Both the position numbers and the translations under genes were made by a program. From contig MKTA01000015.1 of the NCBI GenBank assembly GCA_001897515.1, positions 124,001-188,000 on the forward strand: a stretch of 64,000 nucleotides of DNA. The letters run 5' to 3'. This document shows, piece by piece, positions 1-64,000 of the stretch. Under the pieces are notes generated by a model, which did no database searches, was not told the origin of the DNA, and saw nothing but the letters and a program-made list of their open reading frames with translations. This DNA is from Bacteroidetes bacterium 41-46. Lineage in GTDB: Bacteria; Bacteroidota; Bacteroidia; Bacteroidales; UBA932. Numbering within the stretch: the first letter of the stretch is position 1; each line of letters opens with the position of its first letter.

Positions 1-1299
1 CCAGTCGGGAACATCATTCTCCTCGTCATTTACAGGCAAAAATGACGGATTCGTAACAAAACGGCCCTCCATGGAGGCTACTGACCAAACGAACCAAGAA
101 CTGTCGGGATAGCTGTACCAATATACCCATCTTCCCTTAGGTGAGAACTGAGGATTTCCGTTAACCTCTTTTGCTACAGACACAGACCTGTCAAGAACAA
201 CATTGGTAACATGAACATCATACTTTGATCTTCCTGTCCACATCTCTTCAAGGCTGTACTTTTTGTCTGAAAGAGTCAATACCCAATCTCCGTCACCCTT
301 GTCAGACATAAGAACTCTTGAGACATCCGGTGTGGATAGTTGATTTACAACAGCTGTGGGGATATCATATACAGCCAGATATGTTCTCTTCTTTTCACGC
401 TCTTTCTCCACAACCTGAACAGTAAACTGAACGCTCTCCTTCCAGTGCCATACCTGTACACCAGGCCAATCTCCGTTTACAGCAGAGGTGTCTCTAACCC
501 TTACAGCAGGTGCTGTGCCGAAATACAGTCTGTCACCACTTTCAGAAAAGTTTAACTGAGAGTTATCCGGTATCCTCCAGCCTTCAGGAAGAGAGCTATC
601 TCCTCCCTTAATTTTTCTTATATCCTCGCTTCCTATACAGATTGACAACTCTCCGTCAGCGATCCATGCAAAATTTTTCGCATCATTGGATATTGCCATC
701 CTCTTAACTCCCCTGGATTTAACAAGCTCTTTGTTAGAGCTGTCCAAGAGAGAGATTAAAGTAATAACATCCCCGCTGAGTGTCAGAATGGCCGGTCTCT
801 TATCAGCTGCAACCCACTCTTTAACCTTTCCATGGTTTATACGGTTGCCTGAAGTGAGGTTTGAAGAGATTAAAGTGGAGTCTTTGCGTGACCAGAGAAT
901 CCAGGGTCCCCATTCATCCATCAGTCTGAATTTTGAAACAGAGTCCACCCTCTCTTTCGTTCCGCTTTTGGTATTGAAAATTATGAGAGACTCTACCTTT
1001 TTACCGGCTCTGTGGACAATATAGAACTCCCCGTCAGGAGTAAAAAAAGTCCCCTTTACAGAGTCGGCAGTGAAAAGGGAGCTCCCCTTTCTGTCAAAAA
1101 GCATAGCCTCTGCAGTACCCTTCCAGGGCTCTTTAATTACAGAAATATATTTACCGTCATCAGAAATCTTCCGTTCAGTTATTCTGTTCCATTTTACAAT
1201 ATCATCAACCGTCAGGGCACGTCTCTCCTGTGCGGAAGCAATGCTGAAAAGTCCTGAAGCAATTATTGAAAGAGCAATTAAGGTTATTAATCTGTTCAT
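1..1299 (-). CDS. S9-family (prolyl oligopeptidase/DPP IV-like) peptidase, N-terminal part, cut by window edge
   Basis: The minus-strand frame is open from an ATG at 1299 to the window edge, giving 433 codons without a stop. The product starts with a signal peptide (MNRLITLIALSIIASG, then an ASAQ cleavage site). Next come repeated short blades such as ITERKISDDGKYISV and NPQFSPKGRWVYWYSYPDS, the style of the beta-propeller that precedes the alpha/beta-hydrolase domain of secreted Bacteroidota S9 peptidases. The catalytic domain lies outside the window, so activity cannot be checked. It starts 21 bases downstream of the glutaminase gene on the same strand and may be co-transcribed with it. Another propeller protein is possible, but S9 is the best fit. 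Confidence 0.72.
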   Translation of the reverse strand, partial: MNRLITLIALSIIASGLFSIASAQERRALTVDDIVKWNRITERKISDDGKYISVIKEPWKGTAEAMLFDRKGSSLFTADSVKGTFFTPDGEFYIVHRAGKKVESLIIFNTKSGTKERVDSVSKFRLMDEWGPWILWSRKDSTLISSNLTSGNRINHGKVKEWVAADKRPAILTLSGDVITLISLLDSSNKELVKSRGVKRMAISNDAKNFAWIADGELSICIGSEDIRKIKGGDSSLPEGWRIPDNSQLNFSESGDRLYFGTAPAVRVRDTSAVNGDWPGVQVWHWKESVQFTVQVVEKEREKKRTYLAVYDIPTAVVNQLSTPDVSRVLMSDKGDGDWVLTLSDKKYSLEEMWTGRSKYDVHVTNVVLDRSVSVAKEVNGNPQFSPKGRWVYWYSYPDSSWFVWSVASMEGRFVTNPSFLPVNDEENDVPDW

Positions 1300-1320
1300 A
1301 ATATGTTATAGTGATTATTA

Positions 1321-2235
1321 CTAAAATACTGAAATACCCAGATAAGTGGTAAACCTCTCAAGAGCCTCTATACCTCTGTAAGAGTTACCGTTCTTATTTA
1401 ATTCAGGACTCCACACCGCAATAGATAGCTTGCCCGGTATAACAGCCACTACTCCTCCACCAACTCCGCTCTTTCCGGGCAATCCTACCCTGTATGCAAA
1501 ATCTCCCGATTCATTATAGAGTCCGCATGTAAGCATTAAGGCATTTAACCTCTTTGCACTTCTTGATCCACATACTCTCTGACCTGATGTGGAGACAATA
1601 CCCCCGTTTGCCAAAAAAAGAAATGATGTTGCCAGCTCATATGCATTCATACTAAGAGCACAGTGATGGCAATATGTGTCAATTACCTTTACCGGGTCAT
1701 TTACCAGATTCCCAAAGCTCTTAACAAAATTTGCAAGAGCTAGATTTCTGTAAGAGTGTTCAATTTCAGAAAGTGCTACATCTTTATTATAATTAAGATC
1801 TCTATTGCCACTAAGCTCTCTTACAAAAGTCAGTATATCCTCTTTTGGATTTTTATAGAGTGAAATCAGCCTGTCTGTTATTACTAGTGCACCTGCGTTG
1901 ATAAAAGGGTTTCTTGGAATTCCTCTCTCCTGCTCCAGCTGAATAAGAGAGTTGAAGGCTGTTCCGGAGGGTTCACGACCCACTATCTCCCATAATTTGT
2001 CTCCAAGATGCCGGCTAACCATAGCCAGGGTAAACACCTTTGATATACTCTGTATTGTAAATCTTGTCTCTACGTCTCCTGCAGAGAAGTGATCACCATC
2101 CAGTGTCGCCACAGATATCCCAAAATGTTCCGGGTTAACCTTTGAGAGTGCAGGAATATAATCTGCAACCTTGCCGTGTCCGGTATAATCTTCCAGCTCT
2201 TTGTATATCCTTTCAATTATCTCTTTATACTGCAT
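1321..2235 (-). CDS. glsA: Glutaminase A
   Basis: The 304-residue product has the usual length of the serine-dependent beta-lactamase-like glutaminases, which hydrolyse L-glutamine to glutamate and ammonia in the cytoplasm. The catalytic S-x-x-K is visible as SISK at residues 63-66 (nucleophile Ser63). The family signatures NPFINAGAL and, near the C-terminus, GLPGKSGVGGG are also present. There is no signal peptide. A TATATTTG box at 2250-2257 on the minus strand places the transcript start about 10 bases before the ATG. The partial S9 peptidase gene follows 21 bases downstream. Confidence 0.95.
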   Translation of the reverse strand: MQYKEIIERIYKELEDYTGHGKVADYIPALSKVNPEHFGISVATLDGDHFSAGDVETRFTIQSISKVFTLAMVSRHLGDKLWEIVGREPSGTAFNSLIQLEQERGIPRNPFINAGALVITDRLISLYKNPKEDILTFVRELSGNRDLNYNKDVALSEIEHSYRNLALANFVKSFGNLVNDPVKVIDTYCHHCALSMNAYELATSFLFLANGGIVSTSGQRVCGSRSAKRLNALMLTCGLYNESGDFAYRVGLPGKSGVGGGVVAVIPGKLSIAVWSPELNKNGNSYRGIEALERFTTYLGISVF

Positions 2236-2249
2236 TATCTTAATTTTTA

Positions 2250-2257
2250 CAAATATA
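2250..2257 (-). promoter_or_regulatory. Bacteroidota -7 box for glsA
   Basis: On the minus strand the sequence is TATATTTG, an exact match to the Bacteroidota primary-sigma -7 consensus TAnnTTTG. The implied start is about 5 bases downstream, near 2245. I see no convincing -33 TTTG at the usual spacing. Confidence 0.5.
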
Positions 2258-2282
2258 GAAGAATTTTTATCTAATTTAGGGT

Positions 2283-4274
2283 ATGGAAAACTTCAGACAA
2301 ATCAACAATCAGGAAATAAGGCAGCTAAAACAACAACGCTGCCATTCGCTAGACTGGACAAAGGTATTCGTGCATCCCGACTTCCGTCCGGAGAGGGTTT
2401 GGGATGCTGCATTTTCAGGGGAGATCAGGCTTGGTCTATTTGAGTCGGTCTTTGAGCTGCCCGGCGGGGTTAAAATTCACTCAGGCATTTGCCATGCAAA
2501 GCTTCACAATGTTACTGTAGGAGACAACACCTGCATTGAGAACATCCATAACTACATTGCAAATTACGACATTGGGTCCGACTGCATTATTGAGAATGCC
2601 GAGCGGATACTTGTGGATGGTCTTTCCCATTTTGGTAATGGCGTTGAGGTATCGGTGCTAAGTGAAACAGGGGGGCGCGAGGTACCGATTAACGATAAAT
2701 TGAGCGCCCATTTCGCCTACATAATGGCACTCTACAGGCACAGGCCAGCCTTAATTAAAAAGATGAAGGAGCTAGTAGCCTACTACGCAGATAAACACGC
2801 TTCAGAGAGAGGCACTATAGGGCGTGGCGTGAAGATCAGTAATACAGGAAATATTAAGAATGTCCGGATTGGAGACGGGGCGACAATAGAGGGGGCTCCC
2901 CACCTGGTAAACGGAACCATTAATAGTTGCTGCGAAGATCCTGTTTACATTGGTTACGGTGTAAGCTGTGAAGATTTTATAATCTCATCTGGTGCCCACC
3001 TTGACAGTGGTGCCACTATTAGTAAGTGTTTTGTAGGTCAGAGCACAATATTGGGTAGAGGTTACTCTGCAAGCGACACACTTTTCTTCTCCAACTGCCA
3101 TGGCGAAAATGGGGAGGCTTGTGCTGTTTTTGCCGGGCCATATACCGTGAGCCATCACAAAAGCAGTCTGCTTATCGCCGGAATGTTCTCATTTATGAAT
3201 GCAGGATCCGGTTCAAACCAGAGTAACCATATGTACAAATTGGGCCCTATACACCAGGGAATACTTGAAAGAGGAGCAAAAACCACCTCTGATTCATATA
3301 TATTATGGCCGGCAAGAATAGGAGCATTCTCTCTGGTTATGGGCAGGCATGTCAGCAATACAGACACAACATCCCTACCCTTTTCATATCTGATTGAGAA
3401 GGATAACACCACCCATCTGATTCCGGGGGTTAATCTCAGAAGCGTGGGGACAATAAGGGACGCACAAAAGTGGCCAAAAAGGGATAAAAGAAAAAGTCCA
3501 AACAAGCTTGACCAAATTAACTATAACCTACTGAGTCCTTTTACAATACAAAAAATGATGAATGGCAGAGAGCTGCTGCTTGAACTAAGACGAGTCTCCG
3601 GAGAGACAACTGACCTCTATTCTTACAAAAGTACCAAAATCAAAAACAGCTCTTTGGTAAATGGTATAAACTATTATGAAATTGCTATTCACAAGTTCCT
3701 TGGAAACTCTATTATTAAAAGGCTTGAGGGAATTAAGTTCAAAAACGAAGAGGAGATCAGGAGAAGACTTAAACCCGACACACAAGTGGGACTTGGTGAA
3801 TGGGTAGATATATCCGGATTGATTGCTCCCAGAAGTGAAATAGAGAGGCTGATGAATGGGATAGAGGACGGGAGTATCACAAAATTAAAAGAGATAAATT
3901 CCTTTATTGAGGAGCTCCATAATAATTACTATTTCTATGAATGGAGTTGGGCTCATTCAAAAATTAAAGAGTTCTATGGAATAGATCCTGATGTAATAAC
4001 TGCTAATGATGTTAAAGATATTGTACTGGCATGGCAGAAGGCAGTCGTAGGGCTTGATAAAATGGTTTACGAAGATGCTCGTAAAGAGTTTTCACTCAAC
4101 GCTATGACCGGATTTGGTGCAGACGGGAACAATCAGGAGAGACAGCTTGATTTTGAACAGGTAAGAGGGGTATTTGAGAAGAATCCATTTGTTGCTGCGG
4201 TGTTGCAACATATAGAGGACAAGACTGCCCTGGGAGACGAACTGATTGGAAGAATTGGAAATATCAGTAAATAG
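2283..4274 (+). CDS. DUF4954 family protein with left-handed beta-helix-like repeats
   Basis: This 663-residue cytoplasmic protein has no signal peptide. Residues about 60-380 contain irregular hexapeptide-like repeats (for example VTVGDNTCIENI, VRIGDGATIEG, SSGAHLDSGATISKC), as in left-handed beta-helix acyl- or nucleotidyl-transferase domains. The C-terminal third is helical and charged. Length and sequence match the Bacteroidota DUF4954 family, whose function I do not know. The repeats suggest a sugar-nucleotide or acyl-transfer link, but that is inference only. The gene diverges from glsA across 47 bases. Confidence 0.75.
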   Translation: MENFRQINNQEIRQLKQQRCHSLDWTKVFVHPDFRPERVWDAAFSGEIRLGLFESVFELPGGVKIHSGICHAKLHNVTVGDNTCIENIHNYIANYDIGSDCIIENAERILVDGLSHFGNGVEVSVLSETGGREVPINDKLSAHFAYIMALYRHRPALIKKMKELVAYYADKHASERGTIGRGVKISNTGNIKNVRIGDGATIEGAPHLVNGTINSCCEDPVYIGYGVSCEDFIISSGAHLDSGATISKCFVGQSTILGRGYSASDTLFFSNCHGENGEACAVFAGPYTVSHHKSSLLIAGMFSFMNAGSGSNQSNHMYKLGPIHQGILERGAKTTSDSYILWPARIGAFSLVMGRHVSNTDTTSLPFSYLIEKDNTTHLIPGVNLRSVGTIRDAQKWPKRDKRKSPNKLDQINYNLLSPFTIQKMMNGRELLLELRRVSGETTDLYSYKSTKIKNSSLVNGINYYEIAIHKFLGNSIIKRLEGIKFKNEEEIRRRLKPDTQVGLGEWVDISGLIAPRSEIERLMNGIEDGSITKLKEINSFIEELHNNYYFYEWSWAHSKIKEFYGIDPDVITANDVKDIVLAWQKAVVGLDKMVYEDARKEFSLNAMTGFGADGNNQERQLDFEQVRGVFEKNPFVAAVLQHIEDKTALGDELIGRIGNISK

Positions 4275-4312
4275 AATATCTTTGTAACAGAACCAATAAA
4301 CTAGCTAAGAAA

Positions 4313-4762
4313 ATGAAAAAATTACTGGCTCTAATTGCCTCTCTTATCCTCTTTTCACCACTATTTGCACAGGTTGCCCCAAGGGGTTATTCTCCTCAGG
4401 AACACCTCTATGTAAAGAAAGTAATCTCTTATGACAAAATGAAAAGAGGCGGAATAGGCCTGGCTATAAGCGGAACAATTATCACAGGAATAGGCTCTTT
4501 CCTCTTAGTTGACTATGTTAACAAGTCTGTAAATGAATATTACAATGACTTCTACAACAACTATACTGATGAGCAACTGGAGTTCCAGCGTCTTATGGGA
4601 ATTGCTGCAACCACTTTGGGAATAACTGCGCTAGGGGGAGGCATAACATTATGGGTAATAGGATCTTCCAAGAGCAGAAGCTATTCAGACAAACTTAATT
4701 CGCTCTCATTTAATCTAAGTCCGGGACACAATCAACAGTTTTCTCTGGCATATAGATTCTAA
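4313..4762 (+). CDS. Small predicted secreted/membrane protein, unknown function
   Basis: The 149-residue product starts with a signal peptide (MKKLLALIASLILFSPLFAQ). Two hydrophobic glycine-rich segments follow at about residues 48-66 and 102-122 (GIGLAISGTIITGIGSFLLV and LGITALGGGITLWVIG). The chain ends FSLAYRF, and a terminal aromatic residue is common in outer-membrane-targeted proteins. I do not recognise a family. It lies 38 bases after the DUF4954 gene and may share its transcript. A hairpin terminator follows. Confidence 0.6.
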   Translation: MKKLLALIASLILFSPLFAQVAPRGYSPQEHLYVKKVISYDKMKRGGIGLAISGTIITGIGSFLLVDYVNKSVNEYYNDFYNNYTDEQLEFQRLMGIAATTLGITALGGGITLWVIGSSKSRSYSDKLNSLSFNLSPGHNQQFSLAYRF

Positions 4763-4784
4763 CTGTTACAGATATTATAAAAAA

Positions 4785-4816
4785 GAGGCTGGCCATTTTG
4801 AAAATTGACCAGCCTC
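4785..4816. terminator. Bidirectional intrinsic terminator
   Basis: GAGGCTGG at 4785 pairs with CCAGCCTC ending at 4816 around an A/T-rich loop. A-runs lie to the left (4778-4784) and CTTTT to the right, so it can work in both directions. It sits between the convergent small secreted protein gene and the C69 dipeptidase gene. Confidence 0.75.
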
Positions 4817-4838
4817 TCATCTTTTAAATTGAGCAATT

Positions 4839-6527
4839 CTACATAGATTTTAGTCGCTCTCCGGCGCTCTCTTTAACCGCTCTCTTCCACATCTCTGAGT
4901 AGCCCGGCTGAGATGGAGATGCAGGTATATTCTTCCCGTTACCATTATCAATGAAACAACCGTTGGAATCCTGTTTCTTAACATTCCCATCCATAAATTT
5001 CACCAGCAGGTACTGGTCAAGTACTACCCATTTATCAAAAAGATCCTGTGCTGTTCTTACTGAATAGTCTGTAAGAAACTCTCGGGCCTTTTCAGGTGAA
5101 ATCTTATAAAGCTCCATGGCAGCAGCATCAATTGCAGCTGTGCGCTCTAAAGCATCCATCTCATGTTTGTCAGCAACCTTTTTAACCTCCGGGTAAACTC
5201 TGTCGTAAAGCAGATATGCAAACTGAGCTACTCTGTTGAAGATCCAGAATGCAGATGTTGGTGAGTATGTTGTCATATTACCGTTTCCAACACGGAAGCA
5301 CTCAGGAACCCTTGTAGAACTTGAGTATATTGGGGTAAGTGCAGAAGTTGCCGCATCATCTACTCCAAACCAGAAGATTCCACCAATCTCATCGGGCAAC
5401 CAACTTCTGGCCTGTCCAAGTAGCCAGAATCCAGTCTGCTGAGTTGCAATTGCCCTTTCATTTGTATATCTCTCTCCATCTACTGTAAAACCCATAGGCC
5501 TCCAGCGGTATGGAAGAGCATGCCCTCCTGCTCCGATATCTTTAGTCATATCAAGTGCAGTACCCTCATAGTGGTCTCTCATTACATCAGCAACCATCTT
5601 AACGGTAAGTTTCTCTGCCGGTTTTATATAAAGAGGCATTCTGTTCTTTGCATTGTGCCCCATTGCATAATCCTGATAATATGTATATGGTTTATCGCCA
5701 ATCATCCCTTTACCCATAATGTTGAATGCTGCCCAAACTCTGGCCTCGCAGCCTCTCATTGCACCAAAGTCAAGTGGCGCATATGTGTCCGAGAAACTAA
5801 AATCTTTGTCGGCACCCTTAAACCAACCACTCTCTCTTGCAAAACTAATTACATCAGGAGAGTATATGCAATTTTCTGGATCATTCAGAGGGAATGTAGT
5901 AATCCTGGCCTGGTTCGCATGGGCTGAAACATATCCGTCAGGAATTCTTACAGCCACCCATACAGCCCCTTTATTGAGATTTTTACCCTTCTCCATCTTA
6001 ACTCCTTTGCCTATCATCTCAAGTATCCAGACTTCATTCTTGTCTGCAATTGAGAAAGACTCGCCGGATGAATAGTAACCATAATCCTTAACAAGGTCTG
6101 TCATTATCTTTATGGCCTCTCTGGCACTCTTTGCCCTTTGAAGAGTTACATAAATTAACGAGCCATAATCCATTATTCCGTTGGGGTCATTCAGATCCCT
6201 TCCGCCAAATGTTGTTTCGGTAATTATTACCTGGTGCTCATTCATGTTTCCAACAGTATAATATGTCTTCTCAGCCTGTGGAATCTCTCCGAGATACTTT
6301 CCTGTATCCCATTCATAGATCTTTAGCATTGTGCCAGGTACAAAACTGTTTGCTGTTTTAAAATATAGCTCACCATAAAGCTGGTGAGAGTCTGCTGAAT
6401 AGGTAACCATAACTGAGCCATCCTTTGAAGCTCCCTTGGTTATCAAAAGATTAGTACAGGACTCGCCTCTTACCGGGACCAAAAGCAGCGCAGCAATAGC
6501 GAGTAGGGTGTAGATAGATTTCTTCAT
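4839..6527 (-). CDS. Secreted C69-family dipeptidase
   Basis: The 562-residue product has a signal peptide ending around residue 23 (LLLVPVRGES). Cys24 follows directly in SCTNLLITKGAS. This is the family C69 N-terminal nucleophile arrangement, in which the cysteine is exposed by processing. Other family features are STDSHQ-like TYSADSHQ, NEHQVIITETTFGGR and the central GHNAKNRMPLYIKP. These enzymes cleave dipeptides, probably in the periplasm or at the cell surface. A TATCTTTG box lies upstream at 6570-6577. Confidence 0.92.
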   Translation of the reverse strand: MKKSIYTLLAIAALLLVPVRGESCTNLLITKGASKDGSVMVTYSADSHQLYGELYFKTANSFVPGTMLKIYEWDTGKYLGEIPQAEKTYYTVGNMNEHQVIITETTFGGRDLNDPNGIMDYGSLIYVTLQRAKSAREAIKIMTDLVKDYGYYSSGESFSIADKNEVWILEMIGKGVKMEKGKNLNKGAVWVAVRIPDGYVSAHANQARITTFPLNDPENCIYSPDVISFARESGWFKGADKDFSFSDTYAPLDFGAMRGCEARVWAAFNIMGKGMIGDKPYTYYQDYAMGHNAKNRMPLYIKPAEKLTVKMVADVMRDHYEGTALDMTKDIGAGGHALPYRWRPMGFTVDGERYTNERAIATQQTGFWLLGQARSWLPDEIGGIFWFGVDDAATSALTPIYSSSTRVPECFRVGNGNMTTYSPTSAFWIFNRVAQFAYLLYDRVYPEVKKVADKHEMDALERTAAIDAAAMELYKISPEKAREFLTDYSVRTAQDLFDKWVVLDQYLLVKFMDGNVKKQDSNGCFIDNGNGKNIPASPSQPGYSEMWKRAVKESAGERLKSM

Positions 6528-6569
6528 ATTTTCAAATGATTGTGTTATATTTACATTTTTGACCTCTTA

Positions 6570-6577
6570 CAAAGATA
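6570..6577 (-). promoter_or_regulatory. -7 box for the C69 dipeptidase gene
   Basis: The minus strand reads TATCTTTG, an exact TAnnTTTG match. It predicts a leader of about 38 bases. Confidence 0.45.
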
Positions 6578-6596
6578 ATATTATTTTTTTTCCAAC

Positions 6597-6989
6597 ATGA
6601 AGAGCTTACATCTACTTGCGCTACCATTAATTACACTTACACTGTGCTTTGCAAATATTGAAACTTATGGTCAGGAACCGGAGAAAAGCCCTGAACAAAT
6701 GGCTTCTGAACAGGCTGACAGACTTCAGAGAGATCTAAAGCTTGCAGACCACCAGCTCTTTTTTGTTGATTCTGTGTTGCAGTACAATTTTGTAGGGATG
6801 AGAAGGGAGATGGAGGAGATGCGTAAAGCTGGTCTTCAGACCAGAGAGAGCTATGTTGCCTCTCAAAAGAGGTGGGGTCAGAAAACAGAGGAGGCTTTTG
6901 AAAAAATTCTTGACAGCGATCAATTTATAAGATATCTTAAAATCTCTGGAAGATACAGGGATTACAAAAAGAGGAAAGGGATTAAATAA
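6597..6989 (+). CDS. Small secreted helical protein, possibly Spy/DUF4890-like
   Basis: The 130-residue product has an N-terminal signal peptide (LHLLALPLITLTLCFANIETYGQ). The rest is charged and helical, including MRREMEEMRKAGLQTRES and a basic tail RDYKKRKGIK. Composition and size resemble Spy/CpxP-like periplasmic proteins and the Bacteroidota DUF4890 group, but the match is weak. The last 8 coding bases overlap the end of the convergent PHP phosphatase gene. Confidence 0.55.
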   Translation: MKSLHLLALPLITLTLCFANIETYGQEPEKSPEQMASEQADRLQRDLKLADHQLFFVDSVLQYNFVGMRREMEEMRKAGLQTRESYVASQKRWGQKTEEAFEKILDSDQFIRYLKISGRYRDYKKRKGIK

Positions 6990-7785
6990 GAGGGATCTTA
7001 ACAACCGCCCGTTCTCTGAAGCTTGTTGTCCATTCAAAACCACTTTCAGCAACTAACCGTATTGCCTCAGAAAAGCCATCTCCCACTCTGGAGAAATCAT
7101 GAGCATCTGATCCAATTGTAACAAACTCACCTCCGACAGCTCTGAAGTGCTTTATTACATCTATGTCCAAAACAGGCGAAGAGCCAGCTCGGCTTCTGTA
7201 TGTATTAGTATTTATCTCCAGTGCCTTGCCATCATTAGCCAACGCTCTTAAAATTGGGTCAAGATAGTCACCGTAGCCATTCATCGTAAGGGATTTATTT
7301 TTATATGGAGAGTATCTGGTTATGTAGTCAAAGTGGCCCAGTATGTCAAAATCTTTATAGCCTGATATACATTCATAAATTGTCTCCAGATATCGCCCGT
7401 ATGCAGATCTTTCCTCCCTGGGTTCATAATAGTTGTCATGGTATGGATCAACTCCGTCCACAAAATGGACAGAGGCTATAACAACGTCAAATTTGAATAG
7501 CGAAACCGCTCTTTTTGCACTCTCCAGAACATTGGGCTGAAGTCCCAGCTCTATCCCTTTTCCTACAAAAATGTCGGTTAACAGACGAAGCCTGTCAATC
7601 TTAGCCTGCTGTTTAATGGGGTCAAATGAGAAATGTCCATTATCACCAGGGGGATCAACATCAAAATGGTCTGTAAAAAGCAATCCTCCTAGTCCTGCAG
7701 ATTCAGCAGCATATATCGCCTCCTCCATCGTCATTCTGCCGTCTGGAGAGAATTCTGAGTGAATATGTGTATCTATCAGCTTCAA
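6982..7785 (-). CDS. PHP-domain phosphatase, histidinol-phosphatase (HisJ/HisK) type
   Basis: The 267-residue product shows the PHP metal-binding motifs in order: DTHIHSEFSPDG (residues 5-16), FTDHFD (about 38-43), ASVHFVDG (about 104), LGHFDYITRY (about 149), EINTNTYR, and GSDAH near the C-terminus. This is the HisJ-like layout that hydrolyses histidinol phosphate or a related phosphomonoester. No other his genes are near, so the physiological substrate is uncertain. It lies 9 bases after the lipoprotein gene, at the end of the ctpA-comF-cdaA-mutS2 run. Confidence 0.85.
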   Translation of the reverse strand: MKLIDTHIHSEFSPDGRMTMEEAIYAAESAGLGGLLFTDHFDVDPPGDNGHFSFDPIKQQAKIDRLRLLTDIFVGKGIELGLQPNVLESAKRAVSLFKFDVVIASVHFVDGVDPYHDNYYEPREERSAYGRYLETIYECISGYKDFDILGHFDYITRYSPYKNKSLTMNGYGDYLDPILRALANDGKALEINTNTYRSRAGSSPVLDIDVIKHFRAVGGEFVTIGSDAHDFSRVGDGFSEAIRLVAESGFEWTTSFRERAVVKIPLI

Positions 7786-7794
7786 TCAAGAATA

Positions 7795-8211
7795 CTATAT
7801 ATCGCCGCCAAGTTTTGCAACCTTCCACTCCTTCTCCTCTTTTACAAAAGACAGCGTCTTATCCTTGCCAGTGGGAAGGTATGGAAGAATTACTTTATAA
7901 TTGACCATTATTGTATCTCTGTTTTCACTCTTCTCAACAGAAATAATCTCAGTCGTGAGTGATGAGGCCTGCTTTTTAACCATCTCTTTGATTGACGGAT
8001 CCAGCAATTCAAAACCGCTTAGCATACTTGCAATTTCTCCACCAAGTGAGTCTGTACAAAAAGTTACTGCCTTTTCATAATCTCCGTTAAAATAGGCATC
8101 CAAAAACCCTGATGTTTTGCCCTTAATCTCCTCTGTGTAATCTGTACAACTTTGGAGTAAAAGTGCAGTAAATACTCCTAAAACGGTAATTTTCAATAAA
8201 CCTCTCTTCAT
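7795..8211 (-). CDS. Small lipoprotein, DUF4878/NTF2-like
   Basis: I place the start at the ATG at 8211, giving 138 residues. A start 12 bases further upstream is also open but would overlap mutS2. The N-terminus is a lipoprotein signal ending in the lipobox LLLQSC, followed by TDYTEEI. The mature part (SGFLDAYFNGDYEKAVTFC ... MVNYKVILPYLP ... EWKVAKLGG) resembles NTF2-like DUF4878 domains. Function is unknown and the cell-envelope location is inferred. The ATG follows the mutS2 stop by 4 bases, so translation is probably coupled. Confidence 0.7.
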   Translation of the reverse strand: MKRGLLKITVLGVFTALLLQSCTDYTEEIKGKTSGFLDAYFNGDYEKAVTFCTDSLGGEIASMLSGFELLDPSIKEMVKKQASSLTTEIISVEKSENRDTIMVNYKVILPYLPTGKDKTLSFVKEEKEWKVAKLGGDI

Positions 8212-8215
8212 ATTT

Positions 8216-10717
8216 TCAATCAAATTTTACAACTGTAATTCCAGATCCTCCCATCTCAAGAAGCTCGTCTTTTGCAGAAAAAACTCCGGGAACGCTCTTA
8301 AGATATTTTCTTATCTCCTCCTTCAAAATGCCATTTCCCTTTCCATGCAATATTTTAACCTCGCCAATGCCAATCATAATAGCATCGTCAATAAATCTGC
8401 TCACACTCTCAAGTGCCTCATCCGCTCTCTGACCTCTAACGTCTATTGATGGTTTAAAGTTCAGTCTCCTCTCAGACAGAGAAGATGATGCTGAAGTATA
8501 TGTATTAACAGGCTTAGTCGCCTCTTTGAACTCTTTTGCAGAAATTTTCTCAACCCTCAGGAGGGCCATTTTACTAATAATATTACCTATAGCAACACTG
8601 ACATCTTTCCCGTCAATTCTAATCACCTCGCCTGTTAAATCCCCTCCTTTAATCTTAACCTTATCACCAGGCAAAATTGTCTCATCCCTCTTGTCAACCA
8701 CAACAGATGAGACCTTCTCCTTAAGAACACCCTCTTTAGATTTATCGGCTCTTCTCTCCTCTCTCCTCTCTTTTCGCTTTTTTAATTGCTCCATCTTCCT
8801 CTCAATCCGTTCATTGCTTTCACTCCCTGACTCAACAGAGACACCTTTGCTGAACGTATTCAGCTCCCTCCTTACCGCTTTTGTCTTCTCTTTCTCCGCC
8901 TGACTCTCCTTTATCTCTTTTATTGTAACCTCTATCTTTCTGTTTGCATCTGCCAGAAGTCTTGCAGCCTCCTCCTTTGCCTCTGATATTATACTTTTTC
9001 TAAGAGCCTGTATATCTGCAAGTTCTTTCTGGTACCTATCTGTTATATTCTCAAGAGTTTTATCTGTACTCTTTATCCTGGCAAGTTTTTCATCCAGCAT
9101 CCTTCTGTTGCGGGCAATTTTCTTCAGATTCTTCTCAAGATCAACAAACTCTCCACCAGCTCTCTCCTCGGCATATTTGACGACACTCTGAGGCAACCCA
9201 ATTTTTTTTGCCAGCTCAAATGCAAAAGAGCTTCCGGGAACCCCTGTCTCAAGCTTAAAAAGAGGCTTAATATTCTGTACATCAAACTGCATCCCTCCGT
9301 TTACAACCCCCCTGCTTGTTCCTGCATAAAATTTCAGGTTGCTGTAGTGGGTAGTTATTACTCCAAAACAACCTCTCTCTTCCAGCTCTTTAAGGATTGC
9401 CTCAGCAATAGCACCACCCGCCGTTGGCTCAGTTCCGGCTCCGAATTCATCCACTAAAACAAGAGAATTATTATCTGCATTTTGTAACACATCTCTCATA
9501 TTAGTCAGGTGTGAACTATATGTACTCAAATCATTCTCTATAGACTGTTCATCACCAATATCTATGAAAATTTTTGAAAAGAGCGGGAATTCAGATATCT
9601 CTGAGGCAGGAACCAGCATTCCGGTCTGTAGCATATACTGAAGAATCCCTGTCGTTTTTAGGCAAACCGATTTCCCTCCTGCATTAGGTCCGGAGATAAG
9701 CAGAATCCTTTTGTCCCCGTTAAGTTCTAAATTAAGAGGAACAATCTCCTTACCCTCTCTTGTAAGTGCTCTTTCTAATATGGGATGCCTTCCCCTGAAA
9801 ATTCTAAGTTGTCTCTCTCTGGAAATTATTGGTTTGCCGGCGGACATGGCAAGGGCTACCTTAGCCTTGGCTCTTATAAAGTCAATCTGGGCAATAAAGT
9901 GAGCAGAAATAATTAATTCCGGAACGTATGGTCTCAGAAAATCAGAAAAATCAACCAATATTTTAAGAATCTCCCTCTGCTCGGCAAAATAGAGCTCTTT
10001 AACCTGGTTATTGAGCTCAACTATCTCCATGGGCTCAATAAAAACAGTCTTTCCCGAGGCGGATTCATCAACTACAAAGCCTGGAATTTTTCTTTTATTT
10101 GCTGCCGATACAGGTATTAGCATACGCCCTTCCCTAACAGATACAGATGCCTCTTCATCTGCCAGCCCATCAGCCTGAGCCCTCTTCAGAATTGAGGCTA
10201 CCCTTTTTGAAATAAGCCCCTCCTTCTCTCTGATTGAGGATCTGACAGCCATCAGACCCGGGCTGGCACTATCTCTTATCTCTCCATATTTGTCAATAAT
10301 TGAGTCAATTCTTCTGGAGACCTCAGGGAATACTACAACGGGAGCAGCCAGCCTTTTCAGGGCGGGATAGTTCTCCTCTTTAGTACTCTTAAAAAATCTG
10401 GTTATCGCCCCGGTGGCCTCAAGCGACTGTCTGAGTCTGAAAAGTGAAGCTGTATCCAGATAGTAGTGCTCTCTCTCAAGTTGTTTGAGAAAATCAGCTG
10501 TATCAACATACCCATCGTTTGGGAAGTTGCTCTCCAGCATCTGAATGACCCTCATCTCGTCCGCCTGGCTCAAAGACTCCTGAATCTCATTTAAATCTGT
10601 CAGGAATGAGAACTCAGCAGCCATGTTCTTAGCGGCATTTGTTGAGCATCCGCTCTCAACCATTACTCTTATTTTGTCAAAACCAATTTTTTGTTCAAGT
10701 CTTAAGAGATTCTTCAT
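8216..10717 (-). CDS. mutS2: Endonuclease MutS2
   Basis: At 833 residues this has full MutS2 length. It has a MutS-like core and clamp, then the ATPase with Walker A GPNAGGKS at about 343-350 and the Walker B/signature region VLVDEFGAGTEPTAGG. A long charged coiled-coil (about 510-660) follows, and a C-terminal Smr domain from about 765 (IDVRGQRADEAL, ILHGKGNGIL). The N-terminal mismatch-recognition domain of MutS1 is absent. MutS2 acts on recombination intermediates and, in some bacteria, on stalled ribosomes. It lies 3 bases after the diadenylate cyclase gene. Confidence 0.96.
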   Translation of the reverse strand: MKNLLRLEQKIGFDKIRVMVESGCSTNAAKNMAAEFSFLTDLNEIQESLSQADEMRVIQMLESNFPNDGYVDTADFLKQLEREHYYLDTASLFRLRQSLEATGAITRFFKSTKEENYPALKRLAAPVVVFPEVSRRIDSIIDKYGEIRDSASPGLMAVRSSIREKEGLISKRVASILKRAQADGLADEEASVSVREGRMLIPVSAANKRKIPGFVVDESASGKTVFIEPMEIVELNNQVKELYFAEQREILKILVDFSDFLRPYVPELIISAHFIAQIDFIRAKAKVALAMSAGKPIISRERQLRIFRGRHPILERALTREGKEIVPLNLELNGDKRILLISGPNAGGKSVCLKTTGILQYMLQTGMLVPASEISEFPLFSKIFIDIGDEQSIENDLSTYSSHLTNMRDVLQNADNNSLVLVDEFGAGTEPTAGGAIAEAILKELEERGCFGVITTHYSNLKFYAGTSRGVVNGGMQFDVQNIKPLFKLETGVPGSSFAFELAKKIGLPQSVVKYAEERAGGEFVDLEKNLKKIARNRRMLDEKLARIKSTDKTLENITDRYQKELADIQALRKSIISEAKEEAARLLADANRKIEVTIKEIKESQAEKEKTKAVRRELNTFSKGVSVESGSESNERIERKMEQLKKRKERREERRADKSKEGVLKEKVSSVVVDKRDETILPGDKVKIKGGDLTGEVIRIDGKDVSVAIGNIISKMALLRVEKISAKEFKEATKPVNTYTSASSSLSERRLNFKPSIDVRGQRADEALESVSRFIDDAIMIGIGEVKILHGKGNGILKEEIRKYLKSVPGVFSAKDELLEMGGSGITVVKFD

Positions 10718-10720
10718 CGG

Positions 10721-11503
10721 TTATTTATAGGCATTTTCTATAGCCAGCCTCAATTCATTAATACTGCTCATAGTTTTTATCTCTCCATTGCTGACAAAGG
10801 AGATTTCGCCTCTCTGCTCAGATACCACAATAACCTTGGCATCACTCTGCTCAGTAAGCCCTATTGCTGCTCTGTGTCTCATTCCATAATGAGCCGGAAT
10901 TCCAGGATTTTCTGTTATAGGAAGGGTGCATCTGGCCGCCAATATCTTCTCCCCGGAAATCAACATTGCACCATCATGCAAAGGAGTATTTTTAAAGAAT
11001 ATAGTCTCAATTAGCCTTCTGTTTACCATTGAGTCAATTCTGTCTCCGGTCTCTGACACAAACTCCAAAGCAGAGGTCTGAGCTAAAACTATTAGTGCAC
11101 CTGTTTTAGTCTCGGCCATCCGTTTACATGCAAGTGTAATCTCGTCAAGTGTCTCCAGCGATATCTCCCTTTTCTGCTTGCCCATAAAGGCTCTGATCAA
11201 TCTCATCTGCTGCCTTGAATCAATATACCTTGTTCCAATTCTAAGCAGAAATCTCCTTATCTCCTGCTGGAAAAGAATTACCAGCGCAATCCCTCCTACT
11301 CCAATAATCTGGCCCATGATTGCACTAAGCAGGTCCATGTGGAGAGCCTTTACCACTATCCAGATAACATAAAACACAAGTATTCCTGTGAATATATTCA
11401 TTGCGGCCGTCCCTTTTATAAGCTTATAAGCCTGATAAATAAGGAGCCCGACAAGAAAGATATCCAGGATATCTATAAATCCGATTTTGATGAAATCCAG
11501 CAT
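10721..11503 (-). CDS. cdaA: Diadenylate cyclase, CdaA/DacA type (c-di-AMP synthase)
   Basis: The 260-residue product has three N-terminal membrane helices (about 8-28, 35-55, 60-80) and then a DAC domain. The catalytic motifs are DGA at 177-179 (LHDGAMLIS) and RHR at 209-211 (GMRHRAAIG). It makes cyclic di-AMP from two ATP at the membrane. In many bacteria cdaA sits beside cdaR and glmM. Here it sits between comF and mutS2 and no CdaR-like gene is present. Confidence 0.95.
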   Translation of the reverse strand: MLDFIKIGFIDILDIFLVGLLIYQAYKLIKGTAAMNIFTGILVFYVIWIVVKALHMDLLSAIMGQIIGVGGIALVILFQQEIRRFLLRIGTRYIDSRQQMRLIRAFMGKQKREISLETLDEITLACKRMAETKTGALIVLAQTSALEFVSETGDRIDSMVNRRLIETIFFKNTPLHDGAMLISGEKILAARCTLPITENPGIPAHYGMRHRAAIGLTEQSDAKVIVVSEQRGEISFVSNGEIKTMSSINELRLAIENAYK

Positions 11504-11527
11504 AATCCGGTTACAAACTTAAAAATA

Positions 11528-12205
11528 TTATTCAACATATGCGAGTGTAGCTACGCTGACCCTACAACCATCAACCCCTAAAAGTGCTGCTCCGCAAGCT
11601 TCAAGCGTTGCACCTGTGGTCAGCACATCATCAACAAGCAAAATATGACGGCCTCTTATTTTAGAGCCATTTGCAAGAGAGAAAGAGGTGATGGCATTTC
11701 TCAACCTGCTTTCCGGGTCCATTGTTGTTTGAGATTGGCTAAAGAGATTTCTCTTCAATACTCCTTTTATTAGCTCAACACCCATCTCTGAGGCAACTGC
11801 CGTGCCAATCAGTGCTGCCTGATTGTATCCTCTCATCCTTGATTTCACCGGGCTCACAGGAACGGCAACTACAGCATCAACATCCTCGTAAAGGCCACTC
11901 TCCCTCAGCCTTTTTCCAAGCATTGAACCCAGAAAAAGAGCAAGAGTTCTTCTTCCGTTGTACTTTATCTCATGAATAAGACGTCCGTAATCACTGTCAT
12001 CACCATAGTAGAATAGAGAAGCCACCCTTTGAAAGTAGATTTTACCCCAAAACAGCTCCTCGGCGGGATTATCTCTTAAGCTCCAAAAATAGGTGTATGG
12101 AAATGATGAGAGACAGTCAAGGCAAATCTCCCTCTCAACTCCTCTCAAAATCTCTCTGCACACCGGGCAAACCCTTGGCAATATCAAGTCCGCTAAATCT
12201 CTCAC
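11528..12205 (-). CDS. comF: ComF-family phosphoribosyltransferase-like protein
   Basis: The 225-residue product has an N-terminal zinc-finger-like part (VCPVCREIL, then ICLDCLSSF, two CxxC pairs). A phosphoribosyltransferase fold follows, with the PRPP loop ILLVDDVLTTGATLEAC near residue 195. ComF proteins are linked to DNA uptake and recombination, but no other competence gene is seen here. It starts with GTG, which overlaps the TGA stop of the S41 protease gene (GTGA, 12202-12205), so translational coupling is likely. Confidence 0.9.
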   Translation of the reverse strand: MRDLADLILPRVCPVCREILRGVEREICLDCLSSFPYTYFWSLRDNPAEELFWGKIYFQRVASLFYYGDDSDYGRLIHEIKYNGRRTLALFLGSMLGKRLRESGLYEDVDAVVAVPVSPVKSRMRGYNQAALIGTAVASEMGVELIKGVLKRNLFSQSQTTMDPESRLRNAITSFSLANGSKIRGRHILLVDDVLTTGATLEACGAALLGVDGCRVSVATLAYVE

Positions 12206-13824
12206 TCTGTTTTTATCAATTCTGCAGACGCAGCCCTTTTTAACTGTTCGTCATTTGTTGTCATCTTCTCAAATCTGCCTCTCTGGAAGTGATATCTGGC
12301 ACAAATCTCCTCCTCAAGAAGAGCTTTAAGCTCCACCCTGTTTTTCAACAAAGCATCCCTTTTGCTAAGCTTAACTCTTGTCTCTAACTCCTTTAGATTA
12401 TCTCCAAAACCATCCAGCAAGCCCTCTCTCTTAGCTGTCTCTACCAGCTTGTCAAATTCAGCCTCAGATGAAGTTCTGTGGTCAAAATCTCTATTCTCCG
12501 CATATTCAATAAAATTCTCATACTCCTGATCAGAGATGAAGAACTCTTTAACAGGTGGTATAGAGGAGTTGTTCCTAAAGTAGAGGACAGAATAATCTCT
12601 TATTATATCTCCGTATATTAGCGAGATAGCTATTCTGCTGTATATTTTTGGACCGACAAGCACATCGGGGACAATACCACCTCCGTCATATACAGTTCTT
12701 CCCAAACGAGTTTTAAAAGGTTTTATAAGAGAATCGGGTACAAAGCCAACACTTCCGTCCTCATTTCTGTTGCTGTAGTCAATGGCTTGAACGCACCGTC
12801 CGCTAGGTGTATAATATTTTGCAGTAGTAAGTTTAAGTTTTGTGTTGTATCCCACATCTCTTATTGACTGTATAAGGCCCTTTCCAAATGTCCTGGTTCC
12901 CACAACAGTAGCTCTGTCCAAGTCCTGAAGAGCTCCGGCTACAATCTCTGATGATGATGCAGAGCCTGAATTCACTAAAACAAGTAGTGGAATTTTCAGG
13001 TCAACAGGCTCCTCCTTTGTGTAATATACAGCATCTGTCTGCTTATACCGGCCTAATGCGGAAACCACCTTTGTCCCGCTGGGGACAAACAGAGAGACAA
13101 TATTTACAGCCTCGTCAAGTAAACCTCCTCCATTACCTCTTAAATCCAATACAACCCTTTTGAGATTATTGCTCTTTTTAAGCTCTGTTAATGCACTCTT
13201 CACATCTTTCCAGCCATCAACAGTAAAACCTGTAATTCTTATATATCCAACTGTATCGCTAATCATTCCCCAATATGGGACATCTGTAACATGAACCCTC
13301 TCTCTTATTACCGTAATCTCCTCAATGGCTTCTCCCCTGAGTCTTTTTATTTTGAATTTGACCGGTGTTCCCGGCACACCTTTCATTCTGGCAGAACATT
13401 CATCCAGAGAGAGGAATTTAGTATGAGCCGTATCAACCATAATCAGGACATCGCCGGCAACCAGACCCGCTTTGTGAGCAGGAGAGCCTTCATAAATTTC
13501 AGATAGTTCAATCCCCTCTCCTCTTTTTGTTATTATCGCTCCAATTCCTCCATAAGAGCCGGTGGTCATCATCTCCAAATCCTCCTCATTCTCCTCCGGG
13601 ATCCATACAGTATAGGGATCCAGTGATTCCAGCATAGCCTCAATACCTCTCTTAACCAACTTATCCGCCTCCAGACTATCAACATAAAATAGTGACAACT
13701 CTCTCAACACAGAAAACTGGATATCAAGACTTTTACCCGTTTTAAATTCCTTTGACTGACCGTAAGATACAGCTGTCATCCCTACTGCGGCCGCAAGAAG
13801 TACGGCACTAATTAATCTCTTCAT
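12202..13824 (-). CDS. S41-family C-terminal processing protease (CtpA-like)
   Basis: The 540-residue secreted serine protease has a signal peptide (about residues 1-22) and a PDZ domain at about 85-170 (GGIGAIITKRGEG, AGLVAGDVL). The S41 catalytic core carries the Ser motif NSGSASSSE at about 285-293 and the general-base Lys in FGKG (Lys315). The C-terminal part after about 400 is a helical extension common in Bacteroidota homologues. It should process periplasmic or envelope proteins. It is the first gene of a packed minus-strand run and has its own TAAATTTG box. Confidence 0.93.
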   Translation of the reverse strand: MKRLISAVLLAAAVGMTAVSYGQSKEFKTGKSLDIQFSVLRELSLFYVDSLEADKLVKRGIEAMLESLDPYTVWIPEENEEDLEMMTTGSYGGIGAIITKRGEGIELSEIYEGSPAHKAGLVAGDVLIMVDTAHTKFLSLDECSARMKGVPGTPVKFKIKRLRGEAIEEITVIRERVHVTDVPYWGMISDTVGYIRITGFTVDGWKDVKSALTELKKSNNLKRVVLDLRGNGGGLLDEAVNIVSLFVPSGTKVVSALGRYKQTDAVYYTKEEPVDLKIPLLVLVNSGSASSSEIVAGALQDLDRATVVGTRTFGKGLIQSIRDVGYNTKLKLTTAKYYTPSGRCVQAIDYSNRNEDGSVGFVPDSLIKPFKTRLGRTVYDGGGIVPDVLVGPKIYSRIAISLIYGDIIRDYSVLYFRNNSSIPPVKEFFISDQEYENFIEYAENRDFDHRTSSEAEFDKLVETAKREGLLDGFGDNLKELETRVKLSKRDALLKNRVELKALLEEEICARYHFQRGRFEKMTTNDEQLKRAASAELIKTE

Positions 13825-13847
13825 ATGGTATAACTGTTACTTAAACA

Positions 13848-13855
13848 CAAATTTA
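13848..13855 (-). promoter_or_regulatory. -7 box for the S41 protease operon
   Basis: The minus strand reads TAAATTTG. The implied start near 13843 leaves a leader of about 20 bases to the ATG at 13824. Confidence 0.5.
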
Positions 13856-13864
13856 AAGTTTTAG

Positions 13865-13872
13865 TATCTTTG
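13865..13872 (+). promoter_or_regulatory. -7 box for the rdgB operon
   Basis: The plus strand reads TATCTTTG. The implied start is near 13877, 18 bases before the rdgB ATG. It is divergent from the S41 protease box only 10 bases away, so the two promoters must interfere or share regulation. Confidence 0.5.
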
Positions 13873-13894
13873 GTGCAATATACTAATTTCAATT

Positions 13895-14482
13895 ATGGAA
13901 CTTCTTTTTGCAACTGCCAACAAGCACAAATTGTCAGAAGCTATTGAAATACTGGGACCCTGCTTTAACCTTACAACCCCATTAGCCTTCGGTTTCTCTG
14001 GTGAGATTCCAGAAACGGCCTTAACCCTGGAAGAGAACTCACTTATGAAAGCCTCCTTTTTATGGGATATGTTTCACCATCCATGCTTTGCGGATGACAC
14101 TGGTCTTATAGTTGACGCTCTGGGCGGCAGACCCGGAGTACACTCAGCCCGCTATGCAGGACCAGAGGGAGACTCAGTAAAGAACACAAATCTTCTTCTT
14201 CAAGAGATGAGAGGCATTACTTCAAGGAGAGCCCGATTTGCAACCTGCGTAACTCTTATACTGTCAAAGGAGGAGATATTCCTTTTTGAGGGAAGAGTTG
14301 AGGGCAGAATTGCTAATGAACCTTCCGGTACAGGGGGGTTTGGTTATGATCCTGTTTTCATTCCTGATGGATATGACAAAACTCTTGCCGAACTCACTCC
14401 GCAGGAGAAAAATATTATTTCGCACAGAGGAGAGGCTATGAGAAAGCTCTCCGAGTTTCTTAATCAATATTGCTCAAAATGA
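13895..14482 (+). CDS. rdgB: dITP/XTP pyrophosphatase (RdgB/HAM1)
   Basis: The 195-residue product has full family length. Signature regions are FATANKHKLSEA at the N-terminus (substrate binding), CFADDTGLIVDALGGRPGVHSARYAG, and GTGGFGYDPVFIP. The enzyme hydrolyses non-canonical purine triphosphates (dITP, XTP) to monophosphates and so keeps them out of DNA. Its TGA stop overlaps the recO ATG (ATGA at 14479-14482). Confidence 0.97.
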   Translation: MELLFATANKHKLSEAIEILGPCFNLTTPLAFGFSGEIPETALTLEENSLMKASFLWDMFHHPCFADDTGLIVDALGGRPGVHSARYAGPEGDSVKNTNLLLQEMRGITSRRARFATCVTLILSKEEIFLFEGRVEGRIANEPSGTGGFGYDPVFIPDGYDKTLAELTPQEKNIISHRGEAMRKLSEFLNQYCSK

Positions 14483-15192
14483 GCTCCGTTACAAATATAG
14501 TTATACTCCATAAAACTAAGTTCGGAGATTCATCCTTTATTATCCACGGATACTCTTCTAACCACGGAAGATGCGGATTTATCCTTAAAAAAAGTGGCAG
14601 ATCTACCTCTCTCTCTCAGCTCCACCCTCTCTCTGTTATAGAGGCTGAGATTTCCGAAAAATCTAAGGGAGAGCTGATTTTCATAAACAACTTCAGGGCA
14701 TTGTATCCGTTACAGGGGATTCGTGAGAGCGTAAGTAAAAGTGCCGTAGCTATCTACATAAGCGAACTCCTCTACCGGAGTATAAGAGAGTATGGTCCGA
14801 GCCCGGGGTTTTTCAGCTTTCTGGTTAAATCAATACTGCTACTGGATGGATTAAGTGATGACTTTGCAAATTTCCACATTTGGTTTCTTGTTGAGCTCTC
14901 CAAAGAGGCTGGTTATGCACCTGAAAGGAACTACAATGAGGGGTCGCTATTTGATATGGCCTCGGCCTCTTTTACAGATACACCTCAACCAGGATCAAAA
15001 TATTTTACCCGTGAGAGCTCAGCTCTTCTTGCCACGATACTGTCAGAGAAGCAGGAGAGCATACATAAAATAAAACTCTCCGGCTCCAAAAGGGGACAAT
15101 TTGCCAGAGAGATGACAGAGTACCTATCCTACCATCTTGGTTTCACTATAAACATCCGATCTTTGGAAGTACTGCATACGGTCTTTGAATAA
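14479..15192 (+). CDS. recO: DNA repair protein RecO
   Basis: I choose the ATG at 14479, which overlaps the rdgB stop, over a TTG 9 bases upstream. This gives 237 residues. The N-terminal OB-fold region is clear (IVILHKTKFGDSSFIIHGYS), followed by the helical RecO domain (YISELLYRSI ... FANFHIWFLVELSKEAGYAP). The zinc-binding cysteine cluster found in some RecO proteins is absent. RecO loads RecA with RecR onto single-stranded DNA gaps. Confidence 0.93.
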   Translation: MSSVTNIVILHKTKFGDSSFIIHGYSSNHGRCGFILKKSGRSTSLSQLHPLSVIEAEISEKSKGELIFINNFRALYPLQGIRESVSKSAVAIYISELLYRSIREYGPSPGFFSFLVKSILLLDGLSDDFANFHIWFLVELSKEAGYAPERNYNEGSLFDMASASFTDTPQPGSKYFTRESSALLATILSEKQESIHKIKLSGSKRGQFAREMTEYLSYHLGFTINIRSLEVLHTVFE

Positions 15193-15222
15193 TACTTAAC
15201 TTTACCCGGAAAACTCATTAAG

Positions 15223-16749
15223 ATGACCATAGTTTCAAAGATATACAGATTTTACTCCACCAGGCGCATTAAGATGCTTGACCTCAACCGTAAAGACCCT
15301 ATTTCGTTTCAAAGGGGGCTTTTTGAAACCTTTATGAAAAAGGGGGGAGAGACTATTTTCGGCAAAGAGCATAATATCAGAGAAGGAATGACTTTAAAAG
15401 AGTTTCAGAAGTCTGTCCCGCTTAGAGATTACGACAAACTTGAGAGCTGGATTAAAAGAGCACGCAGCGGAGAGGAGAATCTCCTCTGGCCCGGAAGAAC
15501 TGTGTGGTTTGCAAAATCAAGTGGAACCAGCAGCTCAAAAAGCAAGTTTATTCCCATTACCGACGAGTCTTTAAACTTATGCCACTATGATGGGATGCAA
15601 AATATGCTCTCCACATATATTCACAACAATCCTGACTCAAAACTTCTTGAGGGGATGGCACTAACACTTGGAGGGAGTGCCAAAATAGATGAGGCGGGAG
15701 ATGGAAGAACCCAATACGGAGACCTCTCAGCAATACTATTGAAAAACTCACCGATACTTGCAGAGTTCAGAAGGACTCCGCCGGCAGAGATAGCACTTAT
15801 AAGCGATTTTGAGAAAAAAGTTGACGAGATCTGCAGGGTTGCCTCTAAACAAAATGTGACAAGCATCTCCGGAGTCCCATCCTGGAACCTTATCCTGCTA
15901 AATGCCATACTCAAATATAACGGGAAAAAGGATCTGCGTGAGGTTTGGCCAAACCTGGAGTTATTTATGCACGGGGGTATTAGTTTTGATCCGTACAGGA
16001 AAGAGTATTTAAGAATCATACCTCATGGGGATATGAACTATATGGAGAATTATAATGCCTCTGAGGGGTATTTTGCTTTCCAGGATGATCCCTCCGATAG
16101 CTCTATGCTTTTGATGACAAATGGAGGTGTTTTCTATGAATTCATACCTATTGACAAGCTTGAAGAGGCGTTAGAGGGGCGGTTTAAAGAGTTTGAAACC
16201 GCTGAATCTGTTAGGAAAGGGATCAACTATGCAATGGTAATTACGACAAATGGTGGGTTATGGCGTTATCTAATTGGAGATTCGGTAGTGTTTACATCCC
16301 TGTTCCCTCATAAAATCTCCATTACAGGAAGAACACAGCTCTTTATAAATGCATTTGGAGAGGAGCTTATGATAAGTAATGCCGAAAGAGCCCTGTCCAA
16401 GACATGTAATATCTGCGATTGCTCTGTTGAAAACTATACTGTGGCTCCTTTATTCATGGAGGAGGGGGGTAAGGGATCTCATCAGTGGATTATTGAGTTT
16501 AAAATCCCTCCCGCTGATCTGGAACTATTTGTAAACACTCTTGACGAAGAGGTTTGCAAAGTTAACTCAGACTATGAGGCCAAAAGGGCAAATAGTGTTA
16601 CAATGACCAGGTTATCTGTTGTCCCTCTTCCTGAGGGGACCTTTTACAGATGGATGAAAGAGAGCGGAAAGCTTGGAGGACAAAACAAAGTACCAAGGCT
16701 TAACAATGGAAGAAAATTTGCAGACAAACTATTGGAGTACATTAAATAA
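15223..16749 (+). CDS. GH3 auxin-responsive-promoter-family adenylate-forming enzyme
   Basis: The 508-residue cytoplasmic protein has GH3/ANL-superfamily motifs: the phosphate-binding loop SSGTSS at about 99-104 followed by SKFIPITD, and YNASEGYF (about 275), equivalent to the A5 YxxxE motif. Plant GH3 enzymes adenylate acyl acids and amidate them with amino acids. Bacterial members are poorly described, so the substrate is unknown. The neighbour downstream is a LuxE-like protein, also adenylate-forming, and the two could act on the same acyl substrate. The reading is clear for family, not for function. Confidence 0.88.
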   Translation: MTIVSKIYRFYSTRRIKMLDLNRKDPISFQRGLFETFMKKGGETIFGKEHNIREGMTLKEFQKSVPLRDYDKLESWIKRARSGEENLLWPGRTVWFAKSSGTSSSKSKFIPITDESLNLCHYDGMQNMLSTYIHNNPDSKLLEGMALTLGGSAKIDEAGDGRTQYGDLSAILLKNSPILAEFRRTPPAEIALISDFEKKVDEICRVASKQNVTSISGVPSWNLILLNAILKYNGKKDLREVWPNLELFMHGGISFDPYRKEYLRIIPHGDMNYMENYNASEGYFAFQDDPSDSSMLLMTNGGVFYEFIPIDKLEEALEGRFKEFETAESVRKGINYAMVITTNGGLWRYLIGDSVVFTSLFPHKISITGRTQLFINAFGEELMISNAERALSKTCNICDCSVENYTVAPLFMEEGGKGSHQWIIEFKIPPADLELFVNTLDEEVCKVNSDYEAKRANSVTMTRLSVVPLPEGTFYRWMKESGKLGGQNKVPRLNNGRKFADKLLEYIK

Positions 16750-16765
16750 TTGTACAAAGCAGGCA

Positions 16766-17779
16766 ATGGTAAAAGAGAAAAGCAATTTACAAATACAAAT
16801 TGAAAGGTTTATCTCATCTGAACCCCAGGGGGAAAATTCAAATGACTTTTGCGATCTTGCGCTAAAAGTCTTCAGGTATCAGGCAGCAAACTGTGAACCC
16901 TATTCCAGATACATCTCCCTTTTGGGAGTTGACATAAATAGCATATCAGATGTTGAAGAGATTCCCTTTCTGCCGGTAAAGTTGTTTAAATCAAGCGTTG
17001 TTTACTCATCTGTGTCTAAGCCGGAGAAGGTCTTTACGAGCAGCGCAACCACCGGAATGACTCCATCCAGTCACTATGTTTCAGATCTCTCAATATATAA
17101 ACTAAGCTTCAAGAGAGGTTTTGAACTATTCTACGGCTCCCCTGAGAGATACAACATTTTAGCTCTGCTCCCTTCATATCTTGAAAGAGAGGGTTCATCG
17201 CTAATTTATATGGCAGACCAGCTGATAAGGTGGAGCAAGAGCCCTTTAAGCGGATTCTATCTTTACAACTATGCTGAGCTTAAAGAGACATTAATGAAAT
17301 CTATGGTAAGCAAAAGAGAGACCCTACTTCTGGGAGTAAGTTTTGCTCTGGTTGATTTTGCAAGAGAGTACAACATCTCAATGCCTGAAGCCATAATAAT
17401 GGAGACAGGGGGGATGAAGGGAAGAGGAGAGGAGTTGAGCCGGGAGGAGATTCATGCCATCATAAAAGGATCTTTTGGAGTAAAAAACGTCCATTCAGAG
17501 TATGGAATGGCAGAGTTGCTCTCACAAGCCTATTCTGACGGGAATGGCCTATTCAGGACGCCGCACTGGATGAAGTTTTTTCTTAGAAGTCTGTCAAACC
17601 CACTCAGAATAACTGATGATGAACGGGGAGGATTAAATATTATTGATCTTTCCAATATTAACTCTTGTTCGTTCATAGAGACAGAGGACATTGGAATAAA
17701 AGAGGCCGGAAATCTCTGGAGAATTCCCGGCCGCATTCAAAACTCTGAGATAAGGGGGTGCAACCTCCTGCTCTCATAA
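16766..17779 (+). CDS. LuxE-like acyl-protein synthetase/acyltransferase
   Basis: The frame is open from inside the GH3 gene, but the ATG at 16766 (17 bases after the GH3 stop) gives a sensible 337-residue product. A phosphate-loop-like TSSATTGMTP lies at residues 91-100. SEYGMAELLSQAY near residue 250 matches the A5-type motif of LuxE, which activates fatty acids as acyl-AMP in bioluminescent bacteria. No luxCD or luciferase genes are present. A role in activating or transferring an acyl or aryl acid is likely, but the partner is unknown. Confidence 0.82.
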   Translation: MVKEKSNLQIQIERFISSEPQGENSNDFCDLALKVFRYQAANCEPYSRYISLLGVDINSISDVEEIPFLPVKLFKSSVVYSSVSKPEKVFTSSATTGMTPSSHYVSDLSIYKLSFKRGFELFYGSPERYNILALLPSYLEREGSSLIYMADQLIRWSKSPLSGFYLYNYAELKETLMKSMVSKRETLLLGVSFALVDFAREYNISMPEAIIMETGGMKGRGEELSREEIHAIIKGSFGVKNVHSEYGMAELLSQAYSDGNGLFRTPHWMKFFLRSLSNPLRITDDERGGLNIIDLSNINSCSFIETEDIGIKEAGNLWRIPGRIQNSEIRGCNLLLS

Positions 17780-17785
17780 AAATTT

Positions 17786-20700
17786 TTAGAGTATCTGTAT
17801 CCTGTTTATACTCTCCTGTAGCCTCTTTTCAATATTGTCGGCCCTCTCTTTCTCGCCTCTGTTTGCTAAAGTATCTGCAAGATACATCAGATATGAGAGG
17901 TTTCTCTCAATGTCTGTTTTTGACAAATAGTAGCCACCAAGCCTCTGTCCAAAGAAATTTATTGCTTTGAATCCCTCCTCTTCAAACAGAGATGCCAGCT
18001 CCAAAGCTTTATCCCTCTCACCGGCCAACAGGTAAATATCAATGGCATCCATTACAGCCTGCTCATTTAGCGAGGCAAGCAGGGAGCACGATATTGGGAA
18101 CTGTTTATGAATTACAACCTCCTGCATCCTGTCCAGAACCTCTACTGCCTTCTCAAATTTACCCTCATTGTAAAGAGCCCTGGCTGTTTGTGAATATATA
18201 TTTCTGACAGACATAACCGCATTAAAAGTCAGTAAGTTCTGATAGTCAATATTGATGGACGGGTCATTCATATTGCCCCATCTGTAAACATTCATAACCT
18301 TATCAAACATCTTATCCGCATCAACCCTGCCCGGAATGACCAGTGTTGATGGATTTTTAAAAGGAACGAACTTATAGGCAAAGCCTGTCCACTCCAGATA
18401 GTCTCTTATTCCTATCTCCAGATCGCCACCCATAGCAACGAAGTAAATAGGTCTGTCCCACTTGTAGTTTGCCAGGAGATCAAGTATCATCAACTCTGCT
18501 TTTGTCAGAAGATTCTTGTTTTCTGAGAGATTAAGCTCAATAGTGTCAAGAATTGCCGAGGAGTCAGCAGCATTCACTATTCCATTGGCAATTGCTGCTT
18601 TTTTATCTACAGGAATCGTAAGTTTTCTTGAGGCAAAGAAGCTGTACTGTCTTCCATCCTCTCCGGATACCTTTGCCTCGGCTTTTGATATCAAATCAAT
18701 TACAAGTTTGAGCGGAACCTGTCTGTTAAGTCTGTCCACTATATGTACAACATCATTTGTTCCATAGAGATACTCATGCCTTGGAATAGAGAATGGCAGA
18801 GGATCTGATTCATACGTTCTGTATTGCATCTGGTCAATGTACCAGTCTGTCCCCAGCAGAGAGGTGTTTACAACTCTTACATCTGTGCGAACCCCCTCAA
18901 CCTCTTGTATATACCACAACGGGAAGGTGTCATTATCTCCGTGAGTCACAAGAATAGCATTATTCTCCGTACTGTTCAGATAGTTATATGCAATGTCCCT
19001 TGCTGTATATCTGTTGCTTCTGTCGTGATCATCCCAGTTTTCTGCAGCCATCTGAACAGGAACTGCCAGGCAAAGTGCAGAGACTATAAAGGCGGATATC
19101 TTTTCTGGTACTCTTTTCTTTAACAAATCGTTCAGGGCCATAACAGCCAGCCCGATCCATATTGAGAAGGCGTAAAAAGATCCGGCGTAGGCATAGTCCC
19201 TCTCTCTTGCCTGATAAGGTGGCTGATTAAGATACACAACTATAGCCAATCCAGTCAGTAAAAAGAGTAGCATTGTCACCCACCAGTTCTGTTTATCTTT
19301 TGAAAGCTGATATAACAGACCAATAATACCAAGCAGCAGAGGCAGCATATAGTAGTGGTTCTTAGCCTTGCTGTTAACTATGTAGTCAGGACCTTCGCTC
19401 TGGTCACCAATTCTTGCTTTGTCCAGAAACTCTATCCCAGAGGCCCAGTTGCCTCTCAGGGGATCCCCCGGAACTGTGCCGTGCAGGTCATTCTGCCTTC
19501 CTGCAAAATTCCACATAAAGTATCTAATATACATGTAGTTTATCTGGAAATCAAAGAAATAGGCAAGGTTGTCCTTGAACAGCGGTAGCTTTTTTGTACT
19601 GCCCTGGATAGTTTTACCCCTTCCCTCAGTATAATTTTCATAAAATTTAATATGGTCAGCAGAGCTACTCCACATTCTTGGAAATAACATCTTGCTTCCA
19701 GGCTTGTAAACAGGCTCTACCGGGCCATCAACCTTTTTGTATTGCTCCCCAACCTTAGCATAATATTTTGAACTTTTAATGTCGTATGGAGAACTGTAGC
19801 TCTCCCCATAGACTAGTGGATTTTTTCCATATTGCTCTCTGGCAAGGTATCTGACGAGTGAAAATGGATTGTCGGGCTGGTTCTCATTAGTGGGAGTATT
19901 TGCGGAGGATCTTATTACAACCACTGCAAATGCAGAGTAGCCGATGACAATCATAGTGAAACTAAGGAGTATTGTGTTCCACAAAACCATACTTTTTCTG
20001 TATGTATAAATGACACCCCAGAACGAGGCTCCCAAAACGGCCGCCATAAAGAAAGCAGCTCCGGAGTTGAATGGCAAGCCAAATACATTGACGAAAAGAA
20101 GATCTGTCCAGGAGGCCATCTTTGGCAAATAGGGTATGATTCCGTAAAGAATAATTGCTAAAATAACCGCTGAGATAAGAAGGACATAGATGCTCTTTTT
20201 TGTTGTGACGTTGTATTTTTTGTAGTAGTAGATGAATACTATCGCCGGTATTGCAAGCAAGTTAAGAAGGTGCACCCCTATAGACAAGCCCATAAGCAGA
20301 GCAATCAGCACTATCCACCTGTTAGAATGAGGCTGTTCGGCCTCCTCCTCCCATTTTAGCATAGCCCAGAAAACTACGGCTGTAAACAGAGAGGACATAG
20401 CGTAAACCTCACCCTCTACTGCAGAAAACCAAAATGTATCAGAGAATGTATAAGCCAGAGAACCAACAAGTCCTGCTCCAAATATAGCAATGCTGGTTCC
20501 AAAACTTGCCGACTCTCCCTGTTTCTCAGCAACTCTTCTTCCCAGGTGGGTTATCGTCCAGAAAAGAAACATTATTGTAAATGCTGAGCACATAGCACTC
20601 ATTGCATTCACCATCATTGCGGCCTTTTCAGGACCTGCCGGCATTGTAAACAGTCTGGCGATAAGCTGAAAGACCGGATTCCCGGGAGGGTGACCAACCT

Positions 20701-20845
20701 CTAATTTGTAGGAGGAGGCTATAAACTCGCCACAATCCCAAAAACTTGTTGTAGGTTCAATTGTTGCAAGATATGTTACTGAGGCTACAAGGAGTACAAA
20801 TACTCCCAATAAGTTATTTGCCAGTTTGAATTTTTTCAGCTCCAT
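17786..20845 (-). CDS. GT117/DUF2723 family multi-pass membrane glycosyltransferase-like protein
   Basis: The 1019-residue protein opens with a membrane helix, then the family hallmark TTSFWDCGEFIASSYKL and VGHPPGNPVFQL. The acidic pair in DCGE is the expected catalytic site, as in PMT-type GT-C enzymes. About ten further membrane helices occupy residues 10-590. A soluble periplasmic part follows, with a helical repeat-like C-terminus (LASLFEEEGFKAINF and similar). Bacteroidota members are thought to glycosylate exported proteins. Donor and acceptor are not known here. It converges with the LuxE-like gene across a 6-base gap. Confidence 0.9.
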   Translation of the reverse strand: MELKKFKLANNLLGVFVLLVASVTYLATIEPTTSFWDCGEFIASSYKLEVGHPPGNPVFQLIARLFTMPAGPEKAAMMVNAMSAMCSAFTIMFLFWTITHLGRRVAEKQGESASFGTSIAIFGAGLVGSLAYTFSDTFWFSAVEGEVYAMSSLFTAVVFWAMLKWEEEAEQPHSNRWIVLIALLMGLSIGVHLLNLLAIPAIVFIYYYKKYNVTTKKSIYVLLISAVILAIILYGIIPYLPKMASWTDLLFVNVFGLPFNSGAAFFMAAVLGASFWGVIYTYRKSMVLWNTILLSFTMIVIGYSAFAVVVIRSSANTPTNENQPDNPFSLVRYLAREQYGKNPLVYGESYSSPYDIKSSKYYAKVGEQYKKVDGPVEPVYKPGSKMLFPRMWSSSADHIKFYENYTEGRGKTIQGSTKKLPLFKDNLAYFFDFQINYMYIRYFMWNFAGRQNDLHGTVPGDPLRGNWASGIEFLDKARIGDQSEGPDYIVNSKAKNHYYMLPLLLGIIGLLYQLSKDKQNWWVTMLLFLLTGLAIVVYLNQPPYQARERDYAYAGSFYAFSIWIGLAVMALNDLLKKRVPEKISAFIVSALCLAVPVQMAAENWDDHDRSNRYTARDIAYNYLNSTENNAILVTHGDNDTFPLWYIQEVEGVRTDVRVVNTSLLGTDWYIDQMQYRTYESDPLPFSIPRHEYLYGTNDVVHIVDRLNRQVPLKLVIDLISKAEAKVSGEDGRQYSFFASRKLTIPVDKKAAIANGIVNAADSSAILDTIELNLSENKNLLTKAELMILDLLANYKWDRPIYFVAMGGDLEIGIRDYLEWTGFAYKFVPFKNPSTLVIPGRVDADKMFDKVMNVYRWGNMNDPSINIDYQNLLTFNAVMSVRNIYSQTARALYNEGKFEKAVEVLDRMQEVVIHKQFPISCSLLASLNEQAVMDAIDIYLLAGERDKALELASLFEEEGFKAINFFGQRLGGYYLSKTDIERNLSYLMYLADTLANRGEKERADNIEKRLQESINRIQIL

Positions 20846-20880
20846 GATGTTGATTTTCTGTTCTTGTTGACTTCAAGCCA

Positions 20881-20888
20881 CAAAGATA
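20881..20888 (-). promoter_or_regulatory. -7 box for the GT117 gene
   Basis: The minus strand reads TATCTTTG. It implies a leader of about 31 bases. Confidence 0.45.
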
Positions 20889-20908
20889 CTATTTTGAAAA
20901 TTTCTGCC

Positions 20909-20916
20909 TAAATTTG
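20909..20916 (+). promoter_or_regulatory. -7 box for the yciH-hemD-rnpA operon
   Basis: The plus strand reads TAAATTTG followed by C. The implied start near 20921 is 13 bases before the yciH ATG. Confidence 0.5.
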
Positions 20917-20933
20917 CACAAAATAATTATCTG

Positions 20934-21284
20934 ATGAGCCAAAATGACTGGAAAAGCAGGCTTGGCGTTGTCTTCTCAACCAACCCCGACTTCAGCTTTA
21001 ATAAGGAAGAGGATAACAACGAACCACTTACCACTCCCCCTCCCGGGAAGCAAAAGCTCATTGTTTCAATTGACAGAAGAAACAGGGGCGGAAAACAGGT
21101 TACCCTTATTACCGGTTTTAAGGGCAGAGAGGAAGATCTTGAGACACTTGGTAAAATACTTAAAAACAAGTGCGGAAGCGGTGGATCTGTTAAGGATGGC
21201 GAAATCATAATTCAGGGAGACTTTAGGGAGAGAGTGGTCTCTATGCTTATATCCTTAGGTTATATCGCAAAAAGAGGGAACTAA
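20934..21284 (+). CDS. yciH: SUI1/eIF1-like translation factor YciH
   Basis: The 116-residue product has a short variable N-terminus and then the SUI1 fold. The recognisable parts are GGKQVTLITGFKGREEDLETLGKILKNK with the downstream GDFRERVVSML; the first is quoted here in two overlapping parts, GGKQVTLITGFKG and EDLETLGKILKNK. Bacterial YciH is a non-essential homologue of eIF1 thought to influence start-codon fidelity. Its stop overlaps the next start by one base (TAATG). Confidence 0.93.
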   Translation: MSQNDWKSRLGVVFSTNPDFSFNKEEDNNEPLTTPPPGKQKLIVSIDRRNRGGKQVTLITGFKGREEDLETLGKILKNKCGSGGSVKDGEIIIQGDFRERVVSMLISLGYIAKRGN

Positions 21285-22015
21285 TGGGTGAAAATGTATC
21301 TCCTGCCGATTCTCTATGGGATTCAGGGACAAAGATGGTCACATCAATCTCAGCTACTGAGTTCGGTGGTTCCGGAGATAGCCCTGACATACTGCTCTCT
21401 TTTATAATACTGGTTTTTTTTGTTGGGCTTGTCGTTTTCTCCAGAGAGTTGCTTACTGTAATACCAAATGTTATTAAAAGCACATTCAATTTTAAAAATC
21501 ATTACAAAATTGAAGAGAAGCTCTCTCTTTCAAATATGAGGAATGTAGTTTTTGTAATCTCTCTTATATACTTTCCCATGATAGTCACCATAATGGCCAG
21601 GGGATTTATTGAGGAGCAATTAAGTTTATATTTGCCACTATTTCTGCTCTTTTCATTTATTGCTCTTGTATCTGTAGGATTGGCCAAAAAGCTGATCCTG
21701 TTGCTTCTTGCATGGCTCAACAAGGACAAATTAACCTTTTCGTTTATTGAAAAGGTGGGGTTCAATCATGTAATTATCGCATCAATCATAACCTTTCCCG
21801 CTCTGCTGATGAAGCTTTTGAGTGATGATATCTCTGGGGAGCTGCTGGTTTACACGATGGCATTCAGTATTTTACCCGTATATATTTTGTATCTGGCGAG
21901 AGGGTATCAAATAATAATCGGCCAACACTACTCTCATTTTTTTTATATTTTGTATCTTTGCGGCGCTGAAATTTTACCCATCGTACTAATTGTACACTTT
22001 ATACTCTCGCTCTGA
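21284..22015 (+). CDS. DUF4271 family integral membrane protein
   Basis: The 243-residue protein has about six to seven membrane helices after a short polar N-terminus (for example LLSFIILVFFVGLVVFS, VVFVISLIYFPMIVTIMA, FILSL at the end). Position directly before hemD is typical for the Bacteroidota DUF4271 family. Function is unknown. The start overlaps the yciH stop and the stop lies 4 bases before the hemD ATG, so it belongs to the same operon. Confidence 0.82.
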   Translation: MGENVSPADSLWDSGTKMVTSISATEFGGSGDSPDILLSFIILVFFVGLVVFSRELLTVIPNVIKSTFNFKNHYKIEEKLSLSNMRNVVFVISLIYFPMIVTIMARGFIEEQLSLYLPLFLLFSFIALVSVGLAKKLILLLLAWLNKDKLTFSFIEKVGFNHVIIASIITFPALLMKLLSDDISGELLVYTMAFSILPVYILYLARGYQIIIGQHYSHFFYILYLCGAEILPIVLIVHFILSL

Positions 22016-22019
22016 CAAT

Positions 22020-22757
22020 ATGAAGATAAAGAATATACTGATCTCACAACCCGAACCAACTAACGGCTCTCCCTATTCAGATCTTATTTCCAAACATAAG
22101 ATTAACATAGACTTCATCCCCTTTTTCAGAGTTGAGGCACTATCTGCAAAAGAGTTCCGAATGCAGAAAGTCTCTATTCCGGAAGCTACTGCTGTCGTGT
22201 TCTCTGCCAGATCTGCCATAGACGCATTTTTTAAAATATGTGAAGAGCTAAGGATAACAATACCAGAAACGATGAAATATTTTTGCATATCAGAGGCTGT
22301 TGCACTCTATCTACAGAAATATATCGTATATAGAAAAAGGAAAATTTTCTTTGGTAATGGAACAAACTCGTCAATAATTGACCTGGTAGGATCTAAGCAT
22401 AAAAACGAAAACTTCATGCTTGCTGCAGCCGATAACTGTAAAACCGATCTTCACAAACTCTTTGTTAAGGCAAAGATAAAGCATACCACAGCGGTGTTTG
22501 TAAAGACAGTAAACAGTGACCTTTCAAAAATCAATTTGGACAGTTACGACTTCCTGGTATTTTACAGCCCAAGCGATGTTAAATCACTTCAGGAAAACTT
22601 CCCTGATTTCACTCAGAAAGATTTGAAATTTGCCACCTTTGGAACCGGGACTCTGAAGGCGCTGAAGGCTGCGAAACTATCGGCAGAGGTTACAGCTCCT
22701 ACTCCTGAGGCCCCCTCAATAGCTAAAGCTCTTCAGTTATACCTGGAGACAAAATAA
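22020..22757 (+). CDS. hemD: Uroporphyrinogen-III synthase
   Basis: The open frame extends 30 bases further upstream, but the ATG at 22020 sits just after the DUF4271 stop and gives the family start KIKNILISQPEP (245 residues). The fold is two Rossmann-like lobes. Conserved HemD spots include AVVFSARSAIDAFFK and FLVFYSPSDVKSLQENF, then ATFGTGTLKALKA. It closes and rearranges hydroxymethylbilane to uroporphyrinogen III in tetrapyrrole synthesis. No other heme genes are in the window. Confidence 0.88.
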   Translation: MKIKNILISQPEPTNGSPYSDLISKHKINIDFIPFFRVEALSAKEFRMQKVSIPEATAVVFSARSAIDAFFKICEELRITIPETMKYFCISEAVALYLQKYIVYRKRKIFFGNGTNSSIIDLVGSKHKNENFMLAAADNCKTDLHKLFVKAKIKHTTAVFVKTVNSDLSKINLDSYDFLVFYSPSDVKSLQENFPDFTQKDLKFATFGTGTLKALKAAKLSAEVTAPTPEAPSIAKALQLYLETK

Positions 22758-22772
22758 TCAACAAGCGTGCAT

Positions 22773-23135
22773 ATGCCGCATAATAATAGATATCCCAAAT
22801 GGGAAAGATTATGCAATGTCAGGTCAATTGCCACATTGTTTGAAACAGGAGAGAGCTGTTTCAACTTTCCATTAAAGATATACTTCATTAAGAACTCTTT
22901 ATCTCACAACAGAGTGCTTATTACTGTGCCAAAAAGGGGGCATAAAAGAGCTGTTGACAGAAATCTGTTAAAAAGAAGAATCAAAGAGAGCTGGAGAGTT
23001 ATTGACAAAGAGGCAGTATCTGTACATGGTATGGATTTGGCACTTGTCTATATAGGAACAACGATTGCAGACTATCACAAAATTTTCAAATCACTTTCAG
23101 ATGGATTGGAAAAAATTAAAGAGCGCAGCGCTTAG
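22773..23135 (+). CDS. rnpA: Ribonuclease P protein component
   Basis: I prefer the ATG at 22773 over the GTG at 22767 (120 residues). The RnpA signature is present: [22 protein letters not shown], shown here as [18 protein letters not shown], plus the N-terminal hydrophobic/aromatic part. It binds the RNase P RNA for tRNA 5' maturation. The usual rpmH-dnaA partners are not here. The gene is between hemD and yidD, and its last 35 bases overlap the yidD frame. Confidence 0.94.
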
Positions 23136-23349
23136 TATAGCCGCCCTTCCATTTATTGCTCTGATAAGGTGCTATCAATACTGCATATCTCCTCTGAAAC
23201 CCCAAACCTGCAGATACTCACCTACATGCTCTTCATACTCACTTGAAGCTGTCAAGAAGTATGGTCCTGTAAAGGGTTTGTGGCTGGCTATTAAGAGGAT
23301 ATCAAGATGTCACCCTTGGGGTGGAAGCGGTTATGATCCTGTGCCCTGA
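23101..23349 (+). CDS. yidD: Membrane protein insertion efficiency factor YidD
   Basis: The ATG at 23101 gives 82 residues. The frame is open 36 bases further upstream, but that part is deep inside rnpA. The family signature is clear: [23 protein letters not shown] is split here as [12 protein letters not shown] and [11 protein letters not shown], followed by [20 protein letters not shown]. YidD assists YidC-dependent membrane insertion. The 3' end overlaps the convergent acyltransferase gene by 19 bases. Confidence 0.95.
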
Positions 23350-25142
23350 ACCTTTTCCATGCCAAACCTTTTTAGCACAACATCCAGATTTTTTTCATCC
23401 CTGGCAAGCATTCGTATCTCCTGTTCCGGAACATTAAAGATATCCATAAAGACTAATCCGTCCACACAGTAGTTAAAATCAGGATCAACATTGAAATTAA
23501 TAATCCTGGCGTTGATTTTCAGATATTTCTTCACCAAAGTAGGAAGTCTGTAATCTCCATCACTCAACTTCATCATGAAGCGGTCAAACTTCTCTATAGA
23601 ATCTGTTTTACCTCCGCTAAACAGTAAATCAGGATTACATCTGTGAAATGTTGGGAAAAAGGGATTTTTTGGTCTCATTAACCTCTCCAGCTCATCAACC
23701 GAATGGTTTCTTTTAAGATACTCTATCATCAGACTCCTGTAAAATTTTGGATACCAAGAGCTGATACTGACGGGGCCTATAAGATATCTTACATTTGGCC
23801 TGTTAAGTACAGAGTAGAGCAGGCCCTTTATCAGAAGCATCAACGGAAGAGCCTCTTTCTGATACTCAAGAGTTACAAATGATCTGCCAAGTTCAATAGA
23901 CTGGCTGAGGTATTCATTAAATTTTGGATCGTAGTCAAAAAGCGATTTGGTATAGAACCCCTTTACCCCTTTGCTCTTAAGTATCTGGTCTCCGTACCCA
24001 AGTCTGTATGCACCTACTATCTTACCCTTTTGCTTGTCCCATAGTATCAGATGCTGATAATAGTCGTCATAAATATCAATATCCAATGGAGTTTTAGTCC
24101 CCTCTCCTACTGCCCTGAATGCCTCCTCTCTCTTTCTTCCCAACTCATGCATAGCAAGAGGTATAGATTTTGAGTCTGTTAAATAACAGCTGTAGTTGCC
24201 AGTTGTAAAGAGATGTCTGTCCTTTGGAAGTGAATTGATCTCCTTAATAAGTGCCCGTCTGTTTTTAGGAAGAGCAATGGGAGTTGAATATACCTCCTCA
24301 GGGTGAATTATTTTTGATTGAACATTCCCCTCAAGTGCATACGTGCGACTCCTCAGATATCCTCCAAGAAGCTTTATGTCTTTGTAATCAGAAATCTCAC
24401 TTACCGTTATTGGCTTCCCAATCCTAACCTGAATTGTATGGTTCCTCTTGTTGAGCATCTCACCAGGGAGCCTCACCGTCCTTAACATTGGATGAACCTT
24501 GCCTAACCAGTGGAAAAATCTGGAATTTGTACCATGGACATAGACTGGTATTACAGGCACTTCAGAGTTTCTTATAAGCTTTATTATTGAAGTACCCCAC
24601 TCCTTATCCTGGATTATTGAGCTTCCATAGGTTGTGGCTACCTCTCCGGCCGGAAAAAGACAAAGTGCTCCGCCCCCCTTTAGTGTCTCAGCCGCCATTC
24701 TTATTCCTGAGAAGCTTTGTGCCAATTCCGGCTTGTCAGAGAAGGGATTGACCGGAAAAAAGAACTCTTTTAAATTAGAAATCCTTGACAGAATGAAATT
24801 TGTAAGAAACTTAATATCAGGACGGGCTGCACTAAATATATCTATAAGTACAATACCGTCAACAGCCCCAAAAGGGTGGTTGGATACAACTATGAAGGGG
24901 CCCTCCTGAGGAATATACTCAAGCTCCTTTGGAGGAATCTCATACTTAATATTCAGTTCGTTTAGCAAAGCAGAAGAAAATTCCCTTCCTTTGTATTGGT
25001 TCACCTTGGCGTACAGCTTGTTCACCCTTGATATACCAAGTAATGGCATCGCTATAGTTGCGATGATATTTCCCGCGAATCCACGGACATTAACTGCCTT
25101 TTTAATATCAGTCTTAGTTACTAGCTTTGCATTCATATCCAT
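23331..25142 (-). CDS. Bifunctional PlsC-like O-acyltransferase / OlsB-like N-acyltransferase (aminolipid synthesis)
   Basis: The 603-residue protein is a two-domain fusion. The N-terminal domain (about 60-270) is PlsC-like, with the catalytic HPFGAVD at residues 89-95 (H-x5-D, one residue longer than the textbook H-x4-D) and LFPAGEVAT in place of the FPEG block. The C-terminal domain (about 310-590) is OlsB-like ([28 protein letters not shown]). Such fusions (OlsF-type) make ornithine or glycine aminolipids by N- then O-acylation. Which amino acid is used here is not visible. The start may be residue 3 (25136), because a TATATTTG box ends 3 bases before the first ATG. Confidence 0.88.
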
Positions 25143-25144
25143 TG

Positions 25145-25152
25145 CAAATATA
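25145..25152 (-). promoter_or_regulatory. -7 box abutting the acyltransferase start
   Basis: The minus strand reads TATATTTG. The G is 3 bases before the ATG at 25142, so the transcript would start at or inside the first codons. Either the mRNA is leaderless or translation starts at the second ATG (25136). Confidence 0.45.
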
Positions 25153-25175
25153 GTTTATTTGTTACTTTTACAAGC

Positions 25176-26996
25176 ATGAAGCACTCCAATAATAATAATG
25201 TCCTTAAAGAGAGCGTCAAGCTTCTTCCTCACCTTCCGGGAGTTTATCTCTTCCTCAATGGTGATGGAAACATTATTTATGTTGGAAAGGCAAAGAGTTT
25301 AAGAAGCAGAGTCTCACAGTATTTCCAGTCTTCAGACTCTCTTTCTCCAAAAACCAGAGTAATGGTTTCAAAGATTGAAAAGATAGAGCATACAGTAGTG
25401 GAGAGTGAATCTGAAGCCCTACTTCTGGAGAATACATTAATTAAAAGGTTCCAACCCAGATACAATGTTATGCTTAAAGACGGCAAAACATATCCCTGGA
25501 TCTGCATTAAAAAAGAGCCTTATCCCAGAGTGTTTTTAACAAGAAGATTACTTAAAGATGGGTCTCATTTTTTTGGTCCATACAGTAATGTTTCTCATGC
25601 TTATTCTCTGATAGATATAATTGATAATCTCTTTAAAATTCGTAATTGCAAACTCTCCCTGACAGAAGACAATATTAAAGCTAAAAAATTCCGTCCATGC
25701 CTGAGGCATCACATTGGAAAATGTAAAGCTCCCTGCATTGGTCTGCAAAGCGAAGAGTCATACCTGGCGCAGATTGAGAAGATAATGTTAATTCTAAAGG
25801 GGGAGACAAAGTCTCTTACAGAGGAGTTTGAAAAGGAGATGAGAGCAGCCTCACTAGAGCTGAGATTTGAAGATGCACATGATGCGAAAGATCGGCTTGA
25901 AACACTGAACAGGCACTACAGCAAGTCGCTTGTTGTTAGCCAAAGCATTACAAACGTAGATGTTTTTTCTCTTGTATTTGAAAATAATATAGCGTTTGGA
26001 AACTGGATGAGAGTGATGAATGGTGCTGTAACGCAATCAATAAACACAGAGCTGAAAATTCCAATTGAAGAGAGTCGGGAGACCATACTTGGGAGGTTTA
26101 TCGTCTCAGTCGGGGAGAGATTTGCACCACTATCTGCTGAGATTATAACAGAATATTTACCGGAAGGTGAGTTTTCTCCTTCAAAAGTTATTATCCCCAA
26201 GAGGGGCGAAAAGCTAAGTCTGTTGGAACTATCTGTTAAAAATGCCAGGATATATAAGATTGAGAAGATAAAACAGGAGCAGATACTTAGACCAGATGAG
26301 CATAAGGAACGGATATTGGAAAGCATTCGTAAAGACCTGGACATCAAAGAGAGTCCGGATTATATTGAGTGCTTTGACAACTCAAATATCCAGGGAAAAT
26401 ATGCAGTGTCTGCATGTGTAGTTTTCAGAAATGGGGTTCCAAGCAAACAGGACTACAGACACTTTAATATAAAAAGAGTAGTTGGAGCAGATGATTTTGC
26501 CACAATGAAGGAGGTTATCAATCGTAGATACTCAAGGTTACTGGATGAAGGGGCATCGCTTCCTCAGTTAATTGTTATTGACGGAGGCAGGGGGCAGGTA
26601 AATGCGGCATATGAGGCTCTTTGCGAACTTGGGATTGAAAAAAAAATAAGGGTAGTTGGGATAGCAAAAAGGCTTGAAGAGCTTATTACTCCGGGGGATC
26701 CTCATCCGCTTTTTCTTGACAAAAACAGCCCCACACTTAGGGTGCTGATGCATTTGAGAGATGAGGCTCACAGATTTGGCATATCCCATCACAGAAAAAG
26801 AAGGAGCAAAGGTCAAATAGAATCCGCACTTGAAGAGATAGATGGAATTGGAGAAAAGAGCATACGAAAACTTCTGTCTCACTTCAAAAGTTTATCTTCT
26901 GTAAGATCTGCTCCAAGTGAAGAGATCAGAAAAGTTGCCGGGAACAGGGTGGCAAATATTCTTAAAGCCTATTTTGAGTCTGAGTCTGGTCTTTGA
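25176..26996 (+). CDS. uvrC: Excinuclease ABC subunit C
   Basis: The 606-residue product has full length. The order is GIY-YIG nuclease (LPGVYLFLNGDGNIIYVGKA, residues about 18-37), a UVR motif near 205 (ELRFEDAHDAKDRLETL), the RNase H-like second nuclease (ECFDNSNIQGKYAVSACVVF, IVIDGGRGQVNAA) and a C-terminal helix-hairpin-helix (IDGIGEKSIRKLLSHF). It makes both incisions in nucleotide excision repair with UvrA and UvrB. The last 35 bases overlap the convergent pnuC-like gene. Confidence 0.97.
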   Translation: MKHSNNNNVLKESVKLLPHLPGVYLFLNGDGNIIYVGKAKSLRSRVSQYFQSSDSLSPKTRVMVSKIEKIEHTVVESESEALLLENTLIKRFQPRYNVMLKDGKTYPWICIKKEPYPRVFLTRRLLKDGSHFFGPYSNVSHAYSLIDIIDNLFKIRNCKLSLTEDNIKAKKFRPCLRHHIGKCKAPCIGLQSEESYLAQIEKIMLILKGETKSLTEEFEKEMRAASLELRFEDAHDAKDRLETLNRHYSKSLVVSQSITNVDVFSLVFENNIAFGNWMRVMNGAVTQSINTELKIPIEESRETILGRFIVSVGERFAPLSAEIITEYLPEGEFSPSKVIIPKRGEKLSLLELSVKNARIYKIEKIKQEQILRPDEHKERILESIRKDLDIKESPDYIECFDNSNIQGKYAVSACVVFRNGVPSKQDYRHFNIKRVVGADDFATMKEVINRRYSRLLDEGASLPQLIVIDGGRGQVNAAYEALCELGIEKKIRVVGIAKRLEELITPGDPHPLFLDKNSPTLRVLMHLRDEAHRFGISHHRKRRSKGQIESALEEIDGIGEKSIRKLLSHFKSLSSVRSAPSEEIRKVAGNRVANILKAYFESESGL

Positions 26997-27675
26997 ATGC
27001 TGTAAGCCTTGCCCAGTTTATCCATCCGTTTATTGAATTAGCCAGATAGAAAAACCACATTATAACCATCAATAGTGAGTGCTCTTCACCGTTGGCAAAG
27101 GCAACACTCCACATTATGATGCTAATAATATTCACGGCAACCCAAAGCATCCATTGCTCCATAAAAGCCCTGACCATAAGAAGCATTGCAATAACAGACA
27201 ATACTGTTGTTGCAGAGTCTTTAAGAGGCTGAGGATCTCCAAAGTAGTCAAGTATTATGGCAACAACCAAAACTAAAGCAGCAGATATTGAAAACAACAA
27301 AACTCTCTGTTTTATTGTAAATCTCCTACTGACAATTGTAACGGACTCCTTGTTCTCTCGTTTTTTTAACCACAGGAACCACCCGACGAACTGCATTGGA
27401 AGATAGTATAGTGCATTAAGCGCAGCGTCTCCATAAAGCTCAGCTTTATAAGATATTAAAGCATATAAAGCAACATTTACCAGTCCGAATAAATAGTTGA
27501 GAATATTCCTCTTTGCCACTAGAACGACGCAAATAACACCGGATATGCCAGCAATTGAACCCAGCAAGTCAAGCGTATCCGTCAGAGCCATATGTAAAAT
27601 ATTGGAGATGATGACGCCCAGAATCAGAAACCAGTCAAACGGCTTTAGTGTGTTTACCCTTTTAAATTTTATCAT
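26962..27675 (-). CDS. PnuC-family vitamin transporter (copy 1)
   Basis: The 237-residue protein has about seven membrane helices. It carries PnuC hallmarks such as NYLFGLVNVALYALISY, ELYGDAALNALYYLPMQF with VGWFLWLKKRE, and the second-half NIISIIMW. PnuC proteins are facilitators for nicotinamide riboside, thiamine or riboflavin. The substrate cannot be read safely from sequence. The ATG overlaps the stop of the upstream propeller/barrel gene (27672-27675), so the two are one operon, and the barrel could be the outer-membrane partner. Confidence 0.87.
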   Translation of the reverse strand: MIKFKRVNTLKPFDWFLILGVIISNILHMALTDTLDLLGSIAGISGVICVVLVAKRNILNYLFGLVNVALYALISYKAELYGDAALNALYYLPMQFVGWFLWLKKRENKESVTIVSRRFTIKQRVLLFSISAALVLVVAIILDYFGDPQPLKDSATTVLSVIAMLLMVRAFMEQWMLWVAVNIISIIMWSVAFANGEEHSLLMVIMWFFYLANSINGWINWARLTAFKDQTQTQNRL

Positions 27676-30554
27676 ATAAGCGGGGTTGTGAAAATAAACT
27701 GAAATATATTTCGTGACTCTCCTGTACGGATAAATCTCACACCTGCTGTAAGCGGTAGGGGAATATTGAAAATGTTAAAATCAAACAGCAGATCTGAGCC
27801 ACCGGAGTAGAGATGCCTGGAGTCATTCATGCCTCTGCTGTAAGCCCAGTCAAAGAATGGTATAACCCTTGCCCTTTTCAGATAAATCAGCCAGGATACT
27901 GTAAGATCTCCCAAATTTATAGGGATTGCATAGTCTGTAAAGAGAGATGTATAGTTTATACTGTAATGGGCTGCATAACCTCTTGGGGAGGATGCAAGGT
28001 TTCTCATGAGGTATCTCTTCCCTTCATACATCTGCCTCTGGTATGCAAAAGAGAGCCTTATTCCGTGATTTTTCATCAAGCCCGGAAGGTAGCCGTATGC
28101 GTTGAAGTAAAGAGTTGAACCAAAATTCTCTCCGGCAAAAGGCATCATGTTGAATTGCAGATTTGCTCCAAAGCCCCATTTTGGGAACAGGTTTCTCAGT
28201 GCCATCCTCTGGACCTGATAATATTGGAGTCCCACGGTGATATGCTGATAATCCTGGTACCTTCCCTCTCTGAAGGAGTAGTATGAGTCATTTGAGTACC
28301 GCCAATTCAGTTTAGGTATCAAACCTCTTGACCAACCACCGGAAGAGAGGTTTAAAGGGAAATAAGTAAGTAGTGAAGCACTCAGGTATGACGAACCCTT
28401 AACAGTATCAGCCACCATCTCAGGATTAAACAGGTCACCGGCCACAAGGGTAATCCTCTGTTTATCCCTGTCATTAAGATCTGCTCTGAATTCAAATACC
28501 GGATAAAAGCCCCTGTATGCAAATCGCATATGCCCGGAGTGGAAGCCGCCATGATATGAATAACCCAGCATACCCTCTGCTGTTCCAAGGGAGTTCTGGG
28601 TATATATTGAAGCACCGGGAGAGACAACATTATAGAAATTTTCGTACGAGATATTATTTAAAATATCTGTGTTTACATACAGAGGTGTCCAGGAGTGTAT
28701 TCTAAAGAGATGTAATCCCCTCCTGTATGGTTGCGAATTAAACATTTTAGATTCGGAGAGCGAGACGGTATCAATGTTAAATCCGGACTGGAGAGAGAGC
28801 TCCTCCGCCAGAGTGTGTCTGAATGGCTTACTGAAGTTTGCGGGTTCCCACCTAAGAGAGTCAAGCGGAGCCTCTGCAATTTTAAACCCGTTTTTTGTAT
28901 AGTCCGAATAAATTATGGTCCCTCTCGCTCTGCAAAACTGTGGCGACTTTGCCGCAAGAGATGCAGATGTAAGTCTTCTTGAAAATCTGGCCTTTGGATC
29001 ATATTGATAGATGTTGTCTGTCCCGTCCAGATCGCTTGAAAAGATAAGATTACCATCCATACTTGTCAGGCTCTCCATTGTCTGGTGCTGGTTGTCAATC
29101 TCAACTCTCCACACTCCGGTATCGGAATCAAAAGAGTAGAGTCCCATACCCCTTTCGGTGATAACTGTAGCAAATACGACTCCGTCAACAAATGCAGACT
29201 CTTTAATTTGTCCATTTTCCGGTGCTTTTGATTTTTTTGCAATTAAAAATCCATCCATATCAAGTAAAACAAGAGAGCTTCCTCCGGATGGATGATACTC
29301 GGCAACTGCCATTATTGCGCCATCCTCAGAGAGTGACGGGTTCATATAAATTGCCCTCTTTGTTAATTTCCTCGTATTACCTCTGTTAATATCATACTCA
29401 AAAATCTCTGCAAAACTCTCATGCTCCCATCTTAGTGAAGGGATCTTTTCGCTCCAGTATATTTTTCCATTTGACAGAACTGGCTCTCCATTTAACGAAC
29501 CCATAAACAGAAGAGTCTCCTCATCACCATTTTCATTAATTCGAACCAGTCTGGCAGCCTCATCCAAATCCGTCTTTACCGCGTATATTACTCCTTTTGA
29601 ATCTACCATTGGAGCAGAGAAAGAAACATAATCGGTGCTATTGGGGGTAATATGGTGTTTGTATGTAAATGGTGCCCTAAGAGAGTCCTCTCTGCGCCAT
29701 TGATTTGTCATGAAGCTCTTTGTGGCCTCAAGATTTTCTGAGACCGATAGTCCTGATGCCCTCCTGTATGCCCTGGTACTGCCTGAGGGATTGTAAAATT
29801 CATCAACCAGCGTGGTCATTACATCTCCCATAAGTTGTCTGTTGCCTGACCTGAAGGCCATACCTGAAAGCAGAAGATAGCCAAGGCTATACTCATTAGG
29901 TGTATAATTTTTATAGGAGCCAAAGGCCCATTTCTGGATGTTGCGAAAATCTCCGTCAAGGAATGCTGCTTTAAAATAGAGCAGGTGAGACGTGCTCCTT
30001 CCCCTTCCGGAACTTGAGTTCGCAGTTTCTGACAGCACAGCATCACCCTCCAGAGCCCATTTATTTATATAGAGACCGGCTCCAATCCCGACAGCCTGCT
30101 CTCCAATCAACCAGGAGAGTGGTTTGAATATGCCCCTTTCAAACATTGTCATTTGAGCAACGTGCCTCCCTTCGTGCAATACAAGCTGCTTCTCCCAGTT
30201 CATAGAGTAGCTCCCAAAAGAGGGTGGCAAAGTATAGAGCTCCATCCTTCTTGGTGCCCAGCTTACCAATCCGTTGCTGTAAACATTGTAAGGATGTAGA
30301 ACAACCGGAAGTTTTCTGGGTTTTGCCCTTAAAGGGCTATTCACTGCATCTGCGCTCCTCTCAAGAAGTATAGCATACCTTCTGGCTAAAGAGTCAGCCT
30401 CAGCAGGATAGATTATATAGTATCTCTCTGTTTTAATTTCACTCCACTTAAGACGTGCCGGATCGCTTCCGGTAGAGTAAAATTGAGCTAAAGAAATTTG
30501 AGAATTCAGTAAAAATAAAATCGCAGCGAGAATACCCTTTACTGTGTTGCCCAT
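27672..30554 (-). CDS. Secreted HExxH metallopeptidase-like / beta-propeller / outer-membrane barrel protein
   Basis: This 960-residue protein has a signal peptide (about 1-23). Residues about 30-260 form a peptidase-MA-like domain with HEGRH at 117-121 and a downstream WALEGDAVLSE that fits the third gluzincin zinc ligand. Residues about 290-600 are propeller-like, with blades such as NPSLSEDGAIMAVAEYHPS and NLIFSSDLDGTDNIYQYDP. The C-terminal third has alternating aromatic strands and ends in FQFIFTTPLI, as expected for an outer-membrane beta-barrel. I know no experimentally defined role. A TAACTTTG box lies upstream at 30574-30581. Confidence 0.72.
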   Translation of the reverse strand: MGNTVKGILAAILFLLNSQISLAQFYSTGSDPARLKWSEIKTERYYIIYPAEADSLARRYAILLERSADAVNSPLRAKPRKLPVVLHPYNVYSNGLVSWAPRRMELYTLPPSFGSYSMNWEKQLVLHEGRHVAQMTMFERGIFKPLSWLIGEQAVGIGAGLYINKWALEGDAVLSETANSSSGRGRSTSHLLYFKAAFLDGDFRNIQKWAFGSYKNYTPNEYSLGYLLLSGMAFRSGNRQLMGDVMTTLVDEFYNPSGSTRAYRRASGLSVSENLEATKSFMTNQWRREDSLRAPFTYKHHITPNSTDYVSFSAPMVDSKGVIYAVKTDLDEAARLVRINENGDEETLLFMGSLNGEPVLSNGKIYWSEKIPSLRWEHESFAEIFEYDINRGNTRKLTKRAIYMNPSLSEDGAIMAVAEYHPSGGSSLVLLDMDGFLIAKKSKAPENGQIKESAFVDGVVFATVITERGMGLYSFDSDTGVWRVEIDNQHQTMESLTSMDGNLIFSSDLDGTDNIYQYDPKARFSRRLTSASLAAKSPQFCRARGTIIYSDYTKNGFKIAEAPLDSLRWEPANFSKPFRHTLAEELSLQSGFNIDTVSLSESKMFNSQPYRRGLHLFRIHSWTPLYVNTDILNNISYENFYNVVSPGASIYTQNSLGTAEGMLGYSYHGGFHSGHMRFAYRGFYPVFEFRADLNDRDKQRITLVAGDLFNPEMVADTVKGSSYLSASLLTYFPLNLSSGGWSRGLIPKLNWRYSNDSYYSFREGRYQDYQHITVGLQYYQVQRMALRNLFPKWGFGANLQFNMMPFAGENFGSTLYFNAYGYLPGLMKNHGIRLSFAYQRQMYEGKRYLMRNLASSPRGYAAHYSINYTSLFTDYAIPINLGDLTVSWLIYLKRARVIPFFDWAYSRGMNDSRHLYSGGSDLLFDFNIFNIPLPLTAGVRFIRTGESRNIFQFIFTTPLI

Positions 30555-30573
30555 TTGAAAAATTTTTCTGCCC

Positions 30574-30581
30574 CAAAGTTA
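30574..30581 (-). promoter_or_regulatory. -7 box for the propeller/barrel-pnuC operon
   Basis: The minus strand reads TAACTTTG. The implied start is about 15 bases before the ATG at 30554. Confidence 0.45.
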
Positions 30582-30623
30582 GGAAAATTGCGACAGATTT
30601 ATGAATCACAAATTTTTATGAAT

Positions 30624-30631
30624 TATATTTG
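30624..30631 (+). promoter_or_regulatory. -7 box for the Na/phosphate symporter operon; decides the start codon
   Basis: The plus strand reads TATATTTG. A TTTA at 30598-30601 could be a degenerate -33 element. The implied start near 30636 lies after the alternative start codon at 30629, so translation must begin at the ATG at 30656. Confidence 0.5.
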
Positions 30632-30655
30632 CTGTTGAATAACACCCCAAACAAA

Positions 30656-32341
30656 ATGGAAATAGTATATCAGATATTAAAACTATTAGGTTCCCTGGGT
30701 CTGTTCCTTTATGGAATGACTTTAATGAGTGGCGCACTCCAAAAAGTTGCCGGAGAGAAGATGAGGAGCATACTTGCTGCAATGACATCAAACTCTCTTA
30801 AAAGGGTTCTGACAGGTCTGTTCATCACCGCAATTATTCAGTCATCCAGCGCAACAACCGTTATGGTTGTCAGCTTTGTCAATGCAGGCCTTCTATCCCT
30901 TGTACAATCCGTGGGAGTGATAATGGGGGCGAATATTGGCACTACAGTAACAGCGTGGATAATCTCTCTGCTGGGATTCAAGTTTGACATATCCGTACTC
31001 TCCATACCTTTAATAGGAGTCGGCTTCACCCTTATGATGTTTAAATCCAAGAAGAAAAAATCTGTAGGGGAGCTTATAATTGGATTCTCTCTCCTGTTCC
31101 TTGGGCTTACATTCCTTAAAAACTCCGTTCCAGACCTGAGGGCTAATCCTGAGATATTTGAATTCCTTCAGGGGTGGACAAAATATGGATTTGGATCTGT
31201 ACTTATTTTTGTAATGATTGGTACTCTCCTCACAATCATTATGCAGTCCTCAAGCGCAACAATGGCACTTACGCTTGTTATGAGCAGTTACGGATGGATA
31301 CCGTTTGAGATGGCTGCGGCCATGGTGCTTGGTGAAAATATCGGGACAACAATAACTGCAAATATTGCAGCGGCAGTGGCAAACGTATCGGCAAGGAGGG
31401 CGGCTCTTGCGCACCTTGTCTTTAATATATTTGGAGTAATATGGGTACTTACACTTTTCAAACCAGTACTGGGCGTTGTTTCTAAAATAACAATAGCAGC
31501 TTCAGGTCTGGATCCGTTTGTTTCATCTGAAGCAACTCTTTATGGGGTATCATTCCTGCATACCCTTTTCAATATTACAAACACACTGCTTCTTGTTGGA
31601 TTTACAAAACAGATTGTGAAGCTTGTCAGCTATGTAATTAAATCAAAAGACACAGAGGAGGTATTCAGACTTAAGTATATCCAGGGAGGAGTTCTTAGCA
31701 CTGCTGAGCTCTCTTTGTCACAGGCAAAAGCTGAGATAACAGACTTTGCAAAGCTCGCAAAACAGGAGTTCGCATATGCAAGAGAGGCATTGAGACTTTG
31801 TAATTCAGATAAATTTGATGAGCTCTACAATAAGATAGAGCACTATGAACAGATAACAGATAAGGTTGAGCTGGAGATTGCAAACTATCTTAACAATGTA
31901 TCAGAGGGTGAACTTAGCGAGGAGAGCGGACGAAGACTACAGGCTATGTATAAAATAATCAGCGAAATTGAGAGCCTGGGTGACTCAGGCTACAATATAG
32001 CCAGAATATTAAACAGGCTTAGGGTTCATAAAAAGAATTTTTCAGACGACGTTTGCGACAAACTTGATCATATGTTTGCTCTACTAGAAAGGGCTTTTGA
32101 CCATATGATTGATAATCTTGACAAAGGATACACGAAGTTAGACGGAATCTCTAATGCGATTGACTCAGAAGAGCAGATAAACGAATACAGAAATATCCTT
32201 AAAGAGGAGCACCTTTTTAATCTGGAAAATAATAAATACGGGTACCAGACCGGGGTGTACTATATGGATATTGTTGCAGAGTGTGAAAAGGCCGGCGACT
32301 ATATGATCAATGTGTCAGAGGCAATAATTGAAATTCAGTAA
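30656..32341 (+). CDS. Na/Pi cotransporter family protein with C-terminal PhoU-like domain
   Basis: The 561-residue protein has an N-terminal PF02690-type transporter half with two inverted repeats, each marked by QSSSAT (QSSSATTVMVVSF and QSSSATMALTLVM), and GANIGTT / GENIGTT. After about residue 340 comes a soluble helical PhoU-like region. It should move sodium and phosphate across the inner membrane, and some members act in phosphate efflux. The promoter box at 30624 supports this ATG. The next gene starts directly after the stop. Confidence 0.92.
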   Translation: MEIVYQILKLLGSLGLFLYGMTLMSGALQKVAGEKMRSILAAMTSNSLKRVLTGLFITAIIQSSSATTVMVVSFVNAGLLSLVQSVGVIMGANIGTTVTAWIISLLGFKFDISVLSIPLIGVGFTLMMFKSKKKKSVGELIIGFSLLFLGLTFLKNSVPDLRANPEIFEFLQGWTKYGFGSVLIFVMIGTLLTIIMQSSSATMALTLVMSSYGWIPFEMAAAMVLGENIGTTITANIAAAVANVSARRAALAHLVFNIFGVIWVLTLFKPVLGVVSKITIAASGLDPFVSSEATLYGVSFLHTLFNITNTLLLVGFTKQIVKLVSYVIKSKDTEEVFRLKYIQGGVLSTAELSLSQAKAEITDFAKLAKQEFAYAREALRLCNSDKFDELYNKIEHYEQITDKVELEIANYLNNVSEGELSEESGRRLQAMYKIISEIESLGDSGYNIARILNRLRVHKKNFSDDVCDKLDHMFALLERAFDHMIDNLDKGYTKLDGISNAIDSEEQINEYRNILKEEHLFNLENNKYGYQTGVYYMDIVAECEKAGDYMINVSEAIIEIQ

Positions 32342-33232
32342 ATGAAGAGTTACAGAGCATACCGGTGTTTTACACTGCTTATAATCTCCATTTTTGCCAC
32401 AGGAGCAGTCTCTGCACAAAACCGAGACTCGCTGGCATTTTGCTCCGGCAACTGGAGTCAAAACAGTATTGCTGAAGGCATCATCCATAAAAGCATACAC
32501 ATCCTTAACAAAGAGATATTTAACTCAAATCAATATATTTCCGTTGTTGAAATTTCTCCTGAATCTTGCGCAAAAGTGGAGATTTTTGCAAGCCCTGTTC
32601 TTAAGCACACCAGCCAGATGGCTGCGGAAAAAGGAGCCAAAATTGCACTCAACGGTTCTTTTTTTAAATTCAATAACAGCTACAACACAGAGGACTATAA
32701 TTCTGTGGATTATATAAGAAAGGATAACAGACAGCTTGCACCCAATACATGGCCAGCACGAGGCAGGTCAATGCATCAGCTGGGTGCTTTGGCAATATTC
32801 AGAGGAGAGGTGTTTATACTGAAGGCCGATTCTATTCGCGAGTGGGAGAGATATATTCAGGCAGAAGAGGTGATTACATCCGGCCCCGTCTTAAGAGTGG
32901 ATGGAAAAGATGTCTCTCTATCCTCCGACTCTTTCTACACCACGAGACACCCCAGGACTGCTGTTGGAAAAAGATCCGACGGTACTCTTATTCTTATTAC
33001 TGCTGATGGCAGGGCAGCAGAGGCGGCAGGTGTATCTCTCGCTGAGCTACAGTTGATTATGAAGTGGTTAGGTGCAGATTATGCAATAAATCTAGACGGA
33101 GGAGGCTCAACAACACTTTACATTGAGGGTGCTTCAGACAACGGGATTGTCAACCACCCAACCGACAACAGAGAATTTGACAATAAAGGTGAACGGAAAG
33201 TGGCAAATGCTATACTTGTTTACACAAAATAG
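32342..33232 (+). CDS. Secreted phosphodiester glycosidase family protein (NAGPA/DUF2233)
   Basis: The 296-residue protein has a signal peptide (FTLLIISIFATGAVSAQ). The DUF2233 catalytic fold follows, with ALNGSFF (about residue 100), HPRTAVGKRSDGTLILITADG and the hallmark NLDGGGSTTLYIEG. Human NAGPA removes GlcNAc from phosphodiesters, and bacterial members act on sugar-phosphate linkages of cell-wall polymers or glycans. Here the substrate is unknown. It begins at the base after the stop of the phosphate symporter gene, and the GT4 gene begins right after its own stop. Confidence 0.88.
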   Translation: MKSYRAYRCFTLLIISIFATGAVSAQNRDSLAFCSGNWSQNSIAEGIIHKSIHILNKEIFNSNQYISVVEISPESCAKVEIFASPVLKHTSQMAAEKGAKIALNGSFFKFNNSYNTEDYNSVDYIRKDNRQLAPNTWPARGRSMHQLGALAIFRGEVFILKADSIREWERYIQAEEVITSGPVLRVDGKDVSLSSDSFYTTRHPRTAVGKRSDGTLILITADGRAAEAAGVSLAELQLIMKWLGADYAINLDGGGSTTLYIEGASDNGIVNHPTDNREFDNKGERKVANAILVYTK

Positions 33233-34300
33233 ATGAGCGGCAAAAGAGAAAAAGTGCTCTTTTTATATACCCGGGACTCCACATTTATACGTGGAGATGA
33301 GGAGATTTTGTCCCGCCATTTCAATCTTTCAACATTGGTTACGGACAACAGTAATCCTTTGAGGCAGTTTTTTGCACTTATTAAGCAGTTTTTCTTTCTT
33401 TTATTCAGAATTGGAAGATTTGACATTCTTTATGTTTGGTTTGCAGATTACCACTCTTTCCTCCCCTCCCTTTTCGCAAAAGTTACCGGCAAAAGGTGCT
33501 ATATTGTAATTGGAGGTTACGATGTATGCCGTGTTGAAAAATTCAGTTACGGAAGTTATGTAAACTCCGTCAGAGGTTGGATGGCGCGTGAATCAATGCG
33601 GTTGGCCACTGCTACACTCTGTGTATCAAATCACGTAAAAAAAATAGCCATGAAATTGGCTCCCGAAACGCCTGCACACCTTGTTTACAACGGAATAAAC
33701 TTCCCTGACTCTTCAAAAACCAGACTCCCCGCTGAAGGTGGACGCGCCGGGGTCCTTTGCGTTGCAATCTCCAGAACAAGACAGAGTTTTTACATTAAAG
33801 GGATTGACAGGTTTATCGCGCTTGCTCAAGCGATGCCGACATACAAATTCACACTGATAGGTACAGATACGACAAAGGCAGGTATTTCAAAGGAGAGCAT
33901 ACCCTCAAATCTAGAGATAATAACAGAGATTGAGCATAAAGATCTCACCGCCTATTACCACAAATCAAAGGTGTATTGCCAGTTGTCAAGACGAGAGAGC
34001 TTCTCACTGGCACTCGCTGAAGCGATGTTTCACGGCTGCATGCCTCTAACAACAATGGCAGGTGGGATGCCCGAGGTATCAGGCGGACTTGGAGAGATTA
34101 TTTACGCCTCAGACAGCGATTCATTCAGCAGAGATGATTCCGAGAGCTCACTTCAAGAGGCAATGAACGGAGTTGCAAGATTGTCAGCAGAGAGCGAGGA
34201 CTATGCTCCGGCAATGAGAGAGAGAGTCATTGCACTATTCACCCTTGACAGGAGGGAGAGAAGCCTTGTCTCAATATTATCATCTGACAATCGCCCTTAG
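33233..34300 (+). CDS. GT4-family glycosyltransferase
   Basis: The 355-residue cytoplasmic protein is a GT-B fold enzyme. The N-lobe contains DILYVWFADYHSFLPSLFAK and VIGGYDV. The C-lobe has the nucleotide-sugar part (FTLIGTD, YYHKSKVYCQLSRRESFSLALAEAM, split here as KVYCQLSRRES and FSLALAEAM), with the family E-x7-E arrangement in ESFSLALAE. Donor and acceptor are unknown. Adjacency to a phosphodiester glycosidase suggests a glycan pathway. The end overlaps the convergent GT2 gene by 21 bases. Confidence 0.88.
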   Translation: MSGKREKVLFLYTRDSTFIRGDEEILSRHFNLSTLVTDNSNPLRQFFALIKQFFFLLFRIGRFDILYVWFADYHSFLPSLFAKVTGKRCYIVIGGYDVCRVEKFSYGSYVNSVRGWMARESMRLATATLCVSNHVKKIAMKLAPETPAHLVYNGINFPDSSKTRLPAEGGRAGVLCVAISRTRQSFYIKGIDRFIALAQAMPTYKFTLIGTDTTKAGISKESIPSNLEIITEIEHKDLTAYYHKSKVYCQLSRRESFSLALAEAMFHGCMPLTTMAGGMPEVSGGLGEIIYASDSDSFSRDDSESSLQEAMNGVARLSAESEDYAPAMRERVIALFTLDRRERSLVSILSSDNRP

Positions 34301-35290
34301 AGTGGCTCTTATAAACCGAAGAAATTTTGTATCACCCCAGACGCTTGCATAAGCCAGTATCCTGTAGTGAAGCTTTCTCTCAGGGTTCCTCTGCTTGATC
34401 TGGTCATTAACCTCAGGAAAAAGCTCCAATATATCTTTAAGCTGAGAGTTATCTATATCCCTATGCAGCAGCATTCTCCTGCGAATTCTAACCTTGTACG
34501 CCAGCAGTTCAAAACTGCACAACTCCTTAACCCAAATTGGAAGCCTGCTCTCCAGAAAAGTGAGAGTTGACGCAATCAGTCTCAAATGGGTGGCAGTAGC
34601 AGAGACCGATGAGGTATTATAAACTACATAGTGAACAAGCCGACTCTCAATTAGAGCAATCTTTGAAGCAGATGCAACAAGCAAGGGCGAGACAGAGAGA
34701 TCATCCCTAAGGTCTGCATTAAAGGAGATCCCCCCAATATCATATAGCTCTCTGGCAGCTAATTTATTCCACAGTGCCGAGGGCACCCTGTTGGCAAGCA
34801 TCTCCTTTATATAGTCACCCCTCTCGGTATCGGTGGACAAAACTCTAAGAGCCTCAGATCCTGGTACGGGAATAGTATCGGGAGTGGTTTCAGAAATACC
34901 CTTTTCAATAATATAACCGCAAACAGACAAGTCTGAACCCGTCTCTTCAATTGCACTGTATAGCTTTGAGAGCAGTTCAGGCTCAAAGTAATCGTCAGAG
35001 TCCAGGTGAATTATAAAGCTCCCTTCTGCAACGTTCATCCCGTATGCTCTTGATGCTGCAACTCCTGAATTTCTTTCATTTCGGATAATTTTATATCTAT
35101 CCTTAAGCGTGCTGTTACTCAACAGTTCAATTGCAATATCTATGCTGTCATCCCCTCCGCAATCATCCACCAGTATTAGCTCAAGCTCCTTATATGTTTG
35201 AGCTGCAATGGAAGATATGCATCTCCCGATTAATGAAGAGACCCTGAAAACGGGTACTATCACAGATATCAAAGGTTGAATTTCAGGCAT
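34280..35290 (-). CDS. GT2-family glycosyltransferase
   Basis: The frame is open to 35341, but that would start inside the tRNA terminator. The ATG at 35290 gives a normal GT2 N-terminus (PLISVIVPVFRVSSLIGRCI) and 336 residues. The GT-A motifs are LILVDDCGGDDSIDIA and HLDSDDYFEPELL (DxD). It transfers a sugar from a nucleotide-sugar donor. The acceptor is unknown. A TACATTTG box ends only 4 bases before this ATG, implying a leaderless mRNA. Confidence 0.88.
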   Translation of the reverse strand: MPEIQPLISVIVPVFRVSSLIGRCISSIAAQTYKELELILVDDCGGDDSIDIAIELLSNSTLKDRYKIIRNERNSGVAASRAYGMNVAEGSFIIHLDSDDYFEPELLSKLYSAIEETGSDLSVCGYIIEKGISETTPDTIPVPGSEALRVLSTDTERGDYIKEMLANRVPSALWNKLAARELYDIGGISFNADLRDDLSVSPLLVASASKIALIESRLVHYVVYNTSSVSATATHLRLIASTLTFLESRLPIWVKELCSFELLAYKVRIRRRMLLHRDIDNSQLKDILELFPEVNDQIKQRNPERKLHYRILAYASVWGDTKFLRFIRATLRAIVR

Positions 35291-35294
35291 TCTG

Positions 35295-35302
35295 CAAATG
35301 TA
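35295..35302 (-). promoter_or_regulatory. -7 box for the GT2 gene, fused to the tRNA terminator tail
   Basis: The minus strand reads TACATTTG. Its first two bases belong to, or directly follow, the U-tract of the tRNA-Gln terminator. The implied start is at about 35290, the A of the ATG. Confidence 0.4.
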
Positions 35303-35333
35303 AAAAAAGAGGATGACAAAAATTGTCATCCTC
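35302..35333 (-). terminator. Intrinsic terminator of tRNA-Gln
   Basis: On the minus strand, GAGGATGACAA (35333-35323) and TTGTCATCCTC (35319-35309) form a perfect 11-bp stem with a 3-base loop, followed by seven T (35308-35302). It lies 10 bases after the tRNA 3' end. It is the strongest terminator in the window. Confidence 0.92.
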
Positions 35334-35342
35334 CAACTCAAG

Positions 35343-35413
35343 TTGACCCACCAGGATTCGAACCTAGACAGACAGAACCAAAATCTGTAGTGCTACCATT
35401 ACACCATGGGTCA
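35343..35413 (-). tRNA. tRNA-Gln (anticodon TTG)
   Basis: On the minus strand the acceptor TGACCCA pairs with TGGGTCA, with discriminator A. The D-arm region is TGGTGTAATGGTAGCAC. The anticodon arm is ACAGA-TTTTGGT-TCTGT, with anticodon TTG. The T-arm is CTAGG-TTCGAAT-CCTGG. The gene is 71 bases and CCA is not encoded. It has its own promoter (35436-35443) and a strong terminator. Confidence 0.95.
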
Positions 35414-35435
35414 ATACGATCCTCAATTGAGGGTG

Positions 35436-35465
35436 CAAATATATAGCTTTTTCATAAAAAACAAA
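35436..35465 (-). promoter_or_regulatory. Full -33/-7 promoter of tRNA-Gln
   Basis: The minus strand has TTTG at 35465-35462, an 18-base spacer, then TATATTTG at 35443-35436. This is the best complete Bacteroidota-type promoter in the window. The implied start near 35431 falls on a 12-base palindrome CCTCAATTGAGG (35421-35432) just before the tRNA. Confidence 0.65.
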
Positions 35466-35470
35466 AATTT

Positions 35471-35941
35471 TCAAAGAATCTTGAACTCCAGGAGGGTTTC
35501 TCCAAGCAGCAGATAGAGGGCCACCCAGAAGGCGTATCTTACCCCTTTGCCAATTAACATATATATTGCGGACTTAGTAAAACTGACTCTGTAGAAGCCT
35601 AAACCCACCGCCAAAATATCTCCGGCAAAGGGCACCCAGCTAAAAAAGGCAATCAGAGATCCATATTTATCAATCCAGTGCTTCTGTTTAAGTAGCCTCT
35701 TCTCTGTCACTCCAAACCATCTCTCAATCCAGTCCCATTTTCCAAGATGGCCCACCCAATAGGATGTCAGACCACCAAGCCAATTCCCGGATGTCGCCCA
35801 AATCAGTGCCCATAGAGGATTCATTCCAGCTAGCAGTACACCGGCCATAAGAATATCAGAGCTAAAAGGCACAATGGTTGCTGCCAGAAACGAGCCAATA
35901 AACAGCCCCAGAAATCCATATCCCTCAAGAAATTCAATCAT
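35471..35941 (-). CDS. DedA/YqaA-like (VTT domain) membrane protein
   Basis: The 156-residue protein has about four membrane helices. Family features are FIGSFLAATIVPFSSDILMAG (shown as SFLAATIVPFSSDILMAG), SGNWLGGLTSYWVGHLGKW, and SWVPFAGDILAVGLGFYRV. YqaA-type members are small relatives of DedA flippases; the function of this clade is unclear. The start overlaps the tadA stop (ATGA, 35938-35941). Confidence 0.88.
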   Translation of the reverse strand: MIEFLEGYGFLGLFIGSFLAATIVPFSSDILMAGVLLAGMNPLWALIWATSGNWLGGLTSYWVGHLGKWDWIERWFGVTEKRLLKQKHWIDKYGSLIAFFSWVPFAGDILAVGLGFYRVSFTKSAIYMLIGKGVRYAFWVALYLLLGETLLEFKIL

Positions 35942-36390
35942 CGTTTTGATTTAAAAAAATCCTTAACAAGAGATGAGCACCTCTCCTCAAGAATACCACC
36001 GGAAACATCTGTCCTTGGGTGGAGTAACGAAGGTGAGAAGAGCGAATAACCCTTTTTTGGGTCAGATGCTCCGTAAACAACTCTGCCAATCTGAGCCCAT
36101 GCTAAAGCTGAGGCACACATTGGGCATGGCTCAAGTGTAACATAAATAGTGCAACTCTCCAGATACTTGCCTCCAAAAGCAGATGTGGCCATTGTAATTG
36201 CCTGCATCTCTGCATGGGCTGTAGGATCATTAAGCCTCTCCGTCAAGTTGTGAGATCTGCAAATAATCCTCCCTTCACATACGACAACTGCACCGACAGG
36301 CACCTCATCAAGCTCCATCGCCCTCTCTGCCTCTCTGAGTGCTGCCTCCATAAATTTAATGTCCTCTGAATTGTCGTCAACCTTTTTCAT
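35938..36390 (-). CDS. tadA: Nucleoside deaminase, TadA-like
   Basis: The 150-residue zinc deaminase has the catalytic motifs HAEMQAI (about residue 59) and PCPMCASALAWA (about residue 92), in the TadA/CMP-dCMP deaminase layout. It probably converts adenosine 34 of tRNA-Arg to inosine. Guanine deaminase is the main alternative, because both share these motifs. It is co-transcribed with the DedA-like gene. A TATATTTG box lies at 36424-36431. Confidence 0.82.
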   Translation of the reverse strand: MKKVDDNSEDIKFMEAALREAERAMELDEVPVGAVVVCEGRIICRSHNLTERLNDPTAHAEMQAITMATSAFGGKYLESCTIYVTLEPCPMCASALAWAQIGRVVYGASDPKKGYSLFSPSLLHPRTDVSGGILEERCSSLVKDFFKSKR

Positions 36391-36423
36391 GACTATTTTG
36401 CTTATGCTTCACATTTCCGGCCA

Positions 36424-36431
36424 CAAATATA
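36424..36431 (-). promoter_or_regulatory. -7 box for tadA
   Basis: The minus strand reads TATATTTG, with a TTTG at 36450-36447 (15-base spacer, a little short). The implied leader is about 29 bases. It lies only 26 bases from the groESL sigma-54-like site on the other strand. Confidence 0.5.
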
Positions 36432-36456
36432 CGGACAATTTGTCAGCAAAGTTGAT

Positions 36457-36471
36457 TGGCACTTCTTTTGC
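36457..36471 (+). promoter_or_regulatory. Sigma-54-type -24/-12 promoter before groESL
   Basis: TGGCAC at 36457-36462, five bases, then TTGC at 36468-36471. This matches the sigma-54 consensus TGGCAC-N5-TTGC at every core position, including GG and GC with the right spacing. The implied start is near 36483, leaving about 52 bases to the groES ATG. No clear TAnnTTTG box or CIRCE repeat is seen in this gap. Confidence 0.6.
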
Positions 36472-36534
36472 GTCAAATGAAAAGTGCAAAAAATAACAAT
36501 CAATTAAACAAATAATAACAAAAAATCTCTTATT

Positions 36535-36807
36535 ATGAACATCAAACCATTAGCAGACAGAGTTTTGGTTGAGCCTAAAGAGGCAGAAACAAAGACAGCA
36601 AGCGGCATTTACATTCCCGACACAGCAAAGGAGAAGCCACAAGCAGGAAAGGTTGTTGCGGTAGGCAGCGGCAAAAAAGATGAGCCAATGGAGCTCAAGG
36701 TTGGCGATAATGTGCTATATGGAAAGTACGCAGGTACTGAAATTAATGTAGATGGTAAGGATTACCTGATGATGCGCCAGTCAGACATTCTGGCCGTTCT
36801 AAACTAA
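36535..36807 (+). CDS. groES: Co-chaperonin GroES
   Basis: The 90-residue product is full length. It has the family start [16 protein letters not shown], the mobile loop [17 protein letters not shown], and [15 protein letters not shown]. It caps GroEL in ATP-dependent protein folding. groEL follows after 32 bases in one operon, ending at the terminator at 38516. Confidence 0.99.
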
Positions 36808-36827
36808 TTGTTTAACCAAATTAATAA

Positions 36828-38474
<1,647 letters not shown>

Positions 38475-38515
38475 AAACATCTGCTCTCTGTGAGTTCTAG
38501 TAAATAATTCCTTTT

Positions 38516-38550
38516 AAACAGGGCCGGTCAGTATGATAAGCCCTGTTTTT
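38516..38550 (+). terminator. Intrinsic terminator of groESL
   Basis: AAACAGGGC (38516-38524) pairs perfectly with GCCCTGTTT (38540-38548), a 9-bp stem followed by more T. It lies 42 bases after the groEL stop. Confidence 0.85.
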
Positions 38551-38596
38551 ATTTGAACTTAAAGTGTAGCAGAATGTTTAGTAAAATAAAAATCAT

Positions 38597-39043
38597 ATGC
38601 TAAAAAAAGGTGACAAAGCCCCTGATTTCAAAGGAACAGATCAGGATGGCAATGAGATTTCTCTAAAAGATTACACAGGCAAAAAACTAGTACTATACTT
38701 CTATCCGAAAGATAACACGCCGGGCTGTACTGCTGAGGCGTGCGACCTGAGAGACAACTTTAACAGATTTGAATCTATGGGATATAAGATAGTGGGTGTC
38801 AGCAAAGACAGTGAAAAATCTCACAAAGGCTTTATTGAGAAGTTCAACTTGCCCTTTCCACTAATCTCTGACAGAGATGCAGAGATATTAAAGGCTTACG
38901 AAGCGTGGGGCAGAAAAAAATTCATGGGCAGAGAGTATGACGGTATTATTCGCAAAACATTTGTAATAGATGAAGAGGGAATAATTGCAGATATAATAGA
39001 AAAAGTGGACACTAAGGCCCACTCTAAGCAGATAATTGGATAG
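38597..39043 (+). CDS. bcp: Thioredoxin-dependent thiol peroxidase (BCP/PrxQ type)
   Basis: The 148-residue peroxiredoxin has YFYPKDNTPGCTAEACDLRD, with peroxidatic Cys in GCTAEAC and the resolving Cys five residues on, the atypical 2-Cys PrxQ spacing. It reduces peroxides using thioredoxin in the cytoplasm. It stands alone after the groESL terminator. I see no clear promoter box. It converges with the 4'-PPTase gene across 13 bases. Confidence 0.96.
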   Translation: MLKKGDKAPDFKGTDQDGNEISLKDYTGKKLVLYFYPKDNTPGCTAEACDLRDNFNRFESMGYKIVGVSKDSEKSHKGFIEKFNLPFPLISDRDAEILKAYEAWGRKKFMGREYDGIIRKTFVIDEEGIIADIIEKVDTKAHSKQIIG

Positions 39044-39056
39044 GATACAGAGGCTA

Positions 39057-39692
39057 CTAACCTACTATCCAGGCCAGGATATGATTGTCAAATATCTCGT
39101 AATTAACTTCAAACTCCTCAATATAACCATCCTTGTGGATAAACTCCACATCAACACTCCCCTCATCTCTGGGGGTGAATCTTTTTAAGCATATCTGGCG
39201 GGCAAAATCAACGTCAGTAAGTGACATCCTTTTGTAAACAGCCTCTTTGACGCTCCAGTGGATTGCAAGGTGCAAATTTCTGTTCCTTTCGCTCAGATTT
39301 GCGATCTCATCTTCCGATAGAGCCTTCTTTTCTACCGATGCAAAATTCCTCTCCAGCGACTCAATGTCCACCCCGACACTATCCTCTGGATGTGTCAATA
39401 CACAAACATACCTCCCTGTATGAGATATGCTTATCTCAATAAGGCTGTTTTGTAAAAATGGGCGGCCATTGTCGTGGTGGCCCAGATAGACCTTTCCGTC
39501 AAACAGCTCATTGAGAAGCGCCCTTACTGCCAGACGCTCCTTTCTTCTGGCGCTGCTTTTTGTCATTTGCAGCTCCTCCATTTCATCGTGTGGTATTGAG
39601 CTTAAACCCAATAGCTCCTCCTCTGTCTCAGTTATCTCCCATACTGAGATTACCGCTCCTCCATCTACCTCTTTGCTGAAAAATAGTCCCAT
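39057..39692 (-). CDS. 4'-phosphopantetheinyl transferase family protein
   Basis: The 211-residue protein has the PPTase motifs VGVDIESLER (about residue 112) and HWSVKEAVYKR (about 150), which bind magnesium and coenzyme A. Length and arrangement are of the Sfp/EntD-like type. It attaches phosphopantetheine to a carrier protein. No carrier protein, NRPS or PKS gene is nearby, so the target is unknown. It starts 3 bases after the GldE-like gene, an arrangement familiar from other Bacteroidales. Confidence 0.88.
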   Translation of the reverse strand: MGLFFSKEVDGGAVISVWEITETEEELLGLSSIPHDEMEELQMTKSSARRKERLAVRALLNELFDGKVYLGHHDNGRPFLQNSLIEISISHTGRYVCVLTHPEDSVGVDIESLERNFASVEKKALSEDEIANLSERNRNLHLAIHWSVKEAVYKRMSLTDVDFARQICLKRFTPRDEGSVDVEFIHKDGYIEEFEVNYEIFDNHILAWIVG

Positions 39693-39695
39693 CTC

Positions 39696-40658
39696 TTATT
39701 TTGTGTTTTCAATAAAGTCTGTTTCATCTGAAATTTCTCCAACAATCTCCTCAAGAATATCTTCAAGAGTAACTATTCCCTCCATTCCACCGTACTCATC
39801 TGCAACTACAGCCAAGTGTATCTTCTTCTGCCTGAACTCCTCCAGCAGGTCGTTTATCCTCTTTGCTCCGGGAACAAAATATGCTTTTCTTATGTGCCTT
39901 GTCCAGTCAAACTCCTCATCGCTTCCAATAAACCCTACCATATCCTTGATATACAGAAACCCTAATACATTGTCTATTGTTCCATCATAGACCGGTAATC
40001 TTGAAAAACCACAATCAGCAACCTTTGCTTTCACCTCTCCCCAGCTCATTCCTGATTCAAGAGCCTCTACAGAGACCCTTGGAGTCATTATATCCCTGAC
40101 GGTAGTTTCTGACAGTCTAACAATATTAAGGAGCATCCCCCTCTCCTCCTCAAACTCCTCTACAGATTTTACATCCCTCTCCTCTCTCCGCTCCTCAACG
40201 CTCTTGGCAAAAGAGGAGAGAATTATATTTACCGGCCCGGTAACCCACCTTGCCCCCTTTATCATAAACCAGGCAACAGCAGATAGCCTCTCACCATATC
40301 TTGAAGATAATATATCCGGAATTGTATGGCCGAATAGTACTATAAGAAGTATAGTAATAGTAAGGGAGAGCGGAAGCCCTGTCCGTGAAAACAACATTAG
40401 CGAAAGCACTGAGGTTGCCACAACAAATAAAGCAGACAACTGGAAAATCGTTCCAAAGAAAAAATCAGGCTTGCTTAAAGAGGCTGCAACAGATTTTGAG
40501 GCAGACCCCTCTTTTTTAGAAAGGCTGTCAGACTCTTTTTGAGAAATGGTGAGGAGATAGATTTCGCTCGCCTTAAGAATTGAGTATGAAATAAGGATGA
40601 GGCCTAGCGCCATCCCCACCGGGAGATAATCATCAGTTAAGCTACTGGGAGGTTCCAA
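39696..40658 (-). CDS. GldE-like CBS-domain membrane protein (CorC-type tail missing)
   Basis: The 320-residue protein has about three to four hydrophobic segments in residues 12-150, then a pair of CBS domains (about 185-310: VRDIMTPRVSVEAL, FSRLPVYDGTIDNVLGFLYI, LAVVADEYGGMEGIVTLEDI). It ends directly after the second CBS domain, whereas many GldE/HlyC-CorC relatives have a further CorC_HlyC domain. The start is a TTG at 40658; a later ATG at 40613 is possible. A gliding role is not implied in non-gliding Bacteroidales. A TATATTTG box precedes it. Confidence 0.8.
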   Translation of the reverse strand: MEPPSSLTDDYLPVGMALGLILISYSILKASEIYLLTISQKESDSLSKKEGSASKSVAASLSKPDFFFGTIFQLSALFVVATSVLSLMLFSRTGLPLSLTITILLIVLFGHTIPDILSSRYGERLSAVAWFMIKGARWVTGPVNIILSSFAKSVEERREERDVKSVEEFEEERGMLLNIVRLSETTVRDIMTPRVSVEALESGMSWGEVKAKVADCGFSRLPVYDGTIDNVLGFLYIKDMVGFIGSDEEFDWTRHIRKAYFVPGAKRINDLLEEFRQKKIHLAVVADEYGGMEGIVTLEDILEEIVGEISDETDFIENTK

Positions 40659-40684
40659 CTTCTTATAAACTATGGTTATGGTTG

Positions 40685-40692
40685 CAAATATA
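40685..40692 (-). promoter_or_regulatory. -7 box for the GldE-like gene
   Basis: The minus strand reads TATATTTG, directly after the stop of the DUF2156 gene. The implied start near 40680 leaves about 22 bases to the TTG start codon and supports a start near 40658. Confidence 0.5.
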
Positions 40693-40693
40693 G

Positions 40694-41581
40694 TTAAATT
40701 TTAACAGCTGCATATTTTTCCTGAAGAAAGGCCGGATAGTAAGACTCTTTTGCCTTGCGTAATCCATCATCTCCGGCATCGTCTTCTCTATTGATGTACT
40801 TTAAAGTGGATGCATTTCTTGAGGCAAATTCTCTGTTAATTGCCTGATATGCTCCTCTAATGCTTGCATCAGCCTTCTCAATGTGGACAATGAGAGTATC
40901 TGAATTAATCTGCTCACCCGCTGAGTATGCAATTATCTCTCCGTCCAATCTTATGATCCCTCCATTGAGTTTAAGTTCAAAGAAGTTTGACAATGCTCTG
41001 TTAACGGCGCATATCTCCCACATTTTTGACACATTATCCTTGCAGCTGTTGGCTATGCACCATTTAACAGTAAACTCTCTTACCTCGTGAAGGTTGTCGG
41101 GTGTTATCTCTTCGTAAGTCCAGCCGGGGTTTTCCAGAAATCTGTTAAGATGGTTTCTTTTTGACTGCAACTTTTTCCCAGATAGTGAGATCATCTTTTC
41201 ACTTTCATAAATATAGTCAAAACTGCCTCGGGTAGCCTTATACTCAAATGCTCCCGGGAACGCATTCTCAAGTCTCTCTTTTGCCTCCGGCGACAGACCT
41301 ATCAATTTAAAAGGGACTCCCCTCTCATTTGCATCAGCCTCAAGAAGCGATATAACCTCTTTCAGGTCTCCCTCTCCCGGGGGAAAAAGGTATCTCGTCT
41401 CATCTCCAAAACCTGACATAAAGAGCAGGAAATCTTTGTGCCTGGAGATTTTTGATTTAAAGACCTCCTCCCAAATGAAGAGATTTGTAAAACAATACTC
41501 TGCACCTCTGAAGTCAGAAGCCTGCATTATCTTATCAATCCACTCTTTGTCCTCTATAACAATCTGTCTGAATTCAATCAT
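40694..41581 (-). CDS. DUF2156 family protein (GNAT-fold, phosphatidylglycerol lysyltransferase-like)
   Basis: The 295-residue soluble protein has two GNAT-like halves. Features are the N-terminal CFTNLFIWEEVF, the central KRNHLNRFLENPGW, and the second-half DGEIIAYSAGEQINSDTLIVHIEKAD, shown here as GEIIAYSAGEQ and VHIEKAD. DUF2156 is the catalytic fold of MprF, but this protein has no membrane part. Function is therefore unproven. It follows the S37 peptidase gene by 6 bases and is probably in the same transcript. Confidence 0.85.
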   Translation of the reverse strand: MIEFRQIVIEDKEWIDKIMQASDFRGAEYCFTNLFIWEEVFKSKISRHKDFLLFMSGFGDETRYLFPPGEGDLKEVISLLEADANERGVPFKLIGLSPEAKERLENAFPGAFEYKATRGSFDYIYESEKMISLSGKKLQSKRNHLNRFLENPGWTYEEITPDNLHEVREFTVKWCIANSCKDNVSKMWEICAVNRALSNFFELKLNGGIIRLDGEIIAYSAGEQINSDTLIVHIEKADASIRGAYQAINREFASRNASTLKYINREDDAGDDGLRKAKESYYPAFLQEKYAAVKI

Positions 41582-41587
41582 AAAATA

Positions 41588-42925
41588 CTATTCTAACAGC
41601 CACCTTTCCAGAAGCGATATGACTCTTTTTTGACTCTCCTCCGGCAGAGTTGAGATTCTGGCTCTGTGACTACCCTGAGGATCTGTCACAACAACAACGT
41701 TTGGTGAATTTGGTTCACTTATCATCACAGCACTCCACGGGTCAAACTCTCCATATATGAAAATCATATGAGAATCTGTTGTAGCTACAAATTTCTCCAG
41801 CTTTTTTGAAAGCCTCTTGCTAAATTTAAATTTCTGATTCTGAGGCAAGAAGATTTTAGACAAATAGCCCTTTGTGTTTCTGACTTTTAATAAGCCTTCA
41901 AACGGCTTAGTATCATATCCGTAGTATCCCAGCTCTTTAGCGGCCTGTACAAAAAACGGAGTTGTGGCACTCTCTTTTACAAAATAATCCGGAGAGCTTA
42001 TTTTCATCCAGTATTCAAAAACTGTTTTATCATCGGCATCCGCAGAGGGTATCTCTTCCGGATTGCTTCCCCACTGCCAGAAAGCAAAAGAGAACTCCAG
42101 CACGGAGTAGTCGTAAATCTCATCAAGGGGAAGGTTGAACTCATATCTCTTTTCACTGCAAAAAGCGTCAAAAAGAGGTTGAAGAGATACTCTTCTCTTT
42201 AAAACCTCTCTTTGAAAATTAAGAATTCTCTCCCTTTGATCAGGAGTGCCTGCAAAATTCGCAATAAACGGCTCGTGTCTTCCATCCTCAGCACCTCTGC
42301 ATAAAGGAGCGACATAGGGAACGGTTATATGTACGTCACTTGGAAAAAATGCTCTGTATATTAAGGCGGTTTGCCCCCCCTTGCTAATACCGGTAGCTAT
42401 CCATTTCTTCTTATAAACCTCTTTAAATATCATTGTAACATTATGGAGGTCATATGCTGAATTCTCAGCTGTTAAATGTTTCCAATCCCTGTTTTCCGGT
42501 GTTGATTCAAGAAAGTATCGGTGCTCTACAAAGATTATGTTTGTATTAAAGAGCCTTGAAATCTCCTCCCTGTAGTTTGGATTGACTGCATATGAAGCTC
42601 CATATCCCTCTGTTACCAACACTGTTGGCCTATCTAGGCCTGCATGCATAACAAAAACTCTCTGTCTGAATTTTCCCAGAGATGGATCTTTATGGCTCAC
42701 CGGCTGTTCTATAGTGAGTACATATTTATCTTTAAAATGCTTGCTTTCCAGCCTTTTAACATCATATATTGATGGGAGTTTAGCTATTCTCGCCATTAAA
42801 GAGTCCGGTTCAATATCCCGGAAAAGCGAAGGCTCTGTCTGAAACTGAGCTTTTATGCTCTGAGGTGCTGAAAGAAATAGAGAGGCTGTAAAAAACAGCA
42901 CGAGCAATAACTTGGTTCTTTTCAT
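41588..42925 (-). CDS. Secreted S37-family (PS-10-like) peptidase
   Basis: The frame is open to 43081, inside tyrS, but the ATG at 42925 gives a signal peptide (LLLVLFFTASLFLSAPQSIKA) and 445 residues. The alpha/beta-hydrolase nucleophile elbow is GISKGG, with Ser181. An EHRYF block at about 134-138 and a late Asp/His region (FDPWSAV, PQGSHRARIS) are consistent with the triad. Family S37 tripeptidyl/prolyl aminopeptidases act outside the cytoplasm. A TATTTTTG box is at 42945-42952. Confidence 0.87.
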   Translation of the reverse strand: MKRTKLLLVLFFTASLFLSAPQSIKAQFQTEPSLFRDIEPDSLMARIAKLPSIYDVKRLESKHFKDKYVLTIEQPVSHKDPSLGKFRQRVFVMHAGLDRPTVLVTEGYGASYAVNPNYREEISRLFNTNIIFVEHRYFLESTPENRDWKHLTAENSAYDLHNVTMIFKEVYKKKWIATGISKGGQTALIYRAFFPSDVHITVPYVAPLCRGAEDGRHEPFIANFAGTPDQRERILNFQREVLKRRVSLQPLFDAFCSEKRYEFNLPLDEIYDYSVLEFSFAFWQWGSNPEEIPSADADDKTVFEYWMKISSPDYFVKESATTPFFVQAAKELGYYGYDTKPFEGLLKVRNTKGYLSKIFLPQNQKFKFSKRLSKKLEKFVATTDSHMIFIYGEFDPWSAVMISEPNSPNVVVVTDPQGSHRARISTLPEESQKRVISLLERWLLE

Positions 42926-42944
42926 AGTTAAGGTTATATCTCTG

Positions 42945-42952
42945 CAAAAATA
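42945..42952 (-). promoter_or_regulatory. -7 box for the S37 peptidase gene; supports the downstream start
   Basis: The minus strand reads TATTTTTG. The implied start is near 42940, which excludes start codons further upstream and supports the ATG at 42925. Confidence 0.5.
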
Positions 42953-42965
42953 GAAGAAAAAACCG

Positions 42966-42973
42966 TACTTTTG
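42966..42973 (+). promoter_or_regulatory. -7 box for tyrS
   Basis: The plus strand reads TACTTTTG followed by C. The implied start near 42978 is 13 bases before the tyrS ATG. Confidence 0.5.
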
Positions 42974-42990
42974 CGGCAAAACAGACCAGA

Positions 42991-44280
42991 ATGAACAACT
43001 TTGTACAAGAATTGAAGTGGAGAGGCATGGTGCACAATATAATGCCTGGAACAGAGGAGCTTTTGCAGAGAGAGCTGACATCAGCTTATGTAGGAATAGA
43101 TCCTACAGCGGACTCGCTTCATATCGGACACCTTGTCAGCATTATGATGCTTAAACACTTTCAGGCATGTGGGCACAAACCAATCGCATTGGTTGGCGGA
43201 GCTACCGGAATGATTGGAGACCCCTCTATGAAATCTTCTGAAAGAAACTTGCTGGATGAGAAAACTTTAAGACATAACCAGGCAGCAATCAGAGAGCAGT
43301 TAGGTAAATTTCTGGACTTCAACTCAGGCAGCCCAAATGCCGCCATACTCGTAAATAACTACGACTGGATGAAGGAGTACACATTCCTTCACTTTATCAG
43401 AGATATAGGCAAGCACATCACTGTTAACTACATGATGAGCAAAGACTCAGTTAAGAAGCGGATCACAGGCGATGAAAGGGAGGGTATGTCTTTCACCGAG
43501 TTTACATACCAGCTGGTACAGGGATATGACTACCTTTTCCTCTACAAAAACCACGGGTGCAAACTGCAGATGGGCGGAAGCGACCAATGGGGAAATATCA
43601 CAACAGGTACCGAACTTATAAGAAGAAAAGAGGGAGGAGAGGCTTTTGCCCTTACATGCCCTCTGATAACAAAGGCCGATGGAGGAAAATTCGGCAAAAC
43701 TGAACAGGGAAATGTTTGGCTGGATGCCAAGTACACGTCGCCATACAAGTTCTACCAATTTTGGCTTAATGTTAGCGATGATGATGCTCAAAGGTATGTA
43801 AAGATCTTTACAATGCTTAATAAGGAGACTATTGAATCTGCAATCGAATCTCACTTGAAAGAGCCTCACAAAAGAGAGCTTCAGAAACTGCTGGCCAAAG
43901 AGGTAACTGAAATGGTTCATGGTGAAGAGGAGTATCAGAAAGCTGTGGAGGCCTCCGGGATTCTATTTGGTAACTCAACCTCTGAGGCATTGAGGAATCT
44001 TGACGAAGAGACATTTCTTACAATATTTGAAGGGGTTCCGCAATTTTCTGTGTCTAAAGAGGACTTAAAAGAGAATATAGTGGAGCTTCTAGCCGTAAAG
44101 AGTGCAGTATTCCCATCAAAGGGAGAGTGCAGAAAGATGATTCAGGGGGGAGGAGTCTCAGTAAACAAAGAGAAGGCAGATAGCGCAGATCAGGTTATCT
44201 CTCCTGCAGAGTTATTGAACGGAAAATACATACTTGTCCAGAAGGGTAAGAAGAACTATTACATACTTAAAGCAGAATGA
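42991..44280 (+). CDS. tyrS: Tyrosyl-tRNA synthetase
   Basis: The 429-residue class I synthetase has the HIGH motif in [10 protein letters not shown] (about 47-56), the KMSKS-equivalent KFGKTEQGN (about 231), the tyrosine-site GGSDQWGN, and a C-terminal S4-like RNA-binding domain. It charges tRNA-Tyr. The stop overlaps the rbfA start by 4 bases (ATGA). Confidence 0.97.
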
Positions 44281-44627
44281 TTATGGAGGGAGAAAGCACA
44301 AGACAACAAAAGGTAGGAAAGCAGCTGCAGAGAGACATTGCGGAGATTATACGCTTAAAGGGAATGGCAGCATTTAACGGAGCTATGGTGAGTGTTACAG
44401 TTGTAAAGGTCTCTCCAGACCTTTCGCTTGCAAGGGTACACCTTAGCATATTCCCCTCTTCAAAGGCAAAAGAGGTACTTGAAATTGTAAATCAATCATC
44501 AAAGGAGATACGATATGAGCTTGGAGCCAAAGTAGCAAAACAACTTAGAATTGTTCCTGATCTCCTCTTTTTTATTGACGACTCGCTGGACTATGTGGAG
44601 CGCATTGACGAACTCCTGAAAAAATAG
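44277..44627 (+). CDS. rbfA: 30S ribosome-binding factor RbfA
   Basis: The 116-residue protein has the KH-like RbfA fold: [42 protein letters not shown] (shown as [18 protein letters not shown]), [15 protein letters not shown]. It helps late 30S maturation and 16S rRNA processing. A second ATG two codons downstream (44283) is an equal candidate. It sits between tyrS and the permease gene. Confidence 0.94.
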
Positions 44628-44632
44628 TACCC

Positions 44633-45856
44633 GTGCGACTTCCAATCTTCATAGCAAGACGATACCTCTTCGCAAAGAAGTCGCATAATGTCATTAATAT
44701 CATTTCAATAATAAGTGCATCCGGAATTGCTGTCGGTACGGCTGCCCTAATAATTATCCTGAGCGTTTACAATGGATTTGGTGAGTTAATAAAATCCCTG
44801 TACGGGGCAGGAGAGGCAGACATTCTTATACTACCGGCTCACGGGAAGAGCTTTAGGACAGACACCATTACGCTGGAAAAAGCACGTGAACTCGCTGCCG
44901 GGAGCCACTTCTGTGAAGTGGTAAGGGAGAATGTTTTTGTAAAATATGGGAATAGCGAGTCTGTTGCTGAGATGAAAGGGGTTGATTCCATCTTTGAGAA
45001 AAGTACGGTACTCAGGAATTTTATTACAGACGGTGAGTTCACCCTATGGCATGGGGAGGTCCCACAGGCGGTTGCAGGAAGAGTCCTTGCCCAGGAGCTT
45101 AGGATGAGACCCCATTTTATTGAGCCAATTACACTTTACTTTCCTTCGCGATACGCCCCATTCTCGCCTGTAAATCCAATGTCATCAATAAACAGAAGGA
45201 GTTTGAGCCATGCAGGCACATTTGCTGCCGAGAGAAATATGGACAGGAATCTGCTCTTTGTCCCAATATCTGTTGCAAGAGAACTTACCGAACTGGATGA
45301 AAAAGAGGTATCCTCTATAGAAATATATACGCCAGACAAAGTAGATGTAAATGAACTGATAAAAGATGTAAGGGCTGTTTTAGGCAGTGACTATATTGTG
45401 CAGGACCGCTACGGACAGAATGAGACACTATATAAAATGATACGGGCTGAGAAACTGACTATATATATGATTCTCCTTTTTGTAGTAGTAATTATCTCTT
45501 TCAACCTGTACGGAAGCCTTACAATGCTGATAATTGAGAAAGAGAGCGACAGCGATGTATTAAGGAGCATGGGTGCAGGTGAGAGCCTTATAGAGAAGAT
45601 CTTTCTTTACGAGGGGTGGATGATATCTATCCTTGGAATGTTGGCAGGTATCTCTCTGGGTATTACAATCTGTTTAATTCAGCAAAGTGCGGGTTTAGTT
45701 AAAATGCCCGGTAATTTCATGCTGGAGGCATATCCGGTTGTTCTGAAGTTCTGGGATATTGCAGCAGTTGCAGCAGGTGTTTCAGCTGTCGGATACATCT
45801 CCGCAGTACTTCCCGTTAGAAATTTTAGAAAAAAAGAGTCTTTTTTTTATCTATGA
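44633..45856 (+). CDS. LolC/LolE-type ABC transporter permease (FtsX domain)
   Basis: The 407-residue protein starts with GTG. It has one N-terminal membrane helix (VINIISIISASGIAVGTAAL), a large periplasmic MacB-like region (about 50-260), and three C-terminal FtsX-domain helices (about 275-300, 325-350, 375-395). The start RRYLFAKKSHNVINIIS is typical of Lol permeases, which release lipoproteins from the inner membrane. The LolD ATPase is not in the window. It ends in a terminator-like hairpin at 45919. Confidence 0.88.
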   Translation: MRLPIFIARRYLFAKKSHNVINIISIISASGIAVGTAALIIILSVYNGFGELIKSLYGAGEADILILPAHGKSFRTDTITLEKARELAAGSHFCEVVRENVFVKYGNSESVAEMKGVDSIFEKSTVLRNFITDGEFTLWHGEVPQAVAGRVLAQELRMRPHFIEPITLYFPSRYAPFSPVNPMSSINRRSLSHAGTFAAERNMDRNLLFVPISVARELTELDEKEVSSIEIYTPDKVDVNELIKDVRAVLGSDYIVQDRYGQNETLYKMIRAEKLTIYMILLFVVVIISFNLYGSLTMLIIEKESDSDVLRSMGAGESLIEKIFLYEGWMISILGMLAGISLGITICLIQQSAGLVKMPGNFMLEAYPVVLKFWDIAAVAAGVSAVGYISAVLPVRNFRKKESFFYL

Positions 45857-45918
45857 TGCAACGATATTACTAACCCATGCATCTTATTGGTGTAGGTTTA
45901 GGTTTTAGTACAAAGAGG

Positions 45919-45955
45919 AGGCCGGTCACTTGTAGCAGGGTGGCGGGCCTTTTTG
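45919..45955 (+). terminator. Likely intrinsic terminator of the tyrS-rbfA-permease operon
   Basis: AGGCCGGTCAC and GTGGCGGGCCT (45919-45950) form an imperfect GC-rich stem, followed by TTTT. Two internal mismatches lower the confidence. Confidence 0.55.
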
Positions 45956-45979
45956 ATTTTGTTTTTGTATTTTAGCGAC

Positions 45980-47035
45980 ATGAAAAAGATAATTTTAATA
46001 ATAGCCGCATCCCTGACAATCATGGGAGCCTCAAATGTATCTTGGGCAAGAGTCAAACCAAAAATTACCATACTCGCTACAGGTGGAACAATAGCAGGCA
46101 GGGCAGAGAGTGCTACTCAGGCAGCATATATACCCGGAGTGATAAGCATAGAGGAGATTATAGCCACTGTGCCTGGGATAAAAAACCTTGCAGATCTTGA
46201 AGGCATTCAGATATGCAATATCTCAAGTCAGAATATGACTCAGAGTATTTGGCTTAAACTCTGCAAAACAATAGACAGCCTTTTTACAACTGATTCTGCA
46301 GACGGGGTTGTCATTACTCATGGCACTGACACAATGGAGGAGACTGCATATTTTCTCTCCCTGACAGTAAGACATGATAAACCTATAGTCCTAACAGGCT
46401 CTATGCGTCCGTCAAGCTCTCTTAGTGCGGACGGTCCGTTCAATTTATTTAACGCCGTTGCACTGGCTGCCTCAAGTGATGCCAAGGGAAGGGGTGCGAT
46501 GATTGTTATGAACGACTATATACTCTCTGCCGACGATGTGGAGAAATCTCACACAATAAACACAGACGCATTTTCATCTCCGAATCTGGGCCCTTTAGGC
46601 TATATGAGAGACGGATTACCCCATTTTTTCAGAGTTTCCGGTGTCAGACACACCACGAAAAGTGAGTTTGATATAGGGAATTTATTAACTCTTCCAAAAG
46701 TAGAAATTGTTTACGGCTATGCATTCTCTGACGCTACAGCAATGAGAGCATTCGCAGAAAACGGAACCAAAGGAATTGTTATTGCCGGTGTGGGACACGG
46801 TAACTACAACAGAGAGTATGCTGCCGAAATGGAGAGAGGTTACAAATCGGGAGTCAGATATGTAAGATCCGCCAGAATCCACAAAGGGGGAGTTGACAGT
46901 GCTGCAGAGGAGTTTGACCAAAGACACCCGGTATCTGGCTTAAAATCTCCGCAAAAGGCAAGAATACTATTAATGCTCGCATTGACAAAAAGTAATGACA
47001 GCAATGAGATTCAGCGAATTTTCAATCAGTATTAA
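45980..47035 (+). CDS. L-asparaginase, exported type II
   Basis: The ATG at 45980 gives 351 residues with a signal peptide (LIIAASLTIMGASNVSWA). The two catalytic threonine motifs are ILATGGTIAG (about 30) and VITHGTDTMEETAYFL, shown here as THGTDTMEETA (about 108). This is the arrangement of periplasmic asparaginase/glutaminase-asparaginase that converts L-asparagine to aspartate and ammonia. The last 4 bases overlap the convergent ispE gene. Confidence 0.93.
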   Translation: MKKIILIIAASLTIMGASNVSWARVKPKITILATGGTIAGRAESATQAAYIPGVISIEEIIATVPGIKNLADLEGIQICNISSQNMTQSIWLKLCKTIDSLFTTDSADGVVITHGTDTMEETAYFLSLTVRHDKPIVLTGSMRPSSSLSADGPFNLFNAVALAASSDAKGRGAMIVMNDYILSADDVEKSHTINTDAFSSPNLGPLGYMRDGLPHFFRVSGVRHTTKSEFDIGNLLTLPKVEIVYGYAFSDATAMRAFAENGTKGIVIAGVGHGNYNREYAAEMERGYKSGVRYVRSARIHKGGVDSAAEEFDQRHPVSGLKSPQKARILLMLALTKSNDSNEIQRIFNQY

Positions 47036-47811
47036 CGTCTGAAAATGCCATATACGGCGGATCCGCTGCCACTCATTGAGGCGTAGAGAGCCCCCTCTGA
47101 GTACATCCTCTCTTTAATATCTCTAATTTGCGGATGCAACTTAAATATATGCCTTTCAAAATCGTTAAAAAGCACCCCTTTCCACTCTTCAACAGGATGT
47201 TTAAGCAGATTCTCTATTGGTTCGCCCTCTCCTGAAGGCTCTACACCGCTGTAGGCTTCAGCTGTTGAGATAAATATATCCGGTGTAATCACCCTGATTT
47301 CGTAATCTGAGAGTTGATGCACTGTATATTTATTTAATATATCACCTCTTCCTCTTCCAACCATTCCCTCACCGCTCTCTGAGTCCAGAGAGTCTGCGTA
47401 TACGAAAAAGGGGCAGTCCGATCCCACCTTTGAGGCTATCTTTGCAAGCCGTTCTAACGGCAACTCCATTTTATACAGCTTGTTAATTGCTATTATTGTT
47501 CCAGCGGCATCTGCAGAGCCCCCCCCAAGTCCCGCTCCAAAAGGGATTCTCTTAAAGAGATTAATCTCTACAGGAGGTATTGCAAATTCGCTCCTCATAG
47601 CTTCGTAGGCCTTAACGCAAAGGTTTTTCATTGGCTCTGAATCCAGAGCAAGGCCATACTGGTTCATAATTAACTCGCTGCTCTCTGTAACTTCAAGGAC
47701 ATCGCTCTTTCCGGCAGAAATGAAGAAGGTCTCCAAATCATGGAAACCGTCATTACGCTTTCCAATGATTCTGAGACCTATATTCACCTTTGCTTTAGGA
47801 TATACTATCAT
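47032..47811 (-). CDS. ispE: 4-diphosphocytidyl-2-C-methyl-D-erythritol kinase
   Basis: The 259-residue GHMP kinase has the motifs YPKAKVNIGLRI, PFGAGLGGGSADAAG (phosphate loop, about 90-104) and MSGSGSAVYGIF near the C-terminus. It phosphorylates CDP-methylerythritol in the non-mevalonate isoprenoid pathway. It starts at the base after the nrdJ stop. Confidence 0.95.
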   Translation of the reverse strand: MIVYPKAKVNIGLRIIGKRNDGFHDLETFFISAGKSDVLEVTESSELIMNQYGLALDSEPMKNLCVKAYEAMRSEFAIPPVEINLFKRIPFGAGLGGGSADAAGTIIAINKLYKMELPLERLAKIASKVGSDCPFFVYADSLDSESGEGMVGRGRGDILNKYTVHQLSDYEIRVITPDIFISTAEAYSGVEPSGEGEPIENLLKHPVEEWKGVLFNDFERHIFKLHPQIRDIKERMYSEGALYASMSGSGSAVYGIFRR

Positions 47812-50334
47812 CTATCCGCATTTAGAGTATCCGCAGGAGAGACATGTCAGACAACCCTCCTGATAAACAAGTTCTGATTTACCGCATTTTTCACACTTCT
47901 TCCCAGTATCCTCTTTGGTACCGTCCGGAATATAGCGCTTAAGAGCCCTTTCAACACCATTTTTCCAGTTGTTGATAGCCTCATTGTCTAGTTGAAGCCC
48001 TGAGACAAGGTTCACGACATCCGTAATAGGCATTCCATTTCTCAGAACTCCGGATATCAGCTTTGCATAGTTCCAGAACTCCTTGTTGAACATATGAGAG
48101 ATTCCTCCTATTGTGTTCTGATATCCATATCTGTCAAGAAACTGGAAGTCATATCTTGTCTTTCCGGCGTCATCCCTCTCCTTGACAATGTAACCCATTG
48201 TTACTGACTTAGGGATACTTCTTGTGTCCTCGTCAATAAGACCTGTGAAGATCTCATACGGTTGTCCGTTCATAAGTCCCACGAGAGCTATCCACTGCTC
48301 TGCACCGTTTTTAAATCTTATAACCTCTGCCTCCAAAGATTTAGGGCGATCTTTTCTCTTCAGAACCTGCTCTTTTGACTCGCTCTCCTTTGCTGCAACC
48401 AGCACCCCTGAGCGAGAGCCGTCGCGATAAACTGTCACACCCTTACAGCCGGACTCCCATGCAGTTTTATAGACTTCGGCAACAAGCTCCTCTGTTACAT
48501 CCTTAGGAAGATTAACCGTAACACTGATAGAGTGGTCAACCCATTTCTGCATTCTACCCTGCATCTTAACCTTTGCAACCCAGTCAATGTCATTTGAAGA
48601 GGCCTTAAAGTAAGGGGATGTTTTAACCAGCTCATTCAGCTCATCCGCCTTCATTTTGCAAACCTCCTCAACATTATGACCATTAACTTCACACCAAGTC
48701 AAGAACTTATGGTGGAATACAAAATACTCCTCCCAGTAGTCGCCCACCTCGTCTTTATAGTCAAGAGAGACATTCTTGTCATTTGGGTTGACTTTTCTGC
48801 GTCTTTTATAAAATGGAAGAAATACAGGCTCTATACCGGATGTAGTCTGGGTCATAAGACTGGTTGTTCCTGTCGGCGCAATTGTCAGCAAAGAGATATT
48901 TCTTCTGCCATGACGCTGCATTGTCTCAAAGAGTTCTTCATCCTCTCTTCTTATTCTTCCTATCATTGGATTTGCAACCTCTCTTGCAGCCTCAAAAATA
49001 GGGAAGGCACCCCTCTCTTGCGCCATAATTGTTGAAGAACGGTAAGCCTCAACAGCAAGCGTCTTTTGAACCTCAACAGAGAAGTCAATCGCATTGTCAG
49101 TACCGTAAATAAGTCCCAGAGCAGCAAGCATATCTCCCTCAGCAGTAATTCCAAGTCCCGTTCTTCTCCCACCAAGTGTTTTCTCACGAATCTTGTTCCA
49201 CAGCTGTAGTTCGGCCTCTTTTACCTCATGATCTTCCGGGTCTGAAGCAATCTTATCAATGATCTGCTCTATCTTCTCCATTTCAAGATCAATAAGATCG
49301 TCCATCATACGCATTGCTTTACGGACATGATCCTTGAAAAGCTCCATGTTGAATTTAGCATCCTTTGTGAATGGATTATCAACATAGGAGTAAAGATTTA
49401 TAGCCATTAGCCTGCAAGAGTCGTAAGGGCAAAGTGGAATCTCTCCGCACGGATTTGTACTTACCGTCCTGTAGCCCAAGTCTGCATAGCAATCCGGAAT
49501 GGACTCCCGGATAATAGTATCCCAAAAGAGTATTCCCGGTTCTGCAGATCTCCATGCGTTATGAATTATTTTTTTCCAGAGCTGAGCAGCGTCTATATCC
49601 TTAACATACTTAGGATTTTCAGAATCAATAGGGTACTGTTGACGATAACTCTTGCCGTGAAGGGCAGACCTCATAAATTCATCGTCAATTTTTACTGAAA
49701 CGTTTGCCCCAGTAACCTTCCCCTGTTCAAGTTTGGCGTCAATGAAGTTTTCCGAGTCCGGGTGCTTTACAGATATTGAGAGCATAAGAGCCCCTCTCCT
49801 TCCGTCCTGGGCAACCTCCCTGGTAGAATTTGAGTAACGCTCCATAAAAGGGACCACTCCCGTAGAGGTGAGTGCGCTGTTTAAAACCGGACTTCCGGCT
49901 GGACGAATATGAGAGAGGTCATGGCCTACGCCACCCCTTCTCTTCATAAGCTGAACCTGCTCCTCATCAATCCTCATAATCCCTCCGTATGAGTCTGCAG
50001 GTTTTTTGTGTCCTATGACGAAACAATTTGACAGGGAGGCAATCTGATGATTGTTCCCTATTCCGGTCATTGGCCCTCCCTGTGGGACAACATACCTGAA
50101 GTCCCTGAGAAGCTCTAATATCTCTTCAGCAGACATAGGATTCGGATACCTCTCTTCAATTCTGGCAAATTCATCTGCAAGTCTTCTGTGCATATCATCG
50201 GGAGACTTCTCATACAAATTGCCGAAGGAGTCCTTCATAGCATATTTGTTGATCCATACTGATGCGGCGAGTTCATCTCCCTTGAAATACTCGAGGCTTG
50301 CAGCCATTGCCTCTTCGTAGGTATAAGTTTTCAT
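47812..50334 (-). CDS. nrdJ: Adenosylcobalamin-dependent (class II) ribonucleoside-diphosphate reductase
   Basis: The frame is open to 50415, but the ATG at 50334 gives the usual start KTYTYEEAMAASLEYF and 840 residues. Motifs are NPCGEIPL, the radical-chemistry barrel (GGRRTGLGITAEGDMLAALG, EPGILFWDT) and GVTVYRDGSRSGVL. The C-terminal tail CEKCGKSELVYQ ... CLTCLSCGYSKCG is zinc-ribbon and redox cysteines. The enzyme makes deoxyribonucleotides with vitamin B12 and without oxygen. Its leader has a hairpin at 50366-50387 and a TATTTTTG box just upstream. Confidence 0.94.
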   Translation of the reverse strand: MKTYTYEEAMAASLEYFKGDELAASVWINKYAMKDSFGNLYEKSPDDMHRRLADEFARIEERYPNPMSAEEILELLRDFRYVVPQGGPMTGIGNNHQIASLSNCFVIGHKKPADSYGGIMRIDEEQVQLMKRRGGVGHDLSHIRPAGSPVLNSALTSTGVVPFMERYSNSTREVAQDGRRGALMLSISVKHPDSENFIDAKLEQGKVTGANVSVKIDDEFMRSALHGKSYRQQYPIDSENPKYVKDIDAAQLWKKIIHNAWRSAEPGILFWDTIIRESIPDCYADLGYRTVSTNPCGEIPLCPYDSCRLMAINLYSYVDNPFTKDAKFNMELFKDHVRKAMRMMDDLIDLEMEKIEQIIDKIASDPEDHEVKEAELQLWNKIREKTLGGRRTGLGITAEGDMLAALGLIYGTDNAIDFSVEVQKTLAVEAYRSSTIMAQERGAFPIFEAAREVANPMIGRIRREDEELFETMQRHGRRNISLLTIAPTGTTSLMTQTTSGIEPVFLPFYKRRRKVNPNDKNVSLDYKDEVGDYWEEYFVFHHKFLTWCEVNGHNVEEVCKMKADELNELVKTSPYFKASSNDIDWVAKVKMQGRMQKWVDHSISVTVNLPKDVTEELVAEVYKTAWESGCKGVTVYRDGSRSGVLVAAKESESKEQVLKRKDRPKSLEAEVIRFKNGAEQWIALVGLMNGQPYEIFTGLIDEDTRSIPKSVTMGYIVKERDDAGKTRYDFQFLDRYGYQNTIGGISHMFNKEFWNYAKLISGVLRNGMPITDVVNLVSGLQLDNEAINNWKNGVERALKRYIPDGTKEDTGKKCEKCGKSELVYQEGCLTCLSCGYSKCG

Positions 50335-50365
50335 AAGTCTGATGTGTTTGTTTTCGACAGAAAAA

Positions 50366-50387
50366 GCCGACGGATTTTTCCGTCGAC
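50366..50387 (-). promoter_or_regulatory. Hairpin with U-tract in the nrdJ 5' leader
   Basis: On the minus strand, GTCGACGG (50387-50380) pairs with CCGTCGGC (50373-50366), an 8-bp stem with one G-U pair, followed by five T and then CTGTC. The stem is perfect only as minus-strand RNA. It lies 32 bases before the nrdJ ATG. It is either a terminator for the DUF2147 gene, an attenuator, or a 5'-end stabiliser of nrdJ mRNA. Confidence 0.65.
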
Positions 50388-50392
50388 TCTCA

Positions 50393-50400
50393 CAAAAATA
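50393..50400 (-). promoter_or_regulatory. -7 box for nrdJ
   Basis: The minus strand reads TATTTTTG. The implied start near 50388 is right at the first base of the hairpin stem, leaving a leader of about 54 bases. Confidence 0.45.
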
Positions 50401-50486
50401 TAGTAAATGGGTCAATAAGGGGGGGTAATTATAAGTTATTTATTAACCGTCTTATCAACACCCCAATTTTCAAGAAAAGGACTTAT

Positions 50487-50930
50487 CTATTGATTTACAA
50501 CCCGTATCCACGTCTGATTGCGACCAATGATACCTGATTTGTCAAGAGAACCTCTGACTTTCAGGTTCCCGCTCTTTTTATCAATGCTCATTGTACAATT
50601 ATACTCCTTGCCGTTTGCTGGGTCAAGTATCTTCCCGCCAGATAGTTTGTCTCCGTCCGGACTCATTCCGGATACTACAATCATACCCTTAATTTTTAAA
50701 TTCTGCTTGGCACCGGTGCAGTTAACACATCTCCTCTCCGGGTCTCCGGTTAGAAGTATCTCAATTTTCCCCTCATACGATCCGCCCTGAGCTTTATAAA
50801 TTTGGACAACGCTCTTTCTGTTTCCATCCTCATCAATTGTGTACCACTTACCCACAATAGCTGATGGTTGCGCAAAAAGTGGTGCGCCAAACAGAAGTAT
50901 GGCGACCAGAAGATTGATTACTCTTTTCAT
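50487..50930 (-). CDS. Secreted DUF2147 family protein
   Basis: The 147-residue protein has a signal peptide (VINLLVAILLFGAPLFAQ). The DUF2147 domain follows: IVGKWYTIDEDGNRKSVVQIY, shown here as IVGKWYTIDEDGN, then the ERRCVNCTG pair of cysteines, ILDPANGKEYNCTMS and a final GRNQTWIRV. The fold is a small beta-barrel of unknown function in the periplasm. It follows sufD by 24 bases on the same strand. Confidence 0.88.
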   Translation of the reverse strand: MKRVINLLVAILLFGAPLFAQPSAIVGKWYTIDEDGNRKSVVQIYKAQGGSYEGKIEILLTGDPERRCVNCTGAKQNLKIKGMIVVSGMSPDGDKLSGGKILDPANGKEYNCTMSIDKKSGNLKVRGSLDKSGIIGRNQTWIRVVNQ

Positions 50931-50954
50931 AATTATCTGTTGGTTGGGTTATAA

Positions 50955-52007
50955 TTAACAGCAATTCATACTGCAGTTCGCACAATGGCTAAACTCTCCT
51001 CTTAATCTGCTCTCTACCATATCCTGAAGCCTGCCTCTAAGCTCGTAATTATCAATTTTTTCAAGGACATCGTAAACAAAGGCTATCTGCTGAAGCAACT
51101 TAGCCTCAACAGCACCTATACCTCTTGATCTCATATAGAATAGGGCGTTTTCGTCAAGTCTCCCACTTGTTGCACCATGAGAACATCTCACATCATCTGC
51201 ATAAATCTCAAGCTGAGGCTGAGCATAAACCTTTGCTTTTCTTGAAAGTAAAAGATTGTGATTGCTCTGGTAGGCCTCTGTTTTCTGAGCATCTTTGGCA
51301 ACAACTATTCTTCCTGAGAAGGAGGCCTTTGCCTCATTGTCCAATATTCCCTTGAAAAGCTGGCTGGAGTTGCAGTGGGGGACCATGTGCTTCATAACCA
51401 CCTTAGTGTTAATCTGCTGATTTCCATCTGCAAGATAGATACCGTTAAGTTCACAAAGAGCCCCCTCACCATTAAGAGATGCCTCAATGCTGTTCTCCAG
51501 AAGAGCACCGTGCAGGGTTACAATATTAACCCTTACAAAGGAGCCTTTACCAAGATTTATCTGAAAGTTAATCTTGTGAGTTGACTTATTATGCTCATTC
51601 TGCATAACTACAATATGCGAAGATGAGTTCTCCTCTGCATTTATACTTATGTTTGATTCTGTTACAAACTCATCAAGAGTCAAGGTATGTGTACAAATCA
51701 AAAAACTTGAAGAGGATCCGGCACCAAGTTTTATATGGTTTGAAAAGGATATCTCCTCCGTATTTTCACTGTCTCTAATACTTATTAGCTGTACAGAGCC
51801 CTCTTGAGAGACACCATCTGGCACATTTATAACAAATCCAGCCTCCTCTCCCGCATTGACCACAACACCAGAGGAGTCTCTGTATGGCTCCCTGAGAGTC
51901 CCATTCATCAAATATACCTGTCCGGTACCAGCTAAAGGAACCCTGCATTTAAAGACCTCCGGAATCTCCGGAGCGTATTTTACTTTCAGCCCCATATCAG
52001 TTAGCAT
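50955..52007 (-). CDS. sufD: Fe-S cluster assembly protein SufD
   Basis: The 350-residue protein has the SufB/D beta-helix core: [19 protein letters not shown] and [28 protein letters not shown], shown here as [16 protein letters not shown]. It scaffolds Fe-S clusters with SufB and SufC. The start at 52007 overlaps sufC by 11 bases; an ATG at 51995, just after the sufC stop, is also possible. The C-terminus ends [10 protein letters not shown], a cluster of four cysteines. Confidence 0.94.
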
Positions 52008-52743
52008 TAATTAGCCAGTCATAACCCCTCTCCTCAACCTCAAGGGCAAGCTCCTTGCCGGCTGTTTTAATAATTCTTCCGTCATACAGAACATGAACAA
52101 CATCTGGAATAATATAATCAAGAAGCCTCTGATAGTGTGTTATAATTATAAATGAATTGTCTTTTGTTTTCAACTTATTGACACCGGCTGCTACAATTCT
52201 CAGAGCATCAATGTCAAGGCCACTGTCTGTTTCGTCCAGAATTGCCAGCTTTGGCTCAAGCATGGCCATCTGAAAAATCTCGTTTCTTTTCTTCTCTCCT
52301 CCTGAGAAACCAACATTTACGCCTCTGCTGGAGAAAGAGTTATCCATCTCTACAACGGCCATTTTCTCCCTCATCAGTTTAAGAAACTCTGCTGCGGTCA
52401 TTGGAGGAAGATTCTGAAACTTTCTCTTCTCATTTATGGCTGTCTTCATGAAGTTTACATTGCTTACACCGGGAATCTCCACAGGGTACTGAAAGCCCAG
52501 AAAGATACCCATTCTGGCCCTCTCTTCCGGGTCAAGCTTCAGCAATTCAACACCTTCATATAAAACCTCGCCACCGGTAACCTCAAAAGTTTCACGCCCC
52601 GCTAAAACAGAGGAGAGGGTGCTCTTTCCGGAGCCGTTAGGTCCCATTATTGCATGAATCTCTCCAGGCTTAACGTGAAGATCTATCCCTTTTAAAATAT
52701 CTTTTCCATCTATTGAGGCGCAAAGGCCTTTAATTGTCAGCAT
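51997..52743 (-). CDS. sufC: Fe-S cluster assembly ATPase SufC
   Basis: The 248-residue ABC ATPase has Walker [10 protein letters not shown] (about 34-42), the Q-loop [10 protein letters not shown], the signature [10 protein letters not shown] and Walker [13 protein letters not shown]. It powers conformational change in the SufBCD complex. The pnuC-like gene, not sufB, is directly upstream (18-base gap). Confidence 0.97.
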
Positions 52744-52761
52744 ATGTTAAATTATTATTAT

Positions 52762-53415
52762 CTATCTGTTTTCTCTCCACATCTTTTTCCACATTGCAAA
52801 GCCAAAGAAGGCAAGTACCAGGTAACCTGCACTTACCATTGGAAGGAATGCGAGCCCTGCCAGTAAATAGAGAGTAATATTGGTTATATTTACAGTAAAC
52901 CACACTGCCCAGCAGTCCAGTTTTTTCTGGGCGGACAGGTATTGGGCTGTGAGTATAGCTCCTGTAACAAAGGCATCCAGAAACGGCCTCTTTGCCTCGC
53001 TGAATACAGAAGGGAAGAGATTGTCCAGATAGGTTAAAACAATACCCCAGAGAGCCATGAATGCAATCATAACAAATATATGAAACACCCTTTGTCTGTT
53101 GCTTAGCAAGGTTATCTTAAGCTGGTGCCTGCTATTCTCCTCCTCCTTTGCCGGATGAGTCCACCTCCAGTGTCCAAACAGATTAATGGCAAATGAAACA
53201 GGCTGGACAAGCATACTGGAATAGAGACCTTTCTGATAAAAAAGGATAAAAAGGAGTATGTTGTATATGTACCCTACCCAAAAATTGGCAACCTTTGCCT
53301 TTGTGGCAAGGTAAACACAAGCCAGCCCTGTAGCAACCGATAGAGTCTCAACAAGACTTACGCCCTGACCGCCAATTGAAAATAATATGTTGTCTATACT
53401 AAATATGGTCTCCAT
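52762..53415 (-). CDS. PnuC-family transporter (copy 2), inside the suf cluster
   Basis: The 217-residue protein has about six to seven membrane helices. PnuC features are GYIYNILLFILFYQKGLYSSM, shown here as YNILLFILFYQKGLYS, then NLFGHWRWTHP, and in the second half CWAVWFTVNITNITLYLLAG. The GHWRW motif and low similarity to copy 1 point to another subgroup, maybe with a different vitamin substrate. It sits 12 bases after sufB and 18 before sufC, so it is an operon member between two subunits of one complex. Confidence 0.82.
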   Translation of the reverse strand: METIFSIDNILFSIGGQGVSLVETLSVATGLACVYLATKAKVANFWVGYIYNILLFILFYQKGLYSSMLVQPVSFAINLFGHWRWTHPAKEEENSRHQLKITLLSNRQRVFHIFVMIAFMALWGIVLTYLDNLFPSVFSEAKRPFLDAFVTGAILTAQYLSAQKKLDCWAVWFTVNITNITLYLLAGLAFLPMVSAGYLVLAFFGFAMWKKMWRENR

Positions 53416-53427
53416 CTATCAATTATA

Positions 53428-54861
53428 TTATCCTACGCTCCCCTCCAGAGTAACTTGCAACAGCTTCTGAGCCTCAACCGCAAACTCCATAGGCAACTGG
53501 TTCAAGACCTCTTTTGCATATCCGTTAACTATCAGACCGACAGCATCCTCTGTCCCAATTCCCCTCTGCTGGCAATAGAAAAGCTGATCTTCCGAGATCT
53601 TTGATGTAGTTGCCTCGTGCTCAAGAATAGCTGTCTCATTCTCATTCTCAATATAAGGGAATGTATGGGCTCCGCACCTGTCTCCCAGCAGGAGAGAGTC
53701 ACACTGAGTAAAATTTCTTGAGTTTTCAGCATTAGGAAGAATTTTAACCAAACCTCTGTATGAGTTCTGGCTTACTCCGGCTGATATACCCTTGCTTACA
53801 ATCCTGCTTCTTGTGTTTTTTCCTATATGGATCATCTTAGTACCTGTATCGGCCTGCTGATGGTGATTTGTTACAGCTACTGAGTAAAACTCTGATATTG
53901 AATTGTCTCCTCTTAAAATTGTGCTTGGGTATTTCCATGTTATGGCAGACCCTGTCTCAACCTGAGCCCAGAAGAGTTTGCTGTTCTCTCCTTTACATAT
54001 ACCCCTTTTCGTTACGAAGTTGTAAATACCTCCCCTTCCCTGCGAATCGCCTGGATACCAGTTCTGTACTGTAGAGTATTTAACCTCAGCATCCTTCATT
54101 ACAACAATTTCAACTACTGCAGCATGAAGCTGATTCTCATCTCTCTGAGGAGCGGTACACCCCTCCAGATAGCTAACATAGGAGCCCTCTTCTGCAACAA
54201 TTAACGTCCTCTCAAACTGACCTGTTCCCTTAGCATTTATTCTGAAGTAGCTTGAGAGCTCCATAGGGCACCTGACACCCTTAGGTATATAGCAGAAAGA
54301 GCCATCCGAAAATACGGCAGAGTTTAGAGCAGCATAGAAATTGTCGCCATAAGGAACTACAGTTGCAAGGTGCTTTTGTACCAGGTCGGGATAATCCCTC
54401 ACCGCCTCTGAGAATGAGCAGAATATTATTCCCTTCTCCGCCAGAGACTCTCTGAAGGTGGTTTTTACTGAAACTGAGTCAAATACAGCATCAACAGCTA
54501 CCCCTGCAAGTACATTTCTCTCATCAAGGGGAATACCGAGTTTGTCAAATGTAGCCTGAAGCTCAGGATCAATCTCACCCCCCTCTTTAAATTTTTTTGG
54601 TGCCGCAAAATATATAACCTCCTGAAAATCTATGGGAGGAATATTTAGATGCGCCCACGAAGGCATCTTCATTGTGAGCCATTTCCTGTAAGCCTTGAGT
54701 CTGAAGTCAAGCATCCACTCAGGCTCCCCCTTCTTCTCAGAGATTCTTCTTATTATATCCTCGTTGAGCCCCTTGGGGAAATACTCCAACTCAACGTCAG
54801 TCTCAAAGCCGTGCTCATATTCGGCCTCTGTTACCTTCTGAATTATATCATTTTCACTCAT
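53428..54861 (-). CDS. sufB: Fe-S cluster assembly protein SufB
   Basis: The 477-residue protein has full length. Features are [22 protein letters not shown], shown here as [38 protein letters not shown], and the C-terminal [20 protein letters not shown] with the conserved Cys. It is the main Fe-S scaffold of the SUF system. A TAACTTTG box at 54869-54876 would start the mRNA about 3 bases before the ATG. SufS and SufE are not in the window. Confidence 0.97.
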
Positions 54862-54868
54862 CGTGGCG

Positions 54869-54876
54869 CAAAGTTA
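54869..54876 (-). promoter_or_regulatory. -7 box for sufB, implying a near-leaderless mRNA
   Basis: The minus strand reads TAACTTTG followed by C. The last G is 8 bases before the sufB ATG at 54861, so the start falls around 54864. Confidence 0.45.
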
Positions 54877-54888
54877 TATCATTTAAAC

Positions 54889-54896
54889 TATTTTTG
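54889..54896 (+). promoter_or_regulatory. -7 box for the ThiL-like gene
   Basis: The plus strand reads TATTTTTG followed by C. The implied start near 54901 excludes the TTG at 54894 and supports the ATG at 54915. Confidence 0.5.
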
Positions 54897-54914
54897 CATA
54901 CAAATTATCTCCAT

Positions 54915-55940
54915 ATGGCCTCTAAAGAAAACATTCACCCCCAAAGGACTCCTATAGAAAAAATCGGTAAGTCAAAGCTCATAGAGAGGCTGCTCTCCGG
55001 TCAGGATAACTCTCTCTGTGACAACGTATCATCATATCAAAACACAGGTGGCAGTCTGTTTACCTCTCACACATTACTGTTGGAGGGCACTGATTTTAAT
55101 CTTGTTTACAACCCAATAAAGCATCTGGGTTATAAGGCTGTAATAACTTCACTCGGCCCTATCTATGCCTCACTCCATACCCCTGTTGCAATCTCAGTAA
55201 GAGTCGGCCTCTCCGCCAGATTCTTTACTGAGGATGTTGAGGAGCTATGGGAGGGGATGAGCGCAGCAATGAGAGAGCACAATATTGAGGTCTCCGGAGT
55301 TGATCTGCAACCATCCTTAACGGGACTCACCATCTCTGTTTCAACACTGGGAAAACAACAGAAGGAGCTCTTTGTTCAAAGAAAAAAGGTTGTTTCAGGA
55401 GATCTCATCTGTATATCAGGCTCTCCGGGAGCTGCATTTATGGGTCTTCAGGTACTTGAGAGAGAGAAGAGAGCCTTTGAGGGAAAAGATGGACTGCAGC
55501 CAAAACTTGAGGGATACAAGTTTATTCTTAAAAGGTACCTCTCGCCTGAGCTTGACAAAACTCTGCACGAAACTCTACTTAACAATGAGATAATACCATC
55601 TGAAGGGGAATTTATTGCTAAGGGGCTCTCGGATGCAGTTAAAAGGGTTTGCCACAGAAACGGTCTGGGAGCTCAAATATACCTGGATAAAATTCCAATT
55701 GCCTCACAAACTTTCAATATGGCAGATGAGCTTGGAATTGATGCAACTACCGCTGCTCTTAACGGGGGGGACGACATGCTCCTTCTATATGTTATTCCAC
55801 TTTCAGATTATGAAAAATTGAGCAAAGAGCTACCTGCACTAGATATAATTGGACACTTGACATCCGCCGGGAGCGGAACAATGCTGGTAACTCCGGATGG
55901 TACTCCTATTCCCTTAAAAGCTCAGGGTTGGAGCGATTGA
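54915..55940 (+). CDS. ThiL-like (thiamine-monophosphate kinase / AIR-synthase fold) protein lacking catalytic aspartates
   Basis: The 341-residue protein aligns along its length with ThiL: LVYNPIKHLGYKAVITSLGPIYA, shown here as NPIKHLGYKAVITSLGPIYA, then VSGDLICISGSPGAAFMGLQVL, and AALNGGDDMLLL (ALNGGEDYELL in ThiL). Three magnesium/phosphate sites differ. The N-terminal GIGDDA block is replaced by a stretch around YQNTGG. STDT becomes TSHT. The DxSDG motif is FIAKG (55611-55625). One Asp of GGDTT is kept (SGVDLQ). The frame is intact, so this is not decay. It may be a pseudo-kinase or have another substrate. Confidence 0.75.
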   Translation: MASKENIHPQRTPIEKIGKSKLIERLLSGQDNSLCDNVSSYQNTGGSLFTSHTLLLEGTDFNLVYNPIKHLGYKAVITSLGPIYASLHTPVAISVRVGLSARFFTEDVEELWEGMSAAMREHNIEVSGVDLQPSLTGLTISVSTLGKQQKELFVQRKKVVSGDLICISGSPGAAFMGLQVLEREKRAFEGKDGLQPKLEGYKFILKRYLSPELDKTLHETLLNNEIIPSEGEFIAKGLSDAVKRVCHRNGLGAQIYLDKIPIASQTFNMADELGIDATTAALNGGDDMLLLYVIPLSDYEKLSKELPALDIIGHLTSAGSGTMLVTPDGTPIPLKAQGWSD

Positions 55941-58900
55941 CCACTCAAGCCCCTGCTGGTCAAAATACTCCAGCAGAGAGTCGGTTAATGCTATAGAGTA
56001 TTTAATTGAGACGAACTCAACTGATATCTGACTCTCATAATCAAGCACCTTAACCACAATTCTGGTAGAACCTTTATTGTCTTTCAGTTTAGCAAGGAGC
56101 TCTTTTCTGAAGTTTCTGTCAACCATTGTAACGGGAAGGGTAAGTGATATACTCTTTATAAAATCCTCCCGTGTATTTGCAAGCAGTCTCATGCTTCTGA
56201 CTTTAAGCTCACAGTCCACCTGTTTAGCAGGGTCGTCGCCATTCTGCTGGAATCCATACTTTTGAAGAACAGCCACCTTAATCAGTAACGGAGTACCCGG
56301 ATGGGTGTATTTCATAAAGTTTTCGTAGTCCTTTCCAAAAAGTGCAAACTGAATAGAGCCGTTGAAATCCTCAACGGAGAAATTTACAAATGGCCTTCCT
56401 GTCTTTGTCATTGAGGATTTTGAGTTGGTAACCATCCCTGCAATAACCATCTCTTTTCCTCTCAGGTTTGGATTCTGCATCGCCTGGGCTGCATACTCAG
56501 CTGCCTCAGCGATAGTGTTAGTGGTAAATCTGCTAACCTCAAACCTGAACTGGTCAAGAGGGTGAGCTGAGAGAAACATGCCCACAAGCTCCTTCTCTCT
56601 CTTGAGTATCTCCATCTTATCCACATCCATCGCCACAGGAATATCGGGCCTGACAGGCTTTATGCTCTCATGGGTTCCAAACAGAGAGTTGCCCAGAGCA
56701 ATAGTGTCATTCTGAAACCTTTGTCCATATTTATAGAGTATCTCAAGAAAGGGTTCATCTTTCGCTCCCGGAGCAAGATACTGCTCTCTTTTTATTGGCT
56801 CAAAACAGTCAAATGCACCTGCATAAACCAGCGACTCAATTGTCTTTTTACCTACAACTGAGAGATTTACCCTCTCTACAAAATCAAAAATAGATTCAAA
56901 CTGACCACCGCTCTCCCTGGTAGCAACAATAGTCTCCACAGCTCCAAGTCCCACCCCTTTTATACCGGCCATACCAAATCTGATGTTTCCCTTTTTATTG
57001 ACCGTAAACTTATAGTCACTCTCATTCACATCAGGACCCAGAACAGAGATACCCATTCGTTTGCACTCATCCATATATTTGGTAATCTCATCCATGTTGT
57101 CCAGGTTCCTGCTTAGGGTTGCCGCCATAAACTCAGCAGGATAGTGGGCCTTAAGCCATGCAGTCTGATACCCTATCCATGCGTAGCATGTGGAGTGAGA
57201 TTTATTAAAGGCATACTGGGCAAAGGCCTCCCAGTCCTTCCATATCTTTTGAAGAATTTCAACTGTGTGACCGTTTCCGGTCCCTCCCTTAATAAATTTC
57301 TCCTTAAGGCTGTCCATCATAGCCTTTATCTTCTTTCCCATAGCCTTTCTCAGACCATCGGCCTCACCCTTTGTGAAACCTGCCAGCTTCTGCGAAAGAA
57401 GCATCACCTGCTCCTGATAAACAGTAATACCGTAAGTGTCCTCTAAAATACCCTCCATCTCCTTAAGATCGTACTCTATCTGTCTCAGCCCCTTTTTTCT
57501 GTCAACAAAATCCGGGATATAATCCATTGGGCCAGGCCTGTATAGGGCATTCATGGCAATGAGATCCTCAAACCTTGTAGGCTTCAGCTCTCTAAGCCAT
57601 TTTCTCATTCCGTCACTCTCAAACTGAAAAGTTGCAACACTCTCTCCCCTGCTGAAAAGCTCGAATGTCTCTCTGTCATCTATGGGAATTGCGTCAATAT
57701 CAATTTCAACCCCTTTTGACTTTCTTATATTCTCTACAGCCTCTTTCATAATAGAGAGAGTCTTCAGACCCAGAAAGTCCATCTTAAGCATCCCCACTTT
57801 CTCTATTTGAGAGCCCTCATACTGAGAGACCCATATATCCTCGCCGGTATCCTTATCTTTTGCAATTCCTATGGGTATATACTCTCTCAGATCGTCCCTG
57901 CCGATAATTATTGCGCATGCGTGAACACCGGTATTCCTTACATTACCCTCAAGCTTAGAGGCAAACTCCATTGTATCCCGAACAAGTGGATCTGGCGATT
58001 CAAAAGCCTCTTTAATCTCTGGTACAAATTTTCTGCAGTTCTCCAAATTTACGTCAGGTGCCTTTCCGCTGCTATCTGCAGGAAATTTGTTGGGTACCAG
58101 CTTGGCAAGTCTGTCTGACTCCGGAAGTGGAAGATTTTGAATTCTTGCAATGTCTCTGATGGCACTCTTTGCGGCCATTGTTCCAAAGGTAATCACGTGA
58201 GAGACATGCTCTTTACCATATTTATCTTCAACATACTTAAGAACCTTTGAGCGGCCATCGTCATCAAAATCAATATCAATATCCGGCATGGATATTCTGT
58301 CTGGATTCAGGAAACGCTCAAAAAGGAGATCATATTTAAGAGGATCAATATCAGTAATTTTCAAACAATAGGCCACCACAGAGCCTGCTGCAGAGCCACG
58401 TCCGGGGCCTACCCATACCCCCATACCTCTCGCTGCTGCAATAAAATCCTGAACAATAAGGAAGTAATCCGGAAAACCCATTTTCTTTATTGTTGCAAGC
58501 TCAAAATCTATGCGTTCTGTATGCTCCTCTTTAAGCTCACCATATCTGGCCTTTGCCCCCTCATATGTCAAATGCCTCAAATAGTCGTCAGAATTATCAA
58601 AGGCATCCGGGATGGGGAAGTGAGGCATAATTGGGTCTGAATCAATTTTATAAACCTCAACCTTGTTGGCAATCTCAACAGTGCTTTCTATAGCTTGAGG
58701 GATATCTTTAAAGATTATCTCCATTTCTGACTGAGTCTTTAGATACTCCTGCTTTGTGTAGCGAAGACGGTCAGGATCTGAATAGTCTGAATTTGTTGTC
58801 AGACAAATAAGCCTGTCATGCGCCTCTCTGTCCTCCATAGCAACAAAGTGGACATCATTTGTCGCCACAACCTTTACGCTGAACTTATCTGCCAGCTGCA

Positions 58901-59498
58901 AAAGAACCCTGTTTACCCTCTCCTGAAGCTCAAATGTTGATCTGTCGGCACCCTCTACATCTGTCTGGTGCCGCTGAAGCTCCAGATAGTAATCATCTCC
59001 AAACAGCTCTTTATACCACTTAACTGTGCTTTCAGCCTCAGCAATGTTTCCTGCCATAATTGCCCTGGACACCTCTCCTGCCAGACATGCAGAGGTACAG
59101 ATCAGGTTTTGATGATATCTCTCAATTAACTCTCTGTCAATTCTGGGTTTATAATAGTTTCCCTCAATAAATGCGTATGATGAGAGCTTAATTAAATTCT
59201 TGTACCCCTCCAGGTTTTTTGCCAGCAGTACCAAATGGTAGCTACTCTGATCCTCCCTTCCCCTTTTGTCAAACCTGCTCCCTTTTGCTACATAAAACTC
59301 ACTTCCGACGATAGGTTTAACCGCAGGAGTCTTCTCTGCTACCTCAAGAAACTCCTTAACTCCATACATGTTTCCATGGTCTGTGATTGCAAGTGCTATC
59401 TGGTTATCTTTAGCAGCTCTTGCAAATAGTTTTTTTATAGATGCGGCGCCATCCAGGATTGAGTACTGGGTGTGAACATGGAGGTGGACAAAGGGCAT
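55914..59498 (-). CDS. dnaE: DNA polymerase III subunit alpha
   Basis: The 1194-residue protein has an N-terminal PHP domain (HLHVHTQYSILDGAASI, ITDHGNMYGVKEF). The polymerase core follows, with GRGSAAGSVVAYCL and the catalytic acidic motif MPDIDIDFDDDGR (about 405). YRPGPMDYIPDFVDRK, the helix-hairpin-helix KGVGLGAVETIV and an OB domain (about 1000-1090) complete it. It is the replicative polymerase. The 3' end overlaps the convergent ThiL-like gene by 27 bases. Confidence 0.98.
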   Translation of the reverse strand: MPFVHLHVHTQYSILDGAASIKKLFARAAKDNQIALAITDHGNMYGVKEFLEVAEKTPAVKPIVGSEFYVAKGSRFDKRGREDQSSYHLVLLAKNLEGYKNLIKLSSYAFIEGNYYKPRIDRELIERYHQNLICTSACLAGEVSRAIMAGNIAEAESTVKWYKELFGDDYYLELQRHQTDVEGADRSTFELQERVNRVLLQLADKFSVKVVATNDVHFVAMEDREAHDRLICLTTNSDYSDPDRLRYTKQEYLKTQSEMEIIFKDIPQAIESTVEIANKVEVYKIDSDPIMPHFPIPDAFDNSDDYLRHLTYEGAKARYGELKEEHTERIDFELATIKKMGFPDYFLIVQDFIAAARGMGVWVGPGRGSAAGSVVAYCLKITDIDPLKYDLLFERFLNPDRISMPDIDIDFDDDGRSKVLKYVEDKYGKEHVSHVITFGTMAAKSAIRDIARIQNLPLPESDRLAKLVPNKFPADSSGKAPDVNLENCRKFVPEIKEAFESPDPLVRDTMEFASKLEGNVRNTGVHACAIIIGRDDLREYIPIGIAKDKDTGEDIWVSQYEGSQIEKVGMLKMDFLGLKTLSIMKEAVENIRKSKGVEIDIDAIPIDDRETFELFSRGESVATFQFESDGMRKWLRELKPTRFEDLIAMNALYRPGPMDYIPDFVDRKKGLRQIEYDLKEMEGILEDTYGITVYQEQVMLLSQKLAGFTKGEADGLRKAMGKKIKAMMDSLKEKFIKGGTGNGHTVEILQKIWKDWEAFAQYAFNKSHSTCYAWIGYQTAWLKAHYPAEFMAATLSRNLDNMDEITKYMDECKRMGISVLGPDVNESDYKFTVNKKGNIRFGMAGIKGVGLGAVETIVATRESGGQFESIFDFVERVNLSVVGKKTIESLVYAGAFDCFEPIKREQYLAPGAKDEPFLEILYKYGQRFQNDTIALGNSLFGTHESIKPVRPDIPVAMDVDKMEILKREKELVGMFLSAHPLDQFRFEVSRFTTNTIAEAAEYAAQAMQNPNLRGKEMVIAGMVTNSKSSMTKTGRPFVNFSVEDFNGSIQFALFGKDYENFMKYTHPGTPLLIKVAVLQKYGFQQNGDDPAKQVDCELKVRSMRLLANTREDFIKSISLTLPVTMVDRNFRKELLAKLKDNKGSTRIVVKVLDYESQISVEFVSIKYSIALTDSLLEYFDQQGLEWSIAPTLSF

Positions 59499-59548
59499 TT
59501 TTAGAAATTTACAGGGTTAAAAATTGGAGCTATAAAGATAGAAAATTA

Positions 59549-59571
59549 AGGCCGACGATCTCCGCCGGCCT
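59549..59571 (-). terminator. Likely terminator of gpmI
   Basis: On the minus strand, AGGCCGGCG pairs with CGTCGGCCT (one G-U pair) around GAGAT, followed by a T-rich stretch (TTAATTTTC). The stem is perfect only as minus-strand RNA, which fits a gpmI terminator. It lies about 34 bases after the stop and before dnaE on the same strand. Confidence 0.65.
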
Positions 59572-59604
59572 GTAAAATATTGAGCTATTGGTTATCAATT
59601 TTCT

Positions 59605-61122
59605 CTATACAAGAGCTCTGCCGGTCATCTCGGCAGGTGCCTCAATTCCCATAATTTTTAGAATTGTTGGTGCGATATCGGCAAGAATTCCATCCTGAAC
59701 GCTTTTAATGTCTTTATCGACAACTATAAAAGGAACAGGATTAAGCGAGTGGGCAGTATTTGGCGAACCATCCGGATTAACTGCATTATCGGCATTTCCG
59801 TGGTCAGCCGTAACAATAACCGTGTAGCCACTCTCCCTGGCAGCCTCAACAACCTCTCCGGCACATTTATCAACCGTCTCAACAGCCTTTCTGATTGCCT
59901 CGTAAACTCCGGTGTGGCCAACCATATCACCGTTTGCAAAGTTTAGAATTATAAGATCATGAGTCCCTTTCTTTAGTTCAGCAATGAGAGTATCCTTTAT
60001 CTCAAAGGCACTCATTTCAGGTTTCAGGTCATATGTAGCAACCTTTGGAGAGTTGATAAGAATCCTGCTCTCATTTTCAAAAGTCGCCTCCCTGCCACCA
60101 GAGAAAAAGAAGGTAACGTGGGCATACTTTTCTGTCTCTGCAATTCTCAACTGACTCTTTCCGGCTCTTGAAACAACCTCTCCAAGAGTTTTTTGTACAT
60201 TCTCTTTATCATAGAGTATATGCAATCCTCTGAATTTATCGTCATACGGTGTTAGTGTACAGTAGTATAATGACAATTTACTCATCTCCATTTCCGGCAT
60301 ATCAGCCTGTGTAAGAACCTGAGTAATCTCTCTTGCTCTGTCGTTTCTGAAGTTGAAGAAGATAACAGCATCTCCCTCTTTAATTGTGCCTATAGGGTTG
60401 CCGGAAGCATCCACAGCTACCATAGGATTAATAAACTCATCTGTGATATCTTTATCATAGCACCTCTGCATAGCTGACGAACCTGAAATAAAATTCTCTC
60501 CTTTCCCATGGACAAGCAGATCATAAGCAAGTTTTACCCTCTCCCACCTTTTGTCCCTGTCCATTGCATAATATCTTCCAATTATTGAGGCAAGCTTTCC
60601 GGCACTTCTATCAAGGTGCGCCTCAAGCTGCTCAATATAGCCCTTTCCGCTTTTCGGGTCAGTGTCTCTTCCATCCATGAATGCATGGATATAAACCCTC
60701 TCAATCCCCTGCTCTTTTGCCAGATTTAGAAATGCAAAAAGATGCTCCATTGAACTGTGAACACCTCCGTCGCTCATCAGCCCCATAAAGTGCAGGGACT
60801 TCCCGGAGTTTTTGACATACTCATAGACAGCCTTAATCTCATTGTTTTCAAAAAGCCTCTTCTCTCTGCAAGCCTTGTTGATCTTTACCAGGTCCTGGTA
60901 AACAACCCTGCCTGCTCCAATATTCAGGTGACCCACCTCTGAGTTGCCCATCTGCCCCTCCGGAAGACCAACATCCTCACCGCTGGCTGATAGCAAAGAG
61001 GTTGGATACTCTGCCCTGAGTTTATCGATATTTGGTTCCCCCTGTGTATATATAACATTTGTCTTGTCGTGCTTTCCTTCACCCCAGCCGTCAAGAATCA
61101 TCAAAAGTACCTTCTTATCCAT
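59605..61122 (-). CDS. gpmI: 2,3-bisphosphoglycerate-independent phosphoglycerate mutase
   Basis: The frame is open to 61230, but the ATG at 61122 gives the family start [15 protein letters not shown] and 505 residues. Motifs are [16 protein letters not shown] with the catalytic Ser (about 64), [10 protein letters not shown], and [12 protein letters not shown] with metal ligands. It interconverts 3- and 2-phosphoglycerate in glycolysis using manganese. The promoter box at 61147-61154 supports this start. Confidence 0.97.
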
Positions 61123-61131
61123 TTTATTGTT

Positions 61132-61154
61132 TAATTTTGTTGGCTGCAAAATTA
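61132..61154. promoter_or_regulatory. Face-to-face -7 boxes of rnr (plus) and gpmI (minus) forming a palindrome
   Basis: TAATTTTG at 61132-61139 faces CAAAATTA at 61147-61154, a perfect 8-base inverted repeat with a 7-base spacer TTGGCTG. Read on each strand, both arms are TAnnTTTG boxes. Implied starts are near 61144 (plus) and 61142 (minus), leaving leaders of about 17 and 20 bases. Confidence 0.5.
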
Positions 61155-61160
61155 CAAAAT

Positions 61161-63179
61161 ATGCATAAAAAGAAAAATTCGTCACGCAAGCCTCGCGGAG
61201 GGCAGAGTCGTGGAAGACGGGAGGAGACAACCGGAAGAGTGAGCATGACCAGAGAGGGGTATGCCTTTATAATAAGTGAGGGCGTGGAGGATGATGTCTT
61301 TATTCCTGCTTCAAGGATGCGTGGGGCACTTCACGGAGACACTGTAAGAATTTCAATAATTACGAAAAAAAGCGGCTCAAGAAGAAAAGAGGGGGAGGTT
61401 ATTGAGATAATTGAGAGGACAAAAAGACCATTTACGGGAATTCTGCAAATTGTAGGCGATGAGGCTTGGGTAATTTGCGAAAACAGGTTTATGCCCCACG
61501 ATATTAAAGTTCCAAAGGGGGGATACTCAGCCGATATGCACGGTAAGAAAGTGGCTGTTATTGTTGATGAATGGCCAAGGAGCTCTGATGAACCGATAGG
61601 GCATATATCAGATGTTCTTGGAGTACCTGGAGAGAATAATACAGAGATGCACGCTATACTAACAGAGTTTGGTCTGCCATATAAATTTGACCCCTCTGTT
61701 GACAAAGAGGCTGACAAAATCAGCGAAACAATAGATCAAAAGGAGATTAAGGCCAGAAGAGATTTCAGAGGTGTTACTACATTTACGATAGACCCTGCTG
61801 ATGCAAAGGATTTTGATGATGCTCTCTCATTAAAACAGCTTCCAAACGGGAACTGGGAAGTGGGCGTCCATATAGCAGATGTTACTCACTATGTAAGGCC
61901 CGGAACACTGGTTGACAAGGAGGCACAGGAGAGGGCAACATCTGTCTATCTTGTTGACAGAACTGTGCCTATGCTTCCTGAAAAACTATCAAACAAACTC
62001 TGCTCACTAAGACCTAACGAGGAGAAACTCTGCTTCTCCGCCGTTTTTGAAATTACAGAAAAAGGCAAGGTGGCAGGACGCTGGTTTGGGCGTACAATAA
62101 TTGAGTCGGACTACCGATTCAGCTATGAAGAGGCTCAGCAGATTATTGAAAACAAAGAGGGACCGCTTAAAGAGGAGATGCTTAAACTCCACTCTCTCGC
62201 ATATCTTTTAAGAGAGGAGAGGTTCAGATCCGGCGCAATCAGCTTTGAGAGGCCTGAGATGAAGGTTGAGGTTGACGAAAACGGTAAGCCTGTAAGGGTT
62301 TACCAAAAGATATCAATGGACTCAAACTGGCTTATTGAGGAGTTCATGCTGCTGGCGAATAGGGAGGTGGCCTACTTCATAGGAGCTAAGGGCAAGCAGG
62401 CAAAAACATTTGTATATAGAATACATGAAGAGCCTAATATGGAGAAGATAACGCTTTTCCGCACATTTGTGAAACATTTTGGTTACGAGATGAAACCAAC
62501 CAAAAATGCCAGAGAGCTCTCCTCCGAACTTAATAAACTTCTGGGGCTGGTTAAAGACAGACCAGAAGAGAGCGCGATAGAGATAATGGCTCTGCGCTCT
62601 ATGGCAAGGGCAAAATACTCTACTGACAATGCCGGGCATTACGGACTTGCTTTTGACTACTACACTCACTTCACCTCTCCCATAAGACGCTATCCGGACA
62701 TGATGGTTCACAGACTTCTGGCTCTATATCTTGATAAAGGGAAATCTCAGGACAAATCTTACTTTGAAGAGCGTTGCAAATACTCCAGTGAAAGAGAGCA
62801 GCTTGCAACGGATGCAGAGAGGGCCAGCATTAAATACAAGATGGTTGAATTTATGCAGGATAAGGTTGGGCTTACATTTGAAGGCAACATTTCAGGCATA
62901 ACAGAGTGGGGAATGTTTGTAGAGATAAAGGAGACTAAAGTAGAGGGCCTTGTTGCCCTTAGAGATATAAAGGAGGACTACCTTCAGTTTAATGAAGAGT
63001 CTCTCTCTCTTTATGCGAAGAGATCCGGAAAAACATTTATTCTTGGAGACTCGGTAAAAATAAAGGTTGAGAAGGCAAACCTAGAGCAGAAACAACTGGA
63101 CTTTTCTCTTGTATGGGAGGAGGCTGCAGAGGTGGCTAAACCTAAAAAGAGAGCTTCAAAAAAGGCTACTCAACAGTAA
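61161..63179 (+). CDS. rnr: Ribonuclease R (VacB/RNB family)
   Basis: The frame is open from inside gpmI, but the ATG at 61161 gives 672 residues with a basic N-terminus. The order is cold-shock-like domains (about 35-190), the RNB catalytic domain with [14 protein letters not shown] (about 212) and [18 protein letters not shown], then a C-terminal S1 domain ([20 protein letters not shown]) and a lysine-rich tail. It degrades structured RNA in the 3'-to-5' direction. The last 14 bases overlap the convergent glmS. Confidence 0.95.
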
Positions 63180-64000
63180 CAGATTTGGCAAGATTTCTTG
63201 GCTGGTCAACATCTCTTCCCTTTGTAACAGCAATATGGTATGCCAGTAACTGTAACGGGATTACAGACAGCAAAGGGTCAAGAGCTTCGTGAGTTTCAGG
63301 AATCTCAATGCAGTAATCTGCAATTTTACTGACAACAGCATCGCCCTCAGTAACAACAGCTATTATTCTGCCATTCCTTGCCTTAATCTCCTGAATATTG
63401 CTCACAACCTTATCGTACAGGTTATTTCTTGTTGCGATAACAACCACAGGCATGTCAGAATCAATAAGTGCGATTGGTCCGTGCTTCATTTCGGCTGCCG
63501 GGTATCCCTCCGCATGGATATAAGAGATCTCCTTTAGCTTTAATGCACCCTCCAGGGCTGCCGGATAGCTGAAGCCACGTCCGAGATAGATGAAATTCTT
63601 TGCATAGGTGAAGATTCTGGAAAATCTCTTTATACTGTCACTCTTCTCCAGTATTTTTTCAATTTTTTCCGGGATAAGGCTTAACTCCTTCACAAAACTT
63701 TCAAGAGTTTCCTGTGTAATTGTTCCCTTTACCTTAGCTATGTTAAGCGCAAGTAGAGCAAGAGCTGTCACCTGGCCGGTAAATGCTTTGGTAGAGGCTA
63801 CGCCTATCTCGGGGCCAACATGAATATATGAACCGGAATGGGTATTTCTTGGAATGGACGAACCAACAGCATTGCAAATCCCATATATAAAAGCTCCCTG
63901 AGCCTTTGAAATCTCTACTGCAGCTAATGTATCAGCAGTCTCTCCGGACTGGGAGATAGCTATAACTATATCATCCTGATAAATTACAGGATTTCTGTAT
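63166..64000 (-). CDS. glmS: Glutamine-fructose-6-phosphate aminotransferase, C-terminal part, cut by window edge
   Basis: The minus-strand frame is open from the window edge to the stop at 63166. It covers the two SIS isomerase domains: AISQSGETADTLAAVE, VASTKAFTGQVTALALLALN (shown as STKAFTGQVTALA), RGFSYPAALEGALKLKEISY (as YPAALEGALKLKEIS), HAEGYPAAEMKHGPIALID (as EGYPAAEMKHGPIALI), and the end [15 protein letters not shown]. It makes glucosamine-6-phosphate for cell-wall and lipopolysaccharide synthesis. The glutaminase domain lies outside the window. Confidence 0.97.
   Translation of the reverse strand, partial: YRNPVIYQDDIVIAISQSGETADTLAAVEISKAQGAFIYGICNAVGSSIPRNTHSGSYIHVGPEIGVASTKAFTGQVTALALLALNIAKVKGTITQETLESFVKELSLIPEKIEKILEKSDSIKRFSRIFTYAKNFIYLGRGFSYPAALEGALKLKEISYIHAEGYPAAEMKHGPIALIDSDMPVVVIATRNNLYDKVVSNIQEIKARNGRIIAVVTEGDAVVSKIADYCIEIPETHEALDPLLSVIPLQLLAYHIAVTKGRDVDQPRNLAKSVTVE

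Follow-up and report, generated by a model that had tools for sequence, protein, structure and literature searches.

The window, by which we mean the whole stretch of 64,000 nucleotides that was analysed, contains an uninterrupted open reading frame running from an ATG at 54915 to a stop codon at 55938-55940. Its predicted product of 341 amino acids, hereafter called P0001, resembles thiamine-monophosphate kinase (ThiL) over its full length. The gene and the features around it are as follows.

54915..55940, plus strand: gene of a predicted ThiL-fold pseudokinase, 341 amino acids, D130 being all that is left of seven catalytic acidic positions
54889..54896, plus strand: -7 box TATTTTTG of Bacteroidota type, 26 bases 5' of the pseudokinase ATG
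54869..54876, minus strand: -7 box TAACTTTG for the suf genes, which run in the divergent direction
53428..54861, minus strand: sufB, the divergent neighbour, given as gene context
52762..53415, minus strand: gene of a PnuC-family transporter inside the suf cluster (PF04973, 8.4e-42), given as gene context
55914..59498, minus strand: dnaE, the convergent neighbour, the 3' end of which overlaps the last 27 bases of the pseudokinase gene

The box TATTTTTG lies at -24 to -26 from the ATG in all 24 loci compared (23 of the window's genus and locus L013), and the divergent suf box TAACTTTG is kept in the same 24 loci. A plus-strand box matching TAnnTTTG, which we take to be the Bacteroidota -7 consensus, was present in 30 of the 33 loci examined, compared with 0-12 % when the same 70 bases were simply shuffled. 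In the window's genus, as in several further genera, the PnuC-family gene sits between sufB and sufC. The window's genome has three PnuC homologues in total, and another PnuC-family gene is located in the window at about 27007-27567 on the minus strand (G000:C15:151007-151567).

The NCBIfam profile TIGR01379 (thiL) matched P0001 over residues 23-340 with a score of 133.9 bits, lower than the curated cut-off of 184.15 and in this respect unlike ThiL. The AIR synthase N-terminal domain was the sole Pfam domain over cut-off, and ThiL ranked first in sequence searches of the PDB. P0001 has in common with ThiL (TIGR01379; 5CM7/5DD7, 3C9T, 8YKU) its whole length, a predicted two-domain fold and the segments KHLGYK, LEREK, NGG[DE]D and AQGW. 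It differs from ThiL in the absence of the GDD loop, read by motif, and in changes to the Mg-binding aspartates, to DxSDG, to the adenine-contacting threonine and to the TMP-contacting histidine. The [ST]TD motif is replaced by SHT (residues 51-53) and DxSDG by FIAKG (residues 233-237), and the KHLGYKA and ALNGGDD segments are retained. In addition, the aspartate of SDI is replaced by P82, GGDT reads GVDL, with positions 129 and 131 changed and D130 kept, and the histidine of EGxHF is replaced by D60. When the metal- and ATP-binding residues were assessed together (GDD, [ST]TD, SD[IV], GGDT and DxSDG), only one of the seven acidic positions was found to be kept. An earlier note on this DNA, made from its letters alone, had described an intact frame, a full-length ThiL homologue, a promoter box before the gene and the losses of GDD, STDT and DxSDG next to retained KHLGYKA and ALNGGDD; all of this was borne out, and the changes at P82, V129/L131 and D60 had gone unnoticed in it.

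The ThiL of Pseudomonas aeruginosa (PaThiL) is described as having Asp30, Asp47, Asp75 and Asp211 as strictly conserved metal ligands, with Asp122 as a further one; adenine and ribose are contacted by Thr123 and Gly121, and TMP by His54 and Tyr189 (PMC13254938). A second source reports that the loop Ile23-Gly24-Asp25-Asp27 of ThiL touches the ATP ribose-phosphate and that the active site sits in the dimer interface (PMC6416309). The PaThiL residues taken from the former were assigned to positions of P0001 by motif, and HMMER alignments of further ThiL chains lent support. So placed, Asp30 has no equivalent, Asp47 corresponds to T53, Asp75 to P82, Asp211 to F233, Gly121 to V129, Asp122 to D130, Thr123 to L131, Ser213 to A235, Asp214 to K236 and His54 to D60, and none of the four metal aspartates Asp30, Asp47, Asp75 and Asp211, nor Thr123, Gly121 or His54, appears to be retained. 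The change to D60 matters because His54 of PaThiL is among the residues that this source places in contact with TMP (PMC13254938).

A model of P0001 was built with AlphaFold2 on alignment A2, which has 37 rows from named loci: the window protein, 16 degenerate rows and 20 others. The model had a pLDDT of 92.0 and a pTM of 0.89, the weakest region being that of the lost GDD loop, with a block mean of 60 at residues 31-40. Its best match with VIA-align was the ThiL of A. baumannii (5cm7_A), with Z 31.1 and 2.5 A over 291 residues. P0001 is thus predicted to have the ThiL fold along its full length; as A2 included canonical ThiL rows, the model shows that the sequence fits this fold and is not an independent discovery of it. 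The superfamily fold is predicted to be shared with HypE, SelD and PurM of the AIR synthase superfamily, of which HypE came next after ThiL (Z about 25-27, up to 27.3, with 13-17 % identity in the structural alignments) and SelD and PurM followed (Z about 19-23). By both sequence and structure, ThiL outranks all three as a match to P0001.

Sixty genomes, that of the window (G000) and 59 others, were searched, 25 of them from the window's genus. The gene was found in 23 of these 25, the two without it being 80 and 82 % complete, and all 23 sequences are degenerate, keeping one or two of the seven acids. Searches of the 25 genomes found thiamine pyrophosphokinase (TPK) in every one and ThiE in none. 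Among the best 80 of 582 confirmed named loci, a sample of the nearest sequences, 16 are degenerate. In a tree of 108 rows, calculated by a quick method with the motif columns removed, 41 degenerate rows formed one branch with a long stem (SH-aLRT 100), which lies close to Rikenellaceae among the canonical ThiL of Bacteroidales. After more genera had been added, 48 rows remained together with support 100, every one keeping 0-2 of the seven acids. Near-identical rows and rows of second-type ThiL were dropped from the trees. P0001 shares descent with Bacteroidales ThiL, as seen from the nested position of its clade and from a locus beside sufB that is common to some canonical ThiL. Degenerate or partly degenerate ThiL (one to five of the seven acids) also occurs in genera g41, g43, g45, g47 and g49 of the window protein's family in Bacteroidales (f1). 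Many independent losses within f1 were considered, and this idea was dropped as a single origin was not rejected (AU p 0.285).

The clade has acquired conserved residues of its own. When 47 degenerate rows were compared with 79 canonical rows (L047, L048, L049 and L050 being left out), D60 and G81 were invariant in the former, in place of H and S in canonical ThiL; W112, L129, L131, F233, K202, Y208, D310 and P327 were newly conserved in 83-98 % of the 47 rows. K/R at position 19 is also newly conserved. In the stretch replacing GDD, no conserved aspartate was seen in the alignment by eye. Among 55 rows of the f1 main clade, D60 is present in all, H52 in 31 and D130 (Asp122 in PaThiL) in 50; the GG[DE]D motif is kept and the C-terminal aromatic residue mostly kept.

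Ratios of dN/dS (Nei-Gojobori) were 0.007-0.215 in 13 within-genus pairs of degenerate sequences, the values being rough for several pairs with dS over 1, and 0.006-0.129 in six named pairs of canonical type. Median ratios, calculated from pairs with dS 0.05-2 only (12 of 28 pairs in g45, 9 of 15 in g43, 13 of 15 in g37 and all pairs in the others), were 0.09-0.12 for g43, g45 and g49, f1 genera with a degenerate or partly degenerate protein. The median for g37 was 0.116, and those for the canonical g44 and g9 were 0.088 and 0.147, respectively; the one pair of g47 gave 0.102. Pairs with infinite dS give no usable ratio. The clade gene is retained under purifying selection. The earlier note had already argued that selection keeps the gene and had proposed a tree as a check for a conserved clade; both hold, and the clade-wide and convergent nature of the loss, set out below, was not foreseen in it.

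Of 14 degenerate f1 regions that were extended, six of them from the window's genus, 13 have suf genes close by, with sufB mostly divergent. In 14 of the 16 named degenerate loci no suf gene was seen in the flanks examined, some of which are short. Divergent sufB also stands beside canonical ThiL in five of 64 named canonical loci (L072, L074, L085, L098 and L129; Draconibacterium and Maribellus are examples of genera with this arrangement), about 3 kb away in canonical locus L120, and in eight regions of the f1 genus g45. In the second family described below (f2), sufB was recorded, as presence only, beside canonical L242 and L263, and divergent sufB was not seen in the partly short flanks of canonical f1 ThiL in G031, G032 and G071. 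The site next to sufB is probably an old thiL locus, kept by some lineages, which supports vertical descent and weakens the case for a suf-specific function. The suf linkage was accordingly dropped as a clue to a new function, since some canonical ThiL show the same linkage.

The genome of the window (2.47 Mb, 34 contigs, 93 % complete) gave one match in a search with P0001 and two with the ThiL profile, the P0001 gene and G000:C15:16708-17352. The latter, a candidate for a second ThiL, was rejected since by eye it looks like a selenide, water dikinase (SelD). No ThiE was found in this genome, at 93 % completeness, and one TPK was. No TPP riboswitch above the gathering score was found in the 64-kb window; the genome has one, upstream of an ORF of 739 amino acids, which by eye appears to be a TonB-type receptor, and of a PnuC-family gene, a putative PnuT judging from its place. 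Thiamine uptake by OMthi-pnuT-tnr3 is described as common in gut Bacteroidetes (PMC5613172). With TPK present, TPP is obtainable from thiamine without ThiL, and most likely the organism imports thiamine and phosphorylates it via TPK, with no need for a TMP kinase. The earlier note had named, as the case that would speak against its reading, that this be the only ThiL of a thiamine-prototrophic genome. P0001 is the only ThiL found; as to prototrophy, no ThiE was found and TPK is present, in an assembly that is 93 % complete. Only half of the named case thus applies, and the reading is not refuted by it.

The relation between TPK and ThiL was followed through 149 genomes of f1, several of which, in this census and in genera g7, g9, g37, g41, g43, g44, g45 and g47, were placed by genus or profile score. 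The 14 genera of the main clade comprise 81 genomes, and a degenerate copy was read in 80 of them, each with 0-2 of the seven acids; G090, of the same genera, yielded an intact ThiL only. TPK is missing from eight of the 80 (G025, G028, G065, G073, G074, G083, G123 and G143). Seven of them have an additional, separate ThiL that is of the intact type and belongs to another lineage; it is cut by a contig end in G073 and has a masked stretch in G025. In six of the seven the separate gene is within 1 kb of thiE, the two lying on different contigs in G025, and in G028 (L164 3587-7493) a thiD-thiL-thiE-thiM operon, read by eye and from profile matches, occurs alongside the pseudokinase. The exception is G143 (88 % complete), which has the degenerate copy and in which neither TPK nor a separate ThiL was found. 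None of the 72 TPK-bearing clade genomes has a ThiL above the cut-off, and the association of TPK absence with a separate ThiL gave a Fisher p of 2.5e-9, a value that ignores relatedness. The switch is seen even within genera: G123 (g39) and G074 (g4) have an intact ThiL and no TPK, and the other ten genomes of g39 and the other ten of g4 have TPK.

Outside the main clade, TPK was found in none of the 11 genomes of g44, seven of which have an intact ThiL (the others being incomplete or having fragments), and it was not found in the partly degenerate f1 genomes G100, G128 and G183 (89, 59 and 62 % complete). Both TPK and intact ThiL are present in g8, g9, g48 and part of g37 within f1, and in G049, G053 and G058 of other families, so TPK does not always lead to loss. 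A second ThiL piece in G012 (L048/L165, C28) was set aside as a likely contaminant contig, the piece and its neighbours being, by eye, unlike the rest of the genus.

For a second Bacteroidales family, f2, 40 genomes yielded 37 sequences for reading. The full set of seven acids is present in 14 of these, and the other 23 keep two to five (loci L047, L249, L251, L253, L254, L256-L262 and L264-L274). After these sequences had been read, the link with TPK was predicted for f2 ahead of the TPK search, the TPK of G036 being already known, and TPK was found in 21 of the 23 acid-poor genomes compared with one of the 14 with all seven acids (Fisher p 3.8e-7, again ignoring relatedness). The exceptions are G216 and G218, acid-poor and with no TPK found at 88 and 65 % completeness, and G209, which has both an intact ThiL and TPK. 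A single clade of f1 and f2 degenerate rows was rejected (AU p 0.000253) in a test on a 53-row quick tree with 12 f2 and 13 f1 rows, which was framed after the trees had been seen and left out g43 and, from the group held together, g47 and g49. The f2 lineage has lost the same residues independently of f1. The replacements themselves are similar: E19 is K or R in 55 of 55 f1 main-clade rows and in 23 of 23 f2 rows, the aspartate of TTD is K or R in 35 of 55 and 19 of 23, Gly129 of GGDT is hydrophobic in 55 of 55 and 23 of 23, and T131 is L, I, V or M in 55 of 55 and 21 of 23. There is no convergence at the SD aspartate and the EGxHF histidine, each mostly kept in f2 (21 of 23), or at M86 and N87 (22 and 23 of 23). 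Where dS was usable (g57, g62 and g65), degenerate f2 pairs had dN/dS of 0.024-0.116; in g59 the ratio was 0.28-0.51, indicating weaker constraint.

Clade-wide loss of metal and ATP ligands, purifying selection and the pattern of TPK and second ThiL together make P0001 a well-supported pseudokinase, one of the three options that the earlier note had offered. Its option of a new kinase is unlikely, with the residues of the ATP side gone, and its option of a regulator may apply, as argued below from sequence comparison. That the protein retains TMP kinase activity through a rearranged active site is something to which we give little credence: the predicted fold is intact and D130, GG[DE]D and, mostly, the C-terminal aromatic residue are kept, but the four metal aspartates and the adenine and ribose contacts are lost, and seven of the eight TPK-lacking genomes with a degenerate copy have a separate intact-type ThiL. 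The mostly conserved D130 could nevertheless permit residual chemistry. Simple decay of a thiL relic is the least probable reading of all. TPK would make ThiL dispensable, and in other genera the residues are lost in a graded manner, yet for the window's clade this reading is already contradicted by dN/dS within the range of canonical ThiL, intact frames, new invariant residues and the conserved promoter box.

TPK-linked convergent loss combined with continued selection implies that the protein does something else. One such activity would be that of a different enzyme, for example a hydrolase freeing thiamine from TMP for use by TPK. In 24 genomes of the clade genera g4, g6, g10, g11, g40 and g46, ThiE and TPK occur without an intact ThiL over the cut-off, and TMP would there need to be dephosphorylated before use by TPK; the old substrate region, moreover, carries the invariant D60 (55 of 55) and the common H52 (31 of 55). 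Against this, the protein is also kept in 48 TPK-bearing genomes of the clade genera in which no ThiE was found, the whole genus of the window among them, the metal ligands are lost, and no known hydrolase motif was seen by eye or in the Pfam and NCBIfam scans, so that we regard a hydrolase as unlikely. Somewhat less likely still is a role outside thiamine metabolism, in the service of the adjacent SUF iron-sulphur system or PnuC-type transporter: the nearby suf genes in 13 of 14 extended f1 regions and the conserved divergent boxes would fit it, but 14 of 16 named degenerate loci have no suf gene in their flanks, some of them short, and, with the same divergent arrangement at five of 64 named canonical loci, the linkage does not set the pseudokinase apart.

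The explanation we favour, and consider reasonably probable, is that a ThiL pseudokinase has been kept after TPK took over, probably as a metal-free, ligand-binding regulator or scaffold. The gene would be the vertically inherited thiL of a Bacteroidales lineage, probably still at an old thiL locus beside sufB. As the cell would make TPP directly from imported thiamine via TPK, TMP kinase activity would no longer have been needed and the contacts with metal, phosphate and adenine would have been lost, the two-domain protein being kept for a second, non-catalytic role. In the most likely mechanism, the protein would lack kinase activity, the ThiL dimer would still form and would bind, independently of metal, a ligand that is phosphorylated or of thiamine type, and the protein may regulate TPP supply or act as a scaffold for it. 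The residues in common may form a metal-free ligand pocket, as the changes in charge suggest; lysine at the Asp47 position is not universal, P0001 having T53. It is further possible, though we propose it only tentatively, that a second, non-catalytic function is present in Bacteroidales ThiL or easily gained by it and alone keeps the protein once TPK replaces the kinase, and that separate lineages converge on a metal-free pocket (K/R19, often K/R for a Mg-binding aspartate, and GGDT changed to x-L-D-L/I), the proteins then being a new type of sensor for thiamine phosphates or nucleotides.

Some pseudoenzymes persist after their activity is no longer needed, having lost catalytic residues but retained the fold and purifying selection. 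The P0001 clade resembles this class, including the active counterpart elsewhere in some genomes, and its catalytic residues are lost throughout (0-2 of seven acids kept in 80 of 80 census copies). No report of a ThiL pseudoenzyme was found in the literature searched, which lay mostly outside subscription papers and preprints. P0001 is considered here a pseudoenzyme derived from ThiL and is not filed as ThiL.

ThiL is usually treated as a plain housekeeping enzyme, the presence of which predicts the source of vitamin B1 of a gut bacterium. In many genera, clear ThiL homologues are not expected to make TPP, and annotation by homology can therefore miscall the pathway. ThiL/ThiN is listed among the pathway signatures of thiamine metabolism in one source (PMC6593275), and signatures of that type would be misled in the degenerate clade if ThiL were counted by homology. 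The independent, TPK-linked losses provide a testable set of natural replicates.
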